A stretch of DNA of 64,000 bases from Candidatus Poribacteria bacterium. GTDB lineage: Bacteria; Poribacteria; WGA-4E; WGA-3G. The translations under genes and the position numbers were made by a program. Positions 1-64,000 of this stretch are shown piece by piece (within the stretch, counting starts at the first letter, position 1; the number at the start of each line of letters is the position of its first letter). The notes below the pieces were generated by a model. The model had not been told where the DNA came from, did not search any database, and saw only the letters and a list, made by a program, of their open reading frames with translations. Location: NCBI GenBank assembly GCA_022821965.1, contig JAJECN010000037.1, forward strand, positions 1-64,000. The letters are read 5' to 3'.

Positions 1-33
1 GTATCTCGGTTGCTTTTGAGATTCGGATGCCAT
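1..33 (-). CDS. Possible 5' end of a gene leaving the window
   Basis: An ATG on the minus strand at 33-31 opens a frame that stays open to the window edge (11 codons, beginning MASESQKQ). An AAAGGTG-like ribosome-binding site lies about 6 bases upstream of it. Nothing can be said of function from 11 residues. The frame could be chance; the ribosome-binding site is the only support. Confidence 0.3.
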   Translation of the reverse strand, partial: MASESQKQPRY

Positions 34-256
34 AAGAACACCTTTCATAAAGTGAATGTATATCTAAAGAAAGGGACATAAACTATCGCCTTTTATTTCT
101 CTATTTTACCATATTCTTATGTTTTACTCAATATGAGTTCATTCAGTTAAATCAGGTTAGTAGTCTGCCTTTTGTGGCATTGGAAAACGGTTAGCAGTGG
201 TAGAAGATGAGAATATCTGAGCATCCGCAGACGAGAAATGTTCAAAGAAAGCAACA
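34..256. other. Intergenic region, no gene seen
   Basis: AT-rich spacer between the possible minus-strand gene start and the S9 peptidase. No convincing promoter or RNA gene was found by eye. It probably holds divergent promoters, but no good -35/-10 pair stands out. Confidence 0.3.
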
Positions 257-2320
257 ATGAAAAAACAACAGCATACACCCACCATCACAGATATGATCTC
301 TCTTCCATTCATCACTGAAATATCTGTTGCCCCAGATGGGAAACGTGTCGCCTATGTGGTGCGAACAGCAGACTGGAAGGCAAACGTGTATGTTCTGACC
401 TGCTATGTTTATGACGTTGATCAAAACGACACGCGGAAAATAGCAGAGAATGCTTGGTGCCCGCGGTGGTTAGATGACAGGACACTTGCGGTGCTGCGTC
501 GTGACATAAAAGACTCGGCATATTTTGGTGAGAAACCGCAGATATGGATTTACGGTAACGCTGATGTTAGCGGCACACAAATTACGTCCTCGCCGTCTGG
601 TGTGGAGGCGTTCTGGTGCTACGGTAACGGGGTTATCTATCGGGCTGACGCACCCACAGATGCTTGTGCTGCCGAACGAGAGCAGTGGTATGGTTCTTGT
701 GTTCATGTGGGGCACGAACAACGAACAACGCAGCTTTTCTATACGAGTTTGTCTAACAAAGAGACGCCTATAGGTATACTCTCGAACAATTCCTCCAAAA
801 CGCTGAGGTTAACAGACGACTTAGATGCGTTTTTGCAGATGCGGGATCTCTGTGTATCAAGTAATGCCATTTATCTGAACTGTCAGTTTCAGCAGAATCT
901 TGATGAAGGGCAGGTTTGGCGACTTTCCATAAGTCCTAGCGAACTGGAGCAAACCGATGAAGCATTGGTGTTTTCTTGGGTACAACTGGATTTACCTGCC
1001 AAAGCAGCTGTTCTGGATGTAGCTCCCGACGGGCAAACACTTCTGCTCAACTGGGACGGCGGACGTTCTGAATTCTTTTCAAACGAGCCGTGGGCACTCT
1101 GGACATGTTCTGCGTCTTCCGGGGCATTGGTATCAGAGTTACGTTGTCTGACCCCTCATTTTGAGCAGCAGATCCTTACGGCAGAATGGAATCCGCAAGG
1201 CATTTATCTCCAGTATATCAATGGGACAGTGCCTTGTCTCGCGCGACTCGGCTTATCGGGTCAATTGGATATTCTGGATTTTGGGGACATATATCCGCTT
1301 TGCACACCACCTTTCAAGTGCTTTGACATTTCCGATGCAGGAGTCCTGGCATTCGTTGCGGGGGGAGCGAACAATGTTCCAGAGCTCGTAGTAGTCTCCG
1401 ATACGGAATACTCACCTGCCAGATTCTCCTCAATGCAGCGTCAGGGAATTACGGATTTCGGTGCGTTTTGTAGAGATTGGGTATGGGGGACAAGAGAAAC
1501 GATTTACTGGAAGAGCCGAGACGATACTATGATTGAGGGTGTTCTATTTAAGCCTACTGATTTTGATCCAGTTCGGAAATATCCACTCGTCGTGATAGTG
1601 CATGGCGGTCCAGCAACTGCATCGCTTGAACTTCAACTCGACTGGGAGGATCGCTGGTTCTATCCAACGCTCCAGTTCCTCGCTCACGGAATTTTGGTAC
1701 TGAAACCCAATTATCGTGGCTCAGACGGGCGCGGACATACTTTCCTTGAATTGAATCATGGGAACATTGGAACAAGTGAATTGTGGGATGTGGAAAGCGG
1801 GATAGATCACCTGATTACACAAGGATACGTGGATTCAGGGCGTGTAGGTTGCGCCGGCTGGAGTTATGGGGGTTTCGTTGCAGCCTTTGCGACTACACAT
1901 TCAGACTATTTTGCGGCTGTAAGCGTAGGTGCGGGTATCACCCATTGGAAGACCTATCACGCTACATCCGAATTCCATCGTTTTACGGAGAAGGTGTTCG
2001 GTGGCACGCCGCAAGCGATTCCAGAAGCCTATCGGCAAGCATCTCCAGTGACTGCCGAGGTAAATAAAATAACACCGACTCTCATTCAGCACGGCGATAC
2101 CGATTCTATTGTTCCTTTCTCAAATGCCCAGAAATTATATCGCGCCCTCAAAACACAAGATGTCCCTGTCGAATTCTTCCGCTATCCGGGTATGGGGCAT
2201 GGTGTGCCGAATGTGAATCCTCGGGCTGCCCGGGCAGTGATGTCACAGAATTTGAAATGGTTCTGTCACCATCTTCTCGGGCAGCCTCTTGTTTGGGGTG
2301 ATCCGGATAATCTGGAATAA
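257..2320 (+). CDS. S9 family peptidase (prolyl oligopeptidase-like)
   Basis: A 687-aa serine peptidase of the S9 (prolyl oligopeptidase/acylaminoacyl peptidase) family. Residues 1 to about 400 are a beta-propeller-like region, opening with ITEISVAPDGKRVAYV. The alpha/beta hydrolase domain follows. It carries the oxyanion-hole stretch VIVHGGPA, the nucleophile elbow GWSYGGF (Ser near residue 536), the acid in HGDTDSIVP (near 614) and the catalytic His in GMGHGV (near 650). The length and complete triad suggest an active enzyme that cleaves peptides or releases N-terminal residues. No signal peptide is visible, so it is probably cytoplasmic. The ribosome-binding site is weak (AAAGAAAG). It stands alone and no operon partner is visible. 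Substrate is unknown. Confidence 0.93.
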   Translation: MKKQQHTPTITDMISLPFITEISVAPDGKRVAYVVRTADWKANVYVLTCYVYDVDQNDTRKIAENAWCPRWLDDRTLAVLRRDIKDSAYFGEKPQIWIYGNADVSGTQITSSPSGVEAFWCYGNGVIYRADAPTDACAAEREQWYGSCVHVGHEQRTTQLFYTSLSNKETPIGILSNNSSKTLRLTDDLDAFLQMRDLCVSSNAIYLNCQFQQNLDEGQVWRLSISPSELEQTDEALVFSWVQLDLPAKAAVLDVAPDGQTLLLNWDGGRSEFFSNEPWALWTCSASSGALVSELRCLTPHFEQQILTAEWNPQGIYLQYINGTVPCLARLGLSGQLDILDFGDIYPLCTPPFKCFDISDAGVLAFVAGGANNVPELVVVSDTEYSPARFSSMQRQGITDFGAFCRDWVWGTRETIYWKSRDDTMIEGVLFKPTDFDPVRKYPLVVIVHGGPATASLELQLDWEDRWFYPTLQFLAHGILVLKPNYRGSDGRGHTFLELNHGNIGTSELWDVESGIDHLITQGYVDSGRVGCAGWSYGGFVAAFATTHSDYFAAVSVGAGITHWKTYHATSEFHRFTEKVFGGTPQAIPEAYRQASPVTAEVNKITPTLIQHGDTDSIVPFSNAQKLYRALKTQDVPVEFFRYPGMGHGVPNVNPRAARAVMSQNLKWFCHHLLGQPLVWGDPDNLE

Positions 2321-2446
2321 CTCAATGGGAAAAGACTATTTTCAGGACAAAATCTGAAATAAATTTACACAGAAAATAGAGATCCCAGTTTTAGACATTA
2401 TTCCTAATGAAATGATAAACTACAGCTCGTTCAAGGAGAAAACACT

Positions 2447-2596
2447 ATGAATACGAGAGAACAAGTCCCTATGACCGCCGATGTGAAAGCTTATCTCTCC
2501 GTTATGAAGAATATTAAGCATAGAATGAAGGTTGTCTCTGAACTCATTAATCAAGAGATAAATATACTGAAATTAATTTTATTTTTGCTGTTGTAG
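2447..2596 (+). CDS. Small hypothetical protein, probably a truncated gene
   Basis: A 49-codon frame starting MNTREQVPM with a good ribosome-binding site (CAAGGAG, about 8 bases upstream). The first 40 residues look like a real helical N-terminus (VKAYLSVMKNIKHRMK). The last residues (LKLILFLLL) are low-complexity, as if the frame runs into unrelated DNA before its stop. I read it as the surviving 5' end of a gene cut by rearrangement. It could also be a genuine small protein. No family is recognised. Confidence 0.4.
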   Translation: MNTREQVPMTADVKAYLSVMKNIKHRMKVVSELINQEINILKLILFLLL

Positions 2597-2908
2597 ACAT
2601 TCCAGACTTCAATAAATTCTGTTATAGGGATGTCCCATTGGGTTCTCTTGCAACTCAATCGGAGGTCTAAGCGGTGATATGCTTGGAACGCAGCAGGCGC
2701 AATCGCACCGGCGACATCGGAGAGTCGGAAGGGAAGACTAAGACGGAGAGATAGTAACGGACAAGTTGGAAACCTCACCCGCGTAATAGGAAGAGACTAA
2801 ACACTTATCAGCTTACACTGAAATTTAATGAGGATAAAAAGTGGAATAATTTCATAGCGATGCTCGGTGCGGTGGCAAACCGCACCTACCTTGGTAAAGG
2901 GAAAACCT
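2597..2908. other. Intergenic region with gene debris and a hairpin
   Basis: This holds no gene I can support. It begins where the truncated small ORF ends and includes the hairpin at 2866-2886. A minus-strand frame across 2551-2778 has no family resemblance and is probably chance. Confidence 0.4.
2866..2886. terminator. Hairpin of the palindrome family, between gene ends
   Basis: GGTGCGGT and ACCGCACC form an 8-bp stem around a 5-base loop (GGCAA). It lies 23 bases beyond the stop of the minus-strand slipin gene, where it could stop transcription. No strong U-tract follows. It looks like a member of the hairpin family also seen at 13331, 15142, 19857, 37291 and 54197. Confidence 0.45.
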
Positions 2909-3679
2909 CTATTCCTCTTTACCCTTTATCTTCTCAAGAAACGGACTCAACAGATCAATCGGAATCGGGAAGACGACGGTTGAGTTCTTCTCAGCACTAA
3001 CTTCCACCAAAGCCTGAAGGAATCGGAGCTGCACGGCAGTCGGGGTTTTGCTGAGGATGTCAGCAGCGTTGGTGAGAACCTCAGCGGACTCAAATTCACC
3101 TTCGGCGTGTGTAACCTTGGCACGCCGTTCCCGTTCTGCTTCCGCTTGTTTCGCCATCGCGCGTTGCATCTCAACAGGCAGATCCACGTGCTTGATCTCC
3201 ATCGCCAGCACTTCGACCCCCCACGGTTCACAATGCTTTTTGATAATATCCTCTAAATCCTGATTCAACTTCTCACGTTCCGAGAGTAGATCATCCAGTT
3301 CAGCACGTCCAAGCACACTGCGGAGCGTCGTCTGGGCAACTTGGGAGATGGCAAACCCGAAGTCTTCAACCTCAATCACCGCTCTGTCCGCTTCCGTCAC
3401 CCTGAAGGTAAGCACAGCATTAACACTCACGGAGACATTGTCTTTTGTAATCACATCTTGAGGGGTGACATCGTTGACGATAACCCGCAGACTGATGCGT
3501 TGCATCCGTTCAATCCAGAAGGGTATCATAAACACAAGACCGGGACCGCGGGTACCCGTTAATCGTCCGAGACGGAAGATAACGCCACGCTCATATTCTT
3601 TAAGAATCCGGACGCTCGTTCCAAGCATAACAACAACAGCAATAACAATAGCAAAATAAATTGGATCAATTTGTGGCAT
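2909..3679 (-). CDS. Slipin / stomatin-like SPFH-domain membrane protein
   Basis: A 256-aa SPFH/band 7 protein. One N-terminal membrane segment ([14 protein letters not shown]) is followed by the stomatin signature [13 protein letters not shown]. The SPFH core and an Ala/Glu-rich coiled coil ([16 protein letters not shown]) come next. Stomatin-like proteins form oligomeric scaffolds in membrane microdomains and often regulate a membrane protease. I start it at the ATG at 3679, because AAGGAAAATTAAAATT precedes it and the protein then begins directly with the membrane segment; a longer frame to 3754 would add 25 residues encoded by a dispersed repeat. The usual NfeD partner gene is not adjacent. 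Membrane protein, role not defined further. Confidence 0.9.
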
Positions 3680-3680
3680 A

Positions 3681-3786
3681 ATTTTAATTTTCCTTGCGGT
3701 TCGTTCAGGTGATTTTGGGACTTTGACGCTTCCGTGCGTAAATCCGCCTTCCATTACATTACAGGCTACTTTCCTGATGCTATGAA
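3681..3786 (-). repeat. Dispersed approx. 100-bp repeat, copy A
   Basis: Read on the minus strand this matches copies at 20906-21003 and 32231-32328. Shared blocks are CATC-GGAA-TAGCCT, TGGAAGGCGGAT, the CAA(A)GTC/AACGTCAA part and the end GAACCGCAAGGAAAATTAAAA. The conserved end supplies the AAGGAAAA ribosome-binding site of the slipin gene. A further partial copy of the same end is at 3799-3826. Confidence 0.7.
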
Positions 3787-3798
3787 GATAAACACCTT

Positions 3799-3826
3799 CT
3801 TAATTTTCCTTGCGATTCGTTCAAGT
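3799..3826 (-). repeat. Partial copy of the dispersed repeat (tandem to copy A)
   Basis: On the minus strand this reads ACTTGAACGAATCGCAAGGA followed by AAATTAAG. It is the conserved end of the dispersed repeat, placed immediately upstream of copy A. The rest of the unit is not recognisable here. Confidence 0.5.
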
Positions 3827-3957
3827 GGATTCGTTTTAGTAGTCTGTCTACCCTTATTTTTACGGAATTTGATCGTAGGGGCGAGGTCGCCTTGCCTTCT
3901 CCCAAATCACATACTTGTAATTTTAGACTGGACTATTAGGATCGGTTTACGATATTA

Positions 3958-4980
3958 TCAAGAGTTGAAGCCAGTGATGTCGCGAGCCTTCTCAAAAAAG
4001 GCGCGTTTGCGCGGTGTGTTGATTTGCCATTGCACTGGCACGGATTGGTAACCGTTAAAATAGTTGTTTTCACCGGGATCGAAGTAGCCCCATGAGGCGT
4101 ATTGGCTCACAGCAGCAACAAAATTGTTCAATGGCTTATCGAAATCGAAATGATCATCTTCGTTAAAAAGAATCGGCATCGGACGGTAGCCCGGCACCTC
4201 GCGCGTCTGTTGGATCATCTCAATAATGCGGTTCGGATCGCTCACGCCATTTCCGTGGACAAGCAGGAAATCGGAGGAACGGACGACGTTTTCAAGCGGC
4301 ACCGTGCCACCACCGTAACTCGTCCCGACGAGAAATCTGTTGCCGTCGCGTGTTGCCGCTTTCACTCTTTCAATTAATTCATGTACCCGTTGCGGCTTTA
4401 GTATTTCATGGGTATACGCTCTGACGTTACATTCGTTGTTCACCTCAACGATAACGTTGGTATATCCTTTGTCGAAGAGCCAACCGGTTGCATTGTCAAC
4501 AGCCTTTTTGATGGCGTTCTCGTCCTTAACCCGCTGGTCTTGCCCAAAATAGAAATAACCAAGAATGACAACCATACCGAGCACATCAGCAAAGTCAATG
4601 ATGCGTTCAAGCCGCGACAGATAATCTGAATTGAGACTGCCGTCGGCTTCTATACCGGAGTTATGCCACAGTTGCGCTTTAGAGTAACCTTCCGGACTAC
4701 CGCCTTGAAGATTGATGGTAAACCCCAACACACCGTGTGCGCGCCACGTCGGCATTGCCGCTAAAAATTCATGAGTATTGCGCTCAGCGTCCCATTCACC
4801 GGTATCTGGATATTCCCATAGATGAACGGTTTCCGGGTTCCGGTCATCAAAGACACCTTGCACCATACGGGTATTAATAAGCAACCCTTCTATTTTATGG
4901 TCTTGATAGGAACGTCCCGGATATGTGATTCCTCCATTGATATAAAATGCATCGTCAACAATACTAACCGCTGTCTTCAT
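3958..4980 (-). CDS. Glycoside hydrolase-like TIM-barrel protein (clan GH-A type)
   Basis: A 340-aa protein that looks like a single (beta/alpha)8 barrel. The candidate acid/base glutamate follows an Asn in VEVNNECN, as in clan GH-A (cellulase-like) enzymes. A second glutamate in ILFNEDDH could be the nucleophile. The strand FLLVHGNGV lies between them. Family members hydrolyse or modify beta-linked sugars; the substrate cannot be read from sequence. No signal peptide is present, so a cytoplasmic role is likely. AAAGGGAAAAATTA before the ATG at 4980 supports the start. It is not in an obvious operon. Confidence 0.7.
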   Translation of the reverse strand: MKTAVSIVDDAFYINGGITYPGRSYQDHKIEGLLINTRMVQGVFDDRNPETVHLWEYPDTGEWDAERNTHEFLAAMPTWRAHGVLGFTINLQGGSPEGYSKAQLWHNSGIEADGSLNSDYLSRLERIIDFADVLGMVVILGYFYFGQDQRVKDENAIKKAVDNATGWLFDKGYTNVIVEVNNECNVRAYTHEILKPQRVHELIERVKAATRDGNRFLVGTSYGGGTVPLENVVRSSDFLLVHGNGVSDPNRIIEMIQQTREVPGYRPMPILFNEDDHFDFDKPLNNFVAAVSQYASWGYFDPGENNYFNGYQSVPVQWQINTPRKRAFFEKARDITGFNS

Positions 4981-5032
4981 TAATTTTTCCCTTTCGTTAT
5001 AAGTTGCATGACTGTCCGCATCCAGTAGCCCC

Positions 5033-5261
5033 GTAGGTTGGGTTGAACGGGGATAAGAAATTCCAGGTCGTCCCTCAAAGACGGCTCAAATCAAATAGGT
5101 CCGCTTATGTCCCAAAAACATAGTGAAACCCAACGTCATACAAGAAACCTTAACAGAAAATCGTTGGTTTCACTCGGTTCCTTGAAACTGTTAGCTGTCC
5201 AGAGTAAGCCGTGTTTTTTGATGGACAGGTGTTCCGAGGCGATCCGTTCAACCCAACCTAC
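5033..5261. repeat. Nested inverted-repeat element, about 230 bp
   Basis: Perfect 17-bp inverted arms GTAGGTTGGGTTGAACG (5033-5049) and CGTTCAACCCAACCTAC (5245-5261) bound the element. Inside are a second pair, GTGAAACCCAACG (5123-5135) and CGTTGGTTTCAC (5162-5173), matching except for one base. It fills most of the 339-bp gap between the glycoside hydrolase and the DUF4175-like gene. It carries no credible coding frame. It may be a non-autonomous mobile element or a repeat that folds into a long RNA hairpin. Confidence 0.6.
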
Positions 5262-5319
5262 ATCGCTATGGGCGCAAACTGGAAAGTTTGCGCTACAATG
5301 TGCTTTTATCAAACTCACG

Positions 5320-8300
5320 TTACTGTGTTTTCTGCGAAAGTGCTTTAAAATACTTTCGCAGCTGCTCCCGATACTGGAACGGAATGTTCTCAAACTCTTT
5401 TGCGTGCGGTGTCGTTTCTAATTTCCGAACGATTTCGAGTAATTCAGGGTGTAAAGGTGGAACTTCCTGCGCAGGTGCCTCAGAATTTTCTGCGACTTCT
5501 GCCTTGCGCTGTTTACCGACATCCCGTTTCTGCAGCGATTTTAGACTATCGAGCATCCGCGTCAAAATCTGCGTTTGTCTATCGATCACCTGTTCGTCGA
5601 GTTCACCCTGACGAAGTGATTTCTCAACCTCTGTCATCTCCTCAGCAACATCTTCAAGACTGCCGAGCATCTGTGCCATCTGCTCTGCCCGTTCAGCGAG
5701 TCGTTCGGCTGCCTCTCGAATCAGCTGCTGTTGGTCGGCGAGTTGCTGCATCATCTGTTCAAGTCCCGGAGTTCGTCCCTGTTCCCGCATTTGCTGGTTC
5801 AGGTTCTGCGCCATCTCGTTCAGCTGCTCCTGACTCTCAGCGAGTTGTTGCAACTGTTCCATCATATTCTCAAACCCACTGGCATCCATCTGTTGGTTCA
5901 TCTGTGCCATCGCGTCAAGCAGTTCAAAGATAGCTTGATTGAGATCGGCAAGTGCTGTCCTTTGGATCGGCAGTGCGAGGTTCGGCTGTCTATCCTCCAA
6001 TGCCCGTGCAGCACGCGAGAGGGCATCGTTTGAGGCGTTAAGATGCCATATCACTTCAGGCGGCACTTCCATCTGTCGATTCCCTAACTCCCAAAGCTTA
6101 CTGGAAAGTTGGGTAATGCTCTCCGCCGCACCGAGTTCATCGGCAGCGAGTTGCTGCAAGCGCACAATCTCATTCGGAATATAGGCATCAGTTTGCCCAG
6201 CGATGAGAATGTCATTGGTTTCGGTAAGCACCTTTTCATGGAGATGCGAGAGATGCAGCCCACTCTGAACGGCTTCCTGCAGTGCTGTCAACGTTTCGTT
6301 AGCGTTCGCACCTTCCATAAAGGCAAGCGCGTTATCCAAGCCTTGCGCGACCTCTGTGAGTGTCTGTTCTGCTTCCCGTCCCGATTCGAGTGCTTCACTG
6401 TTCTGCCCACTTCGGAGATTCTCACTGGTCGCCTCAAGTGTTTCAGACAATTTTTGGTCGCGCGCAAACTGATTGAGCCGTATGATCTCATCTGCAAGTC
6501 GCTCGATTTGCGGTGGGCTGTTCTGACTGTTTTGAGCCATCTCCTTCATCTCTGTGCCGAGTTCATCTAACTCTTTGCTGAGATGTTCAAATTCGCTTGC
6601 GACTCTGTCCTCCTTTTGTGCGAGGTCATTTACAGGCGCGGCTTGTGCCTCCGATGCCAACGTATCCATCAGCTGCTTCTGTTGTTCAGCGAGAGCCTTC
6701 GCTTGTTTGGCTGCAGCCTCCAGTCTTTGTTGGAGGAGAATCTGTTCATAAAGCGATTTGGCACGTTCCAATTGTTGTAAAAACTGCTCTTGGCTGAGGT
6801 TCGCTTCCGTCATCGACTGCTCTTGCTCGCTCATCTGTTGTTTCGCCAGTGCTTCTGAAAGTTTCTGCAAAAGTTCTTTATGCTCTTCAGAAAGTGCTTG
6901 CTCCATCAGATTTTGCAGCTCCTGATATTTTTCGATCGTCTCAGTATCAAAGAGCTGATCCTGCTCCATCTCCTCTGCCGTCTGCTTCATATCTTCGATC
7001 AGCTGCTTGGCTGTTTCCTCAATCTGCTTCTGATTTTCAAGCACCTGCTGCATCAGGTTCTCATCGTTGAGGGTAAGCTCCTGGCTCTTCCTAATCTTAT
7101 CAAGGAGTGTGTCAACCAAACCGGTAGCATCCGCCTGTTCGTCAACAAGCTCTTCAAGTCCTTGCTGTTCAACCTCTTGTTCGGAAGCAATCGCATCGTA
7201 TAATTCGGAGAGAGACGGGAAACGGAGCGTATAGGTATGAGATTTCCCGATATTGGGTCCTGAGACGTTATCAATATCCAACGCTTGGACGTAATAAGCG
7301 ATCGTTTCACCCGGAAAAATGCCTATCCGATCCACGTCCCATGTGTATGTCACTGAAACCGAGCTGCGCACAGCGGCACCCGCTGAATCCCAACGTTTCA
7401 ATGGGACATTTACCTCCTCGGCACCCTCACTCTCAACGCGATATACCAATTGGAGTTCCTGTATGCCATAATCATCTGTGGCTTCTACTTTTAGTTCCAC
7501 CAGCATAGCATCATCCAAGACGGTATCCCGTGCAGGTTCAACAATAATAACCTCAGGTGCGGCATCTTCAAGCACAGTGAGCATATACTTCACTGGATCC
7601 CGATTTGTGAAACCCTCAACATCAGTAATTTGGATATGGTAGTTCTCACTCTCTTGGGGAATAAAAGATCCTTGAATGGAAGAGGGAAGGGTAGAAGCGT
7701 CGGTGCCTACCTTTTCATCGTTCGATCCTTCCACCACTCCATCTTGTGTAATAGTCTCTTGTAAATGGTTTTCCTTAATTTCTAATGGAACATCACCTGA
7801 TGCTTCAAAGACGAGAGACGCTATCTGAAGCCGTTTATTGCTCTTCCCGGTGAACACAATTTCCGTTCCAAAAAGCACTTGAATGTCCCCGATGTCCGCC
7901 GGAAGCGTCTGGGACTGCAGCTGCGTGTAGGCTGGGTAATTGAGTCGATACTGGAACTGCGTGACGATTGGCTCATTGCTGATTGTCACCTGATACTGTG
8001 CCGATGCGACCTCATTGACAGAGATATAATATTGAAGCGGACGCGCCACATTTTCAAGGGTCGCGCTATATGGAAATAGTGTATCAGAAGTTTGTGAGAT
8101 GTGTCCAGTGTCAATGGGGGTACGGTACATCGGTAGCGGTTGCCATTCAGCGGTTGATGTTACCTCATCACTACTTCCAACGCGATAGTAGAGCGAGACA
8201 GGCGCGTCGAAGTGCCCACCTACTTTGGCAGTCACCTTAACATCACTCCCCCGTTCAATCTGAATACTACCGGGTTGAATTTCTGTAATTTGAATAGTGT

Positions 8301-8943
8301 CTTTCAGATACGCGGAATCTTCCTGCAGTGCTTTCGGTAAGGTTTGAAATGCCAGGGCAAAACCGGTAAAAGCGGTAGGTAAGAGAAGATGTGTAATCAA
8401 GAGAAGCCCCACACCTGCGACAGCTATACCCGCATTTCGTTTAATCTTCTGAAACTCGGTTTGGAATACCCGCTTAGGTTGAAACTGTTCTACGTCTTGA
8501 CCGGCTTGAACAATAAGGTGTTCGATAAACTCAGGTGCATATCCAAGCGGATTATCCGTCAGGTTTTTCCGAAGTTGTATAGCACTGAGAATTCGGTTTT
8601 GGGAGGAAAACTCCGTTTCTATCTGTGTTGATTCAAGGCGCGCCGCGACCGCAGTATCCGTGAATTTACCGCAGAGCGGTAGAATAAGTGTTCGGATGAC
8701 CGCATAGATAGCACCGCCTATTGCCAATAAAAGGATCGCTATACGTATCCAGCGCGAGAAGGGAAACTGCCATGCTTGGAAACTCAACGTCAAAATGATA
8801 AGTGTACTTGCCATCAGCAACGCAAGAATCGCAAAGCACTTTAGCACACTTTCGGAGAAAATGAGCCATCGCCATTGTCGCCGAACAGCACGCAAGCGAG
8901 TCATAATATTTTCGTAAGCACGGTTCACATCTCGTGTTTCCAT
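5320..8943 (-). CDS. DUF4175-like membrane protein with long coiled coil
   Basis: A 1207-aa protein of the DUF4175-like type. Two membrane segments lie near the N-terminus (about residues 34-55 and 68-92) and a third near 170-195. A periplasmic beta-sandwich-rich part follows (to about 560). The last roughly 620 residues are Gln/Glu/Leu-rich coiled coil, with many AEQMAQM and QQLADQQQ type heptads. It is the third gene of a leftward cluster with a DUF4159 protein and a vWA/GATase-like membrane protein, an arrangement seen near MoxR/Bat (aerotolerance) loci. Role is unknown; a periplasmic scaffold for the vWA partner is an inference. The 165-bp gap to the DUF4159 gene is filled by short repeats. 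No clear ribosome-binding site is visible. Confidence 0.8.
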   Translation of the reverse strand: METRDVNRAYENIMTRLRAVRRQWRWLIFSESVLKCFAILALLMASTLIILTLSFQAWQFPFSRWIRIAILLLAIGGAIYAVIRTLILPLCGKFTDTAVAARLESTQIETEFSSQNRILSAIQLRKNLTDNPLGYAPEFIEHLIVQAGQDVEQFQPKRVFQTEFQKIKRNAGIAVAGVGLLLITHLLLPTAFTGFALAFQTLPKALQEDSAYLKDTIQITEIQPGSIQIERGSDVKVTAKVGGHFDAPVSLYYRVGSSDEVTSTAEWQPLPMYRTPIDTGHISQTSDTLFPYSATLENVARPLQYYISVNEVASAQYQVTISNEPIVTQFQYRLNYPAYTQLQSQTLPADIGDIQVLFGTEIVFTGKSNKRLQIASLVFEASGDVPLEIKENHLQETITQDGVVEGSNDEKVGTDASTLPSSIQGSFIPQESENYHIQITDVEGFTNRDPVKYMLTVLEDAAPEVIIVEPARDTVLDDAMLVELKVEATDDYGIQELQLVYRVESEGAEEVNVPLKRWDSAGAAVRSSVSVTYTWDVDRIGIFPGETIAYYVQALDIDNVSGPNIGKSHTYTLRFPSLSELYDAIASEQEVEQQGLEELVDEQADATGLVDTLLDKIRKSQELTLNDENLMQQVLENQKQIEETAKQLIEDMKQTAEEMEQDQLFDTETIEKYQELQNLMEQALSEEHKELLQKLSEALAKQQMSEQEQSMTEANLSQEQFLQQLERAKSLYEQILLQQRLEAAAKQAKALAEQQKQLMDTLASEAQAAPVNDLAQKEDRVASEFEHLSKELDELGTEMKEMAQNSQNSPPQIERLADEIIRLNQFARDQKLSETLEATSENLRSGQNSEALESGREAEQTLTEVAQGLDNALAFMEGANANETLTALQEAVQSGLHLSHLHEKVLTETNDILIAGQTDAYIPNEIVRLQQLAADELGAAESITQLSSKLWELGNRQMEVPPEVIWHLNASNDALSRAARALEDRQPNLALPIQRTALADLNQAIFELLDAMAQMNQQMDASGFENMMEQLQQLAESQEQLNEMAQNLNQQMREQGRTPGLEQMMQQLADQQQLIREAAERLAERAEQMAQMLGSLEDVAEEMTEVEKSLRQGELDEQVIDRQTQILTRMLDSLKSLQKRDVGKQRKAEVAENSEAPAQEVPPLHPELLEIVRKLETTPHAKEFENIPFQYREQLRKYFKALSQKTQ

Positions 8944-8951
8944 CGTATAAT

Positions 8952-9103
8952 AGTTGTCAGTTATTAGTTGTCAGAGGAAGAGTCATCAGTTGCCTCGCAG
9001 TGAGAGTTAAGAGGGTTCTTGTGGCAGCCACAGCACCTCCTGTCACTGATAACTGATAACCGATAACCGAAAACTGATCCTCTGAAAACTGAAAACTGAA
9101 AAC
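8952..9103. repeat. Cluster of short AACTGATAAC-type repeats
   Basis: Repeated short units fill the gap between the DUF4175-like and DUF4159 genes. On the left are GTTGTCAGTTATTAGTTGTC and, on the right in inverted sense, ACTGATAACTGATAACCGAT followed by GAAAACTG units. Related units occur at 9822-9842 and 20838-20866. In the latter, AGTTAAGAG is shared with 9006-9014. They have no coding potential and could form imperfect hairpins. Confidence 0.6.
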
Positions 9104-9108
9104 CTCCT

Positions 9109-9801
9109 TTAGTGCGTTAGGGCGTATACAGCAATATTCACCGCCATCTTTGCTGCAAGTTCGCGCACTCGTGGCGTATCATCCGGATGTACGTCAGCAT
9201 CTTCAAGACCATCACCGATGTCAGCATTGTAAGCATAATAAACAACCATGCGTCCGTCGTGAAAGAGTCCAAATCCTTGTGCAGGCTCCGCATCATGTAC
9301 ATGAATCTTCGGCAAGCCTTTCAGTTCATAGAAGCAGCGATAAATTAGATGTGTATTCGGTATCGGTTGCAACTCCTGTTCTGGAAAAACCCGACGCATT
9401 TCACGGCGAAAACTCTCATCAAGTCCGTAATCATCATTGGCGAATAGAAACCCGCCGCGCGTGAGATAGTCGCGCAACGCTTCAACCTCACTCTCGGTCA
9501 ACCGAATATTCCCGTGTCCTACCAAGTAGAGCATCGGGTATTGATAAAGCGTATGATCCGTCAACTTAAGGATTACCCTGTCCTTAGCGGTTTCAATACC
9601 TGTTCGGGTTCGGAGGAGCTGGAGCCAATTCTTAATCGTCGTCGCGTCCCCGTACCAATCGCCACCCCCACCATAATGAACTTGTGCGATCGTTAGCGAA
9701 ACATTGGAAGCTTGCAAACCGCTCCCCCCTTGTATTCCAAGCATCGCGCAAAATAGGAGACAACCGACCAAAAAGAGTTTCCATTTAATTGATAGTATCA
9801 T
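9109..9801 (-). CDS. DUF4159 domain-containing exported protein
   Basis: A 230-aa protein with an N-terminal signal peptide or anchor (LFLVGCLLFCAMLGIQGGSG). A DUF4159 domain follows, with its GGGGDWY start, the strand YPMLYLVGHGNIRLTESE and GGFLFANDDYG. The fold resembles a GATase-like Rossmann domain with probable loss of catalysis. In other genomes DUF4159 proteins sit in Bat-like clusters with vWA and DUF4175 proteins, as here. Function is unknown. It lies between its two partners on the same strand, 46 bp from the upstream vWA gene. Confidence 0.88.
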   Translation of the reverse strand: MILSIKWKLFLVGCLLFCAMLGIQGGSGLQASNVSLTIAQVHYGGGGDWYGDATTIKNWLQLLRTRTGIETAKDRVILKLTDHTLYQYPMLYLVGHGNIRLTESEVEALRDYLTRGGFLFANDDYGLDESFRREMRRVFPEQELQPIPNTHLIYRCFYELKGLPKIHVHDAEPAQGFGLFHDGRMVVYYAYNADIGDGLEDADVHPDDTPRVRELAAKMAVNIAVYALTH

Positions 9802-9847
9802 ATTTTGTCGTTAGCACCTCTTGTCACCGATGACTGATAACCATCCC

Positions 9848-12223
9848 TCAAGTCAGTCCGATACGCTTGCGTAAAAACCATTCAGTCCCCAACAACCCGA
9901 CGACCGTAAGAAGAACCAAAGGATGTGCCCAAAGTTCGCGCTCTGCATCGACAAATATAGAATTCTGAACATCGGCAATGTTCTCAAGCATCAATTCCGC
10001 ATCAGCGATGGAAAAATAGGCACCACCCGTTCGCGATGCAAGTTGTTTCAGTAAGTCTTCATTGAGTTGCGGACTCTCTAATTCCGCAAGCTGCGGATGG
10101 ACGAAAATATCGAGCCGATCCTCGCCTAAGTTTAGATTGCCACTCCTACCCGTTGCGCGAATACGGTAGTTCCCCTTCTGTCGCAGTGCGAATTGAGCAG
10201 TATAGAGGTTCCCCATGTTGGCGATTGTCCTTTGTTGTGTCGCCCCTTCATTAGTGCTTTCAATCGCTGCGCGAATCTGGAGCTGGAAGGTCGCGCCATC
10301 GGGCGGTATCACTTCAATCTGTAACGTCGCGCCTGCTTGAGGTTGATATGTTTCAGAGTACAAATACGCTGTAACCCTCGCTGTATCCCCTATCGCGTAA
10401 GCGGAGGCATCGGTTGTAAGGTATATGTTCTTGTCGTCGGTGTCTGTTGCCATCCATCGCAACACCTGCGCCCAAAAGCGTGGATAGATCGTCCCATAGC
10501 GAGTATCTTTGAAAGTTTTAACACCGAAGTCCCAATTCCAGAGACCCTCTGCCGCGATGAGTAGACTTTTGCCCAATCCCGCTCTCTGAAGAATCAGAAT
10601 CGGTCTACCTTTCCCGTTCTCCATCAGAGGGGTTGCACCGCCCCTGAGACGAAATCCGCTAAATGACCTCGACAACGCCGGCATGTTTCGCCATAAAGTT
10701 CCACTGCTTTCGCCTAACATTGTGGTTCGGTCCGTTTGTGTATCACTCAGCTGCAACATCGGGTGAAACGCGCCGGATGGAGTCGGCTGCACAGTGAATT
10801 CTGTATCCTCTACACGACACCCGCTTCTTGGAATGTCAATTGGTAAAAGTTGGGCTAATTCCGTATTTCCAAGCCCATCGGCACCGAGCGTCCGCCGAGA
10901 GGGCAGAAAGATAATCGGTTTTCCCTGCACTTCAACGAACTCAACAATCGCACGTTGTTGGGTTTCGGTAAGATGCGCTGCCTCCAAATCACCTAAAATC
11001 AGCACATCATACTCGGAAAGCGCAGTCAGCGTTTCAGGAAATCGTGGGGTGTCCGATGCAGGCATTGTTTGTGGATAATACCCGTCTAATCGGTTAAGTA
11101 TAGTCCCCGCAAGTTGTTGATTTGATCTATTGTGTGATAAGATCGCACAAGTAGCCTCAATATCTGGATCCCGCTCCAATGCTCGTTTTAAGAACGTGTA
11201 GTCCCATCTCGGTGTGCCTTCGAGATAAAAAACGTTGAGTTTCGCTTTTACAACCTTCACAGAAAATGTCTTTTGATTGTTTGCCTCCGTGAGTTCACCG
11301 TCAAGTGTTGGAAGCACAACAGTATATTGGAAATTCCCCTCTGTCTGAGGGGTCAACTTTAATTCAACAACCTGTTTTGTGCTGTCACTCGTGGAATCTG
11401 CGTCTTGATGCGGTTCAAACGTCAACGTTGCGTCATCTATGAAACGCTTACTATTCGCTTCTCGCAACGAAAGGCGTGTTGTTTTACCAGTGTACCCCGT
11501 TTGCATAACACTCACACGAATGACGCTCTCATGGTTTGTGTAAGCAATCGGTGTATAGTCAACACGCTGAATCTGAATATCTTTCGGTGGATCCACAGAA
11601 CCGACACCTATCGGATAGATCGGCACCTCCAATGCAGTAATCCGTTCCAACGGAAATTTCCCAGAATTGTGTGCACCATCCGTAATAAGGACAATACCAG
11701 CACTCTGTTGCCCTTTCCATGCTGCTGCCGCCTCTCGGACAGCGGCTCCAATGTCAGTGAGCGCGCCTTCCGGTTCAAACGCTGGCATAGGGGAATCGTC
11801 ATCTTGTACCAATAGAACGCTTTGATGCAGTCTCGTATCGAAAGGATAAAGATGAACCTCAAACCTCTCCTGTAAGGCTTGCAGGAATTGCTGTGGTACA
11901 TTGAATAGAAGTTGATTTACCTGACTGAGCCTCGATTCAGACACCTCACGTATAGGTGGATCGATGAGTTGCATACTTCGAGAGGTATCCACTAAAATGG
12001 AGAGATGCGTTGACGGTGTGACATCTTTCTTTTCAATGACAACCGGTGCTAAGAGACATCCAAGCAGAATCGACGCTGCAACAATCCGCAGCACGACGAG
12101 TAAAAATCTATATCTTGGATCTATGGAACGCGCGCCCCGCAAGTAAAAGAATACAGTTATACCGATGACGATGCCAATACCGAGCGCAACTGCCCACCCG
12201 GGCCAAAAATAGGTGAATCGCAT
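9848..12223 (-). CDS. vWA / glutamine-amidotransferase-like membrane protein (Bat-type)
   Basis: About 791 aa. Two N-terminal membrane segments (AVALGIGIVIGITVFFYL and VVLRIVAASILLGCLLAPVV) come first. A von Willebrand A domain follows, with the metal-site motif DTSRSM and the strand GIVLITDGAHNS. Next is a GATase1-like region (YDVLILGDLEAAHLTETQ) and a C-terminal membrane helix before GTEWFLRKR. It probably senses or scaffolds in the periplasm with the DUF4159 and DUF4175-like products; the role is inferred from Bat-like clusters. I start it at ATG 12223 because AAAGGACT precedes it and the predicted transcription start (promoter -10 at 12250-12255) falls at the longer frame's first codon. 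Confidence 0.85.
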   Translation of the reverse strand: MRFTYFWPGWAVALGIGIVIGITVFFYLRGARSIDPRYRFLLVVLRIVAASILLGCLLAPVVIEKKDVTPSTHLSILVDTSRSMQLIDPPIREVSESRLSQVNQLLFNVPQQFLQALQERFEVHLYPFDTRLHQSVLLVQDDDSPMPAFEPEGALTDIGAAVREAAAAWKGQQSAGIVLITDGAHNSGKFPLERITALEVPIYPIGVGSVDPPKDIQIQRVDYTPIAYTNHESVIRVSVMQTGYTGKTTRLSLREANSKRFIDDATLTFEPHQDADSTSDSTKQVVELKLTPQTEGNFQYTVVLPTLDGELTEANNQKTFSVKVVKAKLNVFYLEGTPRWDYTFLKRALERDPDIEATCAILSHNRSNQQLAGTILNRLDGYYPQTMPASDTPRFPETLTALSEYDVLILGDLEAAHLTETQQRAIVEFVEVQGKPIIFLPSRRTLGADGLGNTELAQLLPIDIPRSGCRVEDTEFTVQPTPSGAFHPMLQLSDTQTDRTTMLGESSGTLWRNMPALSRSFSGFRLRGGATPLMENGKGRPILILQRAGLGKSLLIAAEGLWNWDFGVKTFKDTRYGTIYPRFWAQVLRWMATDTDDKNIYLTTDASAYAIGDTARVTAYLYSETYQPQAGATLQIEVIPPDGATFQLQIRAAIESTNEGATQQRTIANMGNLYTAQFALRQKGNYRIRATGRSGNLNLGEDRLDIFVHPQLAELESPQLNEDLLKQLASRTGGAYFSIADAELMLENIADVQNSIFVDAERELWAHPLVLLTVVGLLGTEWFLRKRIGLT

Positions 12224-12249
12224 ATCTGGTTTTAGTCCTTTCACAACAT

Positions 12250-12279
12250 ATTATAGTCTAATTCAGAGGCAGCTGTCAA
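12250..12279 (-). promoter_or_regulatory. Sigma70-type promoter of the vWA/DUF4159/DUF4175 cluster
   Basis: On the minus strand, TTGACA (12279-12274), an 18-base spacer and TATAAT (12255-12250). It is divergent to the promoter at 12307-12336, so the two face away from each other with only 27 bases between their -35 boxes. Confidence 0.7.
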
Positions 12280-12306
12280 CCCGCTTTTTCTTAGCAAAAA
12301 ATAATT

Positions 12307-12336
12307 TTGACAATAGACAACCCTCTATGCTAAAAT
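12307..12336 (+). promoter_or_regulatory. Sigma70-type promoter of the 12372 gene
   Basis: TTGACA (12307-12312), an 18-base spacer and TAAAAT (12331-12336), about 36 bases before the start codon at 12372. Confidence 0.65.
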
Positions 12337-12371
12337 ATGCGCAATTCATACTTATAGAGGTGGAGTGGAAC

Positions 12372-12752
12372 ATGGCGGAACAAAATAACAACGAGAATAC
12401 AACCGAAGCACAAGATCAGACAGAAGCACAAAGCGGCATAATTATTAACGCTGTGCAAATGCAATCGCTTGATATTGGTGATCGGTTCACTCGAACGAAA
12501 ACCGAAACCGGTTGGAAAATTAAGTTGGAAGCAGCGGCACGCGTCACCATCAACTTTATGACCAGTATGCGAAAATTTGAAATCACGTTGATGCAGAATG
12601 ACATCATTGAACGTGATGGGGAAGACCTGATCTTAATCCGAAATCAACCTGCTGACGCTTACCGTTCCCAGAGAGGTGTATCATCATCACCACTCGCGCG
12701 GAGTAACGAAACACCCGTGGCTTCTGAACCGACTGAGGGCAGGACAGTCTAA
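12372..12752 (+). CDS. Hypothetical 126-aa protein
   Basis: It starts at ATG 12372, just after GGTGGAG and downstream of a good promoter. The N-terminus is a Gln/Asn/Thr/Glu-rich disordered tail. A small beta-rich core follows (INAVQMQSLDIGDRF, AAARVTINFMTSMRKFEITL) and the C-terminus is Ser/Pro-rich. I do not recognise the family. No signal peptide or membrane segment is seen, so it is probably soluble. It lies 86 bp before a zinc-ribbon protein on the same strand and may be cotranscribed with it. Confidence 0.7.
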   Translation: MAEQNNNENTTEAQDQTEAQSGIIINAVQMQSLDIGDRFTRTKTETGWKIKLEAAARVTINFMTSMRKFEITLMQNDIIERDGEDLILIRNQPADAYRSQRGVSSSPLARSNETPVASEPTEGRTV

Positions 12753-12838
12753 TTCTCTTTCCACTACGAAATTATAGGGGGTGGCTGCCCATTTTAGAAC
12801 GCATCTATCGGCTTCTCTCCAGCTTAAAGGGCGGAACG

Positions 12839-13321
12839 ATGATTCCGACGGAATTGGTCCTAAGTCCACAAAGTTACGCAAAAATTGTCTCCGAACTCGC
12901 TGAAAAACTTGGATCCCAGGGCGTATCGCATTTGCAACTCGCACATCACTTCGCCTTGACAGTCTCTATCCAAGAGGAAGACACGGACCTCGTCATCGTA
13001 AAAGAATTGACCCCTAACCCCTGCCCTGTCTGTCAGCACCGCTTGACGTTTCTTCGAGAGACAATGGAACGTTTTACGGACAATAGCGCTAACCTGATTC
13101 GTTGTCCGATGGGACATCGTTACCCGGGTGAGTTAAAAATATACTACCTGAATGTTTTCCAACACAAAATAGAGGACGAAATAGAAAAGCCGATAAAAAT
13201 ATGTCCAGAGTGTGGCAGTAAAAACATCCAGTACTTAGGACCGAAGGTGATGTTCTGTCTCGATTGTGATTGGGATAGCGGGATGGAAGCGCGGTATCAG
13301 GTACAGCGAACTATAGAGTAA
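12839..13321 (+). CDS. Hypothetical protein with two cysteine zinc-ribbon motifs
   Basis: A 160-aa protein. The first half is an unrecognised alpha/beta region. Cysteines then occur as CPVC (near residue 61) with a later RCPMGHR, and as CPECGSKN with FCLDCDWD near the C-terminus. They suggest one or two structural zinc sites. The start codon has AAAGGGCGG upstream. In frame before the ATG the sequence still looks protein-like (ILERIYRLLSSLKGG), so a non-ATG start slightly upstream is possible. Role is unknown; a nucleic-acid or protein adaptor is only a guess. Confidence 0.7.
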   Translation: MIPTELVLSPQSYAKIVSELAEKLGSQGVSHLQLAHHFALTVSIQEEDTDLVIVKELTPNPCPVCQHRLTFLRETMERFTDNSANLIRCPMGHRYPGELKIYYLNVFQHKIEDEIEKPIKICPECGSKNIQYLGPKVMFCLDCDWDSGMEARYQVQRTIE

Positions 13322-13330
13322 CGAATAGAT

Positions 13331-13353
13331 AGGCGCGCTTTGGAAGCGCGCCT
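13331..13353. terminator. Convergent-gene hairpin terminator
   Basis: AGGCGCGCTT and AAGCGCGCCT form a perfect 10-bp stem around TGG. It sits between the ends of the zinc-ribbon gene (+) and groEL (-), so it could serve both directions. Only short T-runs flank it. Confidence 0.55.
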
Positions 13354-13367
13354 ACGGATGAATGAAC

Positions 13368-15005
13368 CTAATGGAAGTGACCAGCGTGGGGATCAGCAGC
13401 GGCTGCCGCTGGATCCGGTGGTTCTTCAATTTCTGTAATGAGGGTTTCCGTAGTTAACAGCAAACCTGCGATACTGGAAGCATTCTGTAATGCTGAGCGG
13501 ACAACTTTCGTCGGGTCAACAATCCCCTCTTCAAGCATGTCGCCGTATTCGTTTGTCGCAGCGTTAAACCCGTAATTGCCTTCACTTTCTTGTACATTCG
13601 CGACAACAACGGAACCTTCCGCACCCGCATTTTCCGCAATAGCACGGATGGGCGAGAGCAAACTTTGACGGATAATATTGCGTCCCGTATCTTGGTCACC
13701 CTCCAATTCCAACGCGTTCAGGGATGATGCAGCGCGTAAAAGTGCCGTGCCACCGCCAGCGACTATGCCTTCTTCAACAGCAGCACGCGTCGCAGCGAGC
13801 GCATCTTCAAATCGAGCTTTCTTCTCCTTCATCTCTACTTCCGTGGCAGCACCGACATTGACAACAGCGACACCACCGGCAAGTTTGGCGAGGCGTTCTT
13901 CTAACTTCTCTCGGTCATACTCTGAAGTTGTCTCTTCTATCTGTGTCCGGATCTGCGCGACCCTTCCATCAACGCCCTCTTTCGCACCCGTACCACCGAC
14001 AATTGTGGTGTTATCCTTGTCAACAACAACACGTCGGGCTGTTCCGAGCATGCCAACAACAATGTTTTCCAAACGGATGCCGGTCTCTTCAGAGATGACC
14101 TGACCACCTGTGAGGATCGCAATGTCTTCCAACATCTCTTTGCGTCTGTCACCGAAACCGGGGGCTTTAACGGCAGCAACCTGAAGGTTTGCCCGAAGTT
14201 TATTCACCACCAATGTTGAGAGTGCTTCGCCTTCAACATCCTCAGCGATAATCAGCAAGGATCTACCGAGTTGCATAGTCTTTTCCAGAATCGGTGCGAG
14301 ATCAGTTACTGAGGAAATTTTCTCGGTATTGATGAGAATATAGGGATTCTCAAATTCGACCACCTGTGCCTGCTCGTCGGTTACAAAGTTCGCCGACAGA
14401 AAACCGCGATCGAATTGCATACCCTCAACAATGTCAACGGTCGTTTCCGAGGTTTTCCCTTCTTCTATAGTGATAGCACCATCATTTCCAACCTTTTCAA
14501 GAGATTCAGCAACAATAGTACCGATGTTACTGTCGTTCGCAGGATCATTGGCTGCGATTGAGGCTACCTGTAAAATCTCTTCATGTGTATTGACAGCACG
14601 GCTCTGTGCAGCGATCGCATCAATGACAGTGCTCACGGCTTTGTCGATACCGATTTTTAACTGCATTGGATCCGCACCAGCTGTGACGTTCTTGAGACCC
14701 TCATGAAGAATTTCTTGACCTAACAGAGTCGCAGTGGTCGTGCCATCTCCGGCAACGTCATTTGTTCTGGTAGCGATCGATTCGAGCAGTTGGGCACCCA
14801 TATTTTCGTACGGGTCCGGGAGTTCAATTTCTTTTGCGACGGTAACACCATCGCATGTTACCAGCGGTGCCCCGAAAGACTTTTGAATGACAACATTTCT
14901 GCCACGGGGACCAAGAGTGACTTTCACGGCATTCGCAAGCGTATCCGCGCCGCGCTTGAGTGCCACCCTCGCTTCTTCTTCAAAGATAATTTGCTTTGCT
15001 GGCAT
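13368..15005 (-). CDS. groEL: Chaperonin GroEL (Hsp60) with an unusual His-rich tail
   Basis: A 545-aa chaperonin. It has the ATPase motif [10 protein letters not shown] near residue 86, the [10 protein letters not shown] start and the long apical domain, and aligns throughout with GroEL. It folds proteins in the cytoplasm with GroES in an ATP cycle. The start has a strong ribosome-binding site (AGGAGG, 5 bases before ATG) below a consensus promoter. Two points are odd. The C-terminus is [14 protein letters not shown] in place of the usual Gly-Gly-Met tail, and no groES gene is adjacent. No clear CIRCE element (TTAGCACTC inverted repeat) is seen, so regulation differs from the HrcA type or uses other sites. 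Confidence 0.97.
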
Positions 15006-15080
15006 TGAATTCCTCCTGTATAGATTTTTAGTGTTGCAATGTTAAATATAAAAGTGTTGCGATTACAAATCGCTGGTATA

Positions 15081-15109
15081 ATTATAGCATAGACGACCCA
15101 TAAAGTCAA
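15081..15109 (-). promoter_or_regulatory. Sigma70-type promoter of groEL
   Basis: On the minus strand, TTGACT (15109-15104), a 17-base spacer and TATAAT (15086-15081), about 76 bases upstream of the start codon. The leader contains a GCGAT-TTGTA-ATCGC hairpin near the predicted start site. Below it are two AAC-rich repeats (TCGCAACACTT and TTGCAACACTA) that could be an operator. Confidence 0.75.
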
Positions 15110-15141
15110 TTTTTTATAGGAGAACGCGCTAACATAAAAAT

Positions 15142-15164
15142 AGGCGAGGTTCAAAACCTCGCCT
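15142..15164. terminator. Palindrome hairpin after the secreted-protein gene
   Basis: AGGCGAGGTT and AACCTCGCCT pair perfectly around CAA. Read on the minus strand it follows the stop codon of the 15181 gene and is itself followed by a T-rich stretch (TATTTTTATG), a fair terminator. It is one of the repeated hairpin family. Confidence 0.6.
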
Positions 15165-15180
15165 GTAGGTAAAGTGGTTC

Positions 15181-15909
15181 TTAGAATCCACGTGGACTTT
15201 TCAAACTTCCCCAAGTGACAGCCAATTTTTGCGCGGGGTCAACTGCAAGCGTTGCTTCACCTAAAGTAATCGCCGGAATGACGGGAACCGAACCTAATTC
15301 CAAAGAGACGGCATCTATCGTTTCAATCCAATCATCGGGGCGCGGGTTCTCCCACTTTGTGGTAATCAATCCCGCGTGTCCACAAGGACCGCCTTCCTTC
15401 TTGATCCATCCCCAGACAGAATTATCGTCTTGGAGTCCAGCACCGTCGTGACACCAGTCATCCGAGTTAAAACCCGAAATCATCTCAAGTTCCTCTTTCT
15501 TGCCACTCCGATAGTGCATCACAAACTTGTAACTTGGAACACCATTCTGTTCCCACCCAGTCGCGTGAAAAAAATAGACGAACTTTGCCTTACCGCCAAT
15601 GACGATATCGTTAACCGCCTTGGGCCATTTCGCGGCATTGGTACCGAAAATGACGATGGCACCGTCTATAATTTGAAATTCTACCTTTCCGTCCGGCCCC
15701 TCAAATTCGCCAATCTCACCAATCGGCAAACGTGAAAGCGTACTATCACCAGGGTTCAGCGTCCACCATTGGTGGTCAACCAATTTCGTGTTAACAACAG
15801 CTTCTAAATCAATATGGACCCATTCGTCTAATGCAGTAGCGATACTTACTGAAAAAAGACTGATGCCACAAAACAGAGCAATCAGTACGAACAACTTAAC
15901 CAGTTTCAT
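15181..15909 (-). CDS. Secreted hypothetical protein
   Basis: A 242-aa protein with a clear signal peptide (VKLFVLIALFCGISLFSVSI then ATA). The mature part is beta-rich and contains WWTLNPGDSTLSRLP, YFFHATGWEQN and WCHDGAG. It resembles carbohydrate-binding or NPCBM-like beta-sandwich proteins, without a firm family match. AGGAGG precedes the start. It stands alone, with its own terminator-like hairpin. Likely exported to the periplasm or surface; function is unknown. Confidence 0.7.
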   Translation of the reverse strand: MKLVKLFVLIALFCGISLFSVSIATALDEWVHIDLEAVVNTKLVDHQWWTLNPGDSTLSRLPIGEIGEFEGPDGKVEFQIIDGAIVIFGTNAAKWPKAVNDIVIGGKAKFVYFFHATGWEQNGVPSYKFVMHYRSGKKEELEMISGFNSDDWCHDGAGLQDDNSVWGWIKKEGGPCGHAGLITTKWENPRPDDWIETIDAVSLELGSVPVIPAITLGEATLAVDPAQKLAVTWGSLKSPRGF

Positions 15910-16235
15910 AACAAATTCCTCCTATTGTTAACTATAGTTTGGATAACTTCTATCCAGATCTCGCTTGTTTCCCTTGCCTTTTCCTTTTTCTTACAGTTCC
16001 GTACACATACGCAACCGGCTAAGAAATAAACTTGGATGCACTCATGAGCAGCCCCGTAGAGGCGAAATATCTATAGAAAAGGCGCCCCCCATGGCCAAGC
16101 CCTGTAGGGGCGCAATGTCTATCTGACTAAAAATTGTCCAAAGTTCAGTTTAGTTAGTATAACATAATTGAAAATAATATCTACAAATTTCAGAGGGTTA
16201 GCATAAAAGATGGAGACACTATACGCCAATAGCAA
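15910..16235. other. Intergenic repeats, no gene seen
   Basis: The gap contains two related fragments, CCCCGTAGAGGCGAAATATC (near 16051) and CCCTGTAGGGGCGCAATGTC (near 16103). They look like decayed copies of one repeat. A weak hairpin GGATA-ACTTC-TATCC lies near 15943. No coding frame or clear promoter was found. Confidence 0.4.
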
Positions 16236-17300
16236 TCAATTGCCGCTATGCTTTCTATAAGCAAACTCAAGCACAGGTCGAAGTTTTGTTATATCATCAC
16301 GGATATGGTAATAGATATAATCAGCGGACTTATTCTTACGAACCTCATAAAATTCACATCTACATTGACGCTTCAACTCTTCTGCGTCTTCTTTCATTAT
16401 TCGGACATGGAGTGAAAAGGGGTTATATTGAAGATGTATTCCAAATACACTTTTAACCTGTGTAACTCCGTTATCCGTTAACCAAAAACGGCAACTTTTT
16501 TTACGGAATTTCGGTTTTAACCGCCAATCCTCTGTTTTAATCAAATTCTGTGTCTCTGCCACCGTCCTGTAAAATACATTACATCTTTCTTCGGAAAAAT
16601 TTGCTTCGTGATAATCTCTAATTTCCTCAGATACTAAATTTCTAATTTGCTCTACCGTCCATTCGCCTCCAAGTTCGGAAGGCACTGGAACTTGTCTTTT
16701 TTCCAACCGATTATTACTTCTATCATCAGCATGCTCTTGCTTAAAAACTACAGGCTTGGATTTGGGAGAATCTGCTTTCTTTTTCAATGCTATTTTAGCG
16801 TTATTTGCTGCTTCTCCAGATACTACATTGGACTTCAAGAGGTATTTCTCCAAATTAGAAACGGCATTCTCCCGATCTTCAATATCAATCTTGCAGAAAA
16901 TTCTTTCGCTTACGGGGACTCCTTCTACCCATGAGAAATAGAGATGCCACGTTTTACCGTTAGTAAGTCCAACAATAATAGCCACACCTGCGTTAAAAGC
17001 ATAGTTAACGATCTGGTCTTCGTATCGTTCAAGTGGTTTGTCCCATTTCTTGCACTCGATAAATAACGCAGGTTTCTGCTCCACTTTCAGTGCATAGTCA
17101 ACGTTCCCATTCTCAACCATATACTCTGGCAGAACTTCCATAGATGCTAACTTGGTATCGTCCCACCCTAAGGCCCGCAAAATAGGTAAAACGACATACT
17201 GTTTGGTGGTTGCCTCATTAGCTCCTGCCAAATGTTGCTTGTGTTCAAGAATATGCGCAATCGTATTTCTCAAATCATTCATATAAATCTTCCTATTCAC
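16236..17300 (-). CDS. Type I restriction R-subunit N-terminal-like nuclease protein
   Basis: A 354-aa protein. Residues 1 to about 160 match the HSDR_N-type PD-(D/E)XK nuclease domain: PILRALGWDD, then an acidic residue in NVDYALKV, then FIECKKWDK. The rest lacks helicase motifs. It ends with a region rich in basic residues that could be a substrate-recognition module (residues about 215-354). The start ATG overlaps the hicB stop as ATGA, so hicA, hicB and this gene form a tightly coupled operon. I infer a nuclease or nuclease-like effector with the toxin-antitoxin pair; a regulator of the operon is the alternative. Catalytic residues appear present. Confidence 0.8.
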   Translation of the reverse strand: MNRKIYMNDLRNTIAHILEHKQHLAGANEATTKQYVVLPILRALGWDDTKLASMEVLPEYMVENGNVDYALKVEQKPALFIECKKWDKPLERYEDQIVNYAFNAGVAIIVGLTNGKTWHLYFSWVEGVPVSERIFCKIDIEDRENAVSNLEKYLLKSNVVSGEAANNAKIALKKKADSPKSKPVVFKQEHADDRSNNRLEKRQVPVPSELGGEWTVEQIRNLVSEEIRDYHEANFSEERCNVFYRTVAETQNLIKTEDWRLKPKFRKKSCRFWLTDNGVTQVKSVFGIHLQYNPFSLHVRIMKEDAEELKRQCRCEFYEVRKNKSADYIYYHIRDDITKLRPVLEFAYRKHSGN

Positions 17301-17623
17301 GCCGAAACAGCCTTTTCCAGTACTTCTTGAAGATAAACATTAAAGTCTAAGTTAAGCCGTTCGGCATTTAAAGCAAGCTTACAGTGCATCTCAGGACTCA
17401 TTTGAATAGTGAATTCACCAGAGAAAGGTTTTTCTGGTGTTATCCCCTGCTCCCTGCAGAATTCAAGGTAACCCTCAACGGATTTTTCCATCTCTTCGCG
17501 GAGTTCCCTCACAGATGCCCCGTAGAACGTGATTACGTCGTTGGTATTAATAACCGTTCCATGGAAAAGATCAATTTCTGGATCAAAATCAATAGCACCA
17601 ATATAACCTTTGTATTCAATCAT
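17297..17623 (-). CDS. hicB: HicB-type antitoxin
   Basis: A 108-aa protein. The N-terminal part has the HicB fold sequence (MIEYKGYIGAIDFDPEIDLF, then GTVINTNDVITFYGASV). The C-terminus is a ribbon-helix-helix type segment (SGEFTIQMSPEMHCKLALNA). HicB neutralises the HicA RNase and represses the operon. It overlaps hicA by ATGA at its start and the nuclease gene by ATGA at its end, which predicts strict translational coupling. Confidence 0.9.
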   Translation of the reverse strand: MIEYKGYIGAIDFDPEIDLFHGTVINTNDVITFYGASVRELREEMEKSVEGYLEFCREQGITPEKPFSGEFTIQMSPEMHCKLALNAERLNLDFNVYLQEVLEKAVSA

Positions 17624-17880
17624 GGTGTAATCCCCACATTTTGAAGAAATTTTCTCAAATCCCTGACTGCCCCCTTATCCATATCTGGACTCGGATGTGG
17701 ACGATGAAAGAAAGCGGTACTTCCTCTAAGGAAAACACCAACTCTTGATCCTGAACGTTCACTGAGGACAGCTCCTAAATTTTTCAACAAAGCCTCAACA
17801 TCTCGCCATTTGATATTCCCAGAAATGGGCTGTGTGAAGATCGTGTTCAGTGTTCTTTCGTGACGTTTGTTCATTGTCAT
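17620..17880 (-). CDS. hicA: HicA-type mRNA interferase toxin
   Basis: About 86 aa. The family sequence NIKWRDVEALLKNLGAVLSE and the C-terminal FFHRPHPSPDMDKGAVRDL mark it as HicA, a double-stranded-RNA-binding-fold mRNase; the His residues are the catalytic candidates. The start at 17880 (or the second ATG at 17874) lies about 19 bases below the predicted transcription start. A longer upstream frame to 17916 would begin before the promoter. It is the first gene of the hicA-hicB-nuclease operon. Confidence 0.88.
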   Translation of the reverse strand: MTMNKRHERTLNTIFTQPISGNIKWRDVEALLKNLGAVLSERSGSRVGVFLRGSTAFFHRPHPSPDMDKGAVRDLRKFLQNVGITP

Positions 17881-17905
17881 CTGCCCAAAACTATGTCTAC
17901 ATAAA

Positions 17906-17934
17906 ATGATATCCAAAAACCGTTAAGAAAGCAA
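17906..17934 (-). promoter_or_regulatory. Promoter of the hicA operon
   Basis: On the minus strand, TTGCTT (17934-17929), a 17-base spacer and TATCAT (17911-17906). It lies in the 59-bp gap after rqcH and makes the operon independent of it. Confidence 0.5.
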
Positions 17935-17939
17935 CATTT

Positions 17940-19649
17940 TTATTCTTTTGAAGACGGCACAGCAGGTTCAACATACAGCGTCTTTTCACGCGTGTAATGC
18001 ACATAACCAGCAACATTCCCCTTCCGCTTCACGACATACCGCGCCCATGTATAATCAACAGGCACATTACTGGCGTGATGCGCTTTGCTATAGTAGGCAG
18101 CAAGTTGCGCCGCTTGTAATAACGTTGGCATCGGGATGTCCTGACGATTCTCCGGATTTCGGATAATAACATGCGAGCCGTGAATCTGCTTCGCATGAAG
18201 CCACATATCACGTGGCTTAGCAATCTGACGCAAGAGCAGATCGTTAGACTCGCTGTTCCGTCCAACATATATCTGAAAGCCGTTGGCAGAGGTATACCTT
18301 CGGAAAGGACCGTCGCTAACCTCCTGTTTCTGTTTACCCCGTTGTGCCACCTTGAGATAGCCATTGGTGACAAACTCCTTGCGCAGACGTTGCAGCGCCT
18401 CTAACGTGTCAGCAGCTTCTAATTTAGACGCATAGAGTTGTAATGTTTCCTGATCCGCCTCTATATCCGCAATCAACTGTTGGATGCGTGAATGACCCCG
18501 TTTCGCTTTCGTATATTTCTTGAAATAGGTCTGTGCATTTTCAGAGGGAGTCTGCTCCGGATTGAGCGAGATGGTCAACATCTCAAGATCAGAGCTGTAG
18601 TAGTTCTGAAGCGCAACCTGTTTCTGTCCTCGACGAATAGTATGTAAATTGGCAAGAATCAATTCACCCTGAATTCGGTAATCCTCCGCCTTTTCTGCCC
18701 GTTCCAAATCTCTGTGTAGCCCTGCTGCTTTCCGTTGGATCAGATTCTCCTGTTTCGTCAATGCCTGTTTGAGAGCACGGCGTTCTGAAGCGATGTTTTC
18801 TTTCAGAGTGATTGCGTCGTAATAAGCAGCGAGTGCCTCGCTCATTGTGTCAAAAGCCTGAGCAGATGCGTTCGGAAATTGATGCAACGGTAGGGATGAT
18901 ACTGCAAGAGGCTCATCTCCATCCATGAGCAGCTGCGGTGAGGCGTTCTCTGGACTGAAAAAGCTAATTATCTGCTGATAGGCACTCCAGAGATCTGTTT
19001 GCGCTTCCCGTGCGATAATCTCTTTTGCCAAGGTCGGACTGAGACCATCAATTTTGTTGAAAAGCTGCCGCCAACTCACCTCTCCTTGCGCATCAAATAG
19101 TTGGATAAACGTTGACTCATCCAAACTTAACGGATCCAATTTATCTTGCTGTGGCGGTAAAGTGTAGGTTTCGCCGGGCAAAATCTCTCGATGTCGGCTC
19201 ATTGTCTCATCAATACGCTTGAGGCTTTCCAAAATTCTGTCATCGCTTGCATCAATCAGAATAATATTGCTATGCTTACCCATAAATTCAGCAACAATCG
19301 CTTTGGGAGATGGCTGTATCAGTTCATCAGAAGTGGGTTGAACGGTGATCTTAAGTATCCGATCCCAACCGAGCTGCTCAATTGCGGTAATCGTGCCACG
19401 TCTGAGGTGCGTTGCGAGGAAATCCGCGAGATAGGATTGTTTTTGTCCGGGCGGAGGCTTTTCGATGAGATGAGCGCGGGCGTGCAACGAATGTGCAGAT
19501 AAAGTAAGCCACTGCGTCTCAGCAGCATGACCTACTTTAAATGAAAAGGTGTGGGGGTTCGCCTGTTCAATATGTCGAATCGTCCGGTCTAATAGTGCCT
19601 CACGCAACTCTTCAACAACCAGACGAAGTGCTAAACTATCATAAGACAT
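17940..19649 (-). CDS. rqcH: NFACT-family ribosome quality control factor RqcH
   Basis: A 569-aa NFACT protein (also called fibronectin-binding protein FbpA-like). NFACT-N spans about 1-230. Long coiled coils fill about 260-440 and include KENIASERRALKQAL. The NFACT-R domain is C-terminal, with PRDMWLHAKQIHGSHVII. RqcH binds stalled 50S subunits and helps add C-terminal Ala tails to nascent chains. Length and domain order match the family. A consensus promoter lies upstream. It is not in an operon. Confidence 0.93.
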   Translation of the reverse strand: MSYDSLALRLVVEELREALLDRTIRHIEQANPHTFSFKVGHAAETQWLTLSAHSLHARAHLIEKPPPGQKQSYLADFLATHLRRGTITAIEQLGWDRILKITVQPTSDELIQPSPKAIVAEFMGKHSNIILIDASDDRILESLKRIDETMSRHREILPGETYTLPPQQDKLDPLSLDESTFIQLFDAQGEVSWRQLFNKIDGLSPTLAKEIIAREAQTDLWSAYQQIISFFSPENASPQLLMDGDEPLAVSSLPLHQFPNASAQAFDTMSEALAAYYDAITLKENIASERRALKQALTKQENLIQRKAAGLHRDLERAEKAEDYRIQGELILANLHTIRRGQKQVALQNYYSSDLEMLTISLNPEQTPSENAQTYFKKYTKAKRGHSRIQQLIADIEADQETLQLYASKLEAADTLEALQRLRKEFVTNGYLKVAQRGKQKQEVSDGPFRRYTSANGFQIYVGRNSESNDLLLRQIAKPRDMWLHAKQIHGSHVIIRNPENRQDIPMPTLLQAAQLAAYYSKAHHASNVPVDYTWARYVVKRKGNVAGYVHYTREKTLYVEPAVPSSKE

Positions 19650-19715
19650 CGTGGAGATCTCTTTTCATGGTAAGACTAAAATACTTTTACGGACCATTAT
19701 TATCATTAAGTATCT

Positions 19716-19744
19716 ATTTTACCATGAAGCAACGTCATTGTCAA
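19716..19744 (-). promoter_or_regulatory. Sigma70-type promoter of rqcH
   Basis: On the minus strand, TTGACA (19744-19739), a 17-base spacer and TAAAAT (19721-19716), about 67 bases before the start codon. Confidence 0.7.
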
Positions 19745-19806
19745 ATCAGCAACTTTCGATCTCCATAGGAATTTGGAAAAGTATGAAACAGGAACCAATG
19801 CAGCCC

Positions 19807-19884
19807 CAACTTTCGCTGGCGAGGCTTTGAACCTCGCTTCCCTGGCAACTTTCGCTGGCGAGGTTTGGAACCTCGCCTCTCGGT
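19807..19884. repeat. Tandem pair of hairpin-containing 39-bp repeats
   Basis: Two 39-bp units start CAACTTTCGCTGGCGAGG at 19807 and 19846. The second contains a perfect GGCGAGGTT-TGG-AACCTCGCC hairpin (19857-19877); the first is imperfect (GGCGAGGCTTTGAACCTCGC). They follow the stop of the minus-strand DapA-like gene at 19891 and could end its transcript. Confidence 0.65.
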
Positions 19885-19890
19885 ATAATC

Positions 19891-20829
19891 CTAATGATAC
19901 CGCTTCAAGTCTTGCGCTATACCACGAAGCTGCTCCTGAATTTCCGACGGGACACGCGGGTTAAACGGACCACCAGTCCCAGCAGCGATGTCATCAAAAC
20001 CGCTTAAGATCATCGCCTCAATAACAGCGGAATAATTATAAACCCGCTCATTCATGAAACGGATATCCTCAAGCGGTGCGATGTCGGCTTCAATGCGTGC
20101 TGAAGTCTCATAATCGCCTCGGCGTTGTGCATTATTAATCTCGTCAGAGGCGCGCGCAAAGGCGACTGCAATACCGGAGGTATGCCCTTTCGTCCCTAAC
20201 TCCGCAGGACGGGTACATCTGTCACCGATACCCCACATCACAATTCCGCTATCTCCAACTCCTTCCACGAGTGGTGCAACGTCCTCTTCACCCATCCCTA
20301 TCTTCACACCAACGAAATGCGGAGAATCGTTGAGGAGACGAATGACCGCTGCCATATCGCGTTTCTGACGGAAATAGTAGAGGAACCGCGCACCGCAAGC
20401 CGTCCCGTATCTCTCACCGAATTTCATGTATTCTTGATAAATACCCTCTGGACTGGAGACACCGCTCAAAGGCATAAGCAAGTACACATCCGGTGGTCTA
20501 CGGAGTTCGGCTTGTGCTTCAATAAGCTGTCCGGCTTGACGAATCGGATTAGGAACAATACCGGACATGAGGATGCCATCATCACCTATCTGTTGTCCAG
20601 TTTTGTCAATAAGACGGAGTTGTTCGGTTTCACTGATATGATGAATCAAGCTCGTCCCCGCAATAGCAATGACCCGCTGCCGCCCTTCGTCAAGATAGTT
20701 GTTACGCATCAAATAGTCAACATTTTTGGCGTGTCCGGTGTAATCAATCTTGTCTCCCTTAAAAGGGATGATAGGAATCGCGGTAACCGAATTGAGTGCC
20801 TCTAAAAGTAGTGATAAGTCTAATGCCAT
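19891..20829 (-). CDS. DapA-like (dihydrodipicolinate synthase family) aldolase
   Basis: A 312-aa class I aldolase-like TIM barrel. The Schiff-base lysine candidate is in FVGVKIGMG (near residue 176). The strand RFLYYFRQKRDM holds the conserved Tyr, and the opening SVTAIPIIPFKG matches the family. Members condense or cleave pyruvate or other alpha-keto acids; DapA, N-acetylneuraminate lyase and sugar-acid lyases all share the fold. The gene is not near other lysine genes, and substrate-specifying residues differ from typical DapA, so a catabolic aldolase is more likely. The ribosome-binding site AAGGAGG is strong. Confidence 0.82.
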   Translation of the reverse strand: MALDLSLLLEALNSVTAIPIIPFKGDKIDYTGHAKNVDYLMRNNYLDEGRQRVIAIAGTSLIHHISETEQLRLIDKTGQQIGDDGILMSGIVPNPIRQAGQLIEAQAELRRPPDVYLLMPLSGVSSPEGIYQEYMKFGERYGTACGARFLYYFRQKRDMAAVIRLLNDSPHFVGVKIGMGEEDVAPLVEGVGDSGIVMWGIGDRCTRPAELGTKGHTSGIAVAFARASDEINNAQRRGDYETSARIEADIAPLEDIRFMNERVYNYSAVIEAMILSGFDDIAAGTGGPFNPRVPSEIQEQLRGIAQDLKRYH

Positions 20830-20837
20830 AGCAGTCC

Positions 20838-20866
20838 TCCTTATTCAGTTTTCAGTTGTCAGTTAA
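20838..20866. repeat. Short CAGTTTTCAGTTGTCAGTTA repeat
   Basis: This is the AACTGATAAC-type unit in inverted sense, related to 8952-9103. It is directly upstream of the DapA-like gene on the minus strand. Confidence 0.5.
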
Positions 20867-20905
20867 GAGAGGTTTTCGATTAACCTCCTTTACTTCTTAA
20901 AATAA

Positions 20906-21003
20906 CATCAAAGCTTGTAGTCCATAACGAAGTGGAGGACGGACTTAAGAAACGCACATCAAAGTCCAAACCTCCGTTGTTTCTCCGCAAGGTAAAATTA
21001 AAA
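20906..21003 (+). repeat. Dispersed approx. 100-bp repeat, copy B
   Basis: It reads CATCAAAGCTTGTAG, AACGAAGTGGAGGACGG, CATCAAAGTCCAAA, CCTCCG and CCGCAAGGTAAAATTAAAAA, matching copies A and C. Its conserved end overlaps the stop codon of the minus-strand 20998 gene. Here it gives no start-site function. Confidence 0.6.
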
Positions 21004-21816
21004 ACTTTTCCGTAGCACAAGCGCACTTGTTAGCGCACCTGCCGACATGTTAGTTTGGATATCTATCTCAAAAGCGTTGATTCGGGTCTGTGTAAGCGCA
21101 TTTTGCACGCGGGCATTGAAACGTTTGGTTGTAATCCGTGCTTCCACTGCACTCACAACATGGTTTAAAATTGCCATACCTAAAAAGAACTTCGCGCGTT
21201 GAAAGGTATCGTTCGCTTTTTGCCGTAGGTCAAATGCTTCTAAGCGACGAGGTGAGTCAAACCCAATATCGCCATCTTTTTCATTTTTTAGTGCCGGGTC
21301 AAGATCCTCCCAGTACCACTTTCCAGTCCGTGCTCGCGTCTCTTCCGAATCATAGACATGGTTCCATGTTTCATACTGCGTGGCGTGCTCAAAATCCTCA
21401 ATGGGATCCCAATCCTCAAAGGAACCAGGACCGATAAAAACAACGTGTTGCCTGACAACATCGCGATAGTCGTCTCGAATGTTTGAAGCATTGTTCCACA
21501 GAATAAAATAACTCGCGAGCAAAATTCCGTCTGCTGCCATGTAAAAATAACCACGCTTAGCACCCGTATAGAGTTGCCCCATACCCGGAACGACAAGCGA
21601 ATAAAGAAACGCCTCATTTGGAGATTTCAGAGTCGGAAGTTCTCGGATCGCCTTCATAGCGACAGTGGATTGATTTGCCAGCGAACGATTTCCAAGGGCT
21701 GAATCTAAATAGAACGCTGTGAACGGTTCTGCCTTAAGACGCTCAGCAGCGAAGCATACACCAGATGATAGGCAGAATATCAGCACAAGTATTAAAGTTT
21801 TGGCGTTAAATTTCAC
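20998..21816 (-). CDS. DUF5683-like envelope protein
   Basis: A 272-aa protein with a signal peptide (TLILVLIFCLSSGVCFAAE). The motif FLYSLVVPGMGQLYTGAKRG is typical of DUF5683-like proteins of Bacteroidota and relatives. Hydrophobic stretches near residues 90-110 and 205-225 suggest membrane association. The start is GTG with GAGGAAAA upstream. It lies 21 bp downstream of the PorV-like gene on the same strand, so the two are probably cotranscribed. An envelope or outer-membrane role is inferred; no enzymatic motif is seen. Confidence 0.75.
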   Translation of the reverse strand: MKFNAKTLILVLIFCLSSGVCFAAERLKAEPFTAFYLDSALGNRSLANQSTVAMKAIRELPTLKSPNEAFLYSLVVPGMGQLYTGAKRGYFYMAADGILLASYFILWNNASNIRDDYRDVVRQHVVFIGPGSFEDWDPIEDFEHATQYETWNHVYDSEETRARTGKWYWEDLDPALKNEKDGDIGFDSPRRLEAFDLRQKANDTFQRAKFFLGMAILNHVVSAVEARITTKRFNARVQNALTQTRINAFEIDIQTNMSAGALTSALVLRKSF

Positions 21817-21837
21817 GTTCTGTTATTTTCCTCTTAG

Positions 21838-22962
21838 TTAAAAGGCGACTATTCCTGTTACTTCAATGAGTCGCTGATTATTTGGACCAAAACTCGGACC
21901 GTAACTTAAATCAAGATTAAATAGATATATCTTCACACCGATACCACCCGTAAAATAATCCGTCCAATTTGCGAGGTGGATACCGGGTTCAACTTTATAG
22001 CCCACTCGGAGCGCAAGTATATCACCGAGCCAATATTCCAAGCCGACATTCTTTTGCAGATGCCGCCATTCAAACGCACGGACACCCACCCCGCGGTCGG
22101 AAAGTAGCTGCTCACGCGTCAACTTTTCCTCCCTTTCAGCATTAAGCCGTTCCAAGTCAAGGGCTAATTCATCTTCATCTTCTGCCAATTTATCAATATA
22201 CGCTGTGAGACCACTGACCAAACGAACGTGGTTATATCGATCTTGATAGAGACTCACCGAAGTACCAAGCCGCAAAAACCGTGGTAACGGATCTGCTTGG
22301 TTTTCATCAATGAAAGAGATGCCGGGTCCAATATTCTGGATGGCAACACCAAGTGTCGTAGGAACGAGATCGAAGGGAAGGAGATATTGCGCACCCAAAT
22401 CGACAGCGTAAGAACTTCCGTTCTCGCGTCCAAGGACCATCCGAATTATTTTGCCGTTGATGCCTGCCGATAAAGACTCCGTAATTCGGTCCGCATAAGA
22501 GAATGTTAATGCGAAGTTGGTCCCGAGACTCTCCTCACGAAGGACATCAGGAGAATCGGTTGTCACAGCAATGGTGCCTTGCCCTTGCATCTGAAGCGTG
22601 GCACCGATAGTTCCAATATCGCCGAGGGGCATCGCACCAGAGATGAAAGTATAATATAATCCTTCCCCGGCTTCCCCAAAAGGACCACTGTAATCCGTAT
22701 AAAACATTGAAGTTTGCGCCGCTTTTTTGCCGGAACGGAGTTTGCTCTCAGGCATATCTGCAAGTCCGCTTGGGTTCCAGAGCGATGTCGTCACATCACC
22801 AGACATCGCAGAAAACGCGTCGCCCAGGGACCTCGCTCGCGCACCGCCGCCAAGATTCAGGATTTGTGCACCCGTTCGTCCGGGACCCGCAAGAGCCGTA
22901 ATGGGGAAAAAGACGGCGATCCATATAAGTAGTGTAAAGGTTTTACGTGTAAAAAAGCACAC
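21838..22962 (-). CDS. PorV/PorQ family outer-membrane protein
   Basis: A 374-aa beta-barrel protein with a signal peptide (FTLLIWIAVFFPITALAGPG). The family start is GGGARARSLGDAFSAMSGDV and the barrel runs to a C-terminal strand ending VTGIVAF. PorV/PorQ-like (UPF0164) proteins are outer-membrane barrels of the FCB group, some serving type IX secretion, others transport. The start is GTG with GAGGAG upstream. No other type IX secretion gene is visible nearby, so a T9SS role is not assumed. Confidence 0.85.
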   Translation of the reverse strand: MCFFTRKTFTLLIWIAVFFPITALAGPGRTGAQILNLGGGARARSLGDAFSAMSGDVTTSLWNPSGLADMPESKLRSGKKAAQTSMFYTDYSGPFGEAGEGLYYTFISGAMPLGDIGTIGATLQMQGQGTIAVTTDSPDVLREESLGTNFALTFSYADRITESLSAGINGKIIRMVLGRENGSSYAVDLGAQYLLPFDLVPTTLGVAIQNIGPGISFIDENQADPLPRFLRLGTSVSLYQDRYNHVRLVSGLTAYIDKLAEDEDELALDLERLNAEREEKLTREQLLSDRGVGVRAFEWRHLQKNVGLEYWLGDILALRVGYKVEPGIHLANWTDYFTGGIGVKIYLFNLDLSYGPSFGPNNQRLIEVTGIVAF

Positions 22963-23105
22963 TGAAATGTAACTCCTCTTGTCATTATTAAATGCTATTC
23001 CGATTTTATATGTTTGCGATATATATAATAACGCAATTTGCCTTAAAAACGCAAATCGCTTTAATTTGGTTTACTTTATATTGCATAAATGCTTTCTTTT
23101 TGATA

Positions 23106-23134
23106 TTGACACAAAAACAAATCAACGCTAAAAT
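23106..23134 (+). promoter_or_regulatory. Sigma70-type promoter of the DUF5916 gene
   Basis: TTGACA (23106-23111), a 17-base spacer and TAAAAT (23129-23134). The predicted start site (about 23141) lies inside the left target duplication of the MITE. Confidence 0.7.
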
Positions 23135-23144
23135 CATAAAATAG

Positions 23145-23233
23145 AGGACTTACGCATTTCCTCTTAAAGTCCCCCTGATAAGGGGGATTTAGGGGGTTAA
23201 AAATACCGAATTACTGCTTTTTGCGTAAGTCCT
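23145..23233 (+). mobile_element. MITE-like element with 9-bp target duplication
   Basis: Terminal inverted repeats AGGACTTACGCA (23145-23156) and TGCGTAAGTCCT (23222-23233). The direct repeats TAAAATAGA at 23137-23145 and 23233-23241 flank them and overlap each tip by one base, giving a 9-bp duplication. The interior contains AGTCCCCCTGATAAGGGGG and ATTTAGGGGG. It has no gene, so it must be mobilised by a transposase elsewhere. It lies between the promoter and the start of the DUF5916 gene. A decayed relative is at 55018-55118. Confidence 0.8.
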
Positions 23234-23276
23234 AAAATAGACTGATGCCGAAAGGAGGCTCTGAAAATATAAACCA

Positions 23277-25466
23277 ATGCGAACAATTAGGGCATGGTTT
23301 GCAAGCCCATATCTAATATTAGTAGCCTACTTCATTCTCTATTTGGGTGGATTTAAGACATCGCTCGCAGACACAGGTGATGAAATCCCAGAAATTACAA
23401 CGAACCGAGTAATTGAAGCAGTACGTACCGAAACACCTCCAAAAATCGATGGAAAATTGGATGACGAATGTTGGCAAAAGAGTGCCAAAACCGGTGAATT
23501 GATTCAGTTTGAACCGCAGCGTGGCGAACCCGCAACACAACCCACCACTATTTACGTCGTCTACGATGCGAATAAACTTTACGTGGCGTTTGAATGTTTC
23601 AAAACCGATATGGGCAATCTCGCCGCGAACCAGACACGACGCGACTCCTTTTTCTTCTCCGATGACCATGTTGAAGTCTTAATCGATACCTTCCTTGACG
23701 GCAGGAACTGCTATGCCTTCGCTTTGAATCCTCTCGGCACACAAACCGACCGGCGTCTGATTAATGAAGGCGCGAACAGACGCACTGGACAATCCAGGAT
23801 TGGCACCGCCATTTCATGGGATTGTGATTGGCAAGGTCAGGCAGCAACAGAAACTGACAAATGGACAGCAGAATTTGCTATCCCATTCGCTGAACTCCGA
23901 TTTTCAAAGGGAACGGAAACAGCGACATGGGGTATCAACTTTTGGCGAAATGATGAAGTCCCTGCCGAAGAACAGACATGGGCAGATTTGGGCGACCGAC
24001 AATACGCTGTCTCACAATTCGGACATCTAACGAATCTCCCCATTTCAGACTTGGTCACCAAACGACCTGTGAAATTCAAACCATACACAACACTGAAGCC
24101 ACAAGTCCAGCAACCAAAAGATGGCGAAACGACAGCCTCTGTGAAACCAGATGTAGGACTCGATCTCCGGTATCCCATCAAAGATTTTACAATTGATTTA
24201 ACGTTAAACCCCGATTTCGCACAAATCGAGGCAGATCCCGACCTTGTGAACCTCAGCGATATTCCGCTCCGTTTTCCCGAAAAACGCCCGTTTTTCCTTG
24301 AAGGAAACGAAATATTCCAAATGCCCCTCGACCTCTTCTACAGCCGACGCGTCGAAGATTTACTCGGTGGTGGAAAGGTCATCGGGAAATTCAGTAAATA
24401 CAATCTCGCCTTCATGCAAGCCGTGGCGGGACCGGAAAACCCAGATAAAGAAATAGAAGCAGGCGAATTGCCCCTCGCAAACTATAACTACTCCGTTTTT
24501 CGATTGCAACGGGAAGTTGGTAAAACGTCATCTGTCGGGTTCTTAGGCGTTAACAAACAACGCGGTGCCACCTACGACCGAGCAGGAGGACTTGATGCTC
24601 GCATTCAACTCCCCGCCGCCACGAATCTCAATTTGGAATATGCAAGGGAATGGAAAGCAGGCGGGCTTGATATGGCAAAGAGCACCGCGGACGACCTTGT
24701 TTTTCTCCAACTCTCTCGTAGGACAAATGTCTTCTCTTTAGATGCGATTTATGCAGATTTCGGGGAGCACTTTAACCCTGAAACAGGTTTCGTCCCACGT
24801 GTCGATAGACGCGGCGTTGTCATCAGAAGCCGTTATAATAAACAATATAAAGGTGCTGTTGAAAGACTGCGCGGTGAAGCCGAATATGAACGCCTCGCGA
24901 ACCACACAGGCGAATTGACAAACCACAGAGCAAGTTTTAGTGGGCTCTTCGGCGTTTACAATTTCTTTTTCCTGCTTGGACCTGAATGGTACTATCACGT
25001 TGACGAGGACAACAAACCTTTTACTGACAGAACGGTCCGTTTCTTCGCCGGATGGTTCCCACCAAAATATGTGCAAATCCGAAACACTGGACGCTTCGGG
25101 GTCCGCGACGATAAAGACACATTCTTCATCCGCCCTGAGATCACAATTCGTCCCACAGCAAAACTCAGTTTCGAGTTTATTTTACAGCGACTTCATGAAA
25201 AACAACCCAATGGAATGCAGTGGGAACTTTCAGAATGGACACGCCGCTTTATTGTAAACTATCAGTTTGCGCAGCGGATGTATGCGAGAGCAAGCGCAGA
25301 ATTTACCTTAGAGAGAGAACGTCGGGTCTTCGTGCTTTTCGCCTATGAGTATCGCCCCGAAAGCAATTTATTTATTGTCTACAACGACAACCAGGACGTA
25401 GAGGGCGACACTGAGCGAATTGTATTCATCAAAATCGCGCATCTCTTGAAAACAGACCTTTTTTAG
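23277..25466 (+). CDS. DUF5916 protein with CBM9-like N-terminal domain
   Basis: A 729-aa exported protein. A signal peptide (YLILVAYFILYLGGFKTSLA) comes first. A CBM9-like beta-sandwich follows (about 40-230; PPKIDGKLDDECWQKSAKTG, FFFSDDHVEVLIDTF). A DUF5916 beta-barrel-like domain runs to the C-terminus (DLTLNPDFAQIEADP, RFPEKRPFFLEG). DUF5916 proteins are probably outer-membrane and linked to carbohydrate or organic-ligand handling in FCB bacteria; the exact role is unknown. AAAGGAGG lies 17-18 bases before the ATG, an unusually long spacing; an upstream in-frame stop (TGA) rules out a longer version. Confidence 0.88.
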   Translation: MRTIRAWFASPYLILVAYFILYLGGFKTSLADTGDEIPEITTNRVIEAVRTETPPKIDGKLDDECWQKSAKTGELIQFEPQRGEPATQPTTIYVVYDANKLYVAFECFKTDMGNLAANQTRRDSFFFSDDHVEVLIDTFLDGRNCYAFALNPLGTQTDRRLINEGANRRTGQSRIGTAISWDCDWQGQAATETDKWTAEFAIPFAELRFSKGTETATWGINFWRNDEVPAEEQTWADLGDRQYAVSQFGHLTNLPISDLVTKRPVKFKPYTTLKPQVQQPKDGETTASVKPDVGLDLRYPIKDFTIDLTLNPDFAQIEADPDLVNLSDIPLRFPEKRPFFLEGNEIFQMPLDLFYSRRVEDLLGGGKVIGKFSKYNLAFMQAVAGPENPDKEIEAGELPLANYNYSVFRLQREVGKTSSVGFLGVNKQRGATYDRAGGLDARIQLPAATNLNLEYAREWKAGGLDMAKSTADDLVFLQLSRRTNVFSLDAIYADFGEHFNPETGFVPRVDRRGVVIRSRYNKQYKGAVERLRGEAEYERLANHTGELTNHRASFSGLFGVYNFFFLLGPEWYYHVDEDNKPFTDRTVRFFAGWFPPKYVQIRNTGRFGVRDDKDTFFIRPEITIRPTAKLSFEFILQRLHEKQPNGMQWELSEWTRRFIVNYQFAQRMYARASAEFTLERERRVFVLFAYEYRPESNLFIVYNDNQDVEGDTERIVFIKIAHLLKTDLF

Positions 25467-25570
25467 TTTCTTGGTAGGAGGGAGCAAACACCCAAGCAAA
25501 ACTCCGATTCCCGACTCCCTCTGTAGAAGGGAACTCCGACTCATTCCCTAAATAACCTTGTGGAATTCTC

Positions 25571-25600
25571 TTGACAGATGCCAATCCCGTAGCATAAAAT
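25571..25600 (+). promoter_or_regulatory. Sigma70-type promoter of lnt
   Basis: TTGACA (25571-25576), an 18-base spacer and TAAAAT (25595-25600). The longer lnt frame from 25558 would start upstream of it, which favours the TTG start at 25651. Confidence 0.6.
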
Positions 25601-25650
25601 TAAAGTGTGTCAAATACAAGAAAACGGAGGGTATCCCTACGGAAAACTTT

Positions 25651-27336
25651 TTGAAACGCTACCAACATTGGATACTTGCGGTCCTGTCAGCATTACTGTT
25701 GTTTCTCAGCTTCCCGAATTTAAACCTCTTTCCATGTGCTTGGGTTGCGATGGTGCCATTTTTCATTGCATTGACGCGCGCAAAAGACCGGAAGTCCGCT
25801 TTCTGGATCGGTTACCTGACAGGTTTCCTATTCTTCGCAGGTATGCTTCCCGCCATCTTCCTTCTCTACCCTTATGCAAATATTTTCGCAACAATGGTAG
25901 GCTACCTGCTATTAGTCGGATATACTGCCGTCTATTTCGCTGCTTTCGCTGTACTAATGAGGTTTGGACCGTGGCGTTCTGGTGTGTTGTTTCCTATCGC
26001 GGCCGCTTGCATCTGGACAGCATTGGAATGGGTACGGAGTTGGATGCTTACAGGGTTTCCGTGGGGAAGCATTGGTTACTCACAATGGAACAATCTACCG
26101 GGAATACAGATAGCCTCTCTCGTTGGTGTGCACGGTATCAGTTTCGTCATCGTGCTTTTCAATGCTGGCATTGCCGTTCTGATTTGCAACCGCCACCAGT
26201 GGCAGCAGGAAATTCGCTCCGTAGTCCTACCCTTGATTCTGACGCTCCTCTGCTTCAGTTACGGTGTCTTTCAACTCAAAGATGCCGAACCCGTAGACAA
26301 TAGCACAAACGCAGAAACCTTAAAAGTCGCACTCATTCCAGGCAACATCTCACAACTCCACAAATGGGATACACGCCAATTTCCAACGATTTTGCAGCGT
26401 TATATGAACCTAACATATAAAGCCAGCAAAGAAAAACTCGATTTAATTGTGTGGCCCGAAACGGCGATCTGGAACCAAGCACTAACAGGCGAGTGGCCAA
26501 CATACTACGGTAGATTCGCCCAAATGCTTCGCAATACAGCAACGCCAATACTTATCGGTACAGCTAACAAAGGAGAAACAGACAAGGCAATAGGAGAGTT
26601 TTCCGAAAACGTCAAAAAGAGTGAAGAGATATACAACCGTGTTCTTTCAATATCTCCAGACGGAAAAATACATGAAAGTTATGCCAAGATGCACCTCGTC
26701 CCGTTCGGCGAATATGTACCTCTGGAACACCTGATTCCGGATTTCATTCCCAATTTTATCCAGTTCAAACCCTTTACACCCGGAAAAACAGTAAACCTTT
26801 TACCGGTGTTTAACGTTAAAGATAAAACGGAAATTGTCAGTAATGGGTTGGGACCTCCCTACCGCGAGGCAGTGTCTACTGCTAAAGAGAAGACAGATTC
26901 CCAAAAAACAGACGTTGGTGTTTCAATCTGCTTTGAGTCAGTGTTTCCGGACGAGTTCCGCAGACCTGTCCAAAAAGGTGCGAGGGTCATGGGGATCTTC
27001 ACAAATGACGCTTGGTTCAAAGGGACTGCGTTCCCAGAACTACACCTGTCGATGGCACCTTTCCGCGCGATCGAGAATCGGATCGCAGTATTCCGGTGTG
27101 CAAACGGTGGATTTACATGCGTAGTGGATCAGTTCGGTAGAACAACGACACCCTTGATAACACCCGACACCACCGAACAGATGCTTATCACATCCGTTCC
27201 ACTGATCCCGTCTGTGGAACGTGAACAGACGCTTTATACCCGCTACGGTGAGTGGTTTCCGATTCTCTGTGCTTTAATCTGCGTTGGATGGTTCGGTCGT
27301 CTAAGCGTCCTCCGATTCCGGCGTAGACATTCTTAA
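25651..27336 (+). CDS. lnt: Apolipoprotein N-acyltransferase
   Basis: About 561 aa. The N-terminal half has six or so membrane segments (ILAVLSALLLFLSFPNLNLF, then several). The C-terminal nitrilase-like domain has the catalytic triad: Glu in VWPETAIW, Lys in YAKMHLVPFGEYVP and Cys in SICFESVFP. Lnt adds the third acyl chain to lipoproteins in the inner membrane, so the organism makes triacylated lipoproteins. I chose TTG 25651 because the promoter lies upstream of it and a GGAAAA stretch precedes it. It is 18 bp before prfB and they may be cotranscribed. Confidence 0.9.
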   Translation: MKRYQHWILAVLSALLLFLSFPNLNLFPCAWVAMVPFFIALTRAKDRKSAFWIGYLTGFLFFAGMLPAIFLLYPYANIFATMVGYLLLVGYTAVYFAAFAVLMRFGPWRSGVLFPIAAACIWTALEWVRSWMLTGFPWGSIGYSQWNNLPGIQIASLVGVHGISFVIVLFNAGIAVLICNRHQWQQEIRSVVLPLILTLLCFSYGVFQLKDAEPVDNSTNAETLKVALIPGNISQLHKWDTRQFPTILQRYMNLTYKASKEKLDLIVWPETAIWNQALTGEWPTYYGRFAQMLRNTATPILIGTANKGETDKAIGEFSENVKKSEEIYNRVLSISPDGKIHESYAKMHLVPFGEYVPLEHLIPDFIPNFIQFKPFTPGKTVNLLPVFNVKDKTEIVSNGLGPPYREAVSTAKEKTDSQKTDVGVSICFESVFPDEFRRPVQKGARVMGIFTNDAWFKGTAFPELHLSMAPFRAIENRIAVFRCANGGFTCVVDQFGRTTTPLITPDTTEQMLITSVPLIPSVEREQTLYTRYGEWFPILCALICVGWFGRLSVLRFRRRHS

Positions 27337-27354
27337 TTATTTATGAGGAACGAA

Positions 27355-28462
27355 ATGCTTGTAGATTTAAAAACCCAAGTTGAAGAGATGCAAACCCGTC
27401 TTCTGGAAATCGGAGGCTATCTTTGACTTGGCTGAAAAACAGAAAGAATTAACAGAACTCGAAGAAGCGACTATCGCCTCAGACTTCTGGAGCAATGCTC
27501 AACGTGTTCAAAAGGTTAACCAGCGTATCGCTATTCTCCGAGACGAAGTTGGAGAGTACGAAGAACTCAACCTCAAAATTGAAGACATCCAGACCCTCGT
27601 TGAACTCGCTACCGAAGAGAACGATGAAAGCCTGCAAACCGAGATTGTAGACGGATTGGATAGCATCTCAAATCGCCTTGAACAGATGGAACTTAGGTTA
27701 ATGCTGACAGGCGAGTTTGACGAAAATAATGCCATTCTCAATATCCATCCCGGTGCTGGTGGGATTGACGCACAAGATTGGGCGGGGATGTTAATGCGGA
27801 TGTACCTCCGCTGGTGTGACCAACGCGGCTATCAAACTGAAATTCTTGACATCACCGCTGGCGACGAAGCTGGCATCAAAGGCACAACCATCCTCGTGAC
27901 CGGTACATTTGCTTACGGTTATCTCCAGTCCGAAGCTGGTGTACATCGTCTTGTTCGCTTGTCTCCTTACGATTTCAACAAACGCCGCCACACCTCCTTC
28001 GCTGCTGTTGACGTTACGCCCGAAGTTGACGATACTGTGGACGTGGATATTCAACAAGAAGATCTGCGGATCGATTTCTATCGAGCGAGCGGTGCAGGTG
28101 GACAGCATGTCAACGTAACAGACTCAGCCGTTCGGATTACACACAAGCCGACAGGGATTGTTGTGCAGTGTCAAAATGAACGTTCACAGCACAAGAACCG
28201 CGAAATCGCCATGAAATTGCTCCGCTCGCGCCTTCATGAAAAATATCGCGAAGAACGTGAAGCAGAAATTTCAAAACAACGAAGCGAACGTCTGGAAATC
28301 GATTTTGGGAGCCAAATCCGTTCTTATGTACTGCACCCGTATCAACGCGTCAAGGATCTGCGTACAAACGTTGAGAGCGGCAATGTTAATGCTGTCCTGG
28401 ATGGTGCTTTAGATGCTTTCATCGAAAGTTATCTCAAAATGAAGGCACAACGAAAACAATAA
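27355..28462 (+). CDS. prfB: Peptide chain release factor 2, programmed +1 frameshift
   Basis: RF2 releases peptides at UGA and UAA. The gene starts at ATG 27355 (GAGGAACGAA upstream). It runs 23 codons to an in-frame TGA at 27424-27426 and continues in the +1 frame (GAC TTG GCT). The shift site is CTT TGA C preceded by the internal Shine-Dalgarno-like GGAGG, the classic RF2 autoregulation signal. Downstream are the GGQ loop in GAGGQHVNV and the codon-recognition region. There the usual SPF is SPY (RLSPYDFNKRRHTSF). The full product is about 368 aa. UGA is clearly a stop in this organism. Confidence 0.95.
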
Positions 28463-28594
28463 CTGGATAGCGCACCCGAAAAATGCACTGTCCGGTATTT
28501 GTCGCTCACACGATCTCAAGATTGAACTTTTTCTTTTAAGGATTTCCATTTTCACGGGCAAAATATTGAAACCGATATACCACCGCTTTTTTGG

Positions 28595-28623
28595 TTGCTT
28601 TATGAGGAAAACTGAAGTATAAT
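28595..28623 (+). promoter_or_regulatory. Sigma70-type promoter of lysS
   Basis: TTGCTT (28595-28600), a 17-base spacer and TATAAT (28618-28623), about 79 bases before the GTG start. Confidence 0.6.
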
Positions 28624-28701
28624 TATTAGCATATTAAAAAGGATAGTATTGATAAAGCGAACAATCCGTAAGACAAAACAGAATGAAGAAGGGAAAAAAC
28701 C

Positions 28702-30174
28702 GTGGAAGAAACAAAGGATTTAATTCAGCAACGTCGCGAGAAGTTGGACGAAATTCGAGAATTCGGCGTAGAGCCATATCCTCATAAATACGAACCGACA
28801 CACACAACTTCCGCGATTCACCAAGATTTTGCCGATGTTGAAGAAACGCCCGACGAAGTTCAGACGATTCGCATCGCAGGCAGAATTATGACGAAGCGCG
28901 ACCACGGGAAAAGCAGCTTCGCACATCTGCAGGACGGTGAAGGTAGAATCCAGATTTACGTCCGTCGCGATAAACTCGGGGCGGAACCCTACAAAATCTA
29001 TCGGCGCTTTGATACCGGTGATATTGTCGGTGCTGAAGGAACGGTGTTCCGAACACGAACAGGGGAACTAACAGTGCTCGTTGATTCCATAGAACTCCTC
29101 TCCAAATCTATCCGACCACTCCCCGAAAAATGGCACGGTTTACAAGATAAACAGACACGCTATAGACAACGATACGCCGATCTCATCATGAATCCCGAGG
29201 TGAAGGATGTCTTTCTAAAAAGGACACAAATTGTCCAAGCGATCCGCGACATGCTCAATGCCCAAAGTTTTATTGAAGTCGAAACACCTGTCCTTCAACC
29301 GATTTATGGCGGCGCAAACGCGCGTCCGTTCACAACGTATCACAATACATTAGAACAATCGCTTTATCTACGAATCGCAAACGAACTCTATCTCAAACGC
29401 TTAATTGTGGGCGGTTTCGAGCGGGTCTATGAATTCTCGCGCGATTTCCGAAATGAAGGCATGGACAGAGACCACAATCCTGAATTTACGATGCTGGAAC
29501 TCTACCAAGCCTATGCCGACTACATTCAGATAATGGAACTAACAGAGACGCTAATCGCTGACACAGCGAAAACCATTCACGGAACAACGAAGATCCCTTA
29601 TCAAGATTACGAACTTGATCTCACACCGCCGTGGCGTAGGCTGAGTATGGTGGATGCAATCCGAGAATATAGCGGGATCGACCCAACACCATTATCAGGG
29701 GATGAACTGTATAAGGCAGCAGTTGACGCGGGGGTTGATTTAGCCGGTGATGAAACGAGAGGTGAAATTATAGCCGAACTCTTTGAAATATTCGCTGAAT
29801 CAAAACTGATTCAGCCGACATTTATAACGGATCACCCTATCGAGGTCTCACCGTTCGCTAAAAAGAAACCGGAAAATCCAGAGTTCGTTGAACGCTTTGA
29901 ATTCTTTATTTGTGGGATGGAGGTTGGAAACGCTTTTAGTGAGCTCAACGATCCGATTGATCAACGCCAACGCTTTCTTGAGCAGGCGCACAGTTTAGAG
30001 GCTGGCGATGATGAAGCCTTCATGGTAGATGAGGACTATCTGCGCGCGTTGGAGTACGGTATGCCACCAACAGGTGGTCTCGGTATCGGTATTGACCGGT
30101 TGACGATGTTGCTAACCAATCAATACTCCATCCGAGACGTGATCCTGTTTCCACAAATGCGTCCAGAGAACTAA
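28702..30174 (+). CDS. lysS: Lysyl-tRNA synthetase (class II)
   Basis: A 490-aa class II enzyme that charges tRNA-Lys. The OB-fold anticodon-binding domain covers about 50-170 (IRIAGRIMTKRDHGKSSFAH). Motif 2 is FRNEGMDRDHNPEFTMLE and motif 3 is GLGIGIDRLTML. The start is GTG with AGAAGGGAAA upstream. Its stop overlaps the start of the following acetyltransferase as TAATG, so the pair is coupled. Length and motifs are typical. Confidence 0.96.
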   Translation: MEETKDLIQQRREKLDEIREFGVEPYPHKYEPTHTTSAIHQDFADVEETPDEVQTIRIAGRIMTKRDHGKSSFAHLQDGEGRIQIYVRRDKLGAEPYKIYRRFDTGDIVGAEGTVFRTRTGELTVLVDSIELLSKSIRPLPEKWHGLQDKQTRYRQRYADLIMNPEVKDVFLKRTQIVQAIRDMLNAQSFIEVETPVLQPIYGGANARPFTTYHNTLEQSLYLRIANELYLKRLIVGGFERVYEFSRDFRNEGMDRDHNPEFTMLELYQAYADYIQIMELTETLIADTAKTIHGTTKIPYQDYELDLTPPWRRLSMVDAIREYSGIDPTPLSGDELYKAAVDAGVDLAGDETRGEIIAELFEIFAESKLIQPTFITDHPIEVSPFAKKKPENPEFVERFEFFICGMEVGNAFSELNDPIDQRQRFLEQAHSLEAGDDEAFMVDEDYLRALEYGMPPTGGLGIGIDRLTMLLTNQYSIRDVILFPQMRPEN

Positions 30175-30740
30175 TGATGAAAACCGCACCGCCCCTCCTT
30201 ACGGAAAGATTGCTACTTCGCTCGTTTACACTTGAAGACGCGCAAGATGTACAACGCCTTGCTGGTGATCGCGATATAGCAGCAACGCTAACCAACATGC
30301 CGCACCCCTACAAAGATGGGATGGCTGAAGAATGGATGCGCTCCTGTTACGAAAAATTTAAAAAAGACGAAGCACTAAACTTCGCAATCACACTTATAAC
30401 AGACAAAGACTTAATTGGTGCGATAGAACTCAGACTCGACCAAAAAAACGAAAATGGCGAACTCGGTTATTGGATAGGGAAACCCTATTGGAGCAACGGG
30501 TATTGCACCGAAGCAGCAAGGGCTGTTGTTGCGTATAGTTTTGAAGTGTTAAAACTGAATCGACTTCATGCGAGACACTTCAAGCGAAATGTTGCTTCTG
30601 GGCGGGTGCTGGAAAAAATCGGAATGCACTACGAAGGGTGCTTCCGGCAACACATAAAAAAATGGGACAACTTTGAGGATTTAATGGGATACGGGATGCT
30701 AAAATCGGACTTTGATTCATTAGCTCCTATCTCGTCTTAG
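30174..30740 (+). CDS. GNAT family N-acetyltransferase (RimJ/RimL-like)
   Basis: A 188-aa GNAT protein. It opens with LLTERLLLRSFTLEDAQDVQ. The acyl-CoA-binding region includes NENGELGYWIGKPYWSNGYC, and the C-terminus is ASGRVLEKIGMHYEGCFRQH, typical of the RimJ/RimL/ribosomal-protein-serine-type subgroup. It probably acetylates an alpha-amine of a protein or a small molecule. Substrate is unknown. It starts on the stop codon of lysS. Confidence 0.87.
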   Translation: MMKTAPPLLTERLLLRSFTLEDAQDVQRLAGDRDIAATLTNMPHPYKDGMAEEWMRSCYEKFKKDEALNFAITLITDKDLIGAIELRLDQKNENGELGYWIGKPYWSNGYCTEAARAVVAYSFEVLKLNRLHARHFKRNVASGRVLEKIGMHYEGCFRQHIKKWDNFEDLMGYGMLKSDFDSLAPISS

Positions 30741-30743
30741 GAT

Positions 30744-32204
30744 ATGAGATTTGAATGGTTCGTAGCCTCCCGCTACCTACGCTCACGGCGAAAACAGTCC
30801 TTTATCTCAATTATCAGCATCATCTCTATCGGTGGTGTTGCACTCGGTGTAGCAACCGTAATTCTTGCGATTGCTGTCTTAAACGGCGTTGAGCATGGAC
30901 TAAAGGATCGATTTCTCGCCAATGAAGCACACGTTGTCTTTCGTTTGCACGGTCACAGTTTCTTCAGTGATTATCAAAAGCGGATTGAACAGATTGAGGC
31001 AATTGATGAAGTCATCGCCACTTCGCCCGTCGTTTTGTCGCAGACTGCCGTTTTCCCGGAACATAGTGATGCCATTCAGGATGTAATTTATATCAAAGGC
31101 ATCGACCCAGTTCAGGAAAACAAAGTCACGGGCTTCTCAGAATTTGTGGATGGATCAACCGACCTTCTAAACTCAACATTTCTTGAAGACGCTCGGCTCA
31201 TCAGAGATGAAACCATTACCGGTGGTATTGTTCTCGGCGCACGCTTGGCAGCCCGACTCGGTGTTATCAAAGGCGATGTTTTGCGGTTCATTGTGAAACT
31301 TGCGAGGCACCCTGTGAACGAATCAATGCTTTTGCCGGACTTGGCGAACTTCGTTGTGATTGGATTCTATGAGTCCGAGATGGCGGTTTACGACAACAAC
31401 TTCGGATTTATCCATATAGATGCTGCCCAAAAACTGTATAACAAACCGAACCGAGTAAACGCTATCTTTGTCCGATTAATTGACGCGGAATTGGCACCAC
31501 AGGTTGCCAGAAAAATTGAGGACGCGGTTCAGTTTAGTGTATTAGAGGGGATGCCGGACGCAAGAACGTGGATGGAGATGCAGGCACCACTCTTCTCGGC
31601 ACTTCGTATGGAGAAAATCCTCACCGTTGTTATTGAAGCACTTATTATTTTAGTCGCGGCTTTTAACATCGCAAGTACACTGATTATGACCGTGATGGAA
31701 AAAACAAAGGCAATCGGCACTTTGCGGACGCTTGGCACATCACGGGGCAACATCATGAAAATCTTTATGATTCAGGGCAGCGTTATCGGGTTACTCGGAA
31801 CGATGCTCGGCACTGCCCTCGGCCTCGCGCTCTGTTGGCTTCTGAGTTTCAATAATGTGAGACCCTCTTACTGGTTCACACTCGCGCTTATTGTGCCAGT
31901 TTTCTTACAAGTGTTAATTGCATTGCGGCGAGCACTACCACGCCATGGAGGGTGGAAATTCGGACTCGGTGTTCTATGGCTCATTGTAATAGGGTTCGCG
32001 CTCTATTGTGCCGTTAGACCGATTTCGCTCGCAGACCTTGGGCTGAGTCAAGTTTATCAGATGAATCAGCTGCCGATACAGATTAACTGGTTTTTTGTCA
32101 TCTTCATCAACGCACTTTCATTTTTGATCTGCTGGCTTGCAACGCTGTATCCAGCATGGCAGGCGGCAAATTTGAAGCCAGTCGAAGCCTTGCAACATGA
32201 ATAA
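30744..32204 (+). CDS. LolC/LolE-type ABC permease with an extra membrane insert
   Basis: A 486-aa permease of the lipoprotein-releasing family. Membrane segment 1 lies near 24-48 (IISIGGVALGVATVILAIAV). A periplasmic MacB-like domain follows. Segments 2 and 3 are near 290-320 and 336-365, and the last is near 445-470. LolC/E with LolD extract lipoproteins from the inner membrane. Unusual: about 70 residues (roughly 371-441) between segment 3 and the conserved LPIQINW add two hydrophobic stretches. Typical members are near 410 aa. It is followed by lolD, separated by a dispersed repeat. Confidence 0.85.
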   Translation: MRFEWFVASRYLRSRRKQSFISIISIISIGGVALGVATVILAIAVLNGVEHGLKDRFLANEAHVVFRLHGHSFFSDYQKRIEQIEAIDEVIATSPVVLSQTAVFPEHSDAIQDVIYIKGIDPVQENKVTGFSEFVDGSTDLLNSTFLEDARLIRDETITGGIVLGARLAARLGVIKGDVLRFIVKLARHPVNESMLLPDLANFVVIGFYESEMAVYDNNFGFIHIDAAQKLYNKPNRVNAIFVRLIDAELAPQVARKIEDAVQFSVLEGMPDARTWMEMQAPLFSALRMEKILTVVIEALIILVAAFNIASTLIMTVMEKTKAIGTLRTLGTSRGNIMKIFMIQGSVIGLLGTMLGTALGLALCWLLSFNNVRPSYWFTLALIVPVFLQVLIALRRALPRHGGWKFGLGVLWLIVIGFALYCAVRPISLADLGLSQVYQMNQLPIQINWFFVIFINALSFLICWLATLYPAWQAANLKPVEALQHE

Positions 32205-32230
32205 TGAAATGAAGTGGAGCGGCAACAGCA

Positions 32231-32328
32231 ACATCTGGAACATAGCCTAAAACGAAGTGGAAGGCGGATCTACGGAGAGCAACGTCAATGCTCAAACTGC
32301 CTCAACGAACCGCAAGGAAAATTTAAAA
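32231..32328 (+). repeat. Dispersed approx. 100-bp repeat, copy C
   Basis: It fills the lolC/E-lolD gap and ends with GAACCGCAAGGAAAATTTAA, so its AAGGAAAA is the ribosome-binding site of lolD. It matches copies A (3681-3786, minus) and B (20906-21003). Confidence 0.7.
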
Positions 32329-32329
32329 A

Positions 32330-33019
32330 GTGCCGAATTCAGCAGAGACAATTATCCGCGTTGTAGATTTACACAAATCCTACTATGATGGCGAGGCAGA
32401 ACTCCCAGTCCTTCAAGGCATCAACCTTGAAATATATATGTCGGAATTACTTGCGATTGTCGGTGCATCAGGCGTAGGGAAAAGCACACTGCTCCATCTT
32501 ATTGGGACGCTTGACCGACCGACAACAGGGAGCGTTTTATACGACGAACACGACATTTTCACGCTACCCGATACGGAGCTCGCTCGATTTCGGAATAAAG
32601 AAATAGGATTCGTATTTCAATTTCATCACTTATTGCCGGAATTTACCGCACTTGAAAATGTCGCAATGGGGGCTTTAATCACGACCTCAAATGATAAAAC
32701 GGTTTACAAAGAGGCAGAAGCACTACTTGACTACGTTGGACTCTCTGAAAGACTTTCGCACTTCCCAAGTCAACTATCCGGTGGTGAACGGCAACGCGTT
32801 GCAATTGCACGCTCTTTAATCAATAAACCGAAGATTGTTCTCGCCGATGAACCAACTGGCAATCTCGACAGGCGAAGTAGCGAAGCAGTGCTGGAACTTC
32901 TATGGGATCTAAACTCGAAATCTGGACAAACTTTCGTTATCGTAACGCATAATCAAGAACTCACCCAACAAGTTGACAGGGTTGTGCAACTCGTTGATGG
33001 AAATATCAGCTCAGGATAA
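32330..33019 (+). CDS. lolD: LolD-type ABC transporter ATPase
   Basis: A 229-aa ATPase. Walker A is GASGVGKST. The signature is LSGGERQRVAIARS and Walker B is IVLADEPTGNLD. It powers the LolC/E permease encoded just upstream. The start is GTG; the ribosome-binding site comes from the repeat. It is followed 75 bp later by ilvE. Confidence 0.93.
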   Translation: MPNSAETIIRVVDLHKSYYDGEAELPVLQGINLEIYMSELLAIVGASGVGKSTLLHLIGTLDRPTTGSVLYDEHDIFTLPDTELARFRNKEIGFVFQFHHLLPEFTALENVAMGALITTSNDKTVYKEAEALLDYVGLSERLSHFPSQLSGGERQRVAIARSLINKPKIVLADEPTGNLDRRSSEAVLELLWDLNSKSGQTFVIVTHNQELTQQVDRVVQLVDGNISSG

Positions 33020-33094
33020 CCAGAAACCTACCCGAAATGTAATGAAGCGGTTTTGCTTGGGTGTTTCTTAAGCGCAGGAGGCCATAATTAAAAA

Positions 33095-33976
33095 ATGTTG
33101 ATTTATATCGACGGAGAATTTTTACCGAAAGCAGAAGCGAAAGTCTCGGTGTTTGACCACGGTTTGCTTTACGGTGACGGCGTGTTTGAAGGCATCCGTT
33201 CCTATAACGGTGGAGTCTTTAAACTCGACGAGCACCTTGAGCGACTTTACGATTCTGCGAAATCGATTATGTTGCAGATCCCTATGTCTATTGAAACGAT
33301 GAAGGAAACGGTTCTGGAAACACTCCGTCGAAACAACCTCACAGAAGCCTATATTCGACTGGTGGTAACTCGCGGCGTAGGGGATCTCGGACTCGATCCG
33401 GATAAATGTCCAAAGCCGAGTATAATTATTATTGCAGATAAAATCGTCCTCTACCCACAAAAGCTTTATGAAGACGGACTGGAAATCGTAACCGCCTCTA
33501 TCAGACGAAATTATGCGGAAGCCATTAATCCGCGTATCAAGTCATTGAACTATCTAAACAATATCTTAGCAAAAATTGAAGGCAAACAGTCGGGCGCAGA
33601 AGAAGTGCTGATGCTCAATGCCGAAGGTTACGTCGTTGAATGTAGCGTCGATAACATTTTTTGGATAAAGAACGAGGTTCTTGTCACACCACCCGTTCAC
33701 ATGGGTATTTTGGAGGGTGTGACCCGGAACACCGTTATTGATCTCGCCCGTGAAGCGGGTATGCTGGTTGAGGAGCGTGTTTTTACACGGCACGACCTCT
33801 ATATTGCTGATGAATGCTTCCTTACCGGCACAGCCGCTGAGGTTATGCCGGTTGTGAAAATAGATCAACGCCCTATCGGAGACGGACAGCCCGGACAGAT
33901 AACAGAAAAACTAATTGCCGCATTTCGGAAGTTCGCACACAGCTGCGGCACACCGATCTACAACTCCGAGGTATGA
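33095..33976 (+). CDS. ilvE: Branched-chain amino acid aminotransferase
   Basis: A 293-aa fold-type IV PLP enzyme. The lysine that binds PLP lies in PRIKSLNYLNN (near residue 149). Further features are SVFDHGLLYGDGVFEGIR, the strand VVECSVDNIFW and the C-terminal CFLTGTAAEVMPV. It transfers amino groups between Leu/Ile/Val and 2-oxoglutarate, the last step of their synthesis. AGGAGG lies 12 bases before the ATG. It sits among envelope genes and is probably part of the same transcript. Confidence 0.93.
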   Translation: MLIYIDGEFLPKAEAKVSVFDHGLLYGDGVFEGIRSYNGGVFKLDEHLERLYDSAKSIMLQIPMSIETMKETVLETLRRNNLTEAYIRLVVTRGVGDLGLDPDKCPKPSIIIIADKIVLYPQKLYEDGLEIVTASIRRNYAEAINPRIKSLNYLNNILAKIEGKQSGAEEVLMLNAEGYVVECSVDNIFWIKNEVLVTPPVHMGILEGVTRNTVIDLAREAGMLVEERVFTRHDLYIADECFLTGTAAEVMPVVKIDQRPIGDGQPGQITEKLIAAFRKFAHSCGTPIYNSEV

Positions 33977-34024
33977 CGGAATTATAAACGCGCGGAGACA
34001 TATAAGACACAGGAGGATTTAACC

Positions 34025-36481
34025 ATGAATGCATCCAAAAACATTCTGATTCTGATAAGTCTAATCGTCGGACTTGCGGCAATTACCGCTTCAGCAGAAG
34101 AAGTGTTAGAAAAGACGGATACAGTGTTCGGTCCGCAAGCGGCAACCGCCGAGCAACAGGAAAAATTAGAAACCGATAAGGACACTACAACAAGTACCAC
34201 CAAACCACCTGTTGACGCGATGCTCCTCGTCAAGAAAATCTCTTTTGCAGGCGTGAAAACGAGTTCCGAAGATATGCTGCGTACCCTTATCCAGACGCAG
34301 GTCGGCTCCGAAGTCTCCGAAGAACTCCTTACGCAAGACCTGAAAAGTCTTTATAAAGACACAGGTTTTTTCTCCGAAATTAATGTAGACGTGGAACCCA
34401 TTGAAGGCGGTGGATTAGAAGTTATCTATAAAGTCGTCGAAAGCCCAAAGATTTCCGGGATTAACATTATTGGAAACGAAAACTTGAGTATCGGCAAACT
34501 CAAAGATGAGATTACACTCCGCCCCTCAGAAATTTATAGCGATCGGCGACGATGGGAAAGCGAACGCGCACTCGAGAAACTTTATCATGAAAAAGGGTAT
34601 TATCTCGTCGGTATCCAAACCCACCTCGGAGATAGAGATGATGAAGCCAATACTATTCAGGTCACTTTTGAGATAAACGAAGGACCGAGGGTGCGAATCG
34701 AGGAGATTAACTTTATTGGAAGTACACAAGTCTCAGCCAATACACTACGGAAAAAACTCAAAACCCGTATTGATAAGCCTTTTGATCAGATACTCTTTGA
34801 AGAAGAGGACTTATCTCTCAATCTCCGAAATTATTATCAGGATCGAGGCTTCGCACAGGTAAAGGTCCTCGGCTATGAAAAACGATTCACAGAAGACAAG
34901 ACCGGTTTAATGCTTGACATCACCGTTGATGAAGGTCCCGAATTTATTATAGGCACTTACACAATTGAAGTAGATGGCGGCGCGAAAACCCTCTTCTCGG
35001 AAAAAAAGATACGCGGGATGCTCGACCCAGCAGAAGGTGAGATTTTCAATCGCGGCACCTTCGACGAATCAATCGCAAAATTACAGCAGGCTTACCTCGA
35101 TAAAGGCTACCTACTCTCGGAAGTCCTACCGACCCCCGTCTTCAATGAAGTAGATGGTGTCGTTGACATCACCCTGAGTATTAACGAAGGAGATGTCATA
35201 ATTATCGATAAGGTAACCATTACCGGATTAGAAAAAACGAAAGAACATGTTGTCAAACGTGAGTTGGATTTTCTGAAAATTAAGTCTGATGAGTTATTAG
35301 ATGTGAAAGCACTACGCAAAGCGCGGCAACGCTTGTTCCAGATGGGGTCCTTCATCCGTGCCGTCGATTTTGTCCCGAGTGATACATCCGAAGAAAACCG
35401 AAAAGAGTTAAGAGTTAATATCGCGGAAACACCCCGAACCGGAATGTTGAGTCTTGGTGGCGGCTACGGCAGTGAAGGCGGAATCTTCGGTGTTGCAGAG
35501 GTGGGACAAAACAATTTCCGCGGGCGCGCCTATCGCGTACACGTAAAAGGCGAATTGGGAACCCGTGACCATCACACAGCCGAACTCAGTTTTGGAACTC
35601 CGTGGATTTTGGGAACACCAACTCGGCTTAATGCAAGGCTCTATAACAACCGCCGCTTCCGCCGCTACTACGGAACGGTCGGTGCTCTATACAATCGTCG
35701 TCTGGGAAGCAATTCCATATATGACCGGTACATTTGGGCAAGACGAGGGGCATCGCTAACACTCGGACGACCAATCGCACACGACATCGATCTGTCCGTG
35801 CGCTTTCGGAACGAAAGTGTGCAGTCATACAACCTTGATGAAAAACTATACGACCGCTCCACGCGAAGTATTCTATTTGCCCTTGGAAGGGATACCCGCG
35901 ATTATCGCACCTCCTTGTTTGATCCAACGGCAGGTTCATTTCATACACTCTCCTATGAATACTCCGGTGGTTTCTTGGGCGCAGATAACAAATTCCAAAA
36001 ATATTATGCAGACACCAGTTGGTTCTATAGTCCTTGGTGGAATCATGTCATTGCCGCGCATGCCCGCGCCGGTTACATGCGAAGTAAAAGCACCGATGCC
36101 TATTACCTATTCTATGAACGCTTTTTCCTCGGCGGTGTAGATAGCATTCGTGGTTACGAAGATTGGGAAATCTACCCTGATCCAGATGAATCGGGTATTC
36201 CTAATCCTTATGGTGGTGACAAGGTATTCTTCGCTAACTTGGAGTATCGAGTGCCCATTTCTCAGCAGCTTACAGGAGCTCTGTTTTTCGACATAGGGCA
36301 AGTGTGGGATGAAAGCGTTACAAACCCCTTTACTCAAATCAATTTGAAACGAGGACTCGGTGTTGAAGCCCGGTTTACCATGCTCGGTATGTTAGTTCGG
36401 TTGGGTTGGGGATATGGGTTAGACCGTGTTACCGGTGAACCCGCTGGTAAATTCCATTTCACAGTTGGACCTGGGTTCTAA
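34025..36481 (+). CDS. bamA: Outer-membrane protein assembly factor BamA
   Basis: An 818-aa Omp85 protein with a signal peptide (NILILISLIVGLAAITASAE). About five POTRA domains follow (roughly 65-430; VKKISFAGVKTSSEDML opens the first). A beta-barrel spans about 440-818. The barrel has the conserved RG motif (DSIRGYEDWEI) and ends with a typical C-terminal strand, FHFTVGPGF. It inserts barrels into the outer membrane and, with skp and lpxD beside it, defines a Gram-negative envelope cluster. The ribosome-binding site ACAGGAGG is strong. Confidence 0.95.
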   Translation: MNASKNILILISLIVGLAAITASAEEVLEKTDTVFGPQAATAEQQEKLETDKDTTTSTTKPPVDAMLLVKKISFAGVKTSSEDMLRTLIQTQVGSEVSEELLTQDLKSLYKDTGFFSEINVDVEPIEGGGLEVIYKVVESPKISGINIIGNENLSIGKLKDEITLRPSEIYSDRRRWESERALEKLYHEKGYYLVGIQTHLGDRDDEANTIQVTFEINEGPRVRIEEINFIGSTQVSANTLRKKLKTRIDKPFDQILFEEEDLSLNLRNYYQDRGFAQVKVLGYEKRFTEDKTGLMLDITVDEGPEFIIGTYTIEVDGGAKTLFSEKKIRGMLDPAEGEIFNRGTFDESIAKLQQAYLDKGYLLSEVLPTPVFNEVDGVVDITLSINEGDVIIIDKVTITGLEKTKEHVVKRELDFLKIKSDELLDVKALRKARQRLFQMGSFIRAVDFVPSDTSEENRKELRVNIAETPRTGMLSLGGGYGSEGGIFGVAEVGQNNFRGRAYRVHVKGELGTRDHHTAELSFGTPWILGTPTRLNARLYNNRRFRRYYGTVGALYNRRLGSNSIYDRYIWARRGASLTLGRPIAHDIDLSVRFRNESVQSYNLDEKLYDRSTRSILFALGRDTRDYRTSLFDPTAGSFHTLSYEYSGGFLGADNKFQKYYADTSWFYSPWWNHVIAAHARAGYMRSKSTDAYYLFYERFFLGGVDSIRGYEDWEIYPDPDESGIPNPYGGDKVFFANLEYRVPISQQLTGALFFDIGQVWDESVTNPFTQINLKRGLGVEARFTMLGMLVRLGWGYGLDRVTGEPAGKFHFTVGPGF

Positions 36482-36687
36482 GATACGGTAGAAGCGATCT
36501 CCGTATAGCGGCTCCTCTGGTAGAATATCAAAATTAAGGGTGGAAATAATACCCGTTTATAGTTCTCGCTCCAAACGGCGAGAAACCATCGACAAACGCA
36601 TATACTTGAAGTTCTGGCAGCAGATGTCAGAACTTCAGAAAATAAGCCTACTAATTTCTTTCTCAAAAGAAAGAAAGGATTTAAATT
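36482..36687. other. Gap between bamA and the Skp gene, with a hairpin
   Basis: The 206-bp spacer has a 10-bp stem (TGAAGTTCTG at 36607-36616 and CAGAACTTCA at 36628-36637) around an 11-base loop. There is no T-run after it. It may be an RNA element or a processing site. No coding frame is supported. Confidence 0.4.
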
Positions 36688-37260
36688 ATGAAACCATTTC
36701 GGTTGGGTGCTTGCCAAGCATACCTAACTATATTAATTGTCGGTCTCACAATCTGCTGTTTCAGCGCAGGAAGCATCGGGCAGGAAGTCTTCAAAATCGG
36801 TGTAGTGAACACACAAAAAGTTTTAGAAGGATCTGCAAAAGCGAAGGACGCAACGGCACTACTCCAAGCGGCAAGTGATCGCCTGAAAGCGAAGTTACAG
36901 CAGCTGGCAGACGAAATCAGGACCCTACAAGAGAAGAAAGCAAAAACCGAGCTCTTTGTAGAAAGAGCGCAGACAGCGGATCTGGACAACGAAATTCTCC
37001 TCAAACAACAGGAATACCAACGTGAGGTCGAAGTCGGTCAACAGGCACTGCTTGAAAAAGAGCAAGAGTTGATGGAACCGATTTACAACGGTCTTCAAGA
37101 ACTCATTGTCCAAGTCGGTGAAGCCGAAAACTACGACATTATCCTCGAAAAACGGCTCATCACGCTTTATGTGAAAAAGGACTATGATTTGACGCAGCAG
37201 TTAATCGGCTTGATGAATAAAGACGACAAGAAGGACAAAAACGACGAAAATCCTGAATAA
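36688..37260 (+). CDS. OmpH/Skp-family periplasmic chaperone
   Basis: A 190-aa protein with a signal peptide (TILIVGLTICCFSAGSIGQE). The family core is EVFKIGVVNTQKVLEGSAKA. A long coiled coil follows (about 55-140) and the C-terminus is KDDKKDKNDENPE. Skp-like chaperones hold unfolded outer-membrane proteins for BamA. Its position after bamA fits this role. AAGGATTTAAATT before the ATG is the ribosome-binding site. Confidence 0.88.
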   Translation: MKPFRLGACQAYLTILIVGLTICCFSAGSIGQEVFKIGVVNTQKVLEGSAKAKDATALLQAASDRLKAKLQQLADEIRTLQEKKAKTELFVERAQTADLDNEILLKQQEYQREVEVGQQALLEKEQELMEPIYNGLQELIVQVGEAENYDIILEKRLITLYVKKDYDLTQQLIGLMNKDDKKDKNDENPE

Positions 37261-37281
37261 TGTTGCACCGCCTAAACTCCA

Positions 37282-37313
37282 GTTGTGGGAGGGGTTTGTA
37301 ACCCCGAACAACC
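37282..37313. repeat. Hairpin between the Skp gene and lpxD
   Basis: GGGGTT-TGT-AACCCC (37291-37305) forms the core, extended by GTTGT and AACAAC arms. It is one of the dispersed hairpin family. It is within a run of same-strand genes, so it may modulate, rather than end, the transcript. Confidence 0.5.
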
Positions 37314-37338
37314 ATTACGGAGAAAGGATTAGGGGTAG

Positions 37339-38391
37339 ATGCGTATGAAACTCAAGGAAATTTGTGAACGCTTGAATGGCGATCTTTCTGGGGATGGTGA
37401 TATTGAGATTACAGGGGTTTCCGGAATCAAGGAGGCACTCCCGACGCAAATTACGTTTGTCGCGAACCCCAAATACATCGCTGCCATAGCAACAACACAA
37501 GCCGGTGCGATTATTATTGGCCACGGTGTTAAGGGGAACGGAAAGCCAACCATTCGCGTTGAAAATCCGTATTGGGCTTTCGTTAAAGTGTTGGAAATGT
37601 TCGCATGGGATAAAAACCATCAAGCACTACCGGGGATCCATGAGACGGCAATTTTGGGAGAGAACGTCAAGCTCGGTGAGCGCGTCTCAATTCAGGCATT
37701 CGCTTGCATCAGCGACAACGTTGAAATCGGGGATGACACTGTTATCCAACCCTTTGTCTACATCGGCGAAGGAAGCAAGATCGGGGCTGATGGACTTATC
37801 TATCCACACGTCAGTATCCGAGAAGAGATAACCATTGGTGATCGGGTGATTATACACTGCGGGGCGGTCATTGGAAGCGACGGTTTTGGATTCGCACCCG
37901 TTAGCAACCGGCACCATAAAATCCCTCAAATCGGCACCGTCGTCATTGAGGACGACGTTGAGATCGGCGCGAATACGACGATTGATAGAGCGACGCTCTC
38001 CGAAACGCTTATCAAACGCGGCACTAAATTGGATAACCTCGTTCAGATCGCGCACAACGTTGAAATTGGGGAAGATTGCTGCCTCGCTGCACAGGTCGGT
38101 ATTGCCGGCAGTACAACGCTCGGCGACCGAGTCAATATTGCGGGGCACGGCGGTGCTGCTGGGCATCTGACCCTCGGCGAAGATAGCGTTGTCTATGCGA
38201 AATCCGCAGTTACAAAGGATATGCCCGCGGGAAGCCGTCTGTCTGGATTCCCTGCGCGTCCCCACAAGCAAGAACTAAGAATCCACGCCGCAACCCGGAA
38301 ATTGCCGGAATTGCTCCCTGAATTCACGAAACTCCAAAAACGGGTCGCAGAGTTAGAAGAAAAACTTCAAAAGTTGGAGGATGAATCGTAA
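37339..38391 (+). CDS. lpxD: UDP-3-O-acylglucosamine N-acyltransferase LpxD
   Basis: A 350-aa enzyme of lipid A synthesis that adds the second (N-linked) acyl chain. The N-terminal uridine-binding domain covers about 1-100. The left-handed beta-helix of hexapeptide repeats runs about 105-320, and a short C-terminal coiled coil ends the chain. The catalytic His is in NLVQIAHNVEIG. The start has AAAGGATTAGGGG before it; ATG 37345 is an alternative. Its end overlaps the next gene by 11 bp. No lpxA, lpxC or fabZ is adjacent. Confidence 0.94.
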   Translation: MRMKLKEICERLNGDLSGDGDIEITGVSGIKEALPTQITFVANPKYIAAIATTQAGAIIIGHGVKGNGKPTIRVENPYWAFVKVLEMFAWDKNHQALPGIHETAILGENVKLGERVSIQAFACISDNVEIGDDTVIQPFVYIGEGSKIGADGLIYPHVSIREEITIGDRVIIHCGAVIGSDGFGFAPVSNRHHKIPQIGTVVIEDDVEIGANTTIDRATLSETLIKRGTKLDNLVQIAHNVEIGEDCCLAAQVGIAGSTTLGDRVNIAGHGGAAGHLTLGEDSVVYAKSAVTKDMPAGSRLSGFPARPHKQELRIHAATRKLPELLPEFTKLQKRVAELEEKLQKLEDES

Positions 38392-39328
38392 ACACACTAT
38401 TAGAAACCAGATGCTTCAATTTCTTGACTATCTGGCAGTTTTACGACCGACGCTCCTCTTTCCGGTCTGGACACTCGTCCTCTTAGGCTATCATCACGGA
38501 AGTACGATGCCAGAAGCACCAACAACATCTCAACCTATAAGGTTGTGGGCAACGCTCTGTCTCTACACACTCCTTATGGGAGCTGTTTACATCGTCAACC
38601 AGATAACAGATCGTGAGACAGATGCAGTTAATAACAAGTTATATCTCGTTGCACAAGGTTATGTTAAACTAAAGGTGCTTAAATGGCAAATTGGTGTCCT
38701 GATAACGCTCTCAATTCTCCTGAGTCTACTCGTTTTTCCCAACAACCTCACCTATCTTATCCTCATTTCGCTTTCAACCATACTCGGATTCGCCTACTCT
38801 GTCCGTCCTTTTCGTCTGAAAGGAAAGCCCATTCTCGATTTGTGTGCCAACGCGCTCGGTTATGGAAGTCTCGCCTTTCTCGTAGGTTGGGTAACAATTA
38901 CACCAATTGATACCGAAGCGATCTGGCGAAGCCTCCCATATCTGTTCTGTGTCGCTGCAGCGTTCGTCAATACAACGCTCCCCGATTTAGCAGGCGACAA
39001 ACAGGGTGGAGATTACACAACAGGAGTGTGGCTTGGGACAAAACGGGCATGTCGGTTAAGTTTAGTCCTGTTACTCATCGCTATCGGTAGTGCTATATTC
39101 TTCAAGGACTGGATTGCAGGCACGGCAAGTATCGTCTGCCTACCAATCTTTATCTATATGAATTTTCGTCCGAGGCAGAACGTCATTATTTGGGGAACAC
39201 GCATTGGGATTCTAATGCTAAGTCTGTGCGCAAGTTTGTTATTTCCACTGTATTTACTCTGGTTTGTTGCGATATTATTCTCTCTCCGCTGGTATTATAG
39301 GGCACGTTTCAACATCCGTTATCCCTAA
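38381..39328 (+). CDS. UbiA-family prenyltransferase
   Basis: A 315-aa multi-helix membrane protein. The first Asp-rich motif is NQITDRETDAVNNKL and the second is LPDLAGDKQGGDYTTGVWLG. UbiA enzymes attach isoprenoid chains to quinone precursors, haem, chlorophyll or glycerol-phosphate acceptors. It is followed by a second UbiA gene closer to the archaeal DGGGP synthase type. The acceptor here is unknown. It starts inside lpxD; GGAGG touches the ATG, so a start at 38411 is possible. Confidence 0.85.
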   Translation: MNRKHTIRNQMLQFLDYLAVLRPTLLFPVWTLVLLGYHHGSTMPEAPTTSQPIRLWATLCLYTLLMGAVYIVNQITDRETDAVNNKLYLVAQGYVKLKVLKWQIGVLITLSILLSLLVFPNNLTYLILISLSTILGFAYSVRPFRLKGKPILDLCANALGYGSLAFLVGWVTITPIDTEAIWRSLPYLFCVAAAFVNTTLPDLAGDKQGGDYTTGVWLGTKRACRLSLVLLLIAIGSAIFFKDWIAGTASIVCLPIFIYMNFRPRQNVIIWGTRIGILMLSLCASLLFPLYLLWFVAILFSLRWYYRARFNIRYP

Positions 39329-39363
39329 CAAACCTTCTTTCATCGGATTGAGGCTATAAAAAA

Positions 39364-40212
39364 ATGAAGACGTTAATAGCGTATATCGAACTGGCACGTC
39401 CACTTAACGGAATTATCGCCTTTATCTCTGCATGGCTCGGTGGGATGTTCGCCAGTCAAGGAAGGATAGAAAATCTTGTGGATATTCGTCTCCTGCTGGT
39501 TTCGGTTTCCGCGCTTGTCCTGCTTTCTGCTGGCAACGCCATAAATGATTATTGTGATTACAACATTGACCAGATTAATCGTCCACAGCGTCCTCTCCCT
39601 TCCGGACGAATTCGACGTGTGGAGGCACTCATCTTCGCCATAGTTCTTATCGTCATCGGTATCTGGTTGGGAGCACTGATTAACAAAAACGCAACAGGCA
39701 TTGCAATCCTCGTGTTTGTCGCACTTGTGAGTTATGCTTTCTGGTTGAAACGTACGCCTTTCATCGGTAATTTAGTTGTCAGTGGATTAACAGGTTTAAC
39801 CTTCATCGCTGGCGGCGTAGCAATAGACTCGGTCCAAGGCACCTTGATTCCAGCGATCTTTGCCTTTTTGTTCACAATGGCACGAGAGATTGTCAAAGAC
39901 CTTGAGGATACAGAAGGCGACCTCAAAAATAATGTGAAAACGCTTGCGACCCTCAACCCACGGATTGCCGCGTGGATAGCGATCAGTTTCATGGCATTGG
40001 TTATCCTGTTTAGCCCAATTCCATATCTATTCGGGTGGTATTCATGGCACTACCTGATCGTCGTTGGACTCGGTGTCGATCTGGTGCTCATCGGTTTGGC
40101 AATTCGTCTATGGCGAGATGTATCCAGAGAAAGTTGCGCATTCATTCAACGCTGGATGAAATGGGATATATTCGTCGGACTCGGAGCAATATACCTCGGA
40201 ACGTTTCTATGA
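39364..40212 (+). CDS. DGGGP-synthase-like UbiA prenyltransferase
   Basis: A 282-aa UbiA family protein. The first motif is NAINDYCDYNIDQINRPQRP (residues about 58-77), followed by LPSG. The second motif, REIVKDLEDTEGDLKNN, is near 175-190. NDYxDxxxDxINRPxRPLPSG is the form seen in archaeal digeranylgeranylglyceryl-phosphate synthase and its homologues. With the GGGP synthase 1.3 kb downstream it suggests attachment of two isoprenoid chains to glycerol-1-phosphate. This is an inference from family and context; another prenyl transfer is possible. Its stop overlaps the next start as ATGA. Confidence 0.8.
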   Translation: MKTLIAYIELARPLNGIIAFISAWLGGMFASQGRIENLVDIRLLLVSVSALVLLSAGNAINDYCDYNIDQINRPQRPLPSGRIRRVEALIFAIVLIVIGIWLGALINKNATGIAILVFVALVSYAFWLKRTPFIGNLVVSGLTGLTFIAGGVAIDSVQGTLIPAIFAFLFTMAREIVKDLEDTEGDLKNNVKTLATLNPRIAAWIAISFMALVILFSPIPYLFGWYSWHYLIVVGLGVDLVLIGLAIRLWRDVSRESCAFIQRWMKWDIFVGLGAIYLGTFL

Positions 40213-41429
40213 TAGACTACGATAAAGTCTTTGATTTCTTAGAAAGAGAAAACCTGAACGCAAACGCGGTGTCACGTTTCAAACAAGCGTATCATACCTT
40301 CCAAGAAACGGGCAAATGGCATCCTCCCTATGAGATATTTGTTACAGGCTGGCAGCAGCTTGACGGAGTTATGCTCATGGAACCGACGGATGCACTCAAC
40401 AGCGATTACCAAGTCCATCTCACAACGACAACCGAACGCGGTTTGAGAGAACTGTTGCTCGCATTTCCACGAGGTCGCATAGGTCTTTTCCCTCTCACGG
40501 AGAAATGGATAGATGACAGACTTCACGACCTTTTAGACGGGAATGTAGTTCAGACGAGTACCGGTTCTTTCTATCGAGGTATCAAACGAGGAAGCAGCAA
40601 AATATCGGAACAACGCCCTGTCTCGAAACGGAAAGATACAGTCGTTTCGCACCTTCGCAAGTTAGCCTCTTTGAAAGGGAAACTTGACCATGCCCAATTT
40701 GTCATTGAAGGGCATCTGACAGTGGAGCGAGCCGTGGAAGGTGGACTTCCGATCGAAACGCTTCTTTATACCACCGAATTCGTTGCGACATCGGAAGGGA
40801 AGGATATGCTCACGCGTGCAGCAAAAGAAAATTTATCCTTTTCTCAGGTAAGCAACGGGGTGATGGGTTCGGTCACAACAACACGACCTGTGCCGTCGAT
40901 AATTGCTTCCGTTCATCTCAACTACCCCAACTTCCTTGCGGAATCTGGTAGCCTCAATTTTCACTTCAGTCCGAGATGTTCATTACTAATAGCGGAAAAC
41001 ATCGGAAACCCTGACAATCTTGGAATGACGCTACGGACAGCAGACGCGGCGGGCGTATCCGCCGTCCTATTGAGTGGGAAAGGTGCGAACCCCTTTCATA
41101 AAAACTGCATCCGCGCCTCTCGTGGGGCCGTTGGACGTTTACCCCTATTTTATACGCCAGACACCGTTAGGGCAATTGAAGCCCTTCATTCGGCGGGTTG
41201 GTCCATATTAGGTGCCACGGCAAGTGCCGAAAACCTGTTGTATGAGGTAGAATTTTCGCTACCCACGGCTATCGTTGTAGGCAATGAGAACACGGGGCTC
41301 ACTGTTGAAACCCGTGAACGCTGCACAGAACTCGTCCGCATTCCGATGGCACCCGGACAATCTTCACTCAATGTCGGGGTCGCAGCAGGCGTTTCACTCT
41401 ATGAGTTAACACGCCAACACAGAATTTGA
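40209..41429 (+). CDS. TrmH/SpoU-family RNA methyltransferase with extra N-terminal domain
   Basis: About 406 aa. The C-terminal half is a SPOUT methylase of the TrmH/SpoU type. The substrate domain HAQFVIEGHLTVERAVEGG precedes the SAM-binding knot (ENIGNPDNLGMTLRTADAAG, VVGNENTGLT, IPMAPGQSSLNVGVAAGVSL). It 2'-O-methylates RNA. The first 160 residues are additional and not recognised; they include GLRELLLAFPRGRIGLFPLT. I start it at ATG 40209 in the ATGA overlap with the UbiA gene; a longer frame back to 40035 lies inside that gene. Confidence 0.85.
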   Translation: MIDYDKVFDFLERENLNANAVSRFKQAYHTFQETGKWHPPYEIFVTGWQQLDGVMLMEPTDALNSDYQVHLTTTTERGLRELLLAFPRGRIGLFPLTEKWIDDRLHDLLDGNVVQTSTGSFYRGIKRGSSKISEQRPVSKRKDTVVSHLRKLASLKGKLDHAQFVIEGHLTVERAVEGGLPIETLLYTTEFVATSEGKDMLTRAAKENLSFSQVSNGVMGSVTTTRPVPSIIASVHLNYPNFLAESGSLNFHFSPRCSLLIAENIGNPDNLGMTLRTADAAGVSAVLLSGKGANPFHKNCIRASRGAVGRLPLFYTPDTVRAIEALHSAGWSILGATASAENLLYEVEFSLPTAIVVGNENTGLTVETRERCTELVRIPMAPGQSSLNVGVAAGVSLYELTRQHRI

Positions 41430-41454
41430 CAAAGTGTCATAAATGTGTTAAAAT
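41426..41454 (+). promoter_or_regulatory. Sigma70-type promoter of the GGGP synthase gene
   Basis: TTGACA (41426-41431), a 17-base spacer and TAAAAT (41449-41454). The -35 box overlaps the stop codon of the TrmH-type gene, giving the GGGP synthase its own transcription start. Confidence 0.7.
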
Positions 41455-41543
41455 TCTTAACATCACCGCCGATTCACAACTCCCTCAACTTCAGAAAGGG
41501 CATAGCTTGCAAACCGAGGTTTAACGCAGGGGAAAAAGGAAAA

Positions 41544-42296
41544 TTGCATTTGAGATCAAATTGGGTTCTTGACTACCTCCACGAGGTCCTGAAAAAACAC
41601 CGTGCTGGCTATTTCGTTCTGATCGATCCAGAGCAGTGCGAAGTTGAAAAATGCGTCAAACTTGCGAAGGAAATTGAACTCGCAGGCGCAGATGCGATTT
41701 TGCTCGGTGGCAGCTTCTTAACGAACGATTTGCACCCTATTGCGAAAGCCCTCAAACAGGAAATAGAACTCCCTCTCGTTCTGTTTCCCGGTGATTCGAG
41801 GCACCTCACGCCCCACGCTGATGCGATTCTATACATCAGCCTTATAAGTGGGCGCAACCCAAACTATCTCATTAGCGAACAGGTCAAAGCCGCACCGTGG
41901 ATACAACGTTACGCACTCAAACCCATTCCTACCGGCTATATGCTTATTGAGGGAGGCAACAAAACCGCCGTTGAATTTATGAGCGGCACGATGCCTATCC
42001 CGCGTGATAAACCAGACATCGCGGGACCGCACGCCTTGGCAGCGCAGTACCTCGGTATGCAAATGGTATATTTAGAGGCAGGAAGCGGCGCGAAACACCC
42101 TGTTCCAGATGAAATGATAGCGACAGTGAAGGAGCAAATCAGCATTCCGCTAATCGTCGGTGGTGGTATCCGCACACCAGAAATCGCAGCGGAAAAAGTA
42201 GAAGCAGGGGCAGATTTCATTGTCACAGGCAATATCCTTGAAAAAAACGGATCCTTTGAACTCATGGCAGCGTTCGCTAACGCCGTTCACGGGTAA
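41544..42296 (+). CDS. Geranylgeranylglyceryl/heptaprenylglyceryl-phosphate synthase
   Basis: About 250 aa, a TIM-barrel prenyltransferase of the GGGPS/PcrB family. Motifs are YFVLIDPEQC, ADAILLGGSFLTND, YLEAGSGAKHPV and the phosphate-binding LIVGGGIRTPE. It forms the ether bond between an isoprenyl diphosphate and sn-glycerol-1-phosphate. I start it at TTG 41544 (GGGGAAAAAGGAAAA before it). The frame from 41445 starts inside the promoter spacer. In archaea this enzyme begins membrane-lipid synthesis, and bacterial homologues are known in Bacteroidota, Firmicutes and other FCB bacteria. Product length is not predictable from the sequence here. Confidence 0.93.
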   Translation: MHLRSNWVLDYLHEVLKKHRAGYFVLIDPEQCEVEKCVKLAKEIELAGADAILLGGSFLTNDLHPIAKALKQEIELPLVLFPGDSRHLTPHADAILYISLISGRNPNYLISEQVKAAPWIQRYALKPIPTGYMLIEGGNKTAVEFMSGTMPIPRDKPDIAGPHALAAQYLGMQMVYLEAGSGAKHPVPDEMIATVKEQISIPLIVGGGIRTPEIAAEKVEAGADFIVTGNILEKNGSFELMAAFANAVHG

Positions 42297-42370
42297 ACAA
42301 ACGCAGTCTCCTGTCTAAGTTTTAATCTTTACACAAACGTGCACTTACCAAAAGATACGAGGATTTCATC

Positions 42371-43249
42371 ATGTCTGAAGTTAAAAAGATACACATAAAA
42401 GCAGAAGTAGAAGCAGTATCTACTGATGATGATACAGAAGCGTCTACCGATGACAATACTACTGAAGAAAAAGAAAAAACGATTGCCACCCGCATGCGAG
42501 AAATGGCGGAAGGGGCACTTGACACTGTTAAATCGGAAGTTAAGAAAGAGATAGAAGAACGTGTTTCACGCGTCGAAAAAACCGCTGCCAACCTTAAATC
42601 GGACGTTAAAAAAGAGGTAGAGGCTATCGTCCAAAGAGTACGGGAGCAATATGAATCAGAACGCGAAGACCTGTTGCTGACAGAAATCGAAAAAGAAGTA
42701 GAGGCTGCCGTGCAACAAGTGCATGCGGAATACAAAGAGGAACGCGATCGACTCCTACGCACAGCAGCAGAAGCTGAAAACACAAAAAAACGCTTGCAGG
42801 CAGACTACCAGCGACAAATTAAGTTCGCCAACGAAGGGATCCTTGAAGGAATGGTCCCAGTGTTGGACAGTCTGGAAGCCGCAATTAAAAGTGCCATCGA
42901 GAAAGTTGAAGCAGACGATGTCTCACCCGAATTTACAAGTTTCAATGAAGGTGTAGAACTCGTTCACAAACAATTATTGGACGCGCTCAAAATCCACGGG
43001 CTTGCGCCAATTGAAGCGATTGGTGAAGCATTCGATCCAAATCAGCACGAAGCACTCCTTGTCACACCATCGGATGATGTCCCAGAAGGGCAAATAATCG
43101 AGGAATTTCGGCGTGGCTACATGTTACATACCCGTGTCCTACGCGCCTCACAAGTTGTGGTCTCGCAGGGAGCGGTGGAAAAAGAAGAGGAACCAAACGA
43201 CGACACGTCAGACGATACCGAGACCACTGACACTGTTGAAGAGGCATAG
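42371..43249 (+). CDS. grpE: Nucleotide-exchange factor GrpE, long N-terminal extension
   Basis: A 292-aa GrpE. The N-terminal extension of about 130 residues is charged and coiled-coil (KSEVKKEIEERVSRVEK). The conserved core begins LLRTAAEAENTKKRLQADYQ and includes FDPNQHEALL. GrpE exchanges nucleotide on DnaK. It is about 100 residues longer than usual. dnaJ follows 12 bp later; dnaK is not in the window. Confidence 0.93.
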   Translation: MSEVKKIHIKAEVEAVSTDDDTEASTDDNTTEEKEKTIATRMREMAEGALDTVKSEVKKEIEERVSRVEKTAANLKSDVKKEVEAIVQRVREQYESEREDLLLTEIEKEVEAAVQQVHAEYKEERDRLLRTAAEAENTKKRLQADYQRQIKFANEGILEGMVPVLDSLEAAIKSAIEKVEADDVSPEFTSFNEGVELVHKQLLDALKIHGLAPIEAIGEAFDPNQHEALLVTPSDDVPEGQIIEEFRRGYMLHTRVLRASQVVVSQGAVEKEEEPNDDTSDDTETTDTVEEA

Positions 43250-43261
43250 GAAGGACAGTCT

Positions 43262-44383
43262 ATGAGACAAAAACGCGACTATTATGAGATTTTGAGTGTG
43301 AACCGTGATGCCGACGAAGACGAAATAAAAAAGGCTTACCGTAAACTCGCTATCCAATTCCACCCTGACAAAAATCCTGGCGATAAAGAAGCCGAGGACA
43401 AATTCAAGGAAGCCACAGAGGCTTACGAAGTACTGCGGGATCCTGAGAAACGAGGACGTTACGATAGGTTCGGGCACGCAGGACTCGATGACCTGGGTAC
43501 TGACTTCGGTGACTTTAGTGTAAACCTTGATGACATTTTCGGTGATGTTTTTGGTGATCTCTTCGGAGGATTCGGCGGCAGCCAACGCGCCCCCAAGCGT
43601 GGACGCAGCTTACAATACAACTTAGACATCACTTTGGAAGAGGTCATTCACGGCAAACAGGTCACAATTCAGGTACCACGGGTTGAATCGTGTCCGGAAT
43701 GTGAAGGGAGTGGCGCAAGAAGGGGGACGAGTGTGATAACGTGTCCGCAATGTCACGGTAGAGGACAAGTCAGCCAGTCCCAAGGTTTTTTCACAATGTC
43801 CCGCACCTGCCCAACATGTCGTGGCGAAGGTGAAATTATTCAAGAACCCTGTCAATCTTGTGGCGGGAGAGGCGTTGTCCGAAATACGCGCGACATTAAG
43901 TTGAACGTTGAGAAAGGCGTTGACACCGGTTTCAAATACCAATTGCGAGGTGAAGGCGAAATAGGCGCACACGGTGCGCCCCCAGGTGATCTATTTGTTG
44001 TTATCAATGTTGCACCACATGCGCGTTTTCAACGCGACCGAAACGATCTGATTACATCAGCGAGAATCTCATTCATCCAAGCCACACTTGGAGGGAAAAT
44101 TAAAGTCGAGAGCATAGATGGAGAGGAAGAATTACATATTCCGCCCGGTACACAGTACGGCGCACAACTCCGTATCCCCAACAAAGGGGTCCCGCATTAT
44201 AAACGCTCCTATTCAGGCGATCTGGTTGTGAGAATGGAGATTGAAACACCAGAACACCTCAACGCCGAGGAGCGAAGAGTGTTAGAAGAATTCGCGAAAT
44301 TGCGCGGAGAATCCTATCAGCACGAACACGGTGGATTCTGGGATAAATTGCTGGGGAGACACGAAGACGAAGAAGACGAATAG
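43262..44383 (+). CDS. dnaJ: Chaperone DnaJ
   Basis: A 373-aa type I J protein. The J domain carries HPD at [12 protein letters not shown] Gly/Phe-rich linker follows. The zinc centre has four CxxCxGxG repeats ([32 protein letters not shown]), and two C-terminal beta domains bind clients. It delivers substrates to DnaK and stimulates its ATPase. AGGAAGGA precedes the start. Confidence 0.97.
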
Positions 44384-44481
44384 AAAAATACCGTTCGTTC
44401 AATAACGTCCAAAGAATTGTAGACTTTACTATAGTTTCCGAGAAAGCCTGAGAAAGTTTACGAGCGCGTAGGTGCGAAAAC

Positions 44482-45375
44482 ATGAATTGGGCAAAGATCA
44501 CGGTAACGACCTCTCAAGAGGCATCCGAAGCTGTCGCGAACTGCCTCTTTGAAATGAACACAACCGGTGTTGAACTCAAGGACAGCACCGCGTCTACAAT
44601 AAACCTCATCGCCCACTATCCGTTAGATGACAGAGTCGGGGCGCGGATGCAGAGACTCCGTGATTTCCTTGCGGAACTCCCAACATGGGGCATCGAACCA
44701 CATCCCGCTACGATTGATTTACAACACGTCAAATCTGAAAAATGGGAAGAGACATGGAAAGCCGCTTTTCCACCCCAACGTGTCGGGAAACGGATTCTCA
44801 TCACACCGACCTGGCACGATACTCGTCCCAATGAAAGGGACATCCTGATTCAACTCGATCCGGGCATGGCATTCGGCACAGGTTACCACCCGACCACGCG
44901 ACTCTCTCTCGAACTATTAGAACCCACCGTAGAATCGCACTATAATGTTGCCGACATCGGGACCGGTTCCGGTATCTTAGCGATCGCCGCTGTCAAGTTA
45001 GGTGCAAAACAGGTTGACGCTATCGAACTTGATCCGACAGCGATCCCTGTCGCAGCAGAGAACTTTCAGGCGAACGGTGTAGCATCACAGGTACGCTTGT
45101 CTCAAGGTGATGGACTCAAGGGAGTAGAAAACAAATACCATCTTATTATCGGAAATATCTTAACAAAAGCGATCCTTCCGATCATTCCGCACTGTGCAAC
45201 GCGGTTACATCCCGACGGTATTGTCATTTTTTCTGGGATTTTGGAGACAGAACTGGCACAGGTTCAATCGGCTTTAGAGGCAAATCGGTTTGAGTGCCTT
45301 CAGGTTGTACGCGAAACAGAAGACAGCATTACTTGGGTAGGCATCAAAGCTGCGCTTCAAGCATCTACTGCTTAA
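44482..45375 (+). CDS. prmA: Ribosomal protein L11 methyltransferase
   Basis: A 297-aa enzyme. The N-terminal L11-recognition domain (about 1-80) opens NWAKITVTTSQEASEAVANC. The SAM-binding motif is ADIGTGSGILAIAAVKLGA (about 155-173). It trimethylates L11, a nonessential ribosome modification. Its 3' end overlaps the end of the minus-strand cytochrome gene by 11 bp. Confidence 0.92.
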   Translation: MNWAKITVTTSQEASEAVANCLFEMNTTGVELKDSTASTINLIAHYPLDDRVGARMQRLRDFLAELPTWGIEPHPATIDLQHVKSEKWEETWKAAFPPQRVGKRILITPTWHDTRPNERDILIQLDPGMAFGTGYHPTTRLSLELLEPTVESHYNVADIGTGSGILAIAAVKLGAKQVDAIELDPTAIPVAAENFQANGVASQVRLSQGDGLKGVENKYHLIIGNILTKAILPIIPHCATRLHPDGIVIFSGILETELAQVQSALEANRFECLQVVRETEDSITWVGIKAALQASTA

Positions 45376-45631
45376 CAGGCTCCTCCTTCGATAATCCATG
45401 ACAGAGATTACACTGACCTACGTTGAGATGTGGCATTGTCGGCGACTTCTCATCGCCTCTGAAGTGGCACTTCAAACACTCAGCTGCTTCCTCTGAACCA
45501 CGATGTACCTCGATGTTAGAACGGGCAGGCGCAGCGTTGAAAAAGAGAATAACCATAACAATCGCAAAGATAAGACCAATAACGCTGACAATCACCATAA
45601 GCGTCCTGGCACTGGCTTGTTCTGTTGGCAT
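45365..45631 (-). CDS. Small membrane-anchored c-type cytochrome (two CxxCH)
   Basis: About 88 aa. One N-terminal membrane helix (TLMVIVSVIGLIFAIVMVIL) precedes two haem-binding motifs, CLKCH and CNLCH. It probably faces the periplasm and carries electrons or serves as a small adaptor. A longer frame to 45763 exists, but its added 44 residues overlap the PIG-L gene and lack features. An AAGGAG lies 16-17 bases upstream of the chosen ATG, rather far. It overlaps prmA tail to tail. Confidence 0.7.
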   Translation of the reverse strand: MPTEQASARTLMVIVSVIGLIFAIVMVILFFNAAPARSNIEVHRGSEEAAECLKCHFRGDEKSPTMPHLNVGQCNLCHGLSKEEPVKQ

Positions 45632-45650
45632 ATCGTTAAAACGAGACTCC

Positions 45651-46478
45651 TTAATCAAAAAATGGGAAGAGGGTTGGGATATTTTCTGCTGTGAGCGAAG
45701 AACCGTACTCGCATCCTTCAAACGCCTCAGCATATTTGACCTGCGTGCCTGCCTCTTCGCCATAGAGTGTTATCAGCAAATCACGATACTTTTCAGCCGT
45801 ATCGCGAAAACGATTCAACAACCGTTCGGCAAGCCACGCGCGCCGTGCTGATTCACCAGTAGGAACAGCGTCTAATGTGCCGCCGTTGTAAGGAAGCCAC
45901 TCATAGAATTGAGAAACGTGGCAGTGGAGCATATCAATCTTCTGCTCAACAACGGCATCAATGCCAACAACAACATCCGGTGTGAACGGGTAAGGTTTCA
46001 TGAAGCCATCGCTCAAATAGACAATAACAGGATTTTCCCTCAGATCCGGCGTGAGCGCACAGATATTCGGTACGGTAACCATATACGCCGCATCTTGCAC
46101 CAACGTTGACGTATACCGATGGTCGGGATGATAATCGTTCGGGCGGTGCGTCATAATCAAATCCGGACGGAATTCACGTATTGCGCGAATGATTTTATAT
46201 CGGTTTTCCAATGTCGGCATCAGTTCGCCATCGTGATTGTCCAGCAGCTCATATTCAAGGTTTCCGATAACTTCAGCGGCAGCTTGTGCTTCAGCATATC
46301 GCCGTTGTGCTAAGGGACCGCCACCCATTTCGTGGTGACCAGCATCGCCGTTTGTAACAGAGACAAACTTAACACGGTGTCCCTGCTGCCCATACAAAGC
46401 AGCGACCCCTCCCGCTTTTATATCACAATCATCGGGGTGTGCCCCGAAAACCAAAACATTTATCTGTTTTTTTGACAT
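45651..46478 (-). CDS. PIG-L family deacetylase
   Basis: A 275-aa zinc-dependent deacetylase fold. The metal motif is GAHPDDCDIKAGG and a second is NDYHPDHRYTS. PIG-L/LmbE members deacetylate GlcNAc-type sugars, for example in mycothiol, bacillithiol or glycolipid pathways. The substrate is not readable. I start at ATG 46478, with GGAAAACAAAAG before it; a 28-residue longer frame is likely spurious. Confidence 0.9.
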   Translation of the reverse strand: MSKKQINVLVFGAHPDDCDIKAGGVAALYGQQGHRVKFVSVTNGDAGHHEMGGGPLAQRRYAEAQAAAEVIGNLEYELLDNHDGELMPTLENRYKIIRAIREFRPDLIMTHRPNDYHPDHRYTSTLVQDAAYMVTVPNICALTPDLRENPVIVYLSDGFMKPYPFTPDVVVGIDAVVEQKIDMLHCHVSQFYEWLPYNGGTLDAVPTGESARRAWLAERLLNRFRDTAEKYRDLLITLYGEEAGTQVKYAEAFEGCEYGSSLTAENIPTLFPFFD

Positions 46479-46621
46479 CTTTTGTTTTCCGATTAGAAAT
46501 AAGACAATTAGCAGTTTCGGACTTGAAGATAACTTTAGAAAATCTTGAGTCGCTTTTTCCATCTATGCGTTTCGTATTATACCAAAATCTGCCACAAAAA
46601 AGCAACTGCTTTCTGAACGAC

Positions 46622-46650
46622 TTGACGAATCCATCAAAATATGGTATAAT
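46622..46650 (+). promoter_or_regulatory. Upstream promoter P1 of the Uma2 gene
   Basis: TTGACG (46622-46627), a 17-base spacer and TATAAT (46645-46650), about 157 bases before the start codon. Confidence 0.65.
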
Positions 46651-46719
46651 GCTACCAACTTTAGCAGATTCCGTGATGTGGATACTTCCCTGCAGAAGTT
46701 GAAACAGCCTTACAAGACA

Positions 46720-46749
46720 TTGACAACCTGTTACCAACAACGGTATAAT
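46720..46749 (+). promoter_or_regulatory. Proximal promoter P2 of the Uma2 gene
   Basis: TTGACA (46720-46725), an 18-base spacer and TATAAT (46744-46749), about 58 bases before the start codon. Confidence 0.7.
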
Positions 46750-46807
46750 ACCTATCAAGGTCCTTAATCCTGTTTTTCACGCATCCCACGGCAAAGGAGA
46801 AACACCC

Positions 46808-47575
46808 ATGGATACCGACAAAAACGGGCTCAACATGCCTTACGCACCCACAGACACGGCAGACCTTTACCCCGAAACGGACGGTAAACCTATGGCAGCC
46901 AGCGACTTCCACCTCGAAATCCTCATCTGGCTTTTGCAAACCCTAAAGTCACATTTCTCCCAAATGCCTGATGTCTATGTCTCCGGTGATATTCTCACGT
47001 ATTACACCGAGGGTGACCCACGCGCGGTCGTCGCCCCCGATGTGCTCGTCTCCTTCGGCATCGGTCAAAAGCATCGACATACTTACAAAGTATGGGAAGA
47101 GGGGAAAGTCCCCGACTTTGTCATGGAGTTTTCAAGCAAAACCACCTATCAAAACGATCTAACAGACAAGATGGACCTCTATGCTGCGCTCGGTGTATCA
47201 AATTATCTCCTCTATGATGCCGAGGCACTCTATCTACCCTCGCCCTTGATGGGTTTTCGGTTAGTAGACGGTGCCTATGCCCCGATTCCGCCGAGCGTTG
47301 AGGGCGGTATCCACTCAGATGTTCTCGGTTTAGATTTCCATATACGAGAGAGGCGTTTAGCGGTTTACAATCCAATCGGGCGGCAGTGGCTCCAAACCCC
47401 AGCGGAAGCCGCAGAGGCACGCGCAGAACAAGAAGCCAGCGCACGACAAAAGGAAATTGCACGGGCAAAGACCGCAGAGGCACGCGCAGAACAAGAAGCC
47501 AGCGCACGACAGAAAGCCGAAGAAGAAGTAGAACAACTCAGAGAACAACTCACACGCTTACAAGCACGCTCCTAA
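46808..47575 (+). CDS. Uma2-family endonuclease-like protein with coiled-coil tail
   Basis: A 255-aa protein of the Uma2 (DUF820) family, which has a PD-(D/E)XK fold. VVAPDVLVSFG holds the acidic residue; PDFVMEFSSKTTYQND holds the E-x-x-x-K part. Residues about 190-255 are an Ala/Glu/Arg coiled coil with an exact duplication AEARAEQEASARQK. Uma2 genes are abundant in cyanobacteria and FCB-related bacteria and their role is unclear. AAGGAG precedes the start. Two promoters lie upstream. Confidence 0.85.
   Translation: MDTDKNGLNMPYAPTDTADLYPETDGKPMAASDFHLEILIWLLQTLKSHFSQMPDVYVSGDILTYYTEGDPRAVVAPDVLVSFGIGQKHRHTYKVWEEGKVPDFVMEFSSKTTYQNDLTDKMDLYAALGVSNYLLYDAEALYLPSPLMGFRLVDGAYAPIPPSVEGGIHSDVLGLDFHIRERRLAVYNPIGRQWLQTPAEAAEARAEQEASARQKEIARAKTAEARAEQEASARQKAEEEVEQLREQLTRLQARS
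47409..47511 (+). repeat. Internal 40-bp direct repeat in the Uma2 gene
   Basis: A 40-bp perfect direct repeat occurs at 47409-47448 and 47472-47511, with a period of 63 bp (21 codons). It encodes the repeated AEARAEQEASARQ unit of the coiled coil and is a likely site of recombination-based length change. Confidence 0.7.
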
Positions 47576-47615
47576 ACTGCTAACATCATCCAAAAGACAG
47601 AAGAATCTCTATTTT

Positions 47616-48083
47616 ATGAAAAACTGGAAAGTTGAAGTTTACTATAAACCCGAAGTTCCCGACACGGTCGGACAGGGCATTCTTGAAGACATCGCCGACC
47701 TCGGCATCAGTGGCATCAATTCTGTCCGTACAGCCACGGTTTACTGGATCAAAGGCGCGCTCGATGCACAAACTATCGACCGAATTGGCACTGAACTCCT
47801 CGCCGATCCTATCACACAAGTATACACCCTCGCTGCTCAAAACGATCCTGCAACAGGTTGGACACTTGAAGTACAATTCAAACCCGGTGTCACCGACGCA
47901 GTGGGCGATAGCACTGTCAAAGGCATCAAAGACTTAGGCATCGCAGGTGTCACCGCCGTCCAGACAGGACATAAGTACTGGTTGACAGGTGCCCTGAACG
48001 CCGAAACCCTTGAGACCATCGCGCAGCGTCTCCTCATGAACGATGTCATCCAAACGTTCTCCTATCAAGCACCGCCATCGTAA
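47616..48083 (+). CDS. Stand-alone double PurS-like protein
   Basis: A 155-aa protein made of two homologous halves. Half 1 (about 4-75) has WKVEVYYKPEVPDTVGQGIL and YWIKGALDAQTIDRIGTELL. Half 2 (about 81-150) has WTLEVQFKPGVTDAVGDSTV and YWLTGALNAETLETIAQRLL. Each matches the PurS fold, the small subunit of FGAM synthase that helps ammonia channel to PurL. Tandem PurS-like domains also begin long PurL proteins. No purL or purQ is adjacent. It could serve a PurL encoded elsewhere or be a detached domain. The ribosome-binding site is weak. Confidence 0.75.
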   Translation: MKNWKVEVYYKPEVPDTVGQGILEDIADLGISGINSVRTATVYWIKGALDAQTIDRIGTELLADPITQVYTLAAQNDPATGWTLEVQFKPGVTDAVGDSTVKGIKDLGIAGVTAVQTGHKYWLTGALNAETLETIAQRLLMNDVIQTFSYQAPPS

Positions 48084-48093
48084 CACACGTCCA

Positions 48094-48921
48094 CTAACTT
48101 GCGTACACCCGAATCACTGTGCCTAAATGAAATCGGACGAGTGCAGCGGTTGCCACTTGACGGAGCGCGAAATGGACACCCGTTGACGGACTCACGCGCT
48201 TCGGCTTCCCCAATGTGATGTTACGAAAACCGTGCTTCCGAAGCAATTTCGGCAAGGAATGCGCAGAAAAATAGTAGAGATGATCGCGTGGATGGACATA
48301 GGGCCAATCCGCTTTCTGAAGACGGCTCTGCAGTCCCTCGCCGTTTGGAACCTCAATGACCAAGGTGCCTGCTTTTTTCTCAGTACCTGCAGGCTTCAAA
48401 ATTCGGCGTAACTCACTCAGAAACGGATTTAGTTCAGAGATATGCTCCAACACATGGTAGAGCGTGATTGCGTCAAAATATGCAGACGGAAAATCAGCAT
48501 CAAAGAGGTCGCCACACCGCACGTCCAGTCCATACGCTTCTTGCGCGAAATCACTGCCGCTTTTAGAGGGTTCAACGCCGTGCGATTCCCACCCCTGTTC
48601 ACGCGCGAGATGGAGAAACGTGCCGATACCACACCCGACATCCAGTAGTCGTCCTTTGTCCCGATGCCGCTTCTCTAATTCCGTGAGACGTTCCGTCATC
48701 TGCAACCATTCCATGCTGTCCGTCCGGATGCGTTTCACTTTATCCGGCGGATAGTACGTCTCAGCGTAACCCGCCTCAAGGGTCTGACGGTTCACTCGCG
48801 GATTGACATAGCGCAATCGACACCGCTTGCAGGCGACCACCGACAGGGAATCCTTATTAAAGAGCAGTTCCGTCTCATCGCTTTCACAAATGGGGCAGTC
48901 AATATGTTCCAACGTACTCAC
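48094..48921 (-). CDS. SAM-dependent methyltransferase with N-terminal zinc ribbon
   Basis: About 275 aa. An N-terminal CPIC...CKRC zinc ribbon (CPICESDETELL, VVACKRCRLRYVNPR) precedes a class I methylase domain (LLDVGCGIGTFLHLA; ITLYHVLEHISELNPFLSEL). Similar proteins occur in sugar or natural-product methylation clusters. The substrate is unknown. I start at GTG 48921 (GGAACGGTAAAG upstream); TTG 48945 is the alternative. It follows the SMP-30 gene on the same strand at once and may be cotranscribed. Confidence 0.82.
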   Translation of the reverse strand: MSTLEHIDCPICESDETELLFNKDSLSVVACKRCRLRYVNPRVNRQTLEAGYAETYYPPDKVKRIRTDSMEWLQMTERLTELEKRHRDKGRLLDVGCGIGTFLHLAREQGWESHGVEPSKSGSDFAQEAYGLDVRCGDLFDADFPSAYFDAITLYHVLEHISELNPFLSELRRILKPAGTEKKAGTLVIEVPNGEGLQSRLQKADWPYVHPRDHLYYFSAHSLPKLLRKHGFRNITLGKPKRVSPSTGVHFALRQVATAALVRFHLGTVIRVYAS

Positions 48922-48946
48922 GAACTTTACCGTTCCGTGTCGCAAA

Positions 48947-49921
48947 CTAAAAGAGCGGCACGCCTTGCGCTTCTACATAAACCGAATAGAGCGATTGACT
49001 TCCCATCATAAATAACCTGTTCCGTTTCACACCACCGAAACAGAGATTTGCACAAATTTCTGGGAGATGTATTTGTCCGATACGTGTTCCATCCGGAGCA
49101 AAGACATGCACGCCATCGTAGCCGTCGCCAACCCAACCCGCACTTGCCCACAGATTTCCATCAACATCACACCGAATACCGTCAGCAATACCCGGAGACA
49201 TATCGCAGAAGACCTCTTGCTCGCCCAGTCGCTCACCATCTATCACATTATAGACGAAGAGATGCCGCGGCGTTCCTTCTTTATGTGTAACACCCGTATC
49301 AACGACATAAAGTCTATCATAATCGGGTGAAAAGCAGATGCCGTTCGGTTTTTCGAGTTCATCTATCACGACAGTTGCGTCTCCAGTATCTGGGTTGAGA
49401 CGATAAACACAGGTCGGCAGTTCAAATTCGGCGATATGCCCTTCGTAGTTGAGCATGATACCGTATCCAGGATCGGTAAACCAGATATGCCCATCAGGAT
49501 GGACCGCCACATCGTTCGGTGCGTTGAGCGGTTTCCCATCGAAGCTATCCATCAGCACGGTAATCGTTCCATCATACTCGGTTCGTGTGACGCGTCGTGC
49601 CCCGTGCTCACAACTAATGAGTCTCCCCTGCCGATCGCGGGTGTGTCCGTTGCTATAGTTAGAAGGCTTACGATAGACACTTACCGCACCGTTAGACTCC
49701 TCCCATTTCAGAATCCGATTGTTCGGAATATCGCTCCACAGCAGATAACCGCCATCACCGAACCAGACAGGTCCCTCTGCCCAGCGTGACCCCGTCCACA
49801 ACCTTTCAACAACGGAGTTCCCAATTTTATATTTTCCAAAACGAGGATCCAGTACCTCAATCGCCGGATCCGGATAACGGACAACCGTTCCATCCCACTT
49901 TCTTTCTGGTGGTGTATTCAT
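48947..49921 (-). CDS. SMP-30/gluconolactonase/LRE-like beta-propeller protein
   Basis: About 324 aa, a six-bladed propeller of the SMP-30/gluconolactonase family. The metal-site glutamate is in RWAEGPVWF, with Asn in LNAPNDVAVHPDG and Asp in LYVVDTGVTH. Members hydrolyse sugar lactones using Ca or Zn. The start at ATG 49921 has GGAGG seven bases upstream. The following methyltransferase begins right after its stop. The exact lactone is not predictable. Confidence 0.9.
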   Translation of the reverse strand: MNTPPERKWDGTVVRYPDPAIEVLDPRFGKYKIGNSVVERLWTGSRWAEGPVWFGDGGYLLWSDIPNNRILKWEESNGAVSVYRKPSNYSNGHTRDRQGRLISCEHGARRVTRTEYDGTITVLMDSFDGKPLNAPNDVAVHPDGHIWFTDPGYGIMLNYEGHIAEFELPTCVYRLNPDTGDATVVIDELEKPNGICFSPDYDRLYVVDTGVTHKEGTPRHLFVYNVIDGERLGEQEVFCDMSPGIADGIRCDVDGNLWASAGWVGDGYDGVHVFAPDGTRIGQIHLPEICANLCFGGVKRNRLFMMGSQSLYSVYVEAQGVPLF

Positions 49922-50036
49922 CCAAATTTCCTCCAAGTTGTGCTAAACAGCAGAACGCTTTCAATTTCCGTAATAGTATACCACATATTGAGAAGTTATA
50001 TACAGAAAATCTCATCTGACTTCTCTCATAGAAAGG

Positions 50037-50065
50037 TTGACAATTTGCTAAAAATCCTTTATACT
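50037..50065 (+). promoter_or_regulatory. Promoter of the first toxin-antitoxin pair
   Basis: TTGACA (50037-50042), a 17-base spacer and TATACT (50060-50065), about 50 bases before the antitoxin start. Confidence 0.65.
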
Positions 50066-50114
50066 TATTATACTGATTCGTGTCGCTAAATACTTTTTGT
50101 ATGGAGGTACCTCA

Positions 50115-50333
50115 ATGACAACACGACTTGAACAAGCTTTTACAGAAGCCTCAAAACTCCCACCGAAGGAACAAGAGGCACTGGCAGACTGGGTGCTCGC
50201 TGAACTCCGCTCTGAAAAACGATGGGATAGATTGTTCGCTGGTTCTCAAGAGACATTATCCAAACTGGCTTCGGAAGCACTTGCTGAACATCGTAGAGGT
50301 CAAACGCAGGAATTAGACCCAGACCAACTATGA
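50115..50333 (+). CDS. Antitoxin of a RelE/ParE-type module
   Basis: A 72-aa helical protein opening MTTRLEQAFTEASKLPPKEQ and containing LADWVLAELRSEKRWD. It is a Phd/RelB-like small antitoxin often paired with RelE/ParE toxins. Its stop overlaps the toxin start as ATGA. The ribosome-binding site GGAGGT is close to its ATG. It probably represses its own promoter, as is usual. Confidence 0.8.
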   Translation: MTTRLEQAFTEASKLPPKEQEALADWVLAELRSEKRWDRLFAGSQETLSKLASEALAEHRRGQTQELDPDQL

Positions 50334-50599
50334 ATTCAAAAACGACAAAACGCTTCCGTCAGATGCTCTCGAAATTACCGAGGGACATTCGACAGCAAGC
50401 AAGAGGAGCCTACAAACTCTTTAGCGAGAATCCACGCTATCCAAGTTTACGGTTCAAAAAAATACACAGCACTGAGGCAATTTACGCTGCGCGTATCAAC
50501 ATCAACTATCGAGTGGTTGGAGTTGTTGATAATGGAGAAATTATTTGGTTCTGGATCGGTCCGCATACAGAGTATGAGAAATTGCTTGATGAACTTTGA
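50330..50599 (+). CDS. RelE/ParE-family toxin
   Basis: An 89-aa protein with the compact RelE/ParE fold. The central stretch is YPSLRFKKIHSTEAIYAARI and the end is GEIIWFWIGPHTEYEKLL. Such toxins cut mRNA on the ribosome or poison gyrase; which applies is not readable. It is coupled to the antitoxin by ATGA and lies 180 bp before the helicase leader, at the left border of the defence-type island. Confidence 0.85.
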   Translation: MNSKTTKRFRQMLSKLPRDIRQQARGAYKLFSENPRYPSLRFKKIHSTEAIYAARININYRVVGVVDNGEIIWFWIGPHTEYEKLLDEL

Positions 50600-50718
50600 A
50601 ATTGAGAACGGACTTAATCATTTGGTTTATGAAATGATACAGCATTCTGACAACCGAATTCTGATTGCTGACGGTTAATTTCTGAAAATTGAGGATTCTG
50701 CACACCATCCTGTCCTCT

Positions 50719-50747
50719 TTTACATCTTCTCTGAGTTACGCTATAAT
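50719..50747 (+). promoter_or_regulatory. Promoter of the leader ORF and PLD-helicase gene
   Basis: TTTACA (50719-50724), a 17-base spacer and TATAAT (50742-50747), about 32 bases before the leader ORF start. Confidence 0.65.
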
Positions 50748-50778
50748 AAAAATTATCAGGACATTACCGGAGGAAATT

Positions 50779-50847
50779 ATGGCAACCCCCGCAGCACAAA
50801 CACACCAATCAAGTTACACTACAAATACAGGTCTCTATGTCAAATAA
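50779..50847 (+). CDS. 22-codon leader ORF overlapping the helicase start
   Basis: An ATG at 50779 with a strong CGGAGGAAATT ribosome-binding site opens a 22-residue frame beginning MATPAAQTHQ and ending GLYVK. Its stop lies 11 bp inside the helicase gene, whose own ATG (50837) has no good ribosome-binding site. The helicase is thus probably translated by coupling to this leader. I infer a regulatory role and not a functional peptide. Thr, Ser, Gln and Ala are frequent, without an attenuator-like run of one amino acid. Confidence 0.6.
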   Translation: MATPAAQTHQSSYTTNTGLYVK

Positions 50848-53800
50848 GAACGCAGCCCTAAAATCCGGCATCCGAGACAACCTCCGTCGAGGAACAGTTT
50901 ACGAATTCTTAGCGCAAGAAATCAAAAACGGCTCCGCCCTCTCCATTGTATCCGCCTATTTCACCATCTACGCCTTTGAAGCACTCCAAAAACCGCTGAA
51001 CGAAATAGAAAACCTCCGCTTCCTGTTCGGCGACCCAGACTTTATCAGAAACCTCGACCCGAATAACACCGAAAAAAAAGCATTTGAAATCACCGATACA
51101 GGCTTGGAACTCAGTAAGCAGCTCCAACAGAAACCGATCGCGAAAGCCTGTGCCGAATGGATAAAAGAGAAAGTAGAAATCCGTTCAACACGAGAATCAA
51201 ACCTCCTCCACGGAAAAATGTATCATATCACCAACAACGGTGTTGAAAAGGCGATTATGGGCAGCTCGAATTTCACCATGCACGGATTAGGGTTGCGTAC
51301 AGGAAGCAGCAACATTGAACTCAATCTGGAGGTGGATAGCGACCGAGACCGCCAAGACCTGAAAGCGTGGTTTGACGAAATCTGGGAGGACGATAAACTC
51401 GTTGAAGATGTCAAGGAAAAAGTGATTGCCACATTGGAACAGATAGGGAAAGATCACGCACCGGAACTCATCTATTACAAAACGCTCTATGAACTCTTCC
51501 GCGAGGAAATCGAAACCCGAAAAACGAACGACCAAACCCTTGAAGATACACACCTATACGATACCAAAATCTGGGAAACGCTGTACGAATTTCAGAAAGA
51601 AGGCGTAAAAAGCGTGATTGCCCGTTTATTGCGTCACAACGGCTGCATCTTGGCAGACAGTGTCGGATTGGGAAAAACCTACACGGCACTCGCGGTTATC
51701 AAATTCTTTGAATTGCGAAATGAACGCGTGCTGGTGCTATGTCCCAAGAAACTGCATGACAACTGGGCATTGTATCCGGCATACAACTCACAAGACACCA
51801 ATCCGTTCCTTGATGACAAGTTCGGTTACACACTGCTATCACATACCGACCTCTCCCGCTACACCGGTATGTCCGGCAGCGTTGATTTGGAAAATTTCAA
51901 CTGGCGCAATTTCGACATGATCGTGATTGACGAATCGCACAACTTCCGCAACGACACCAAACCCACCCGTGATGCTGATGGCAACTTTATCCGACACAGT
52001 CGTTATACACGACTCTTGGAAGAAGTTATCAAGGAAGGTACGAAAACAAAGGGACTGATGCTATCGGCGACACCTGTGAACACGTCACTCATTGACCTTC
52101 GCAATCAAATCTATCTGATGACCGAAAAGCGAGAGGATGTCTTCAGGGATAGTCTGGGCATCGGTAATATCGGTTCACTGCTGCGACAGGCGCAAAAGGA
52201 GTTCAAGCAATGGGAAGAGGACAGCGGCGAGAACGCTAAAAAAGACAAAGCGAAACTCCTGGAGGCACTCGGTGCCGATTTCTTTCAACTGCTCGGTGGT
52301 GTCTCTATTGCCCGATCCCGACGGCATATCAAGACCTTCTACGCCGAAGAAATGACACGCATCGGTGAGTTCCCGACACCACAGCAGCCAGAAAACTGCC
52401 ATCCACCAACGGATTTGACAGGCGCACTCTCCTATAAGGCATTGGCAGACCAGATCGGCGGATTTGAGCTCTCCATCTATAGACCCTCCAGTTACGTTAT
52501 CAGTGAAGCAACGAAACAGCGGCTGGCAAACGAAAAACAGAAATTCCGTTTCAATCAAGAAGACCGTGAGCGATTCCTTATCGGTATGATGCAGACCAAC
52601 TTCCTCAAACGTTTGGAGAGTTCCGCGCATTCCCTTTCGGAAACACTTGAACGCACCGTCAACAAAATTGACGAGATGTTGGAGAAAATCGACCGGTATG
52701 AACAAAACCCGCGTATACAGGACCTACAAGCCGATGTTCTGCCCGATGACGATGAAGACGATGAGGAGTTTTTGGTGAACCGCGCGCGTAATCCGTATCA
52801 CCTCCGCGAATTGGATTGCCCCCGTTGGAAAGAAGACCTCATCAAGGACAGACAGACCTTAACCGCCGCATGGGATAAAGTCAAAGCCATCACACCAGAA
52901 CGAGATGGTAAACTCAAAGCGATTAAAGCACATATTCGGGAGAAAGTCCAAAATCCGACCACTGACAAAGACGGAAACGCTAATCGCAAGTTGTTGGTTT
53001 TCACGACCTTCAAAGATACGGCAGTTTACCTTTACGAAAACCTGTCCGATCTCGCGGCGGAATTGAATCTGAACATGGCGATGGTTTCGGGGAGCGGTAC
53101 ACAAACCACTTATGGACAAAATAACTTCAACGCCATTTTGACCAATTTTGCTCCACGTGCGAGGGGACGCAGCGACGGCACAAATGAAGACATCGACCTC
53201 CTCATCGCTACGGACTGTATTTCAGAAGGGCAAAACCTTCAGGATTGCGGGACAGTGCTGAACTACGACATCCACTGGAACCCTGTACGTATCATCCAAC
53301 GCTTTGGACGTATCGACCGTATCGGTAGCCGCAATACGAAGGTGAAGATGATTAACTACTGGCCCACCGAAGATATGGAGGTTTATCTCCGTCTACAAAG
53401 CCGTGTAGAATCTCGGATGGCACTTGCTGACACAGCCGCAAGCGGTGATGACGATCCCCTGAATGAATTTACATACGAACAGGCACAGATGGAACTCAAT
53501 TTCCGTGATGAACAATTGAAGCAGCTCCGCGAAAACGTCCCTGATCTCGATGACTTTTCCGATGGCGTTGTCATGAGCGATTTCACACTCGACTACTTCT
53601 TCGCCCAACTGCTAAAGTATCTCGAAAGGAACAAGGCGGAGTTAGAAAGCACACCAAAGGGAGCGTCCGCCGTAACTACCAACGAAAACAATCCAACAGA
53701 AACCGGTGTCATCTTCTTTCTCCAGCAGCTTAACACCACCACGGACAAAGAGAAAAAAACACCGAGTCCGGTCTATCCGCATTACACCGTCTACATCCGC

Positions 53801-54130
53801 AAAAATGGCGACATCCGTTATGGATGTGCAAACACCAAACAGGTGTTAGATCTATTTGAAGCCTCTGCTGTTGGAAAAAGCGAGGCATTGTCAGAATTGT
53901 GTCTCCAATTCGACCAAGAAACCCAACACGGCAAGAACATGGGAGACTATAACAAACTGCTGAACACTGTCATCGCGCACATCACACGGTCGCATCAAAA
54001 GACGCAATCCAAAAGTATCGGGAGAAGCGGCACCCGAGGCTTCAGACTACCAGTCGCATCCGAAACCCCCAAAGACTCCAGCGATTTTGAACTGGTAACG
54101 TGGCTACTCATCACAAAACGACAATCTTGA
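50837..54130 (+). CDS. PLD-nuclease / SNF2-type helicase (restriction-defence)
   Basis: A 1097-aa fusion. The N-terminal phospholipase-D-like nuclease domain has one HxK site, HGKMY (125-129), followed by GSSNFT (142-147). The helicase core follows: Walker A DSVGLGKT (274-281), DESH (365-368), SATP (410-413), a second RecA lobe from about 715 with ATDCISEGQNLQDC and the arginine-finger motif QRFGRIDRIGS (about 820-830). The remaining 270 residues are not recognised. SNF2-type helicases with nuclease domains occur in restriction systems such as DISARM and related clusters. It is translated from the leader ORF. I expect it to work with the Eco57I-like methylase downstream. Confidence 0.9.
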   Translation: MSNKNAALKSGIRDNLRRGTVYEFLAQEIKNGSALSIVSAYFTIYAFEALQKPLNEIENLRFLFGDPDFIRNLDPNNTEKKAFEITDTGLELSKQLQQKPIAKACAEWIKEKVEIRSTRESNLLHGKMYHITNNGVEKAIMGSSNFTMHGLGLRTGSSNIELNLEVDSDRDRQDLKAWFDEIWEDDKLVEDVKEKVIATLEQIGKDHAPELIYYKTLYELFREEIETRKTNDQTLEDTHLYDTKIWETLYEFQKEGVKSVIARLLRHNGCILADSVGLGKTYTALAVIKFFELRNERVLVLCPKKLHDNWALYPAYNSQDTNPFLDDKFGYTLLSHTDLSRYTGMSGSVDLENFNWRNFDMIVIDESHNFRNDTKPTRDADGNFIRHSRYTRLLEEVIKEGTKTKGLMLSATPVNTSLIDLRNQIYLMTEKREDVFRDSLGIGNIGSLLRQAQKEFKQWEEDSGENAKKDKAKLLEALGADFFQLLGGVSIARSRRHIKTFYAEEMTRIGEFPTPQQPENCHPPTDLTGALSYKALADQIGGFELSIYRPSSYVISEATKQRLANEKQKFRFNQEDRERFLIGMMQTNFLKRLESSAHSLSETLERTVNKIDEMLEKIDRYEQNPRIQDLQADVLPDDDEDDEEFLVNRARNPYHLRELDCPRWKEDLIKDRQTLTAAWDKVKAITPERDGKLKAIKAHIREKVQNPTTDKDGNANRKLLVFTTFKDTAVYLYENLSDLAAELNLNMAMVSGSGTQTTYGQNNFNAILTNFAPRARGRSDGTNEDIDLLIATDCISEGQNLQDCGTVLNYDIHWNPVRIIQRFGRIDRIGSRNTKVKMINYWPTEDMEVYLRLQSRVESRMALADTAASGDDDPLNEFTYEQAQMELNFRDEQLKQLRENVPDLDDFSDGVVMSDFTLDYFFAQLLKYLERNKAELESTPKGASAVTTNENNPTETGVIFFLQQLNTTTDKEKKTPSPVYPHYTVYIRKNGDIRYGCANTKQVLDLFEASAVGKSEALSELCLQFDQETQHGKNMGDYNKLLNTVIAHITRSHQKTQSKSIGRSGTRGFRLPVASETPKDSSDFELVTWLLITKRQS

Positions 54131-54156
54131 CTTTTTATAATAGTACATGATATTAT
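54127..54156 (+). promoter_or_regulatory. Possible promoter after the helicase gene
   Basis: TTGACT (54127-54132), an 18-base spacer and TATTAT (54151-54156). The -35 box overlaps the helicase stop codon. It could start the second toxin-antitoxin pair. Confidence 0.45.
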
Positions 54157-54196
54157 ATTGTAAACATTGTAAACATTAGCGCGCTCCACCGCCGCT

Positions 54197-54217
54197 GGCG
54201 AGGTTTGTAACCTCGCC
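54197..54217. terminator. Palindrome hairpin between helicase and toxin-antitoxin pair
   Basis: GGCGAGGTT-TGT-AACCTCGCC, a perfect 9-bp stem, followed by CTCTTTACGG. It is another copy of the dispersed hairpin family. It may end helicase transcription or serve as an insertion mark. Confidence 0.5.
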
Positions 54218-54305
54218 TCTTTACGGAGTCTAAGTAATTGTAAAATCTACCATATTTCGATTTTGCGTAGCCACTTATCGATTATGGGTAGACGAAAGAT
54301 CATCA

Positions 54306-54647
54306 ATGCGTAATGCACATCCGCGGACAATAGATTTTTACCAGATTCCAAACGGTCACGAACCTTTTACAAGATGGTTCCTTTCAATTCGGGACACAAA
54401 CATACAACGACGGATTCAAGCACGTTTAACATCTGTTAGAACTGGCAATCTTGGCGACCATAGATCTGTAGGTGGTGGGGTTTGGGAACTACGACTTGAC
54501 TTTGGACCAGGCTATCGTATCTATTATGGTGAAGTAGATAACACAATTGTTCTGCTCCTCTGTGGGGGCGATAAGTCCTCGCAGAAACGGGATATTGAAC
54601 GCGCAAAAAATTATTGGAAAGAATACAAAGAGAGGCATAAACAATGA
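54306..54647 (+). CDS. RelE-type addiction-module killer protein (TIGR02683-like)
   Basis: A 113-aa toxin. The family features are FTRWFLSIRDTNIQRRIQAR, the strand VWELRLDFGPGYRIYYGE and VLLLCGGDKSSQKRDIERAK. Such proteins are RelE/HigB-like and pair with a small HTH antidote, here the next gene, overlapping it as ATGA. It likely cleaves mRNA. The ribosome-binding site is weak. The pair lies between the helicase and the methylase. Confidence 0.9.
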   Translation: MRNAHPRTIDFYQIPNGHEPFTRWFLSIRDTNIQRRIQARLTSVRTGNLGDHRSVGGGVWELRLDFGPGYRIYYGEVDNTIVLLLCGGDKSSQKRDIERAKNYWKEYKERHKQ

Positions 54648-55021
54648 AAATTTATGGAACATGGGACACATTCCTTATAGAACAACTTAAAGAACAGGGA
54701 GATGTAAGCGGTTTTCTCGCTGCAATTATAGAAGAATATCAGATCCATGGAAATCTCGCGACAGTTCAGTTGGCTCTTCAGTATGTCGTTGAAGCACAAG
54801 GCGGAATTTCTGAACTCGCCAAGAAAATAGACATTGAACCACACCTCCTATCGGAAGTGTTAGATAGCACAAAAACACCAAAGGTTGACATACTGAGGAC
54901 CGTTCTTAACGCGCTTGGATGTCAACTATCTGCACCATTGTCAACTACAAATCTACATCTTGAAGATACTACTACTGAAGATTCTTCAGTTGCCTCACCA
55001 GAGTTAGCAACCTCCAATTAA
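54644..55021 (+). CDS. HTH addiction-module antidote (TIGR02684-like)
   Basis: A 125-aa protein. The HTH part is in VVEAQGGISELAKKIDIEPH and LLSEVLDSTKTPKVDILRTV. The last 30 residues are a Ser/Thr/Glu-rich tail, longer than in typical members. The stop codon lies in sequence shared with the MITE-like element (55018-55118), so the 3' end may have been altered by the insertion. It probably binds the toxin and represses the pair. Confidence 0.85.
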   Translation: MKIYGTWDTFLIEQLKEQGDVSGFLAAIIEEYQIHGNLATVQLALQYVVEAQGGISELAKKIDIEPHLLSEVLDSTKTPKVDILRTVLNALGCQLSAPLSTTNLHLEDTTTEDSSVASPELATSN

Positions 55022-55118
55022 AGTCCCCCTGATAAGGGCGATTTAGGGGGTTTAAAGGACAGAAATTACCGCTTTTGGCATCTAAACGTCCGATATTTTC
55101 TCAATTTGCGTAAGTCCT
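55018..55118 (+). mobile_element. Decayed second copy of the MITE-like element
   Basis: It shares TTAAAGTCCCCCTGATAAGG, GATTTAGGGGG and the right end TGCGTAAGTCCT (55107-55118) with the element at 23145-23233. The left inverted end is absent, and about 25 extra bases lie in the middle. It separates the antidote gene from the methylase gene. Confidence 0.65.
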
Positions 55119-55136
55119 AAAGAAATCAGATAGCAC

Positions 55137-58100
55137 ATGAACAAAGAAGCAATCAAAACCGCCTTAGCAGCAATCCCCACTGGCGATTTCTTAGAAAAAT
55201 CCAAAGACCTCTTAGCAACGATAGGCTACCGCAGCGAACGCACACTTGAACTCTCCGGCACCGTCCACGACTTTTTTCAAGAATTCCCACCACTGACCCC
55301 GAATACCAAAACCGAGCAGGAATTCCGCAAACACGCTGAATCCGTGCAACTCATTTTCCAATTCACAAGCGATGAAGTCGCTGACGATATCCAGCAGGAA
55401 CTTTTCGAGGCAGACGCGTTCGACAAGGCAAATACAGACAGCTTCCTTTTTTGTGCAGTCGAACTAAAAGATAACACCTACTCCCGTACCCAATACGCCG
55501 AGTTCACACGCGAAATCAACAAGCGATTATTAGCACCCACCGTAATTTTATTCCGCGCTGCAAATCGGCTGACGATAGGGTTTACCGACCGCCGTCCACA
55601 CAAAACAGAAGAAGACCGTGATGTGTTAGGACAGGTCACACTCATCAAGGACATCCGCCTAAACAATCCACATCGCGCGCACCTCGACATCCTGTCCAAA
55701 CTCTCACTGGAAGCATGCGCCGATTGGATGGGTACCAACAAAAAATCGAAAAATTTCGACGGCCTACTATCAGCATGGCTCGCCAAACTGGACACCGAAG
55801 AACTCAACAAGCAGTTCTACCGAAACCTGTTCGCATGGTTTGAATGGGCAGTAACAGAAGCCAAGTTCCCGACAGACGAAAACCGCACCTTAGAACCGGA
55901 GGAGCATGTCATCCGTCTCATTACGCGCCTACTCTTTATCTGGTTTATCAAGGAAAAAGGACTAATCGCCGAAACACTGTTCAACAAAGCACAAATCCAA
56001 GACCTATTGACAGAAGACGACTTTGATAACGGCGATTCTTATTACCGTGCCGTGCTACAAAATCTCTTCTTCGCCACACTGAACACCGAAATAGACAAGC
56101 GAAAATTCAGCACCGTCGGCTACGCCACGAATCGGGATTTCTCACGCTACCGCTATAAAGATCAGATGCGCGACCCCGACAAACTATTGGAGATGTTCGG
56201 CAAGACACCCTTCATCAACGGCGGATTGTTCGATTGTCTGGATAGCTGGGAAGCCACAGGTGAAGAGAGTTACCGAATAGACTGCTTTTCTGATAATCAA
56301 TACCATAAGTTATCCATCCCGAACCGCCTCTTTTTTGATGCGCAGCAAGGACTCATCCCCCTACTTGAGCATTACAAATTCACCGTTGAAGAGAACACGC
56401 CGATAGAGCAAGAAGTGGCGTTGGACCCTGAGCTGCTCGGCAGGGTATTTGAAAACCTACTCGCCGCCTACAACCCTGAAACCGGTGCAACGGTGCGGAA
56501 ACAGACCGGCTCTTACTATACTCCGCGCGCGATTGTTGACTATATGTCGGAAGAAGCATTAGTCGCCACGCTATCCCAAAAATGCGCCCCAACCGATGAC
56601 GACACAGAACTTTGGAACGAGCGATTACACTATCTCCTCGACTATTCCCAAGCGTTCGACGATGCCAATGAATGGTTTGATGACACCGAAAAAGATGCAG
56701 TTGTCCGAGCAATTTCTGAACTCAAGATACTGGATCCGGCAGTCGGTTCCGGGGCGTTCCCTATGGGGATGCTCCACAAACTCACGCTTGCACTACGCCG
56801 ACTTGACCCAGATAACACCCGATGGGAAAAGTTACAAAAGGAACGCGCGCTCCAACGCGCAGAAGTTGCTTTTGATACACAAGATGACTCCACGCGGCGT
56901 GAGGAACTCATCGAAATTGATGAGACCTTCAAACGCTACCGAGATTCAGACTTCGGACGGAAATTGTACCTGATTCAAAACAGCATCTTCGGTGTGGACA
57001 TCCAACCCGTAGCCTGCCAAATCGCCAAACTCCGTTTTTTCATATCGCTTGCGATTGAGCAAGAACCGGAGCAGAACGCAGAGAATTTCGGTATCAAACC
57101 CTTACCCAATTTGGAGACGCGGTTTATTGCAGCAAACACACTTATAGGTCTCAAAGCACAAGGAACGCTGACGAGCAACACAGCGCGAGATTTAGAACAG
57201 GCACTGCGCGACAATCGCGAGCAGCATTTTCACGCCACCACTCGCCAACGCAAACGCGCATGCAAGATTAGGGACGAAGAATTGCGAGCAGAGTTGGCAA
57301 CTGAACTAAAGCATTTCGGCATGCCTGCCGATGATGCTGAAAGGATTGCCCGCTGGGATCCCTACGACCAAAACGCCACCGCTGATTGGTTTGACTCGGA
57401 ATGGATGTTCGGAATCACAGACGGGTTTGATGTGGTGATTGGCAATCCGCCTTATATTCAACTACAAAAGGAAGGCGGTAGACTTGGAAATCTTTATCAA
57501 GATAAAGGGTTTGATACCTTCGTTCGCACAGGCGATATTTACTGTTTGTTCTATGAAAAAGCGAATCAACTTTTGAAAAACAACGGATATGTCTGTTTCA
57601 TTACTTCCAATAAATGGATGCGCGCTGGCTATGGTAAAAAGTTGAGGGATTACTTTGTAACGCTTACCCAACCGATTCAACTGCTGGATATGGGACCAGA
57701 TGTATTTGATGCCACTGTGGACACGAACATCTTGCTTTTTCAAAATACTGGTGTTGATGATCCTATCGACTTTAGAGCAGTATCCATCGGAGCAGACTTT
57801 GACAAACAGACCGGTAACATTGCCCGATATTTGATTAACAATGGCTCAACAATGGAGATACCAGCGAAAGATGAACCGTGGGCGATATTCTCATCTGCTG
57901 AACTTGCACTAAAACGCAAAATTGAGGATGTCGGCAAACCTCTAACAGACTGGGATATAAACATCTATCGTGGAATCATAACAGGCTGTAATGAAGCATT
58001 TATCATAGACGAAGCAAAACGCGAGCAACTGATAAAGCGAGACCCAAAATCAGCAGAAATCATCAAACCACTCCTACGCGGACGTGATATTGAACGCTAC

Positions 58101-58730
58101 CATGCCCAATCAGTGAAATCCTATTTATTAGCAACTAATTATGATCTGAATATCCCAAAAAGGTATCCTGCTATCTATGCTCACCTTGAGACTATAGGAG
58201 AGCAAATAGAATCGGGAGAAGTAAAAGCAAGAGGTAAAGGACTGCTCAATAGGGACGATCAAGGTGAAAATTGGTGGAATCTCAGGGCTTGTGCTTACTA
58301 TGCTGAATTTGATCAGGAAAAGATTGTATGGAAACGGATAGGTTCAATATTGCGTTTCGCATATATTCAATATCCGATGTTTTGTCTTGATAGCACATGT
58401 ATTGCTACGGGTGAAAAGGTTAAGTTTCTTACTGCCGTGTTAAATTCACGTGTAGCCCACTATCAACTGTTTGACCTTGCTCCGAAAACAGGCACTGGGG
58501 ACCTGATTGTAAGCGTGCAAGCATTAGAACCCCTCCTCATCCCGCCTATCACAAAAGCCAACGAACATCTTGTTACGGAGATTGAAAACAAGGTTGATAA
58601 AATCATTACTGCCAAACATGCCGATCAAAACACAGACACTTCCGCCCTTGAAGATGAAATTGATAAACTGGTATATGAATTGTATAATTTAACAGAAGAT
58701 GAGATTGCGATTGTGGAGGGGAGCGTCTGA
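55137..58730 (+). CDS. Eco57I/PglX-like adenine-specific DNA methyltransferase
   Basis: A 1197-aa methylase. The N-terminal 190 residues are an alpha/beta region that contains FLFCAVELKDNTYSRTQ, perhaps a decayed PD-(D/E)XK nuclease. Near 458 is SYYTPRAIVDYM. The SAM motif is DPAVGSGAFPMGML (about 531) and the catalytic motif is VVIGNPPYIQL (about 768). The C-terminal part (about 950-1190) resembles a specificity domain. Such proteins are N6-adenine methylases of the Eco57I/BREX PglX/DISARM drmMI type. With the helicase it forms a probable restriction or exclusion system. The start has a weak ribosome-binding site. Confidence 0.93.
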   Translation: MNKEAIKTALAAIPTGDFLEKSKDLLATIGYRSERTLELSGTVHDFFQEFPPLTPNTKTEQEFRKHAESVQLIFQFTSDEVADDIQQELFEADAFDKANTDSFLFCAVELKDNTYSRTQYAEFTREINKRLLAPTVILFRAANRLTIGFTDRRPHKTEEDRDVLGQVTLIKDIRLNNPHRAHLDILSKLSLEACADWMGTNKKSKNFDGLLSAWLAKLDTEELNKQFYRNLFAWFEWAVTEAKFPTDENRTLEPEEHVIRLITRLLFIWFIKEKGLIAETLFNKAQIQDLLTEDDFDNGDSYYRAVLQNLFFATLNTEIDKRKFSTVGYATNRDFSRYRYKDQMRDPDKLLEMFGKTPFINGGLFDCLDSWEATGEESYRIDCFSDNQYHKLSIPNRLFFDAQQGLIPLLEHYKFTVEENTPIEQEVALDPELLGRVFENLLAAYNPETGATVRKQTGSYYTPRAIVDYMSEEALVATLSQKCAPTDDDTELWNERLHYLLDYSQAFDDANEWFDDTEKDAVVRAISELKILDPAVGSGAFPMGMLHKLTLALRRLDPDNTRWEKLQKERALQRAEVAFDTQDDSTRREELIEIDETFKRYRDSDFGRKLYLIQNSIFGVDIQPVACQIAKLRFFISLAIEQEPEQNAENFGIKPLPNLETRFIAANTLIGLKAQGTLTSNTARDLEQALRDNREQHFHATTRQRKRACKIRDEELRAELATELKHFGMPADDAERIARWDPYDQNATADWFDSEWMFGITDGFDVVIGNPPYIQLQKEGGRLGNLYQDKGFDTFVRTGDIYCLFYEKANQLLKNNGYVCFITSNKWMRAGYGKKLRDYFVTLTQPIQLLDMGPDVFDATVDTNILLFQNTGVDDPIDFRAVSIGADFDKQTGNIARYLINNGSTMEIPAKDEPWAIFSSAELALKRKIEDVGKPLTDWDINIYRGIITGCNEAFIIDEAKREQLIKRDPKSAEIIKPLLRGRDIERYHAQSVKSYLLATNYDLNIPKRYPAIYAHLETIGEQIESGEVKARGKGLLNRDDQGENWWNLRACAYYAEFDQEKIVWKRIGSILRFAYIQYPMFCLDSTCIATGEKVKFLTAVLNSRVAHYQLFDLAPKTGTGDLIVSVQALEPLLIPPITKANEHLVTEIENKVDKIITAKHADQNTDTSALEDEIDKLVYELYNLTEDEIAIVEGSV

Positions 58731-58798
58731 ATCGCGGATTAGGCGGATTACACAGATTTCACGGATTTTTGAGTGTGCCTTCCAGTCTTATATTTTAT

Positions 58799-58823
58799 CT
58801 TTACACCGGTGTGTAAAGTTTTT
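58799..58823 (+). terminator. Rho-independent terminator after the methylase gene
   Basis: CTTTACAC-CGGT-GTGTAAAG stem-loop (58799-58818) followed by TTTTT. It lies 69 bases after the methylase stop. Confidence 0.6.
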
Positions 58824-58992
58824 GATACTAAATTCTTGGGAACACCGAAATCAACGCAACGTAGGGGTTTTGCGGGACTGTTTCTTCAAGGTCACCTCAA
58901 CCATTTTATAAGTCCGCAAGCCTAAAAACCCTGTAATCTTGATCTGCACAACTGGCTGCTAAAATATCTAAACACACAGTTTAAAAATTAAT

Positions 58993-59021
58993 TTGACATT
59001 CCTATAAAAATAGACTACAAT
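58993..59021 (+). promoter_or_regulatory. Sigma70-type promoter upstream of the DUF6602 gene
   Basis: TTGACA (58993-58998), a 17-base spacer and TACAAT (59016-59021). It lies about 386 bases before the DUF6602 gene, so it either gives a long leader or drives a lost or small gene. Confidence 0.5.
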
Positions 59022-59406
59022 TACAATAAGTATAGCAGTTGTAATTCTCAGAACTTTCCAACTCCCAAAATTCACACCCATACAGAGCAGCAGAAAGTCA
59101 CAGCCGAAAACCAAATCTTCAGAAAAACAAGATAAGCCAACGGATCGCAAGAAATCAATAATATAGCTCCTATCAAACGCAAAAAAACGCAAACGGCAAT
59201 CGCAAAAACCGCAGAACCACACGCTTTACAGCACATTGATTTTGCGCTCAGCCTCGAAAAACCTGTCAAAACGCACGCCTCAACGCAATCTATTTTGGGT
59301 TGCCTATAAGTGCGGAAACCTACTTATCTTAACGATCTGCCTTTTGACAAAATATTTACACATCCTCTTTACAACCAAACGTTGACAGAATAGGGAATAG
59401 AGAAAA

Positions 59407-60303
59407 ATGGAAAGAAAATTTGATGCCCCTGCTTATATTGACCGTATAGGAAAACGATTAGTCATCGAGTTTGAAGAAGCAGGACAAGCTACTACCCCAT
59501 CTTTGATTGGGGAAGCGAGAGAGACCCCAGTCCGAAAACAACTGGAGCAGATTCTTCCAAGAGGAATTGCTGTAGGTTCTGGTTGTGTAATTGACAGCCA
59601 TGGAAATGCCAGCCAACAGACAGATGTGATTTTGTATGAGCGCGATATTTGTCCAGTATTTTCTGTAAACAATACACCTGAAACCACATACTATCCATGT
59701 GAGGGTGTGATTGCAGTTGGAGAAATCAAAAGTTCACTAAACACAGCCACCTTGGAGGATTCATTCGCTAAAATCTCGTCTGTAAAAAGTCTGCGTCGTT
59801 ATATTGTTACTCCACCTCCTGAGTTAGAATTCCTTCCGACTGGAGGAAGAGTGATTGTTCATCGAGATTACGGTAGTACTGCCAGACCTTCTGTGATAAG
59901 GGTTTCCAACTCTGATCCAGAAAGTGATGAATATAAACAGATATTCGGTTTTGTTCTCTCGGGTAAACTTGCACTAAAACCGCAAACACTGCTTGCAAAA
60001 TATGTAGAACTTGTTAATCAAATGGGTGATACATTATCCCCAAATATAGTCATTACATTGAATGATGGAGGCGTGTACCCATACAACGAAAAGAAAAATG
60101 AAAGACTCATATTTCCGCAAACCGCAAGTGACTTTGCTTATTTGTCGTTAAATTTTGGCTTTCGATCACTTATCTATTATTTACGTCTGGCGTATAGACT
60201 TTGCCAAACGAGCGGTTTAGAAGCTTTTGAGCGTTATTTTATTGACACCGGTCCCCAACCAGATAGTTATGGATTGTCAATTTCTAAAAAAGTAGGCGAG
60301 TGA
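59407..60303 (+). CDS. DUF6602 nuclease-like protein
   Basis: A 298-aa protein of the DUF6602 type. The first 130 residues look like a PD-(D/E)XK core: acidic Asp in QQTDVILYERD (D73) and ExK in VIAVGEIKSSL (E106, K108), with GSGCVIDSHGNASQ before. The C-terminal half is helical and unrecognised. DUF6602 proteins occur in defence islands; their targets are not known. The gene follows the methylase after a 676-bp gap. AGGGAATAGAGAAAA precedes the ATG. Confidence 0.75.
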   Translation: MERKFDAPAYIDRIGKRLVIEFEEAGQATTPSLIGEARETPVRKQLEQILPRGIAVGSGCVIDSHGNASQQTDVILYERDICPVFSVNNTPETTYYPCEGVIAVGEIKSSLNTATLEDSFAKISSVKSLRRYIVTPPPELEFLPTGGRVIVHRDYGSTARPSVIRVSNSDPESDEYKQIFGFVLSGKLALKPQTLLAKYVELVNQMGDTLSPNIVITLNDGGVYPYNEKKNERLIFPQTASDFAYLSLNFGFRSLIYYLRLAYRLCQTSGLEAFERYFIDTGPQPDSYGLSISKKVGE

Positions 60304-60493
60304 CTATCTGACATATATCATTTTTATCACAAGTTGGCTAACCACCATTATATGAATTATCACAACCAATCCTTAAGGTTTGTCGGAGCAAGTCCCACTA
60401 ATGGGTGAGGTTATTCTATCCGTGAAAATCCTCAATTCAGAAAGTTGTGAGATTTCATCCACAAAGAAGTTGACACTATGGAGGTGAACGAAA

Positions 60494-62485
60494 ATGTCAA
60501 ATCAATCCAGCACATCAAATGATAAACAACTTACAATTCAGGACATTATCCACGAGATAGAGCAAAAATCGAAAAGGGGCGGCTATATCTATCGCGGTGA
60601 ACCTCAATGTTATGATCGGGTATCCTCAAACCTCTGGCGCGAATATGGAATTAAACCGGAGGAATTTGATATAGAAGCTATCCAAATAGGGATATTAAAA
60701 GAAGCTAAGGAATTTGCCAACGAAATGGATGCTAATGATGATTTTACAATCCTAACCCAACTCCAACACTATGGAGGCAAAACCAATCTTATAGACTTTG
60801 CCACTGATTATCTGAGAGCAATATTCTTTGCTTGTGATAGTTCCGCCGACGAAGATGGTAGGATAATTTTGTTGCAAAGGACTCAAGAGATGAATGAAAA
60901 ATACCAAATAAAGGAACCACAAAACCCCCGTAACCGTGTGATCTCCCAAACAAGTATATTTGTCCGTCCGCCTAAAGGCTATGTCGAACCTGAAGACTAT
61001 ACAGTTATTGACATTCCAAAATCCTTGAAACAACCGATGTTAAATCGCCTGAGAAAGTACCATAACATATCTACGAAAACAATCTACAATGATCTACATG
61101 GTTATATTACGAAACAGAAAATTCATCAAACTCATGCGACTGAATTTTTTAAAGGTTTGACATGTGAAAAAAGAGAGCAGTATGATGATGCAATAATGCA
61201 TTATACAAAGGCTATCAAGTTAGAACCTCAAAAGGCTTCGGCATATAATAATCGAGCTCTAATTTATAAGGAAAAAAAAGATACTGACAAAGCAATCAAA
61301 GACTATAACAAAGCAATAGAACTCAAACCTGACTTTGCTGAAGCATATACTAATCGTGCGGTTACTTATGCCTCAAAAGATAATTATGATCTTGCCATTG
61401 AAGACTTAAACAAAGCAATAGAGCTAAATCATGATTTAGCTGAAGCGTATATGAATCGTGGCAATATTTACAGAAATAAAAGAGAATATATCAGGGCGGT
61501 TGAGGATTTTAATAAAGCAATAGAACTCAAACCTGACCTTGCTGAAGCGTATAACAACCGCGGGAATGCATATAAGGACAATAGGGAGTTTAACCGTGCC
61601 ATTGAAGACCTAAACAAAGCAATAGAATTGAAGCCCGATCTGATAGAGGCATATAACAACCGTGGCAATGCTTATAAAGACAAAGGCGAGTTTGACCGTG
61701 CTATTGAAGATTATAATACTGCTATACAACTCAAACCGGATTATGAAGAGACATATAACAACCGTGGCAATGCTTATAAAGACAAAGGTGAGTTTGACCG
61801 TGCTATTGAAGATTACAATACTGCTATACAACTCAAACCGGATTATGCTATTGCTTATTACAATCGCGGTAATGGTTACACAAAAAAAGGGAAATATGAC
61901 CTCGCCATTAAAGACTATAGTGTAGTAGAACAAATAGACCCTAATTTCTTCATGACATATATTGTAAGAGGTCAGGTTTACGAGAAAAAAGATGAACTAG
62001 ACCTCGCAATCAAAGATTATACGAAAGTAGAAAATCTCAACCCAAATTTAGCTATTGCCTATTTAATGAGAGGTCAGGTTTACGAAAAAAAAGATGAACT
62101 AGACCTCGCAATTAGGGACTATACCAAAACAATTGAACTTGATCCTAATTTTGCTATAACTTATGTCAAGCGCGGGCAAGTATACACGAAAAAAGGTGAA
62201 TGTAATCTCGCCGTCAAAGACCATACTAAAGCAATACAACTCAACCCTAACTTTGCCGAAGCCTATAACAATCGTGGCATTGCTTATGACAAAAAAGGTG
62301 AACTTGATAACGCTATTGTAGACCTCGATACAGCTATACAACTCAAACCTGATTTTGCCTCAGCTTATTACAATCTTGGTACTGTTTACCGCGAGAAGGG
62401 TGAAACTAACCTTGCCCTCCAAAACTTTAGAAAGGCGGCAGAACTGGATCCGCAAATGTTTAGTACACTCCGAACCGATAGGTAG
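60494..62485 (+). CDS. FRG-domain protein with about 12 TPR repeats
   Basis: A 663-aa protein. The FRG domain is N-terminal: YIYRGEPQCYDRVSS (about 31-45) and LTQLQHYGGKTNLIDFATDY (about 87-106). From residue 215 to the end are tetratricopeptide repeats, with the common unit AYNNRGNAYKDKGEFDRAIE. FRG domains are found in defence and toxin-like proteins, and TPRs bind partner proteins. I infer a sensor or effector; no catalytic evidence. The ribosome-binding site is GGAGGTG. It stands alone. Confidence 0.88.
   Translation: MSNQSSTSNDKQLTIQDIIHEIEQKSKRGGYIYRGEPQCYDRVSSNLWREYGIKPEEFDIEAIQIGILKEAKEFANEMDANDDFTILTQLQHYGGKTNLIDFATDYLRAIFFACDSSADEDGRIILLQRTQEMNEKYQIKEPQNPRNRVISQTSIFVRPPKGYVEPEDYTVIDIPKSLKQPMLNRLRKYHNISTKTIYNDLHGYITKQKIHQTHATEFFKGLTCEKREQYDDAIMHYTKAIKLEPQKASAYNNRALIYKEKKDTDKAIKDYNKAIELKPDFAEAYTNRAVTYASKDNYDLAIEDLNKAIELNHDLAEAYMNRGNIYRNKREYIRAVEDFNKAIELKPDLAEAYNNRGNAYKDNREFNRAIEDLNKAIELKPDLIEAYNNRGNAYKDKGEFDRAIEDYNTAIQLKPDYEETYNNRGNAYKDKGEFDRAIEDYNTAIQLKPDYAIAYYNRGNGYTKKGKYDLAIKDYSVVEQIDPNFFMTYIVRGQVYEKKDELDLAIKDYTKVENLNPNLAIAYLMRGQVYEKKDELDLAIRDYTKTIELDPNFAITYVKRGQVYTKKGECNLAVKDHTKAIQLNPNFAEAYNNRGIAYDKKGELDNAIVDLDTAIQLKPDFASAYYNLGTVYREKGETNLALQNFRKAAELDPQMFSTLRTDR
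61651..61854 (+). repeat. Near-identical 102-bp tandem repeats in the TPR gene
   Basis: Two adjacent 102-bp units (61651-61752 and 61753-61854) differ at only a few positions. Adjacent units are more diverged. They show recent duplication of one TPR. Confidence 0.75.
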
Positions 62486-62744
62486 CTCTTCCAACCTCAA
62501 TCGTTTACTGTGGATATAAAATTTACCCTGATTTTCTATGAAATTCAATTGACCTCTATATACCGAATGTGTTATCATTCCGAATGTGTTATCATTGCTG
62601 GCAAACATCCCGAATTGTGGAGGAAGCTGAATTGTGAGTAAACCGTTAAAGGTTTCATTACCTATTTATATACCGATACAGCTGTGAATACGAACGTCCT
62701 CATTGCAATGCTGACGCAACAGTACAACTAAAACTTAAATCTAC
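62486..62744. other. Intergenic region with a direct repeat
   Basis: CCGAATGTGTTATCATT occurs twice in tandem near 62561-62595. A short frame after GGAGGAAGCTGAATT (GTG near 62634) is too small and interrupted to call a gene. A second frame overlapping it reads like a protein end (NTNVLIAMLTQQYN), perhaps gene debris. Confidence 0.4.
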
Positions 62745-63197
62745 ATGAAGAAATGGCCCGCATTCGACGGTAATGGTGATCTACCTATCGGAATTCATCA
62801 AGCAACTTTGACCGAAATTCTACAGCATTTTGGTACTGGAACTCCACAAAGAGAACTTGTTGGACGGCGATTAGAACATATTTTCCTGTTGGCAAACAGC
62901 ACCGGACAAGTGGCGCGATTCATTGTGTTTGGTTCGTTTGTAACAACTAAATCTTCTCCCGGTGACGTAGATATTTTTCTACTTATGGAGAATTCTTTTG
63001 ATGTCGCTCAAGTGCATGGTGAAGCTGCTCTCGTTTTTGATACACAGAAGACACAAGATGTTCTGGGAGCAAGCATTTTTTGGATTTGTAAACAAGGGGC
63101 AATTGGCAGTGAACAGGAAGCGATGGAAGACTGGCAAATTAAACGCGATGACTCGCGGCGCGGCATAGTTGAGGTAATTCATAATGATTCAAAATGA
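62745..63197 (+). CDS. DUF6932-like nucleotidyltransferase-fold protein
   Basis: A 150-aa protein. DGNGDLPIGIHQATLTEILQ opens it; the nucleotidyltransferase signature FIVFGSFVTTKSSPGDVDIF holds GS and DxD. It resembles DUF6932 and the MNT/AbiEii-type antitoxin or toxin folds, which transfer nucleotides to RNA or proteins. It overlaps the next gene by 14 bp, so the two probably act together. The ribosome-binding site is weak. Function is not established for this family. Confidence 0.7.
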   Translation: MKKWPAFDGNGDLPIGIHQATLTEILQHFGTGTPQRELVGRRLEHIFLLANSTGQVARFIVFGSFVTTKSSPGDVDIFLLMENSFDVAQVHGEAALVFDTQKTQDVLGASIFWICKQGAIGSEQEAMEDWQIKRDDSRRGIVEVIHNDSK

Positions 63198-63480
63198 TCA
63201 AGAACTTAAAGCAACACTGAATCGCATCGAGCGTTTTCAAAAACAGGTCGAAAAACTCCAGCAGGTTGAAACCAACCCACGCAATTATGAGTTATCTGCG
63301 GGCGGTTTTCTTTCCGAAATCGATCGGATGAATCTTGAAGTGGCGGAATATTTATCTGTTCACTCAAGCGAACTGATAAAACCAATCGCTGATACTGTTT
63401 CCATAAAAACAGATGATCTGATTTTTCATTCCTCAACATGGCACGGGTGGGGGATCTCTTTGCAGGCAGTGTCCTTGTAA
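63184..63480 (+). CDS. Small helical partner of the nucleotidyltransferase-like protein
   Basis: A 98-aa protein. The first 60 residues are strongly helical (LKATLNRIERFQKQVEKLQQ; FLSEIDRMNLEVAEYLSVHS). The last 35 are less regular and may include an altered end. GAGGTAATTC before the ATG and a 14-bp overlap with the previous gene suggest coupling. It resembles small helical partners of toxin-like nucleotidyltransferases, without a firm family assignment. Confidence 0.6.
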   Translation: MIQNDQELKATLNRIERFQKQVEKLQQVETNPRNYELSAGGFLSEIDRMNLEVAEYLSVHSSELIKPIADTVSIKTDDLIFHSSTWHGWGISLQAVSL

Positions 63481-63503
63481 CGGCATAGCGATTTGGAGAG
63501 AAG

Positions 63504-63785
63504 ATGAACAAACCAAGAATTTTCGCAGACTTCCATAATGCCGATCCAAAAGGTAGAGTGCGATTGAGCTGCGCCGGGACAGTAGCAGATCTCGAACGTC
63601 AGGGAATTGTGCTACAAGCTGGGCAATCCCTTATCATCTATAGCGAAGAGCTGGAGGTTGAGGGCATCGTTCACTACTCAGAAGAAGAAAAGTTGTGGAC
63701 AGCGGTGATTGATTGGAATGCTATTCAAGAAGTAGACTCCGTTGTATCTCAAATAACGCCACAAGTCCGTGATCCAGCAAGTTAA
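63504..63785 (+). CDS. Hypothetical small beta-rich protein
   Basis: A 93-aa protein beginning MNKPRIFADFHNADPKGRVR with a probable beta-barrel-like core (LQAGQSLIIYSEELEVEGIV, HYSEEEKLWTAVIDW). Similar short proteins are seen in cyanobacteria and Chloroflexi; no role is known to me. TTGGAGAGAAG precedes the ATG. It follows the nucleotidyltransferase pair by 23 bp and may be cotranscribed. Confidence 0.7.
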   Translation: MNKPRIFADFHNADPKGRVRLSCAGTVADLERQGIVLQAGQSLIIYSEELEVEGIVHYSEEEKLWTAVIDWNAIQEVDSVVSQITPQVRDPAS

Positions 63786-64000
63786 GCTACTGTGTCCACA
63801 GACAGAGTCATTCAGTTCTCCGATTAGCTGATTACTTGATGTTAAAGATTTTCAATCCGCGTCATCCGTGAGAATCCGAGATTTGCGGCGTACCCGCCCA
63901 AATGCGATCTGCATTCAGATAATAAAAAACGCCAACTCCTAACCCGACCAATTAGAAATTTCCCACTAAAACCGTTGATAACCAACGCGAGTTGTGGTAT
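63786..64000. other. Intergenic end of window, no gene seen
   Basis: AATCCGCGTCATCCGTGAG, near 63859-63877, is a repeat-like fragment related to one near 58737-58776. Nothing else is supported. Confidence 0.35.

What the first reader, a model, noticed from the sequence alone, without database searches (positions are those of the whole stretch)
39364..42296. Archaeal-type ether-lipid enzymes in a bacterium with lipid A
A GGGP synthase (41544-42296) and a UbiA protein with the NDYxDxxxDxINRPxRPLPSG motif of DGGGP synthase (39364-40212) lie 1.3 kb apart, next to lpxD and bamA. Together they could attach two isoprenoid chains to glycerol-1-phosphate. FCB-group bacteria have been reported to carry such genes, so a mixed membrane is plausible, but neither product length nor activity is shown by the sequence.
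Basis: partly seen in the sequence, partly recalled or inferred. Interest (0 to 1): 0.75.

Follow-up and report, generated by a model that had tools for sequence, protein, structure and literature searches.

The report
Archaeal-type lipid genes in Poribacteria
A bacterium of the sponge-associated phylum Poribacteria carries the two enzymes that archaea use to build their ether membrane lipids, kept side by side across most of its phylum and, in many relatives, together with a third enzyme that appears to contain selenocysteine, which makes a natural mixed bacterial/archaeal membrane a testable idea.

Summary
41544-42296 encodes a group-II GGGP synthase (above NCBIfam's curated GGGP cut-off) and 39364-40212 a UbiA protein that falls inside the archaeal/FCB DGGGP-synthase clade, apart from quinone and heme enzymes. 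The genome belongs to Candidatus Poribacteria. In 85 genomes of the phylum both genes occur together in 72 and are both missing in 10; in 60 they lie on one strand within 7.3 kb, so linkage in bacteria is not restricted to Cloacimonetes as published. The pair sits in an outer-membrane biogenesis gene row (lol, bamA, ompH, lpxD). In other poribacterial families a ferredoxin and geranylgeranyl reductase (GGR) lie between the two genes. In about 16 genomes the conserved Cys of GGR is an in-frame TGA followed by a covarying hairpin, and tRNA-Sec is present: probably an undescribed selenoprotein. The window's genome lacks this GGR and has no CarS (only CdsA), so its diether is predicted to be unsaturated. 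The glycerol stereochemistry is unresolved: one G1PDH-like gene exists, but half of the genomes with the pair lack it. Presence of the pair in FCB-type bacteria is known; the phylum-wide cluster, the selenoprotein GGR and the GGR loss appear new. No lipid has been seen.

The parts
41544..42296 (+). GGGP synthase (group II, PcrB/GGGPS family), TTG start; GTG at 41445 is an alternative start
   Evidence: TIGR01769 and PRK04169.1-2 above cut-off; PDB 4mm1 E 7e-57 with the conserved Tyr and Tyr-x-Glu (YLEAGSG) residues aligned
39364..40212 (+). DGGGP synthase (UbiA superfamily), both Asp-rich motifs intact
   Evidence: PF01040 1.3e-44; PRK12884/12882/12883 best models; MjDGGGPS 6m31; tree
38381..39328 (+). 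second, divergent UbiA-family membrane protein ('U2'), start codon overlapping the end of lpxD; conserved near DGGGPS in distant relatives
   Evidence: PF01040 73 bits; homologues near DGGGPS in L085, L086, L088, L092-L095; own clade in the tree
40209..41429 (+). SpoU/RlmB-type RNA methyltransferase between the two genes; ATGA overlap with the DGGGPS stop codon (a bystander by function)
   Evidence: PF00588 2.1e-35; overlap read from sequence
37339..38391 (+). lpxD (lipid A acyltransferase), adjacent gene
   Evidence: PF04613 LpxD
36688..37260 (+). ompH/skp-like periplasmic chaperone, part of the same gene row
   Evidence: PF03938
34025..36481 (+). bamA (Omp85, POTRA domains), part of the same gene row
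   Evidence: PF01103 and PF07244
41426..41454 (+). sigma70-like promoter candidate in front of GGGPS (TTGACA - 17 bp - TAAAAT); position read by eye, not tested
   Evidence: sequence of 41421-41550; inference

Best explanation
These are true orthologues of archaeal GGGP synthase and DGGGP synthase, working one after the other: GGGPS joins a C20 (GGPP) chain to glycerol phosphate, and the membrane-bound DGGGPS adds the second chain, giving an archaeal-type diether phosphate. The bacterial CdsA (no CarS found) would activate it for head-group attachment. The pair is ancestral in Candidatus Poribacteria, where the original cluster was DGGGPS - ferredoxin - geranylgeranyl reductase (GGR) - GGGPS next to lpxD. 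The window's genus kept the two ether-forming enzymes and mostly lost GGR, so its diether lipid is predicted to be unsaturated. Shown here: gene identity, phylogeny, linkage, co-loss, purifying selection, absence of GGR. Inferred: substrates, chain length, stereochemistry, direction of the GGR change, and that the product is a membrane lipid.
For: GGGPS above curated equivalog cut-off. DGGGPS clade with archaea and Calditrichota, KSB1, Latescibacterota, Ignavibacteriota and Neomarinimicrobiota sequences, separate from UbiA, MqnP, CyoE. Pair present together in 72 and absent together in 10 of 85 genomes, with only 3 exceptions (Fisher p 2e-10, not corrected for kinship); 60 of 72 on one strand within 7.3 kb, median gap 1.4 kb. 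Near-complete genomes without either gene fall in at least three genera (g1, g4, g9), so the two were lost together more than once. GGR with GGR_cat domain between DGGGPS and GGGPS in other families, best model digeranylgeranylglycerophospholipid reductase (321 bits), best PDB TaGGR 3oz2 E 3e-81. Two polyprenyl synthases and CdsA in the genome. Literature: Cloacimonetes GGGPS/DGGGPS make such lipids in E. coli, and CdsA can replace CarS (PMC7852524).
Against: The DGGGPS candidate scores below the curated cut-offs of all DGGGPS models. No in-genome GGR or CarS. The G1PDH-like gene is below its model's cut-off and absent from 36 of the 72 genomes with the pair, and present in two genomes without it. 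No lipid or activity data. Genomes that lost the pair survive, so the product is not essential.
Confidence: 0.78

Rival explanations
1. Only GGGPS makes a glycerol ether (a mono-ether, like heptaprenylglyceryl phosphate of Bacillus), and the UbiA protein serves another pathway such as quinone or polyprenol chemistry.
For: UbiA is a large superfamily; the UbiA protein is below all curated DGGGPS cut-offs; grouping with UbiA/MqnP is not rejected when the longest branches are kept (p 0.113).
Against: Separate MqnP/UbiA-type and heme O synthase genes exist in the genome (L008, L009); best structure and model matches are DGGGPS; linkage and repeated joint loss with GGGPS; without the longest branches the grouping is rejected at p 0.026.
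Confidence: 0.12
2. The enzymes run in reverse or in salvage, breaking down archaeal lipids taken from neighbours in sponge or particles (suggested for FCB bacteria by Coleman 2019, PMC6431249).
For: No firm G1P source and no GGR or CarS in this genome; Poribacteria live in sponges and sea water (PMC8546597).
Against: Many relatives have GGR and ferredoxin in the same cluster, which fits synthesis; the genes lie in an outer-membrane biogenesis row and not with catabolic genes.
Confidence: 0.06
3. A sub-question of the best explanation, not an alternative to it: the lipid has G3P, not G1P, stereochemistry, i.e. an archaeal-type diether of bacterial handedness.
For: The G1PDH-like gene does not follow the pair across the phylum; some GGGP synthases accept G3P (PMC7852524).
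Against: GGGPS strongly prefers G1P, and E. coli makes G1P by an unknown route (PMC7852524); this genome does have one G1PDH-like gene.
Confidence: 0.3

Closest known systems
GGGPS/DGGGPS pair of Candidatus Cloacimonetes and other FCB-group bacteria (Villanueva 2020, PMC7852524)
   Same: Both enzymes, same order of reactions, close linkage, no CarS, uncertain G1P source, bacterial CdsA.
   Different: Other phylum (Poribacteria is not named in that paper's main text; its supplements were not readable here); [quoted passage not shown] Cloacimonetes'; embedded in a bamA-ompH-lpxD row; GGR in the cluster in relatives but absent from the window's genome.
Archaeal diether lipid pathway (GGGPS, DGGGPS, GGR with ferredoxin, CarS, G1PDH)
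   Same: Orthologous GGGPS and DGGGPS; GGR and ferredoxin next to them in poribacterial relatives, as GGR and ferredoxin are neighbours in M. acetivorans (PMC9385802).
   Different: No CarS, no in-genome GGR, uncertain G1PDH, within a bacterium with Bam and LpxD.
PcrB / heptaprenylglyceryl phosphate synthase of Bacillus
   Same: Same Pfam family (PcrB).
   Different: The window protein scores 29.7 bits on the heptaprenylglyceryl phosphate synthase equivalog (cut-off 260) against 226.8 on GGGP.

Membership tests
GGGP synthase (group II) | Score above curated GGGP equivalog cut-off | tested here: met
   TIGR01769 226.8 against 161.6 bits; PRK04169.1-2 292.9 against 247
GGGP synthase (group II) | Conserved Tyr, Tyr-x-Glu catalytic residues and TIM-barrel phosphate-binding loops | tested here: met
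   Y165, Y209, E211, GSG, GGGI and TG conserved in alignment A2 and to 4mm1; residue roles from PMC9385802
GGGP synthase (group II) | GGPP (C20) used with G1P | not testable with these tools
   Needs an enzyme assay; the chain-length limiter of group II is poorly defined (PMC9385802)
DGGGP synthase | UbiA fold family with two Asp-rich motifs | tested here: met
   PF01040; NDYCDYNID and KDLEDTEGD
DGGGP synthase | Phylogenetic place among DGGGP synthases, apart from quinone and heme enzymes | tested here: met
   99/94 support; AU p 0.026 without, 0.113 with the longest branches
DGGGP synthase | Score above a curated DGGGPS model cut-off | tested here: not met
   229.8 against 269, 212.3 against 296, 175.8 against 353. 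These models are best matches but their cut-offs are strict; this lowers the membership claim to 'member of the DGGGPS clade by tree, below the curated score'
DGGGP synthase | Prenylation of GGGP | not testable with these tools
   Needs an enzyme assay
Complete archaeal diether pathway in the same genome | GGR present | tested here: not met
   Only a halogenase/CmlS-like flavoprotein in G000
Complete archaeal diether pathway in the same genome | CarS present | tested here: not met
   Only CdsA
Complete archaeal diether pathway in the same genome | G1P dehydrogenase present | tested here: inconclusive
   One G1PDH-like gene, 127 bits against cut-off 413
Selenoprotein (GGR of relatives, not in the window) | In-frame TGA at a conserved Cys in several independent genomes | tested here: met
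   16 loci with TGA, 8 with TGT/TGC at the same codon
Selenoprotein (GGR of relatives, not in the window) | SECIS-like hairpin shortly after the TGA, with covariation | tested here: met
   7-bp stem, same place in 14 of 14 aligned; 0 of 500 shuffles reach the covariation score; absent at that place in Cys homologues. The structure was predicted on the same alignment
Selenoprotein (GGR of relatives, not in the window) | Sec machinery in the genome | tested here: inconclusive
   tRNA-Sec above cut-off in 75 of 85 genomes; G024, which has the TGA, is not over the cut-off; SelA and SelB not tested

The most novel reading that the evidence does not exclude
Poribacteria naturally make archaeal-type diether lipids with a selenocysteine-containing geranylgeranyl reductase, from a gene cluster tied to outer-membrane biogenesis; the window's lineage has secondarily lost the reductase and makes unsaturated diethers beside its bacterial lipids.
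Probability: 0.45. Interest if true: 0.85.

Novelty: new variant of a known kind. Interest (0 to 1): 0.63.

Why it matters
The lipid divide between archaea and bacteria is a basic open question, and natural mixed membranes have been proposed but not shown. Poribacteria are widespread in sponges, so lipids of sorted cells could be measured directly. A phylum-wide linked GGGPS/DGGGPS pair, with GGR in the cluster of many relatives, is stronger genetic evidence for real synthesis than scattered homologues, and it corrects the published view that linkage in bacteria is confined to Cloacimonetes. A selenocysteine GGR would be, as far as the searched library shows, an undescribed selenoprotein and would point to a catalytic role for that conserved Cys. 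It also warns that archaeol-type biomarkers from sponges and marine particles may be bacterial.

Tried and rejected
1) GG-reductase-family hit in the window's genome (G000:C9:318829-319803) as the missing GGR: rejected, it matches CmlS/tryptophan halogenase and has no GGR_cat match. 2) CarS-like hit in G000: it is CdsA. 3) Second PcrB hit in G000 (C13): the 266-aa protein there looks like TrpA and matches only the shared barrel end (by reading, no family scan). 4) Idea that PlsY absence means an ether-only membrane: PlsY is absent in 79 of 85 genomes, but also in near-complete genomes that lack GGGPS and DGGGPS, and in Bacteroides and Corynebacterium controls, so another acyl route must exist. 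5) Neighbourhood of the G1PDH-like gene: conserved within the family but no lipid-pathway genes recognised by reading. 6) AU test with the long rows gave p 0.113; repeated without MenA, L011 and L221. 7) Rfam scan of the window: nothing. 8) Mapping the review's MtGGGPS residue numbers onto 4mm1 was inconsistent, so no chain-length call is made.

Full report
WHAT IS THERE. Both genes exist as described. The protein of 41544-42296 is a GGGP synthase by two curated models above cut-off and matches solved group-II enzymes. The protein of 39364-40212 is a UbiA-superfamily prenyltransferase whose best models and best solved structure are archaeal DGGGP synthases, though it stays below those models' curated cut-offs. 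The row on the + strand reads FtsX/MacB-type permease (lolC/E-like), ABC ATPase (lolD-like), an aminotransferase-like ORF, bamA, ompH, lpxD, a second UbiA-family protein (U2), DGGGPS, SpoU/RlmB methyltransferase, GGGPS, grpE, dnaJ, prmA. The lpxD/U2 and DGGGPS/SpoU coding regions overlap at their ends, which suggests one transcript; GGGPS also has a good sigma70-like promoter in front of it (read by eye).

WHOSE GENOME. The window is part of a 5.69-Mb, 62-contig genome. The nearest DGGGPS loci in named genomes are all Candidatus Poribacteria.

IS THE UbiA PROTEIN A DGGGP SYNTHASE? I built trees with poribacterial sequences, 64 relatives from archaea and bacteria, the other UbiA proteins of this genome (MqnP/UbiA type, heme O synthase, one unclear), E. 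coli UbiA, CyoE and MenA, MjDGGGPS, and the U2 set. The window protein lies in the poribacterial branch (99/98), next to Neomarinimicrobiota, KSB1, Calditrichota, Latescibacterota, WOR-3 and Ignavibacteriota sequences, within the archaeal DGGGPS radiation. Without three long rows, all DGGGPS form one side of a branch (99/94; 98% of bootstrap trees) and joining the poribacterial group to UbiA/MqnP is rejected (p 0.026); with the long rows it is not (p 0.113).

THE PAIR ACROSS THE PHYLUM. Of 85 genomes, 72 have both genes, 10 neither, 3 only one. The raw Fisher p is 2e-10; kinship is not corrected, but near-complete genomes lacking both fall in at least three genera (g9: G018-G022 while G023 of the same genus has both; g4: G045; g1: G070, G071). 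In 60 of the 72, DGGGPS lies upstream of GGGPS on the same strand, gap 1.4 kb at the median, at most 7.2 kb; single-contig chromosomes show the same, so contamination is an unlikely cause. Villanueva et al. wrote that linkage within bacteria seems restricted to Cloacimonetes (PMC7852524); this is a second phylum. Among the 80 named loci, other bacteria with DGGGPS did not show GGGPS within the flanks held, while several Thermoplasmatota did.

THE MISSING THIRD ENZYME. In other poribacterial families the two genes flank a ferredoxin and a geranylgeranyl reductase, fused (L085; in L086 the fused gene follows DGGGPS and runs off the contig) or separate (L093-L095). The reductase is of the digeranylgeranylglycerophospholipid type (321 bits; GGR_cat domain; T. 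acidophilum GGR 3oz2 E 3e-81). It is full-length in G001, G004-G006, G008, G011-G016, G023-G026 (fragments in G002, G003, G017), and scattered in the window's family (G040, G041, G044, G064, G065; G069 with a further stop; fragments in G035 and G060). It is absent from G000 and most of its genus, including the one-to-three-contig assemblies G080-G084. The only related flavoprotein in G000 is halogenase-like. So the window's genus should make unsaturated diethers, or use an unknown reductase. That this is loss, not late gain, is inferred from its presence in the earliest-branching genomes.

A SELENOPROTEIN REDUCTASE. At the codon of the Cys in PVRC-AEG, 16 loci have TGA and 8 have TGT or TGC. 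TaGGR has Cys at the aligned place. A 7-bp hairpin starts 16 bases after the first base of the TGA in all 14 aligned sequences, with 96.9% of cells paired, 14 two-sided changes and a covariation score that 0 of 500 shuffles reach; slid versions fall away. The Cys homologues do not have a hairpin at that place. tRNA-Sec is above cut-off in 75 of 85 genomes, G000 among them; G024 has the TGA but no tRNA-Sec above cut-off in its 80% complete assembly. Text searches for GGR or DGGGP enzymes with selenocysteine or selenoprotein found no such report, in an open-access library only.

REST OF THE PATHWAY. G000 has two polyprenyl diphosphate synthases, one nearest to archaeal IdsA/GGPP synthase models, and CdsA but no CarS; bacterial CdsA can serve CDP-archaeol (PMC7852524). 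A G1PDH-like Fe-ADH gene aligns with G1PDH including the metal-ligand Asp and two His, but is present in only 36 of 72 pair-bearing genomes and in two without the pair. Stereochemistry is therefore open. PlsY is absent in 79 of 85 genomes, including near-complete ones that also lack GGGPS and DGGGPS, so another acyl route must exist and PlsY absence does not argue for an ether-only membrane. Lipid A rests on LpxD alone here. Tes (tetraether synthase) homologues were reported in 10 of 29 Black Sea poribacterial MAGs (PMC11868695), which would extend the theme; not tested here.

VERDICT. Observation confirmed, interpretation supported, biology still inferred. The kind of finding is known from FCB bacteria; the phylum-wide linkage, the GGR within the cluster, its probable selenocysteine, and its absence from the window's genus are the new parts.

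Noticed in passing
L093:10891, L094:8856, L095:9112 and L116-L132 (TGA positions): In-frame TGA at the conserved Cys of geranylgeranyl reductase followed by a covarying hairpin: candidate new selenoprotein in Poribacteria.
   Followed up: yes
window 38381-39328; L085, L086, L088, L092-L095: Second UbiA-family protein next to lpxD and DGGGPS with its own conserved motifs (NQ..D...D..N.K and D..GD....D.TTG); forms its own clade; broken into several frames in G081 (L103). Function unknown.
   Followed up: partly
L085:2948-4624, L086:7334-8998, L088:6375-8006, L092:4283-5905: A 540-560 aa protein just upstream of DGGGPS in early-branching relatives; the one copy scanned (L085) has no Pfam match.
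   Followed up: no
85 poribacterial genomes: PlsY glycerol-phosphate acyltransferase is missing in 79 of 85, so the first acylation step of their bacterial phospholipids must use another enzyme.
   Followed up: partly
G000:C15:55607-56647 (L003, L229): G1PDH-like Fe-ADH_2 protein with patchy distribution, in a neighbourhood without recognised lipid genes.
   Followed up: partly
G069:C136:31529-32716 (L125): Reductase gene with the Sec TGA and a further in-frame TAG 19 codons later: possible decay or assembly error.
   Followed up: no
L206 (Melioribacteraceae) 8496-9934: Ferredoxin-like ORF and GGR-like gene facing away from a DGGGPS homologue in Ignavibacteriota.
   Followed up: no
window 5320-8943: ORF of 1207 aa without any Pfam match at 1e-8.
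   Followed up: no
window 60494-62485: FRG domain followed by many TPR repeats.
   Followed up: no
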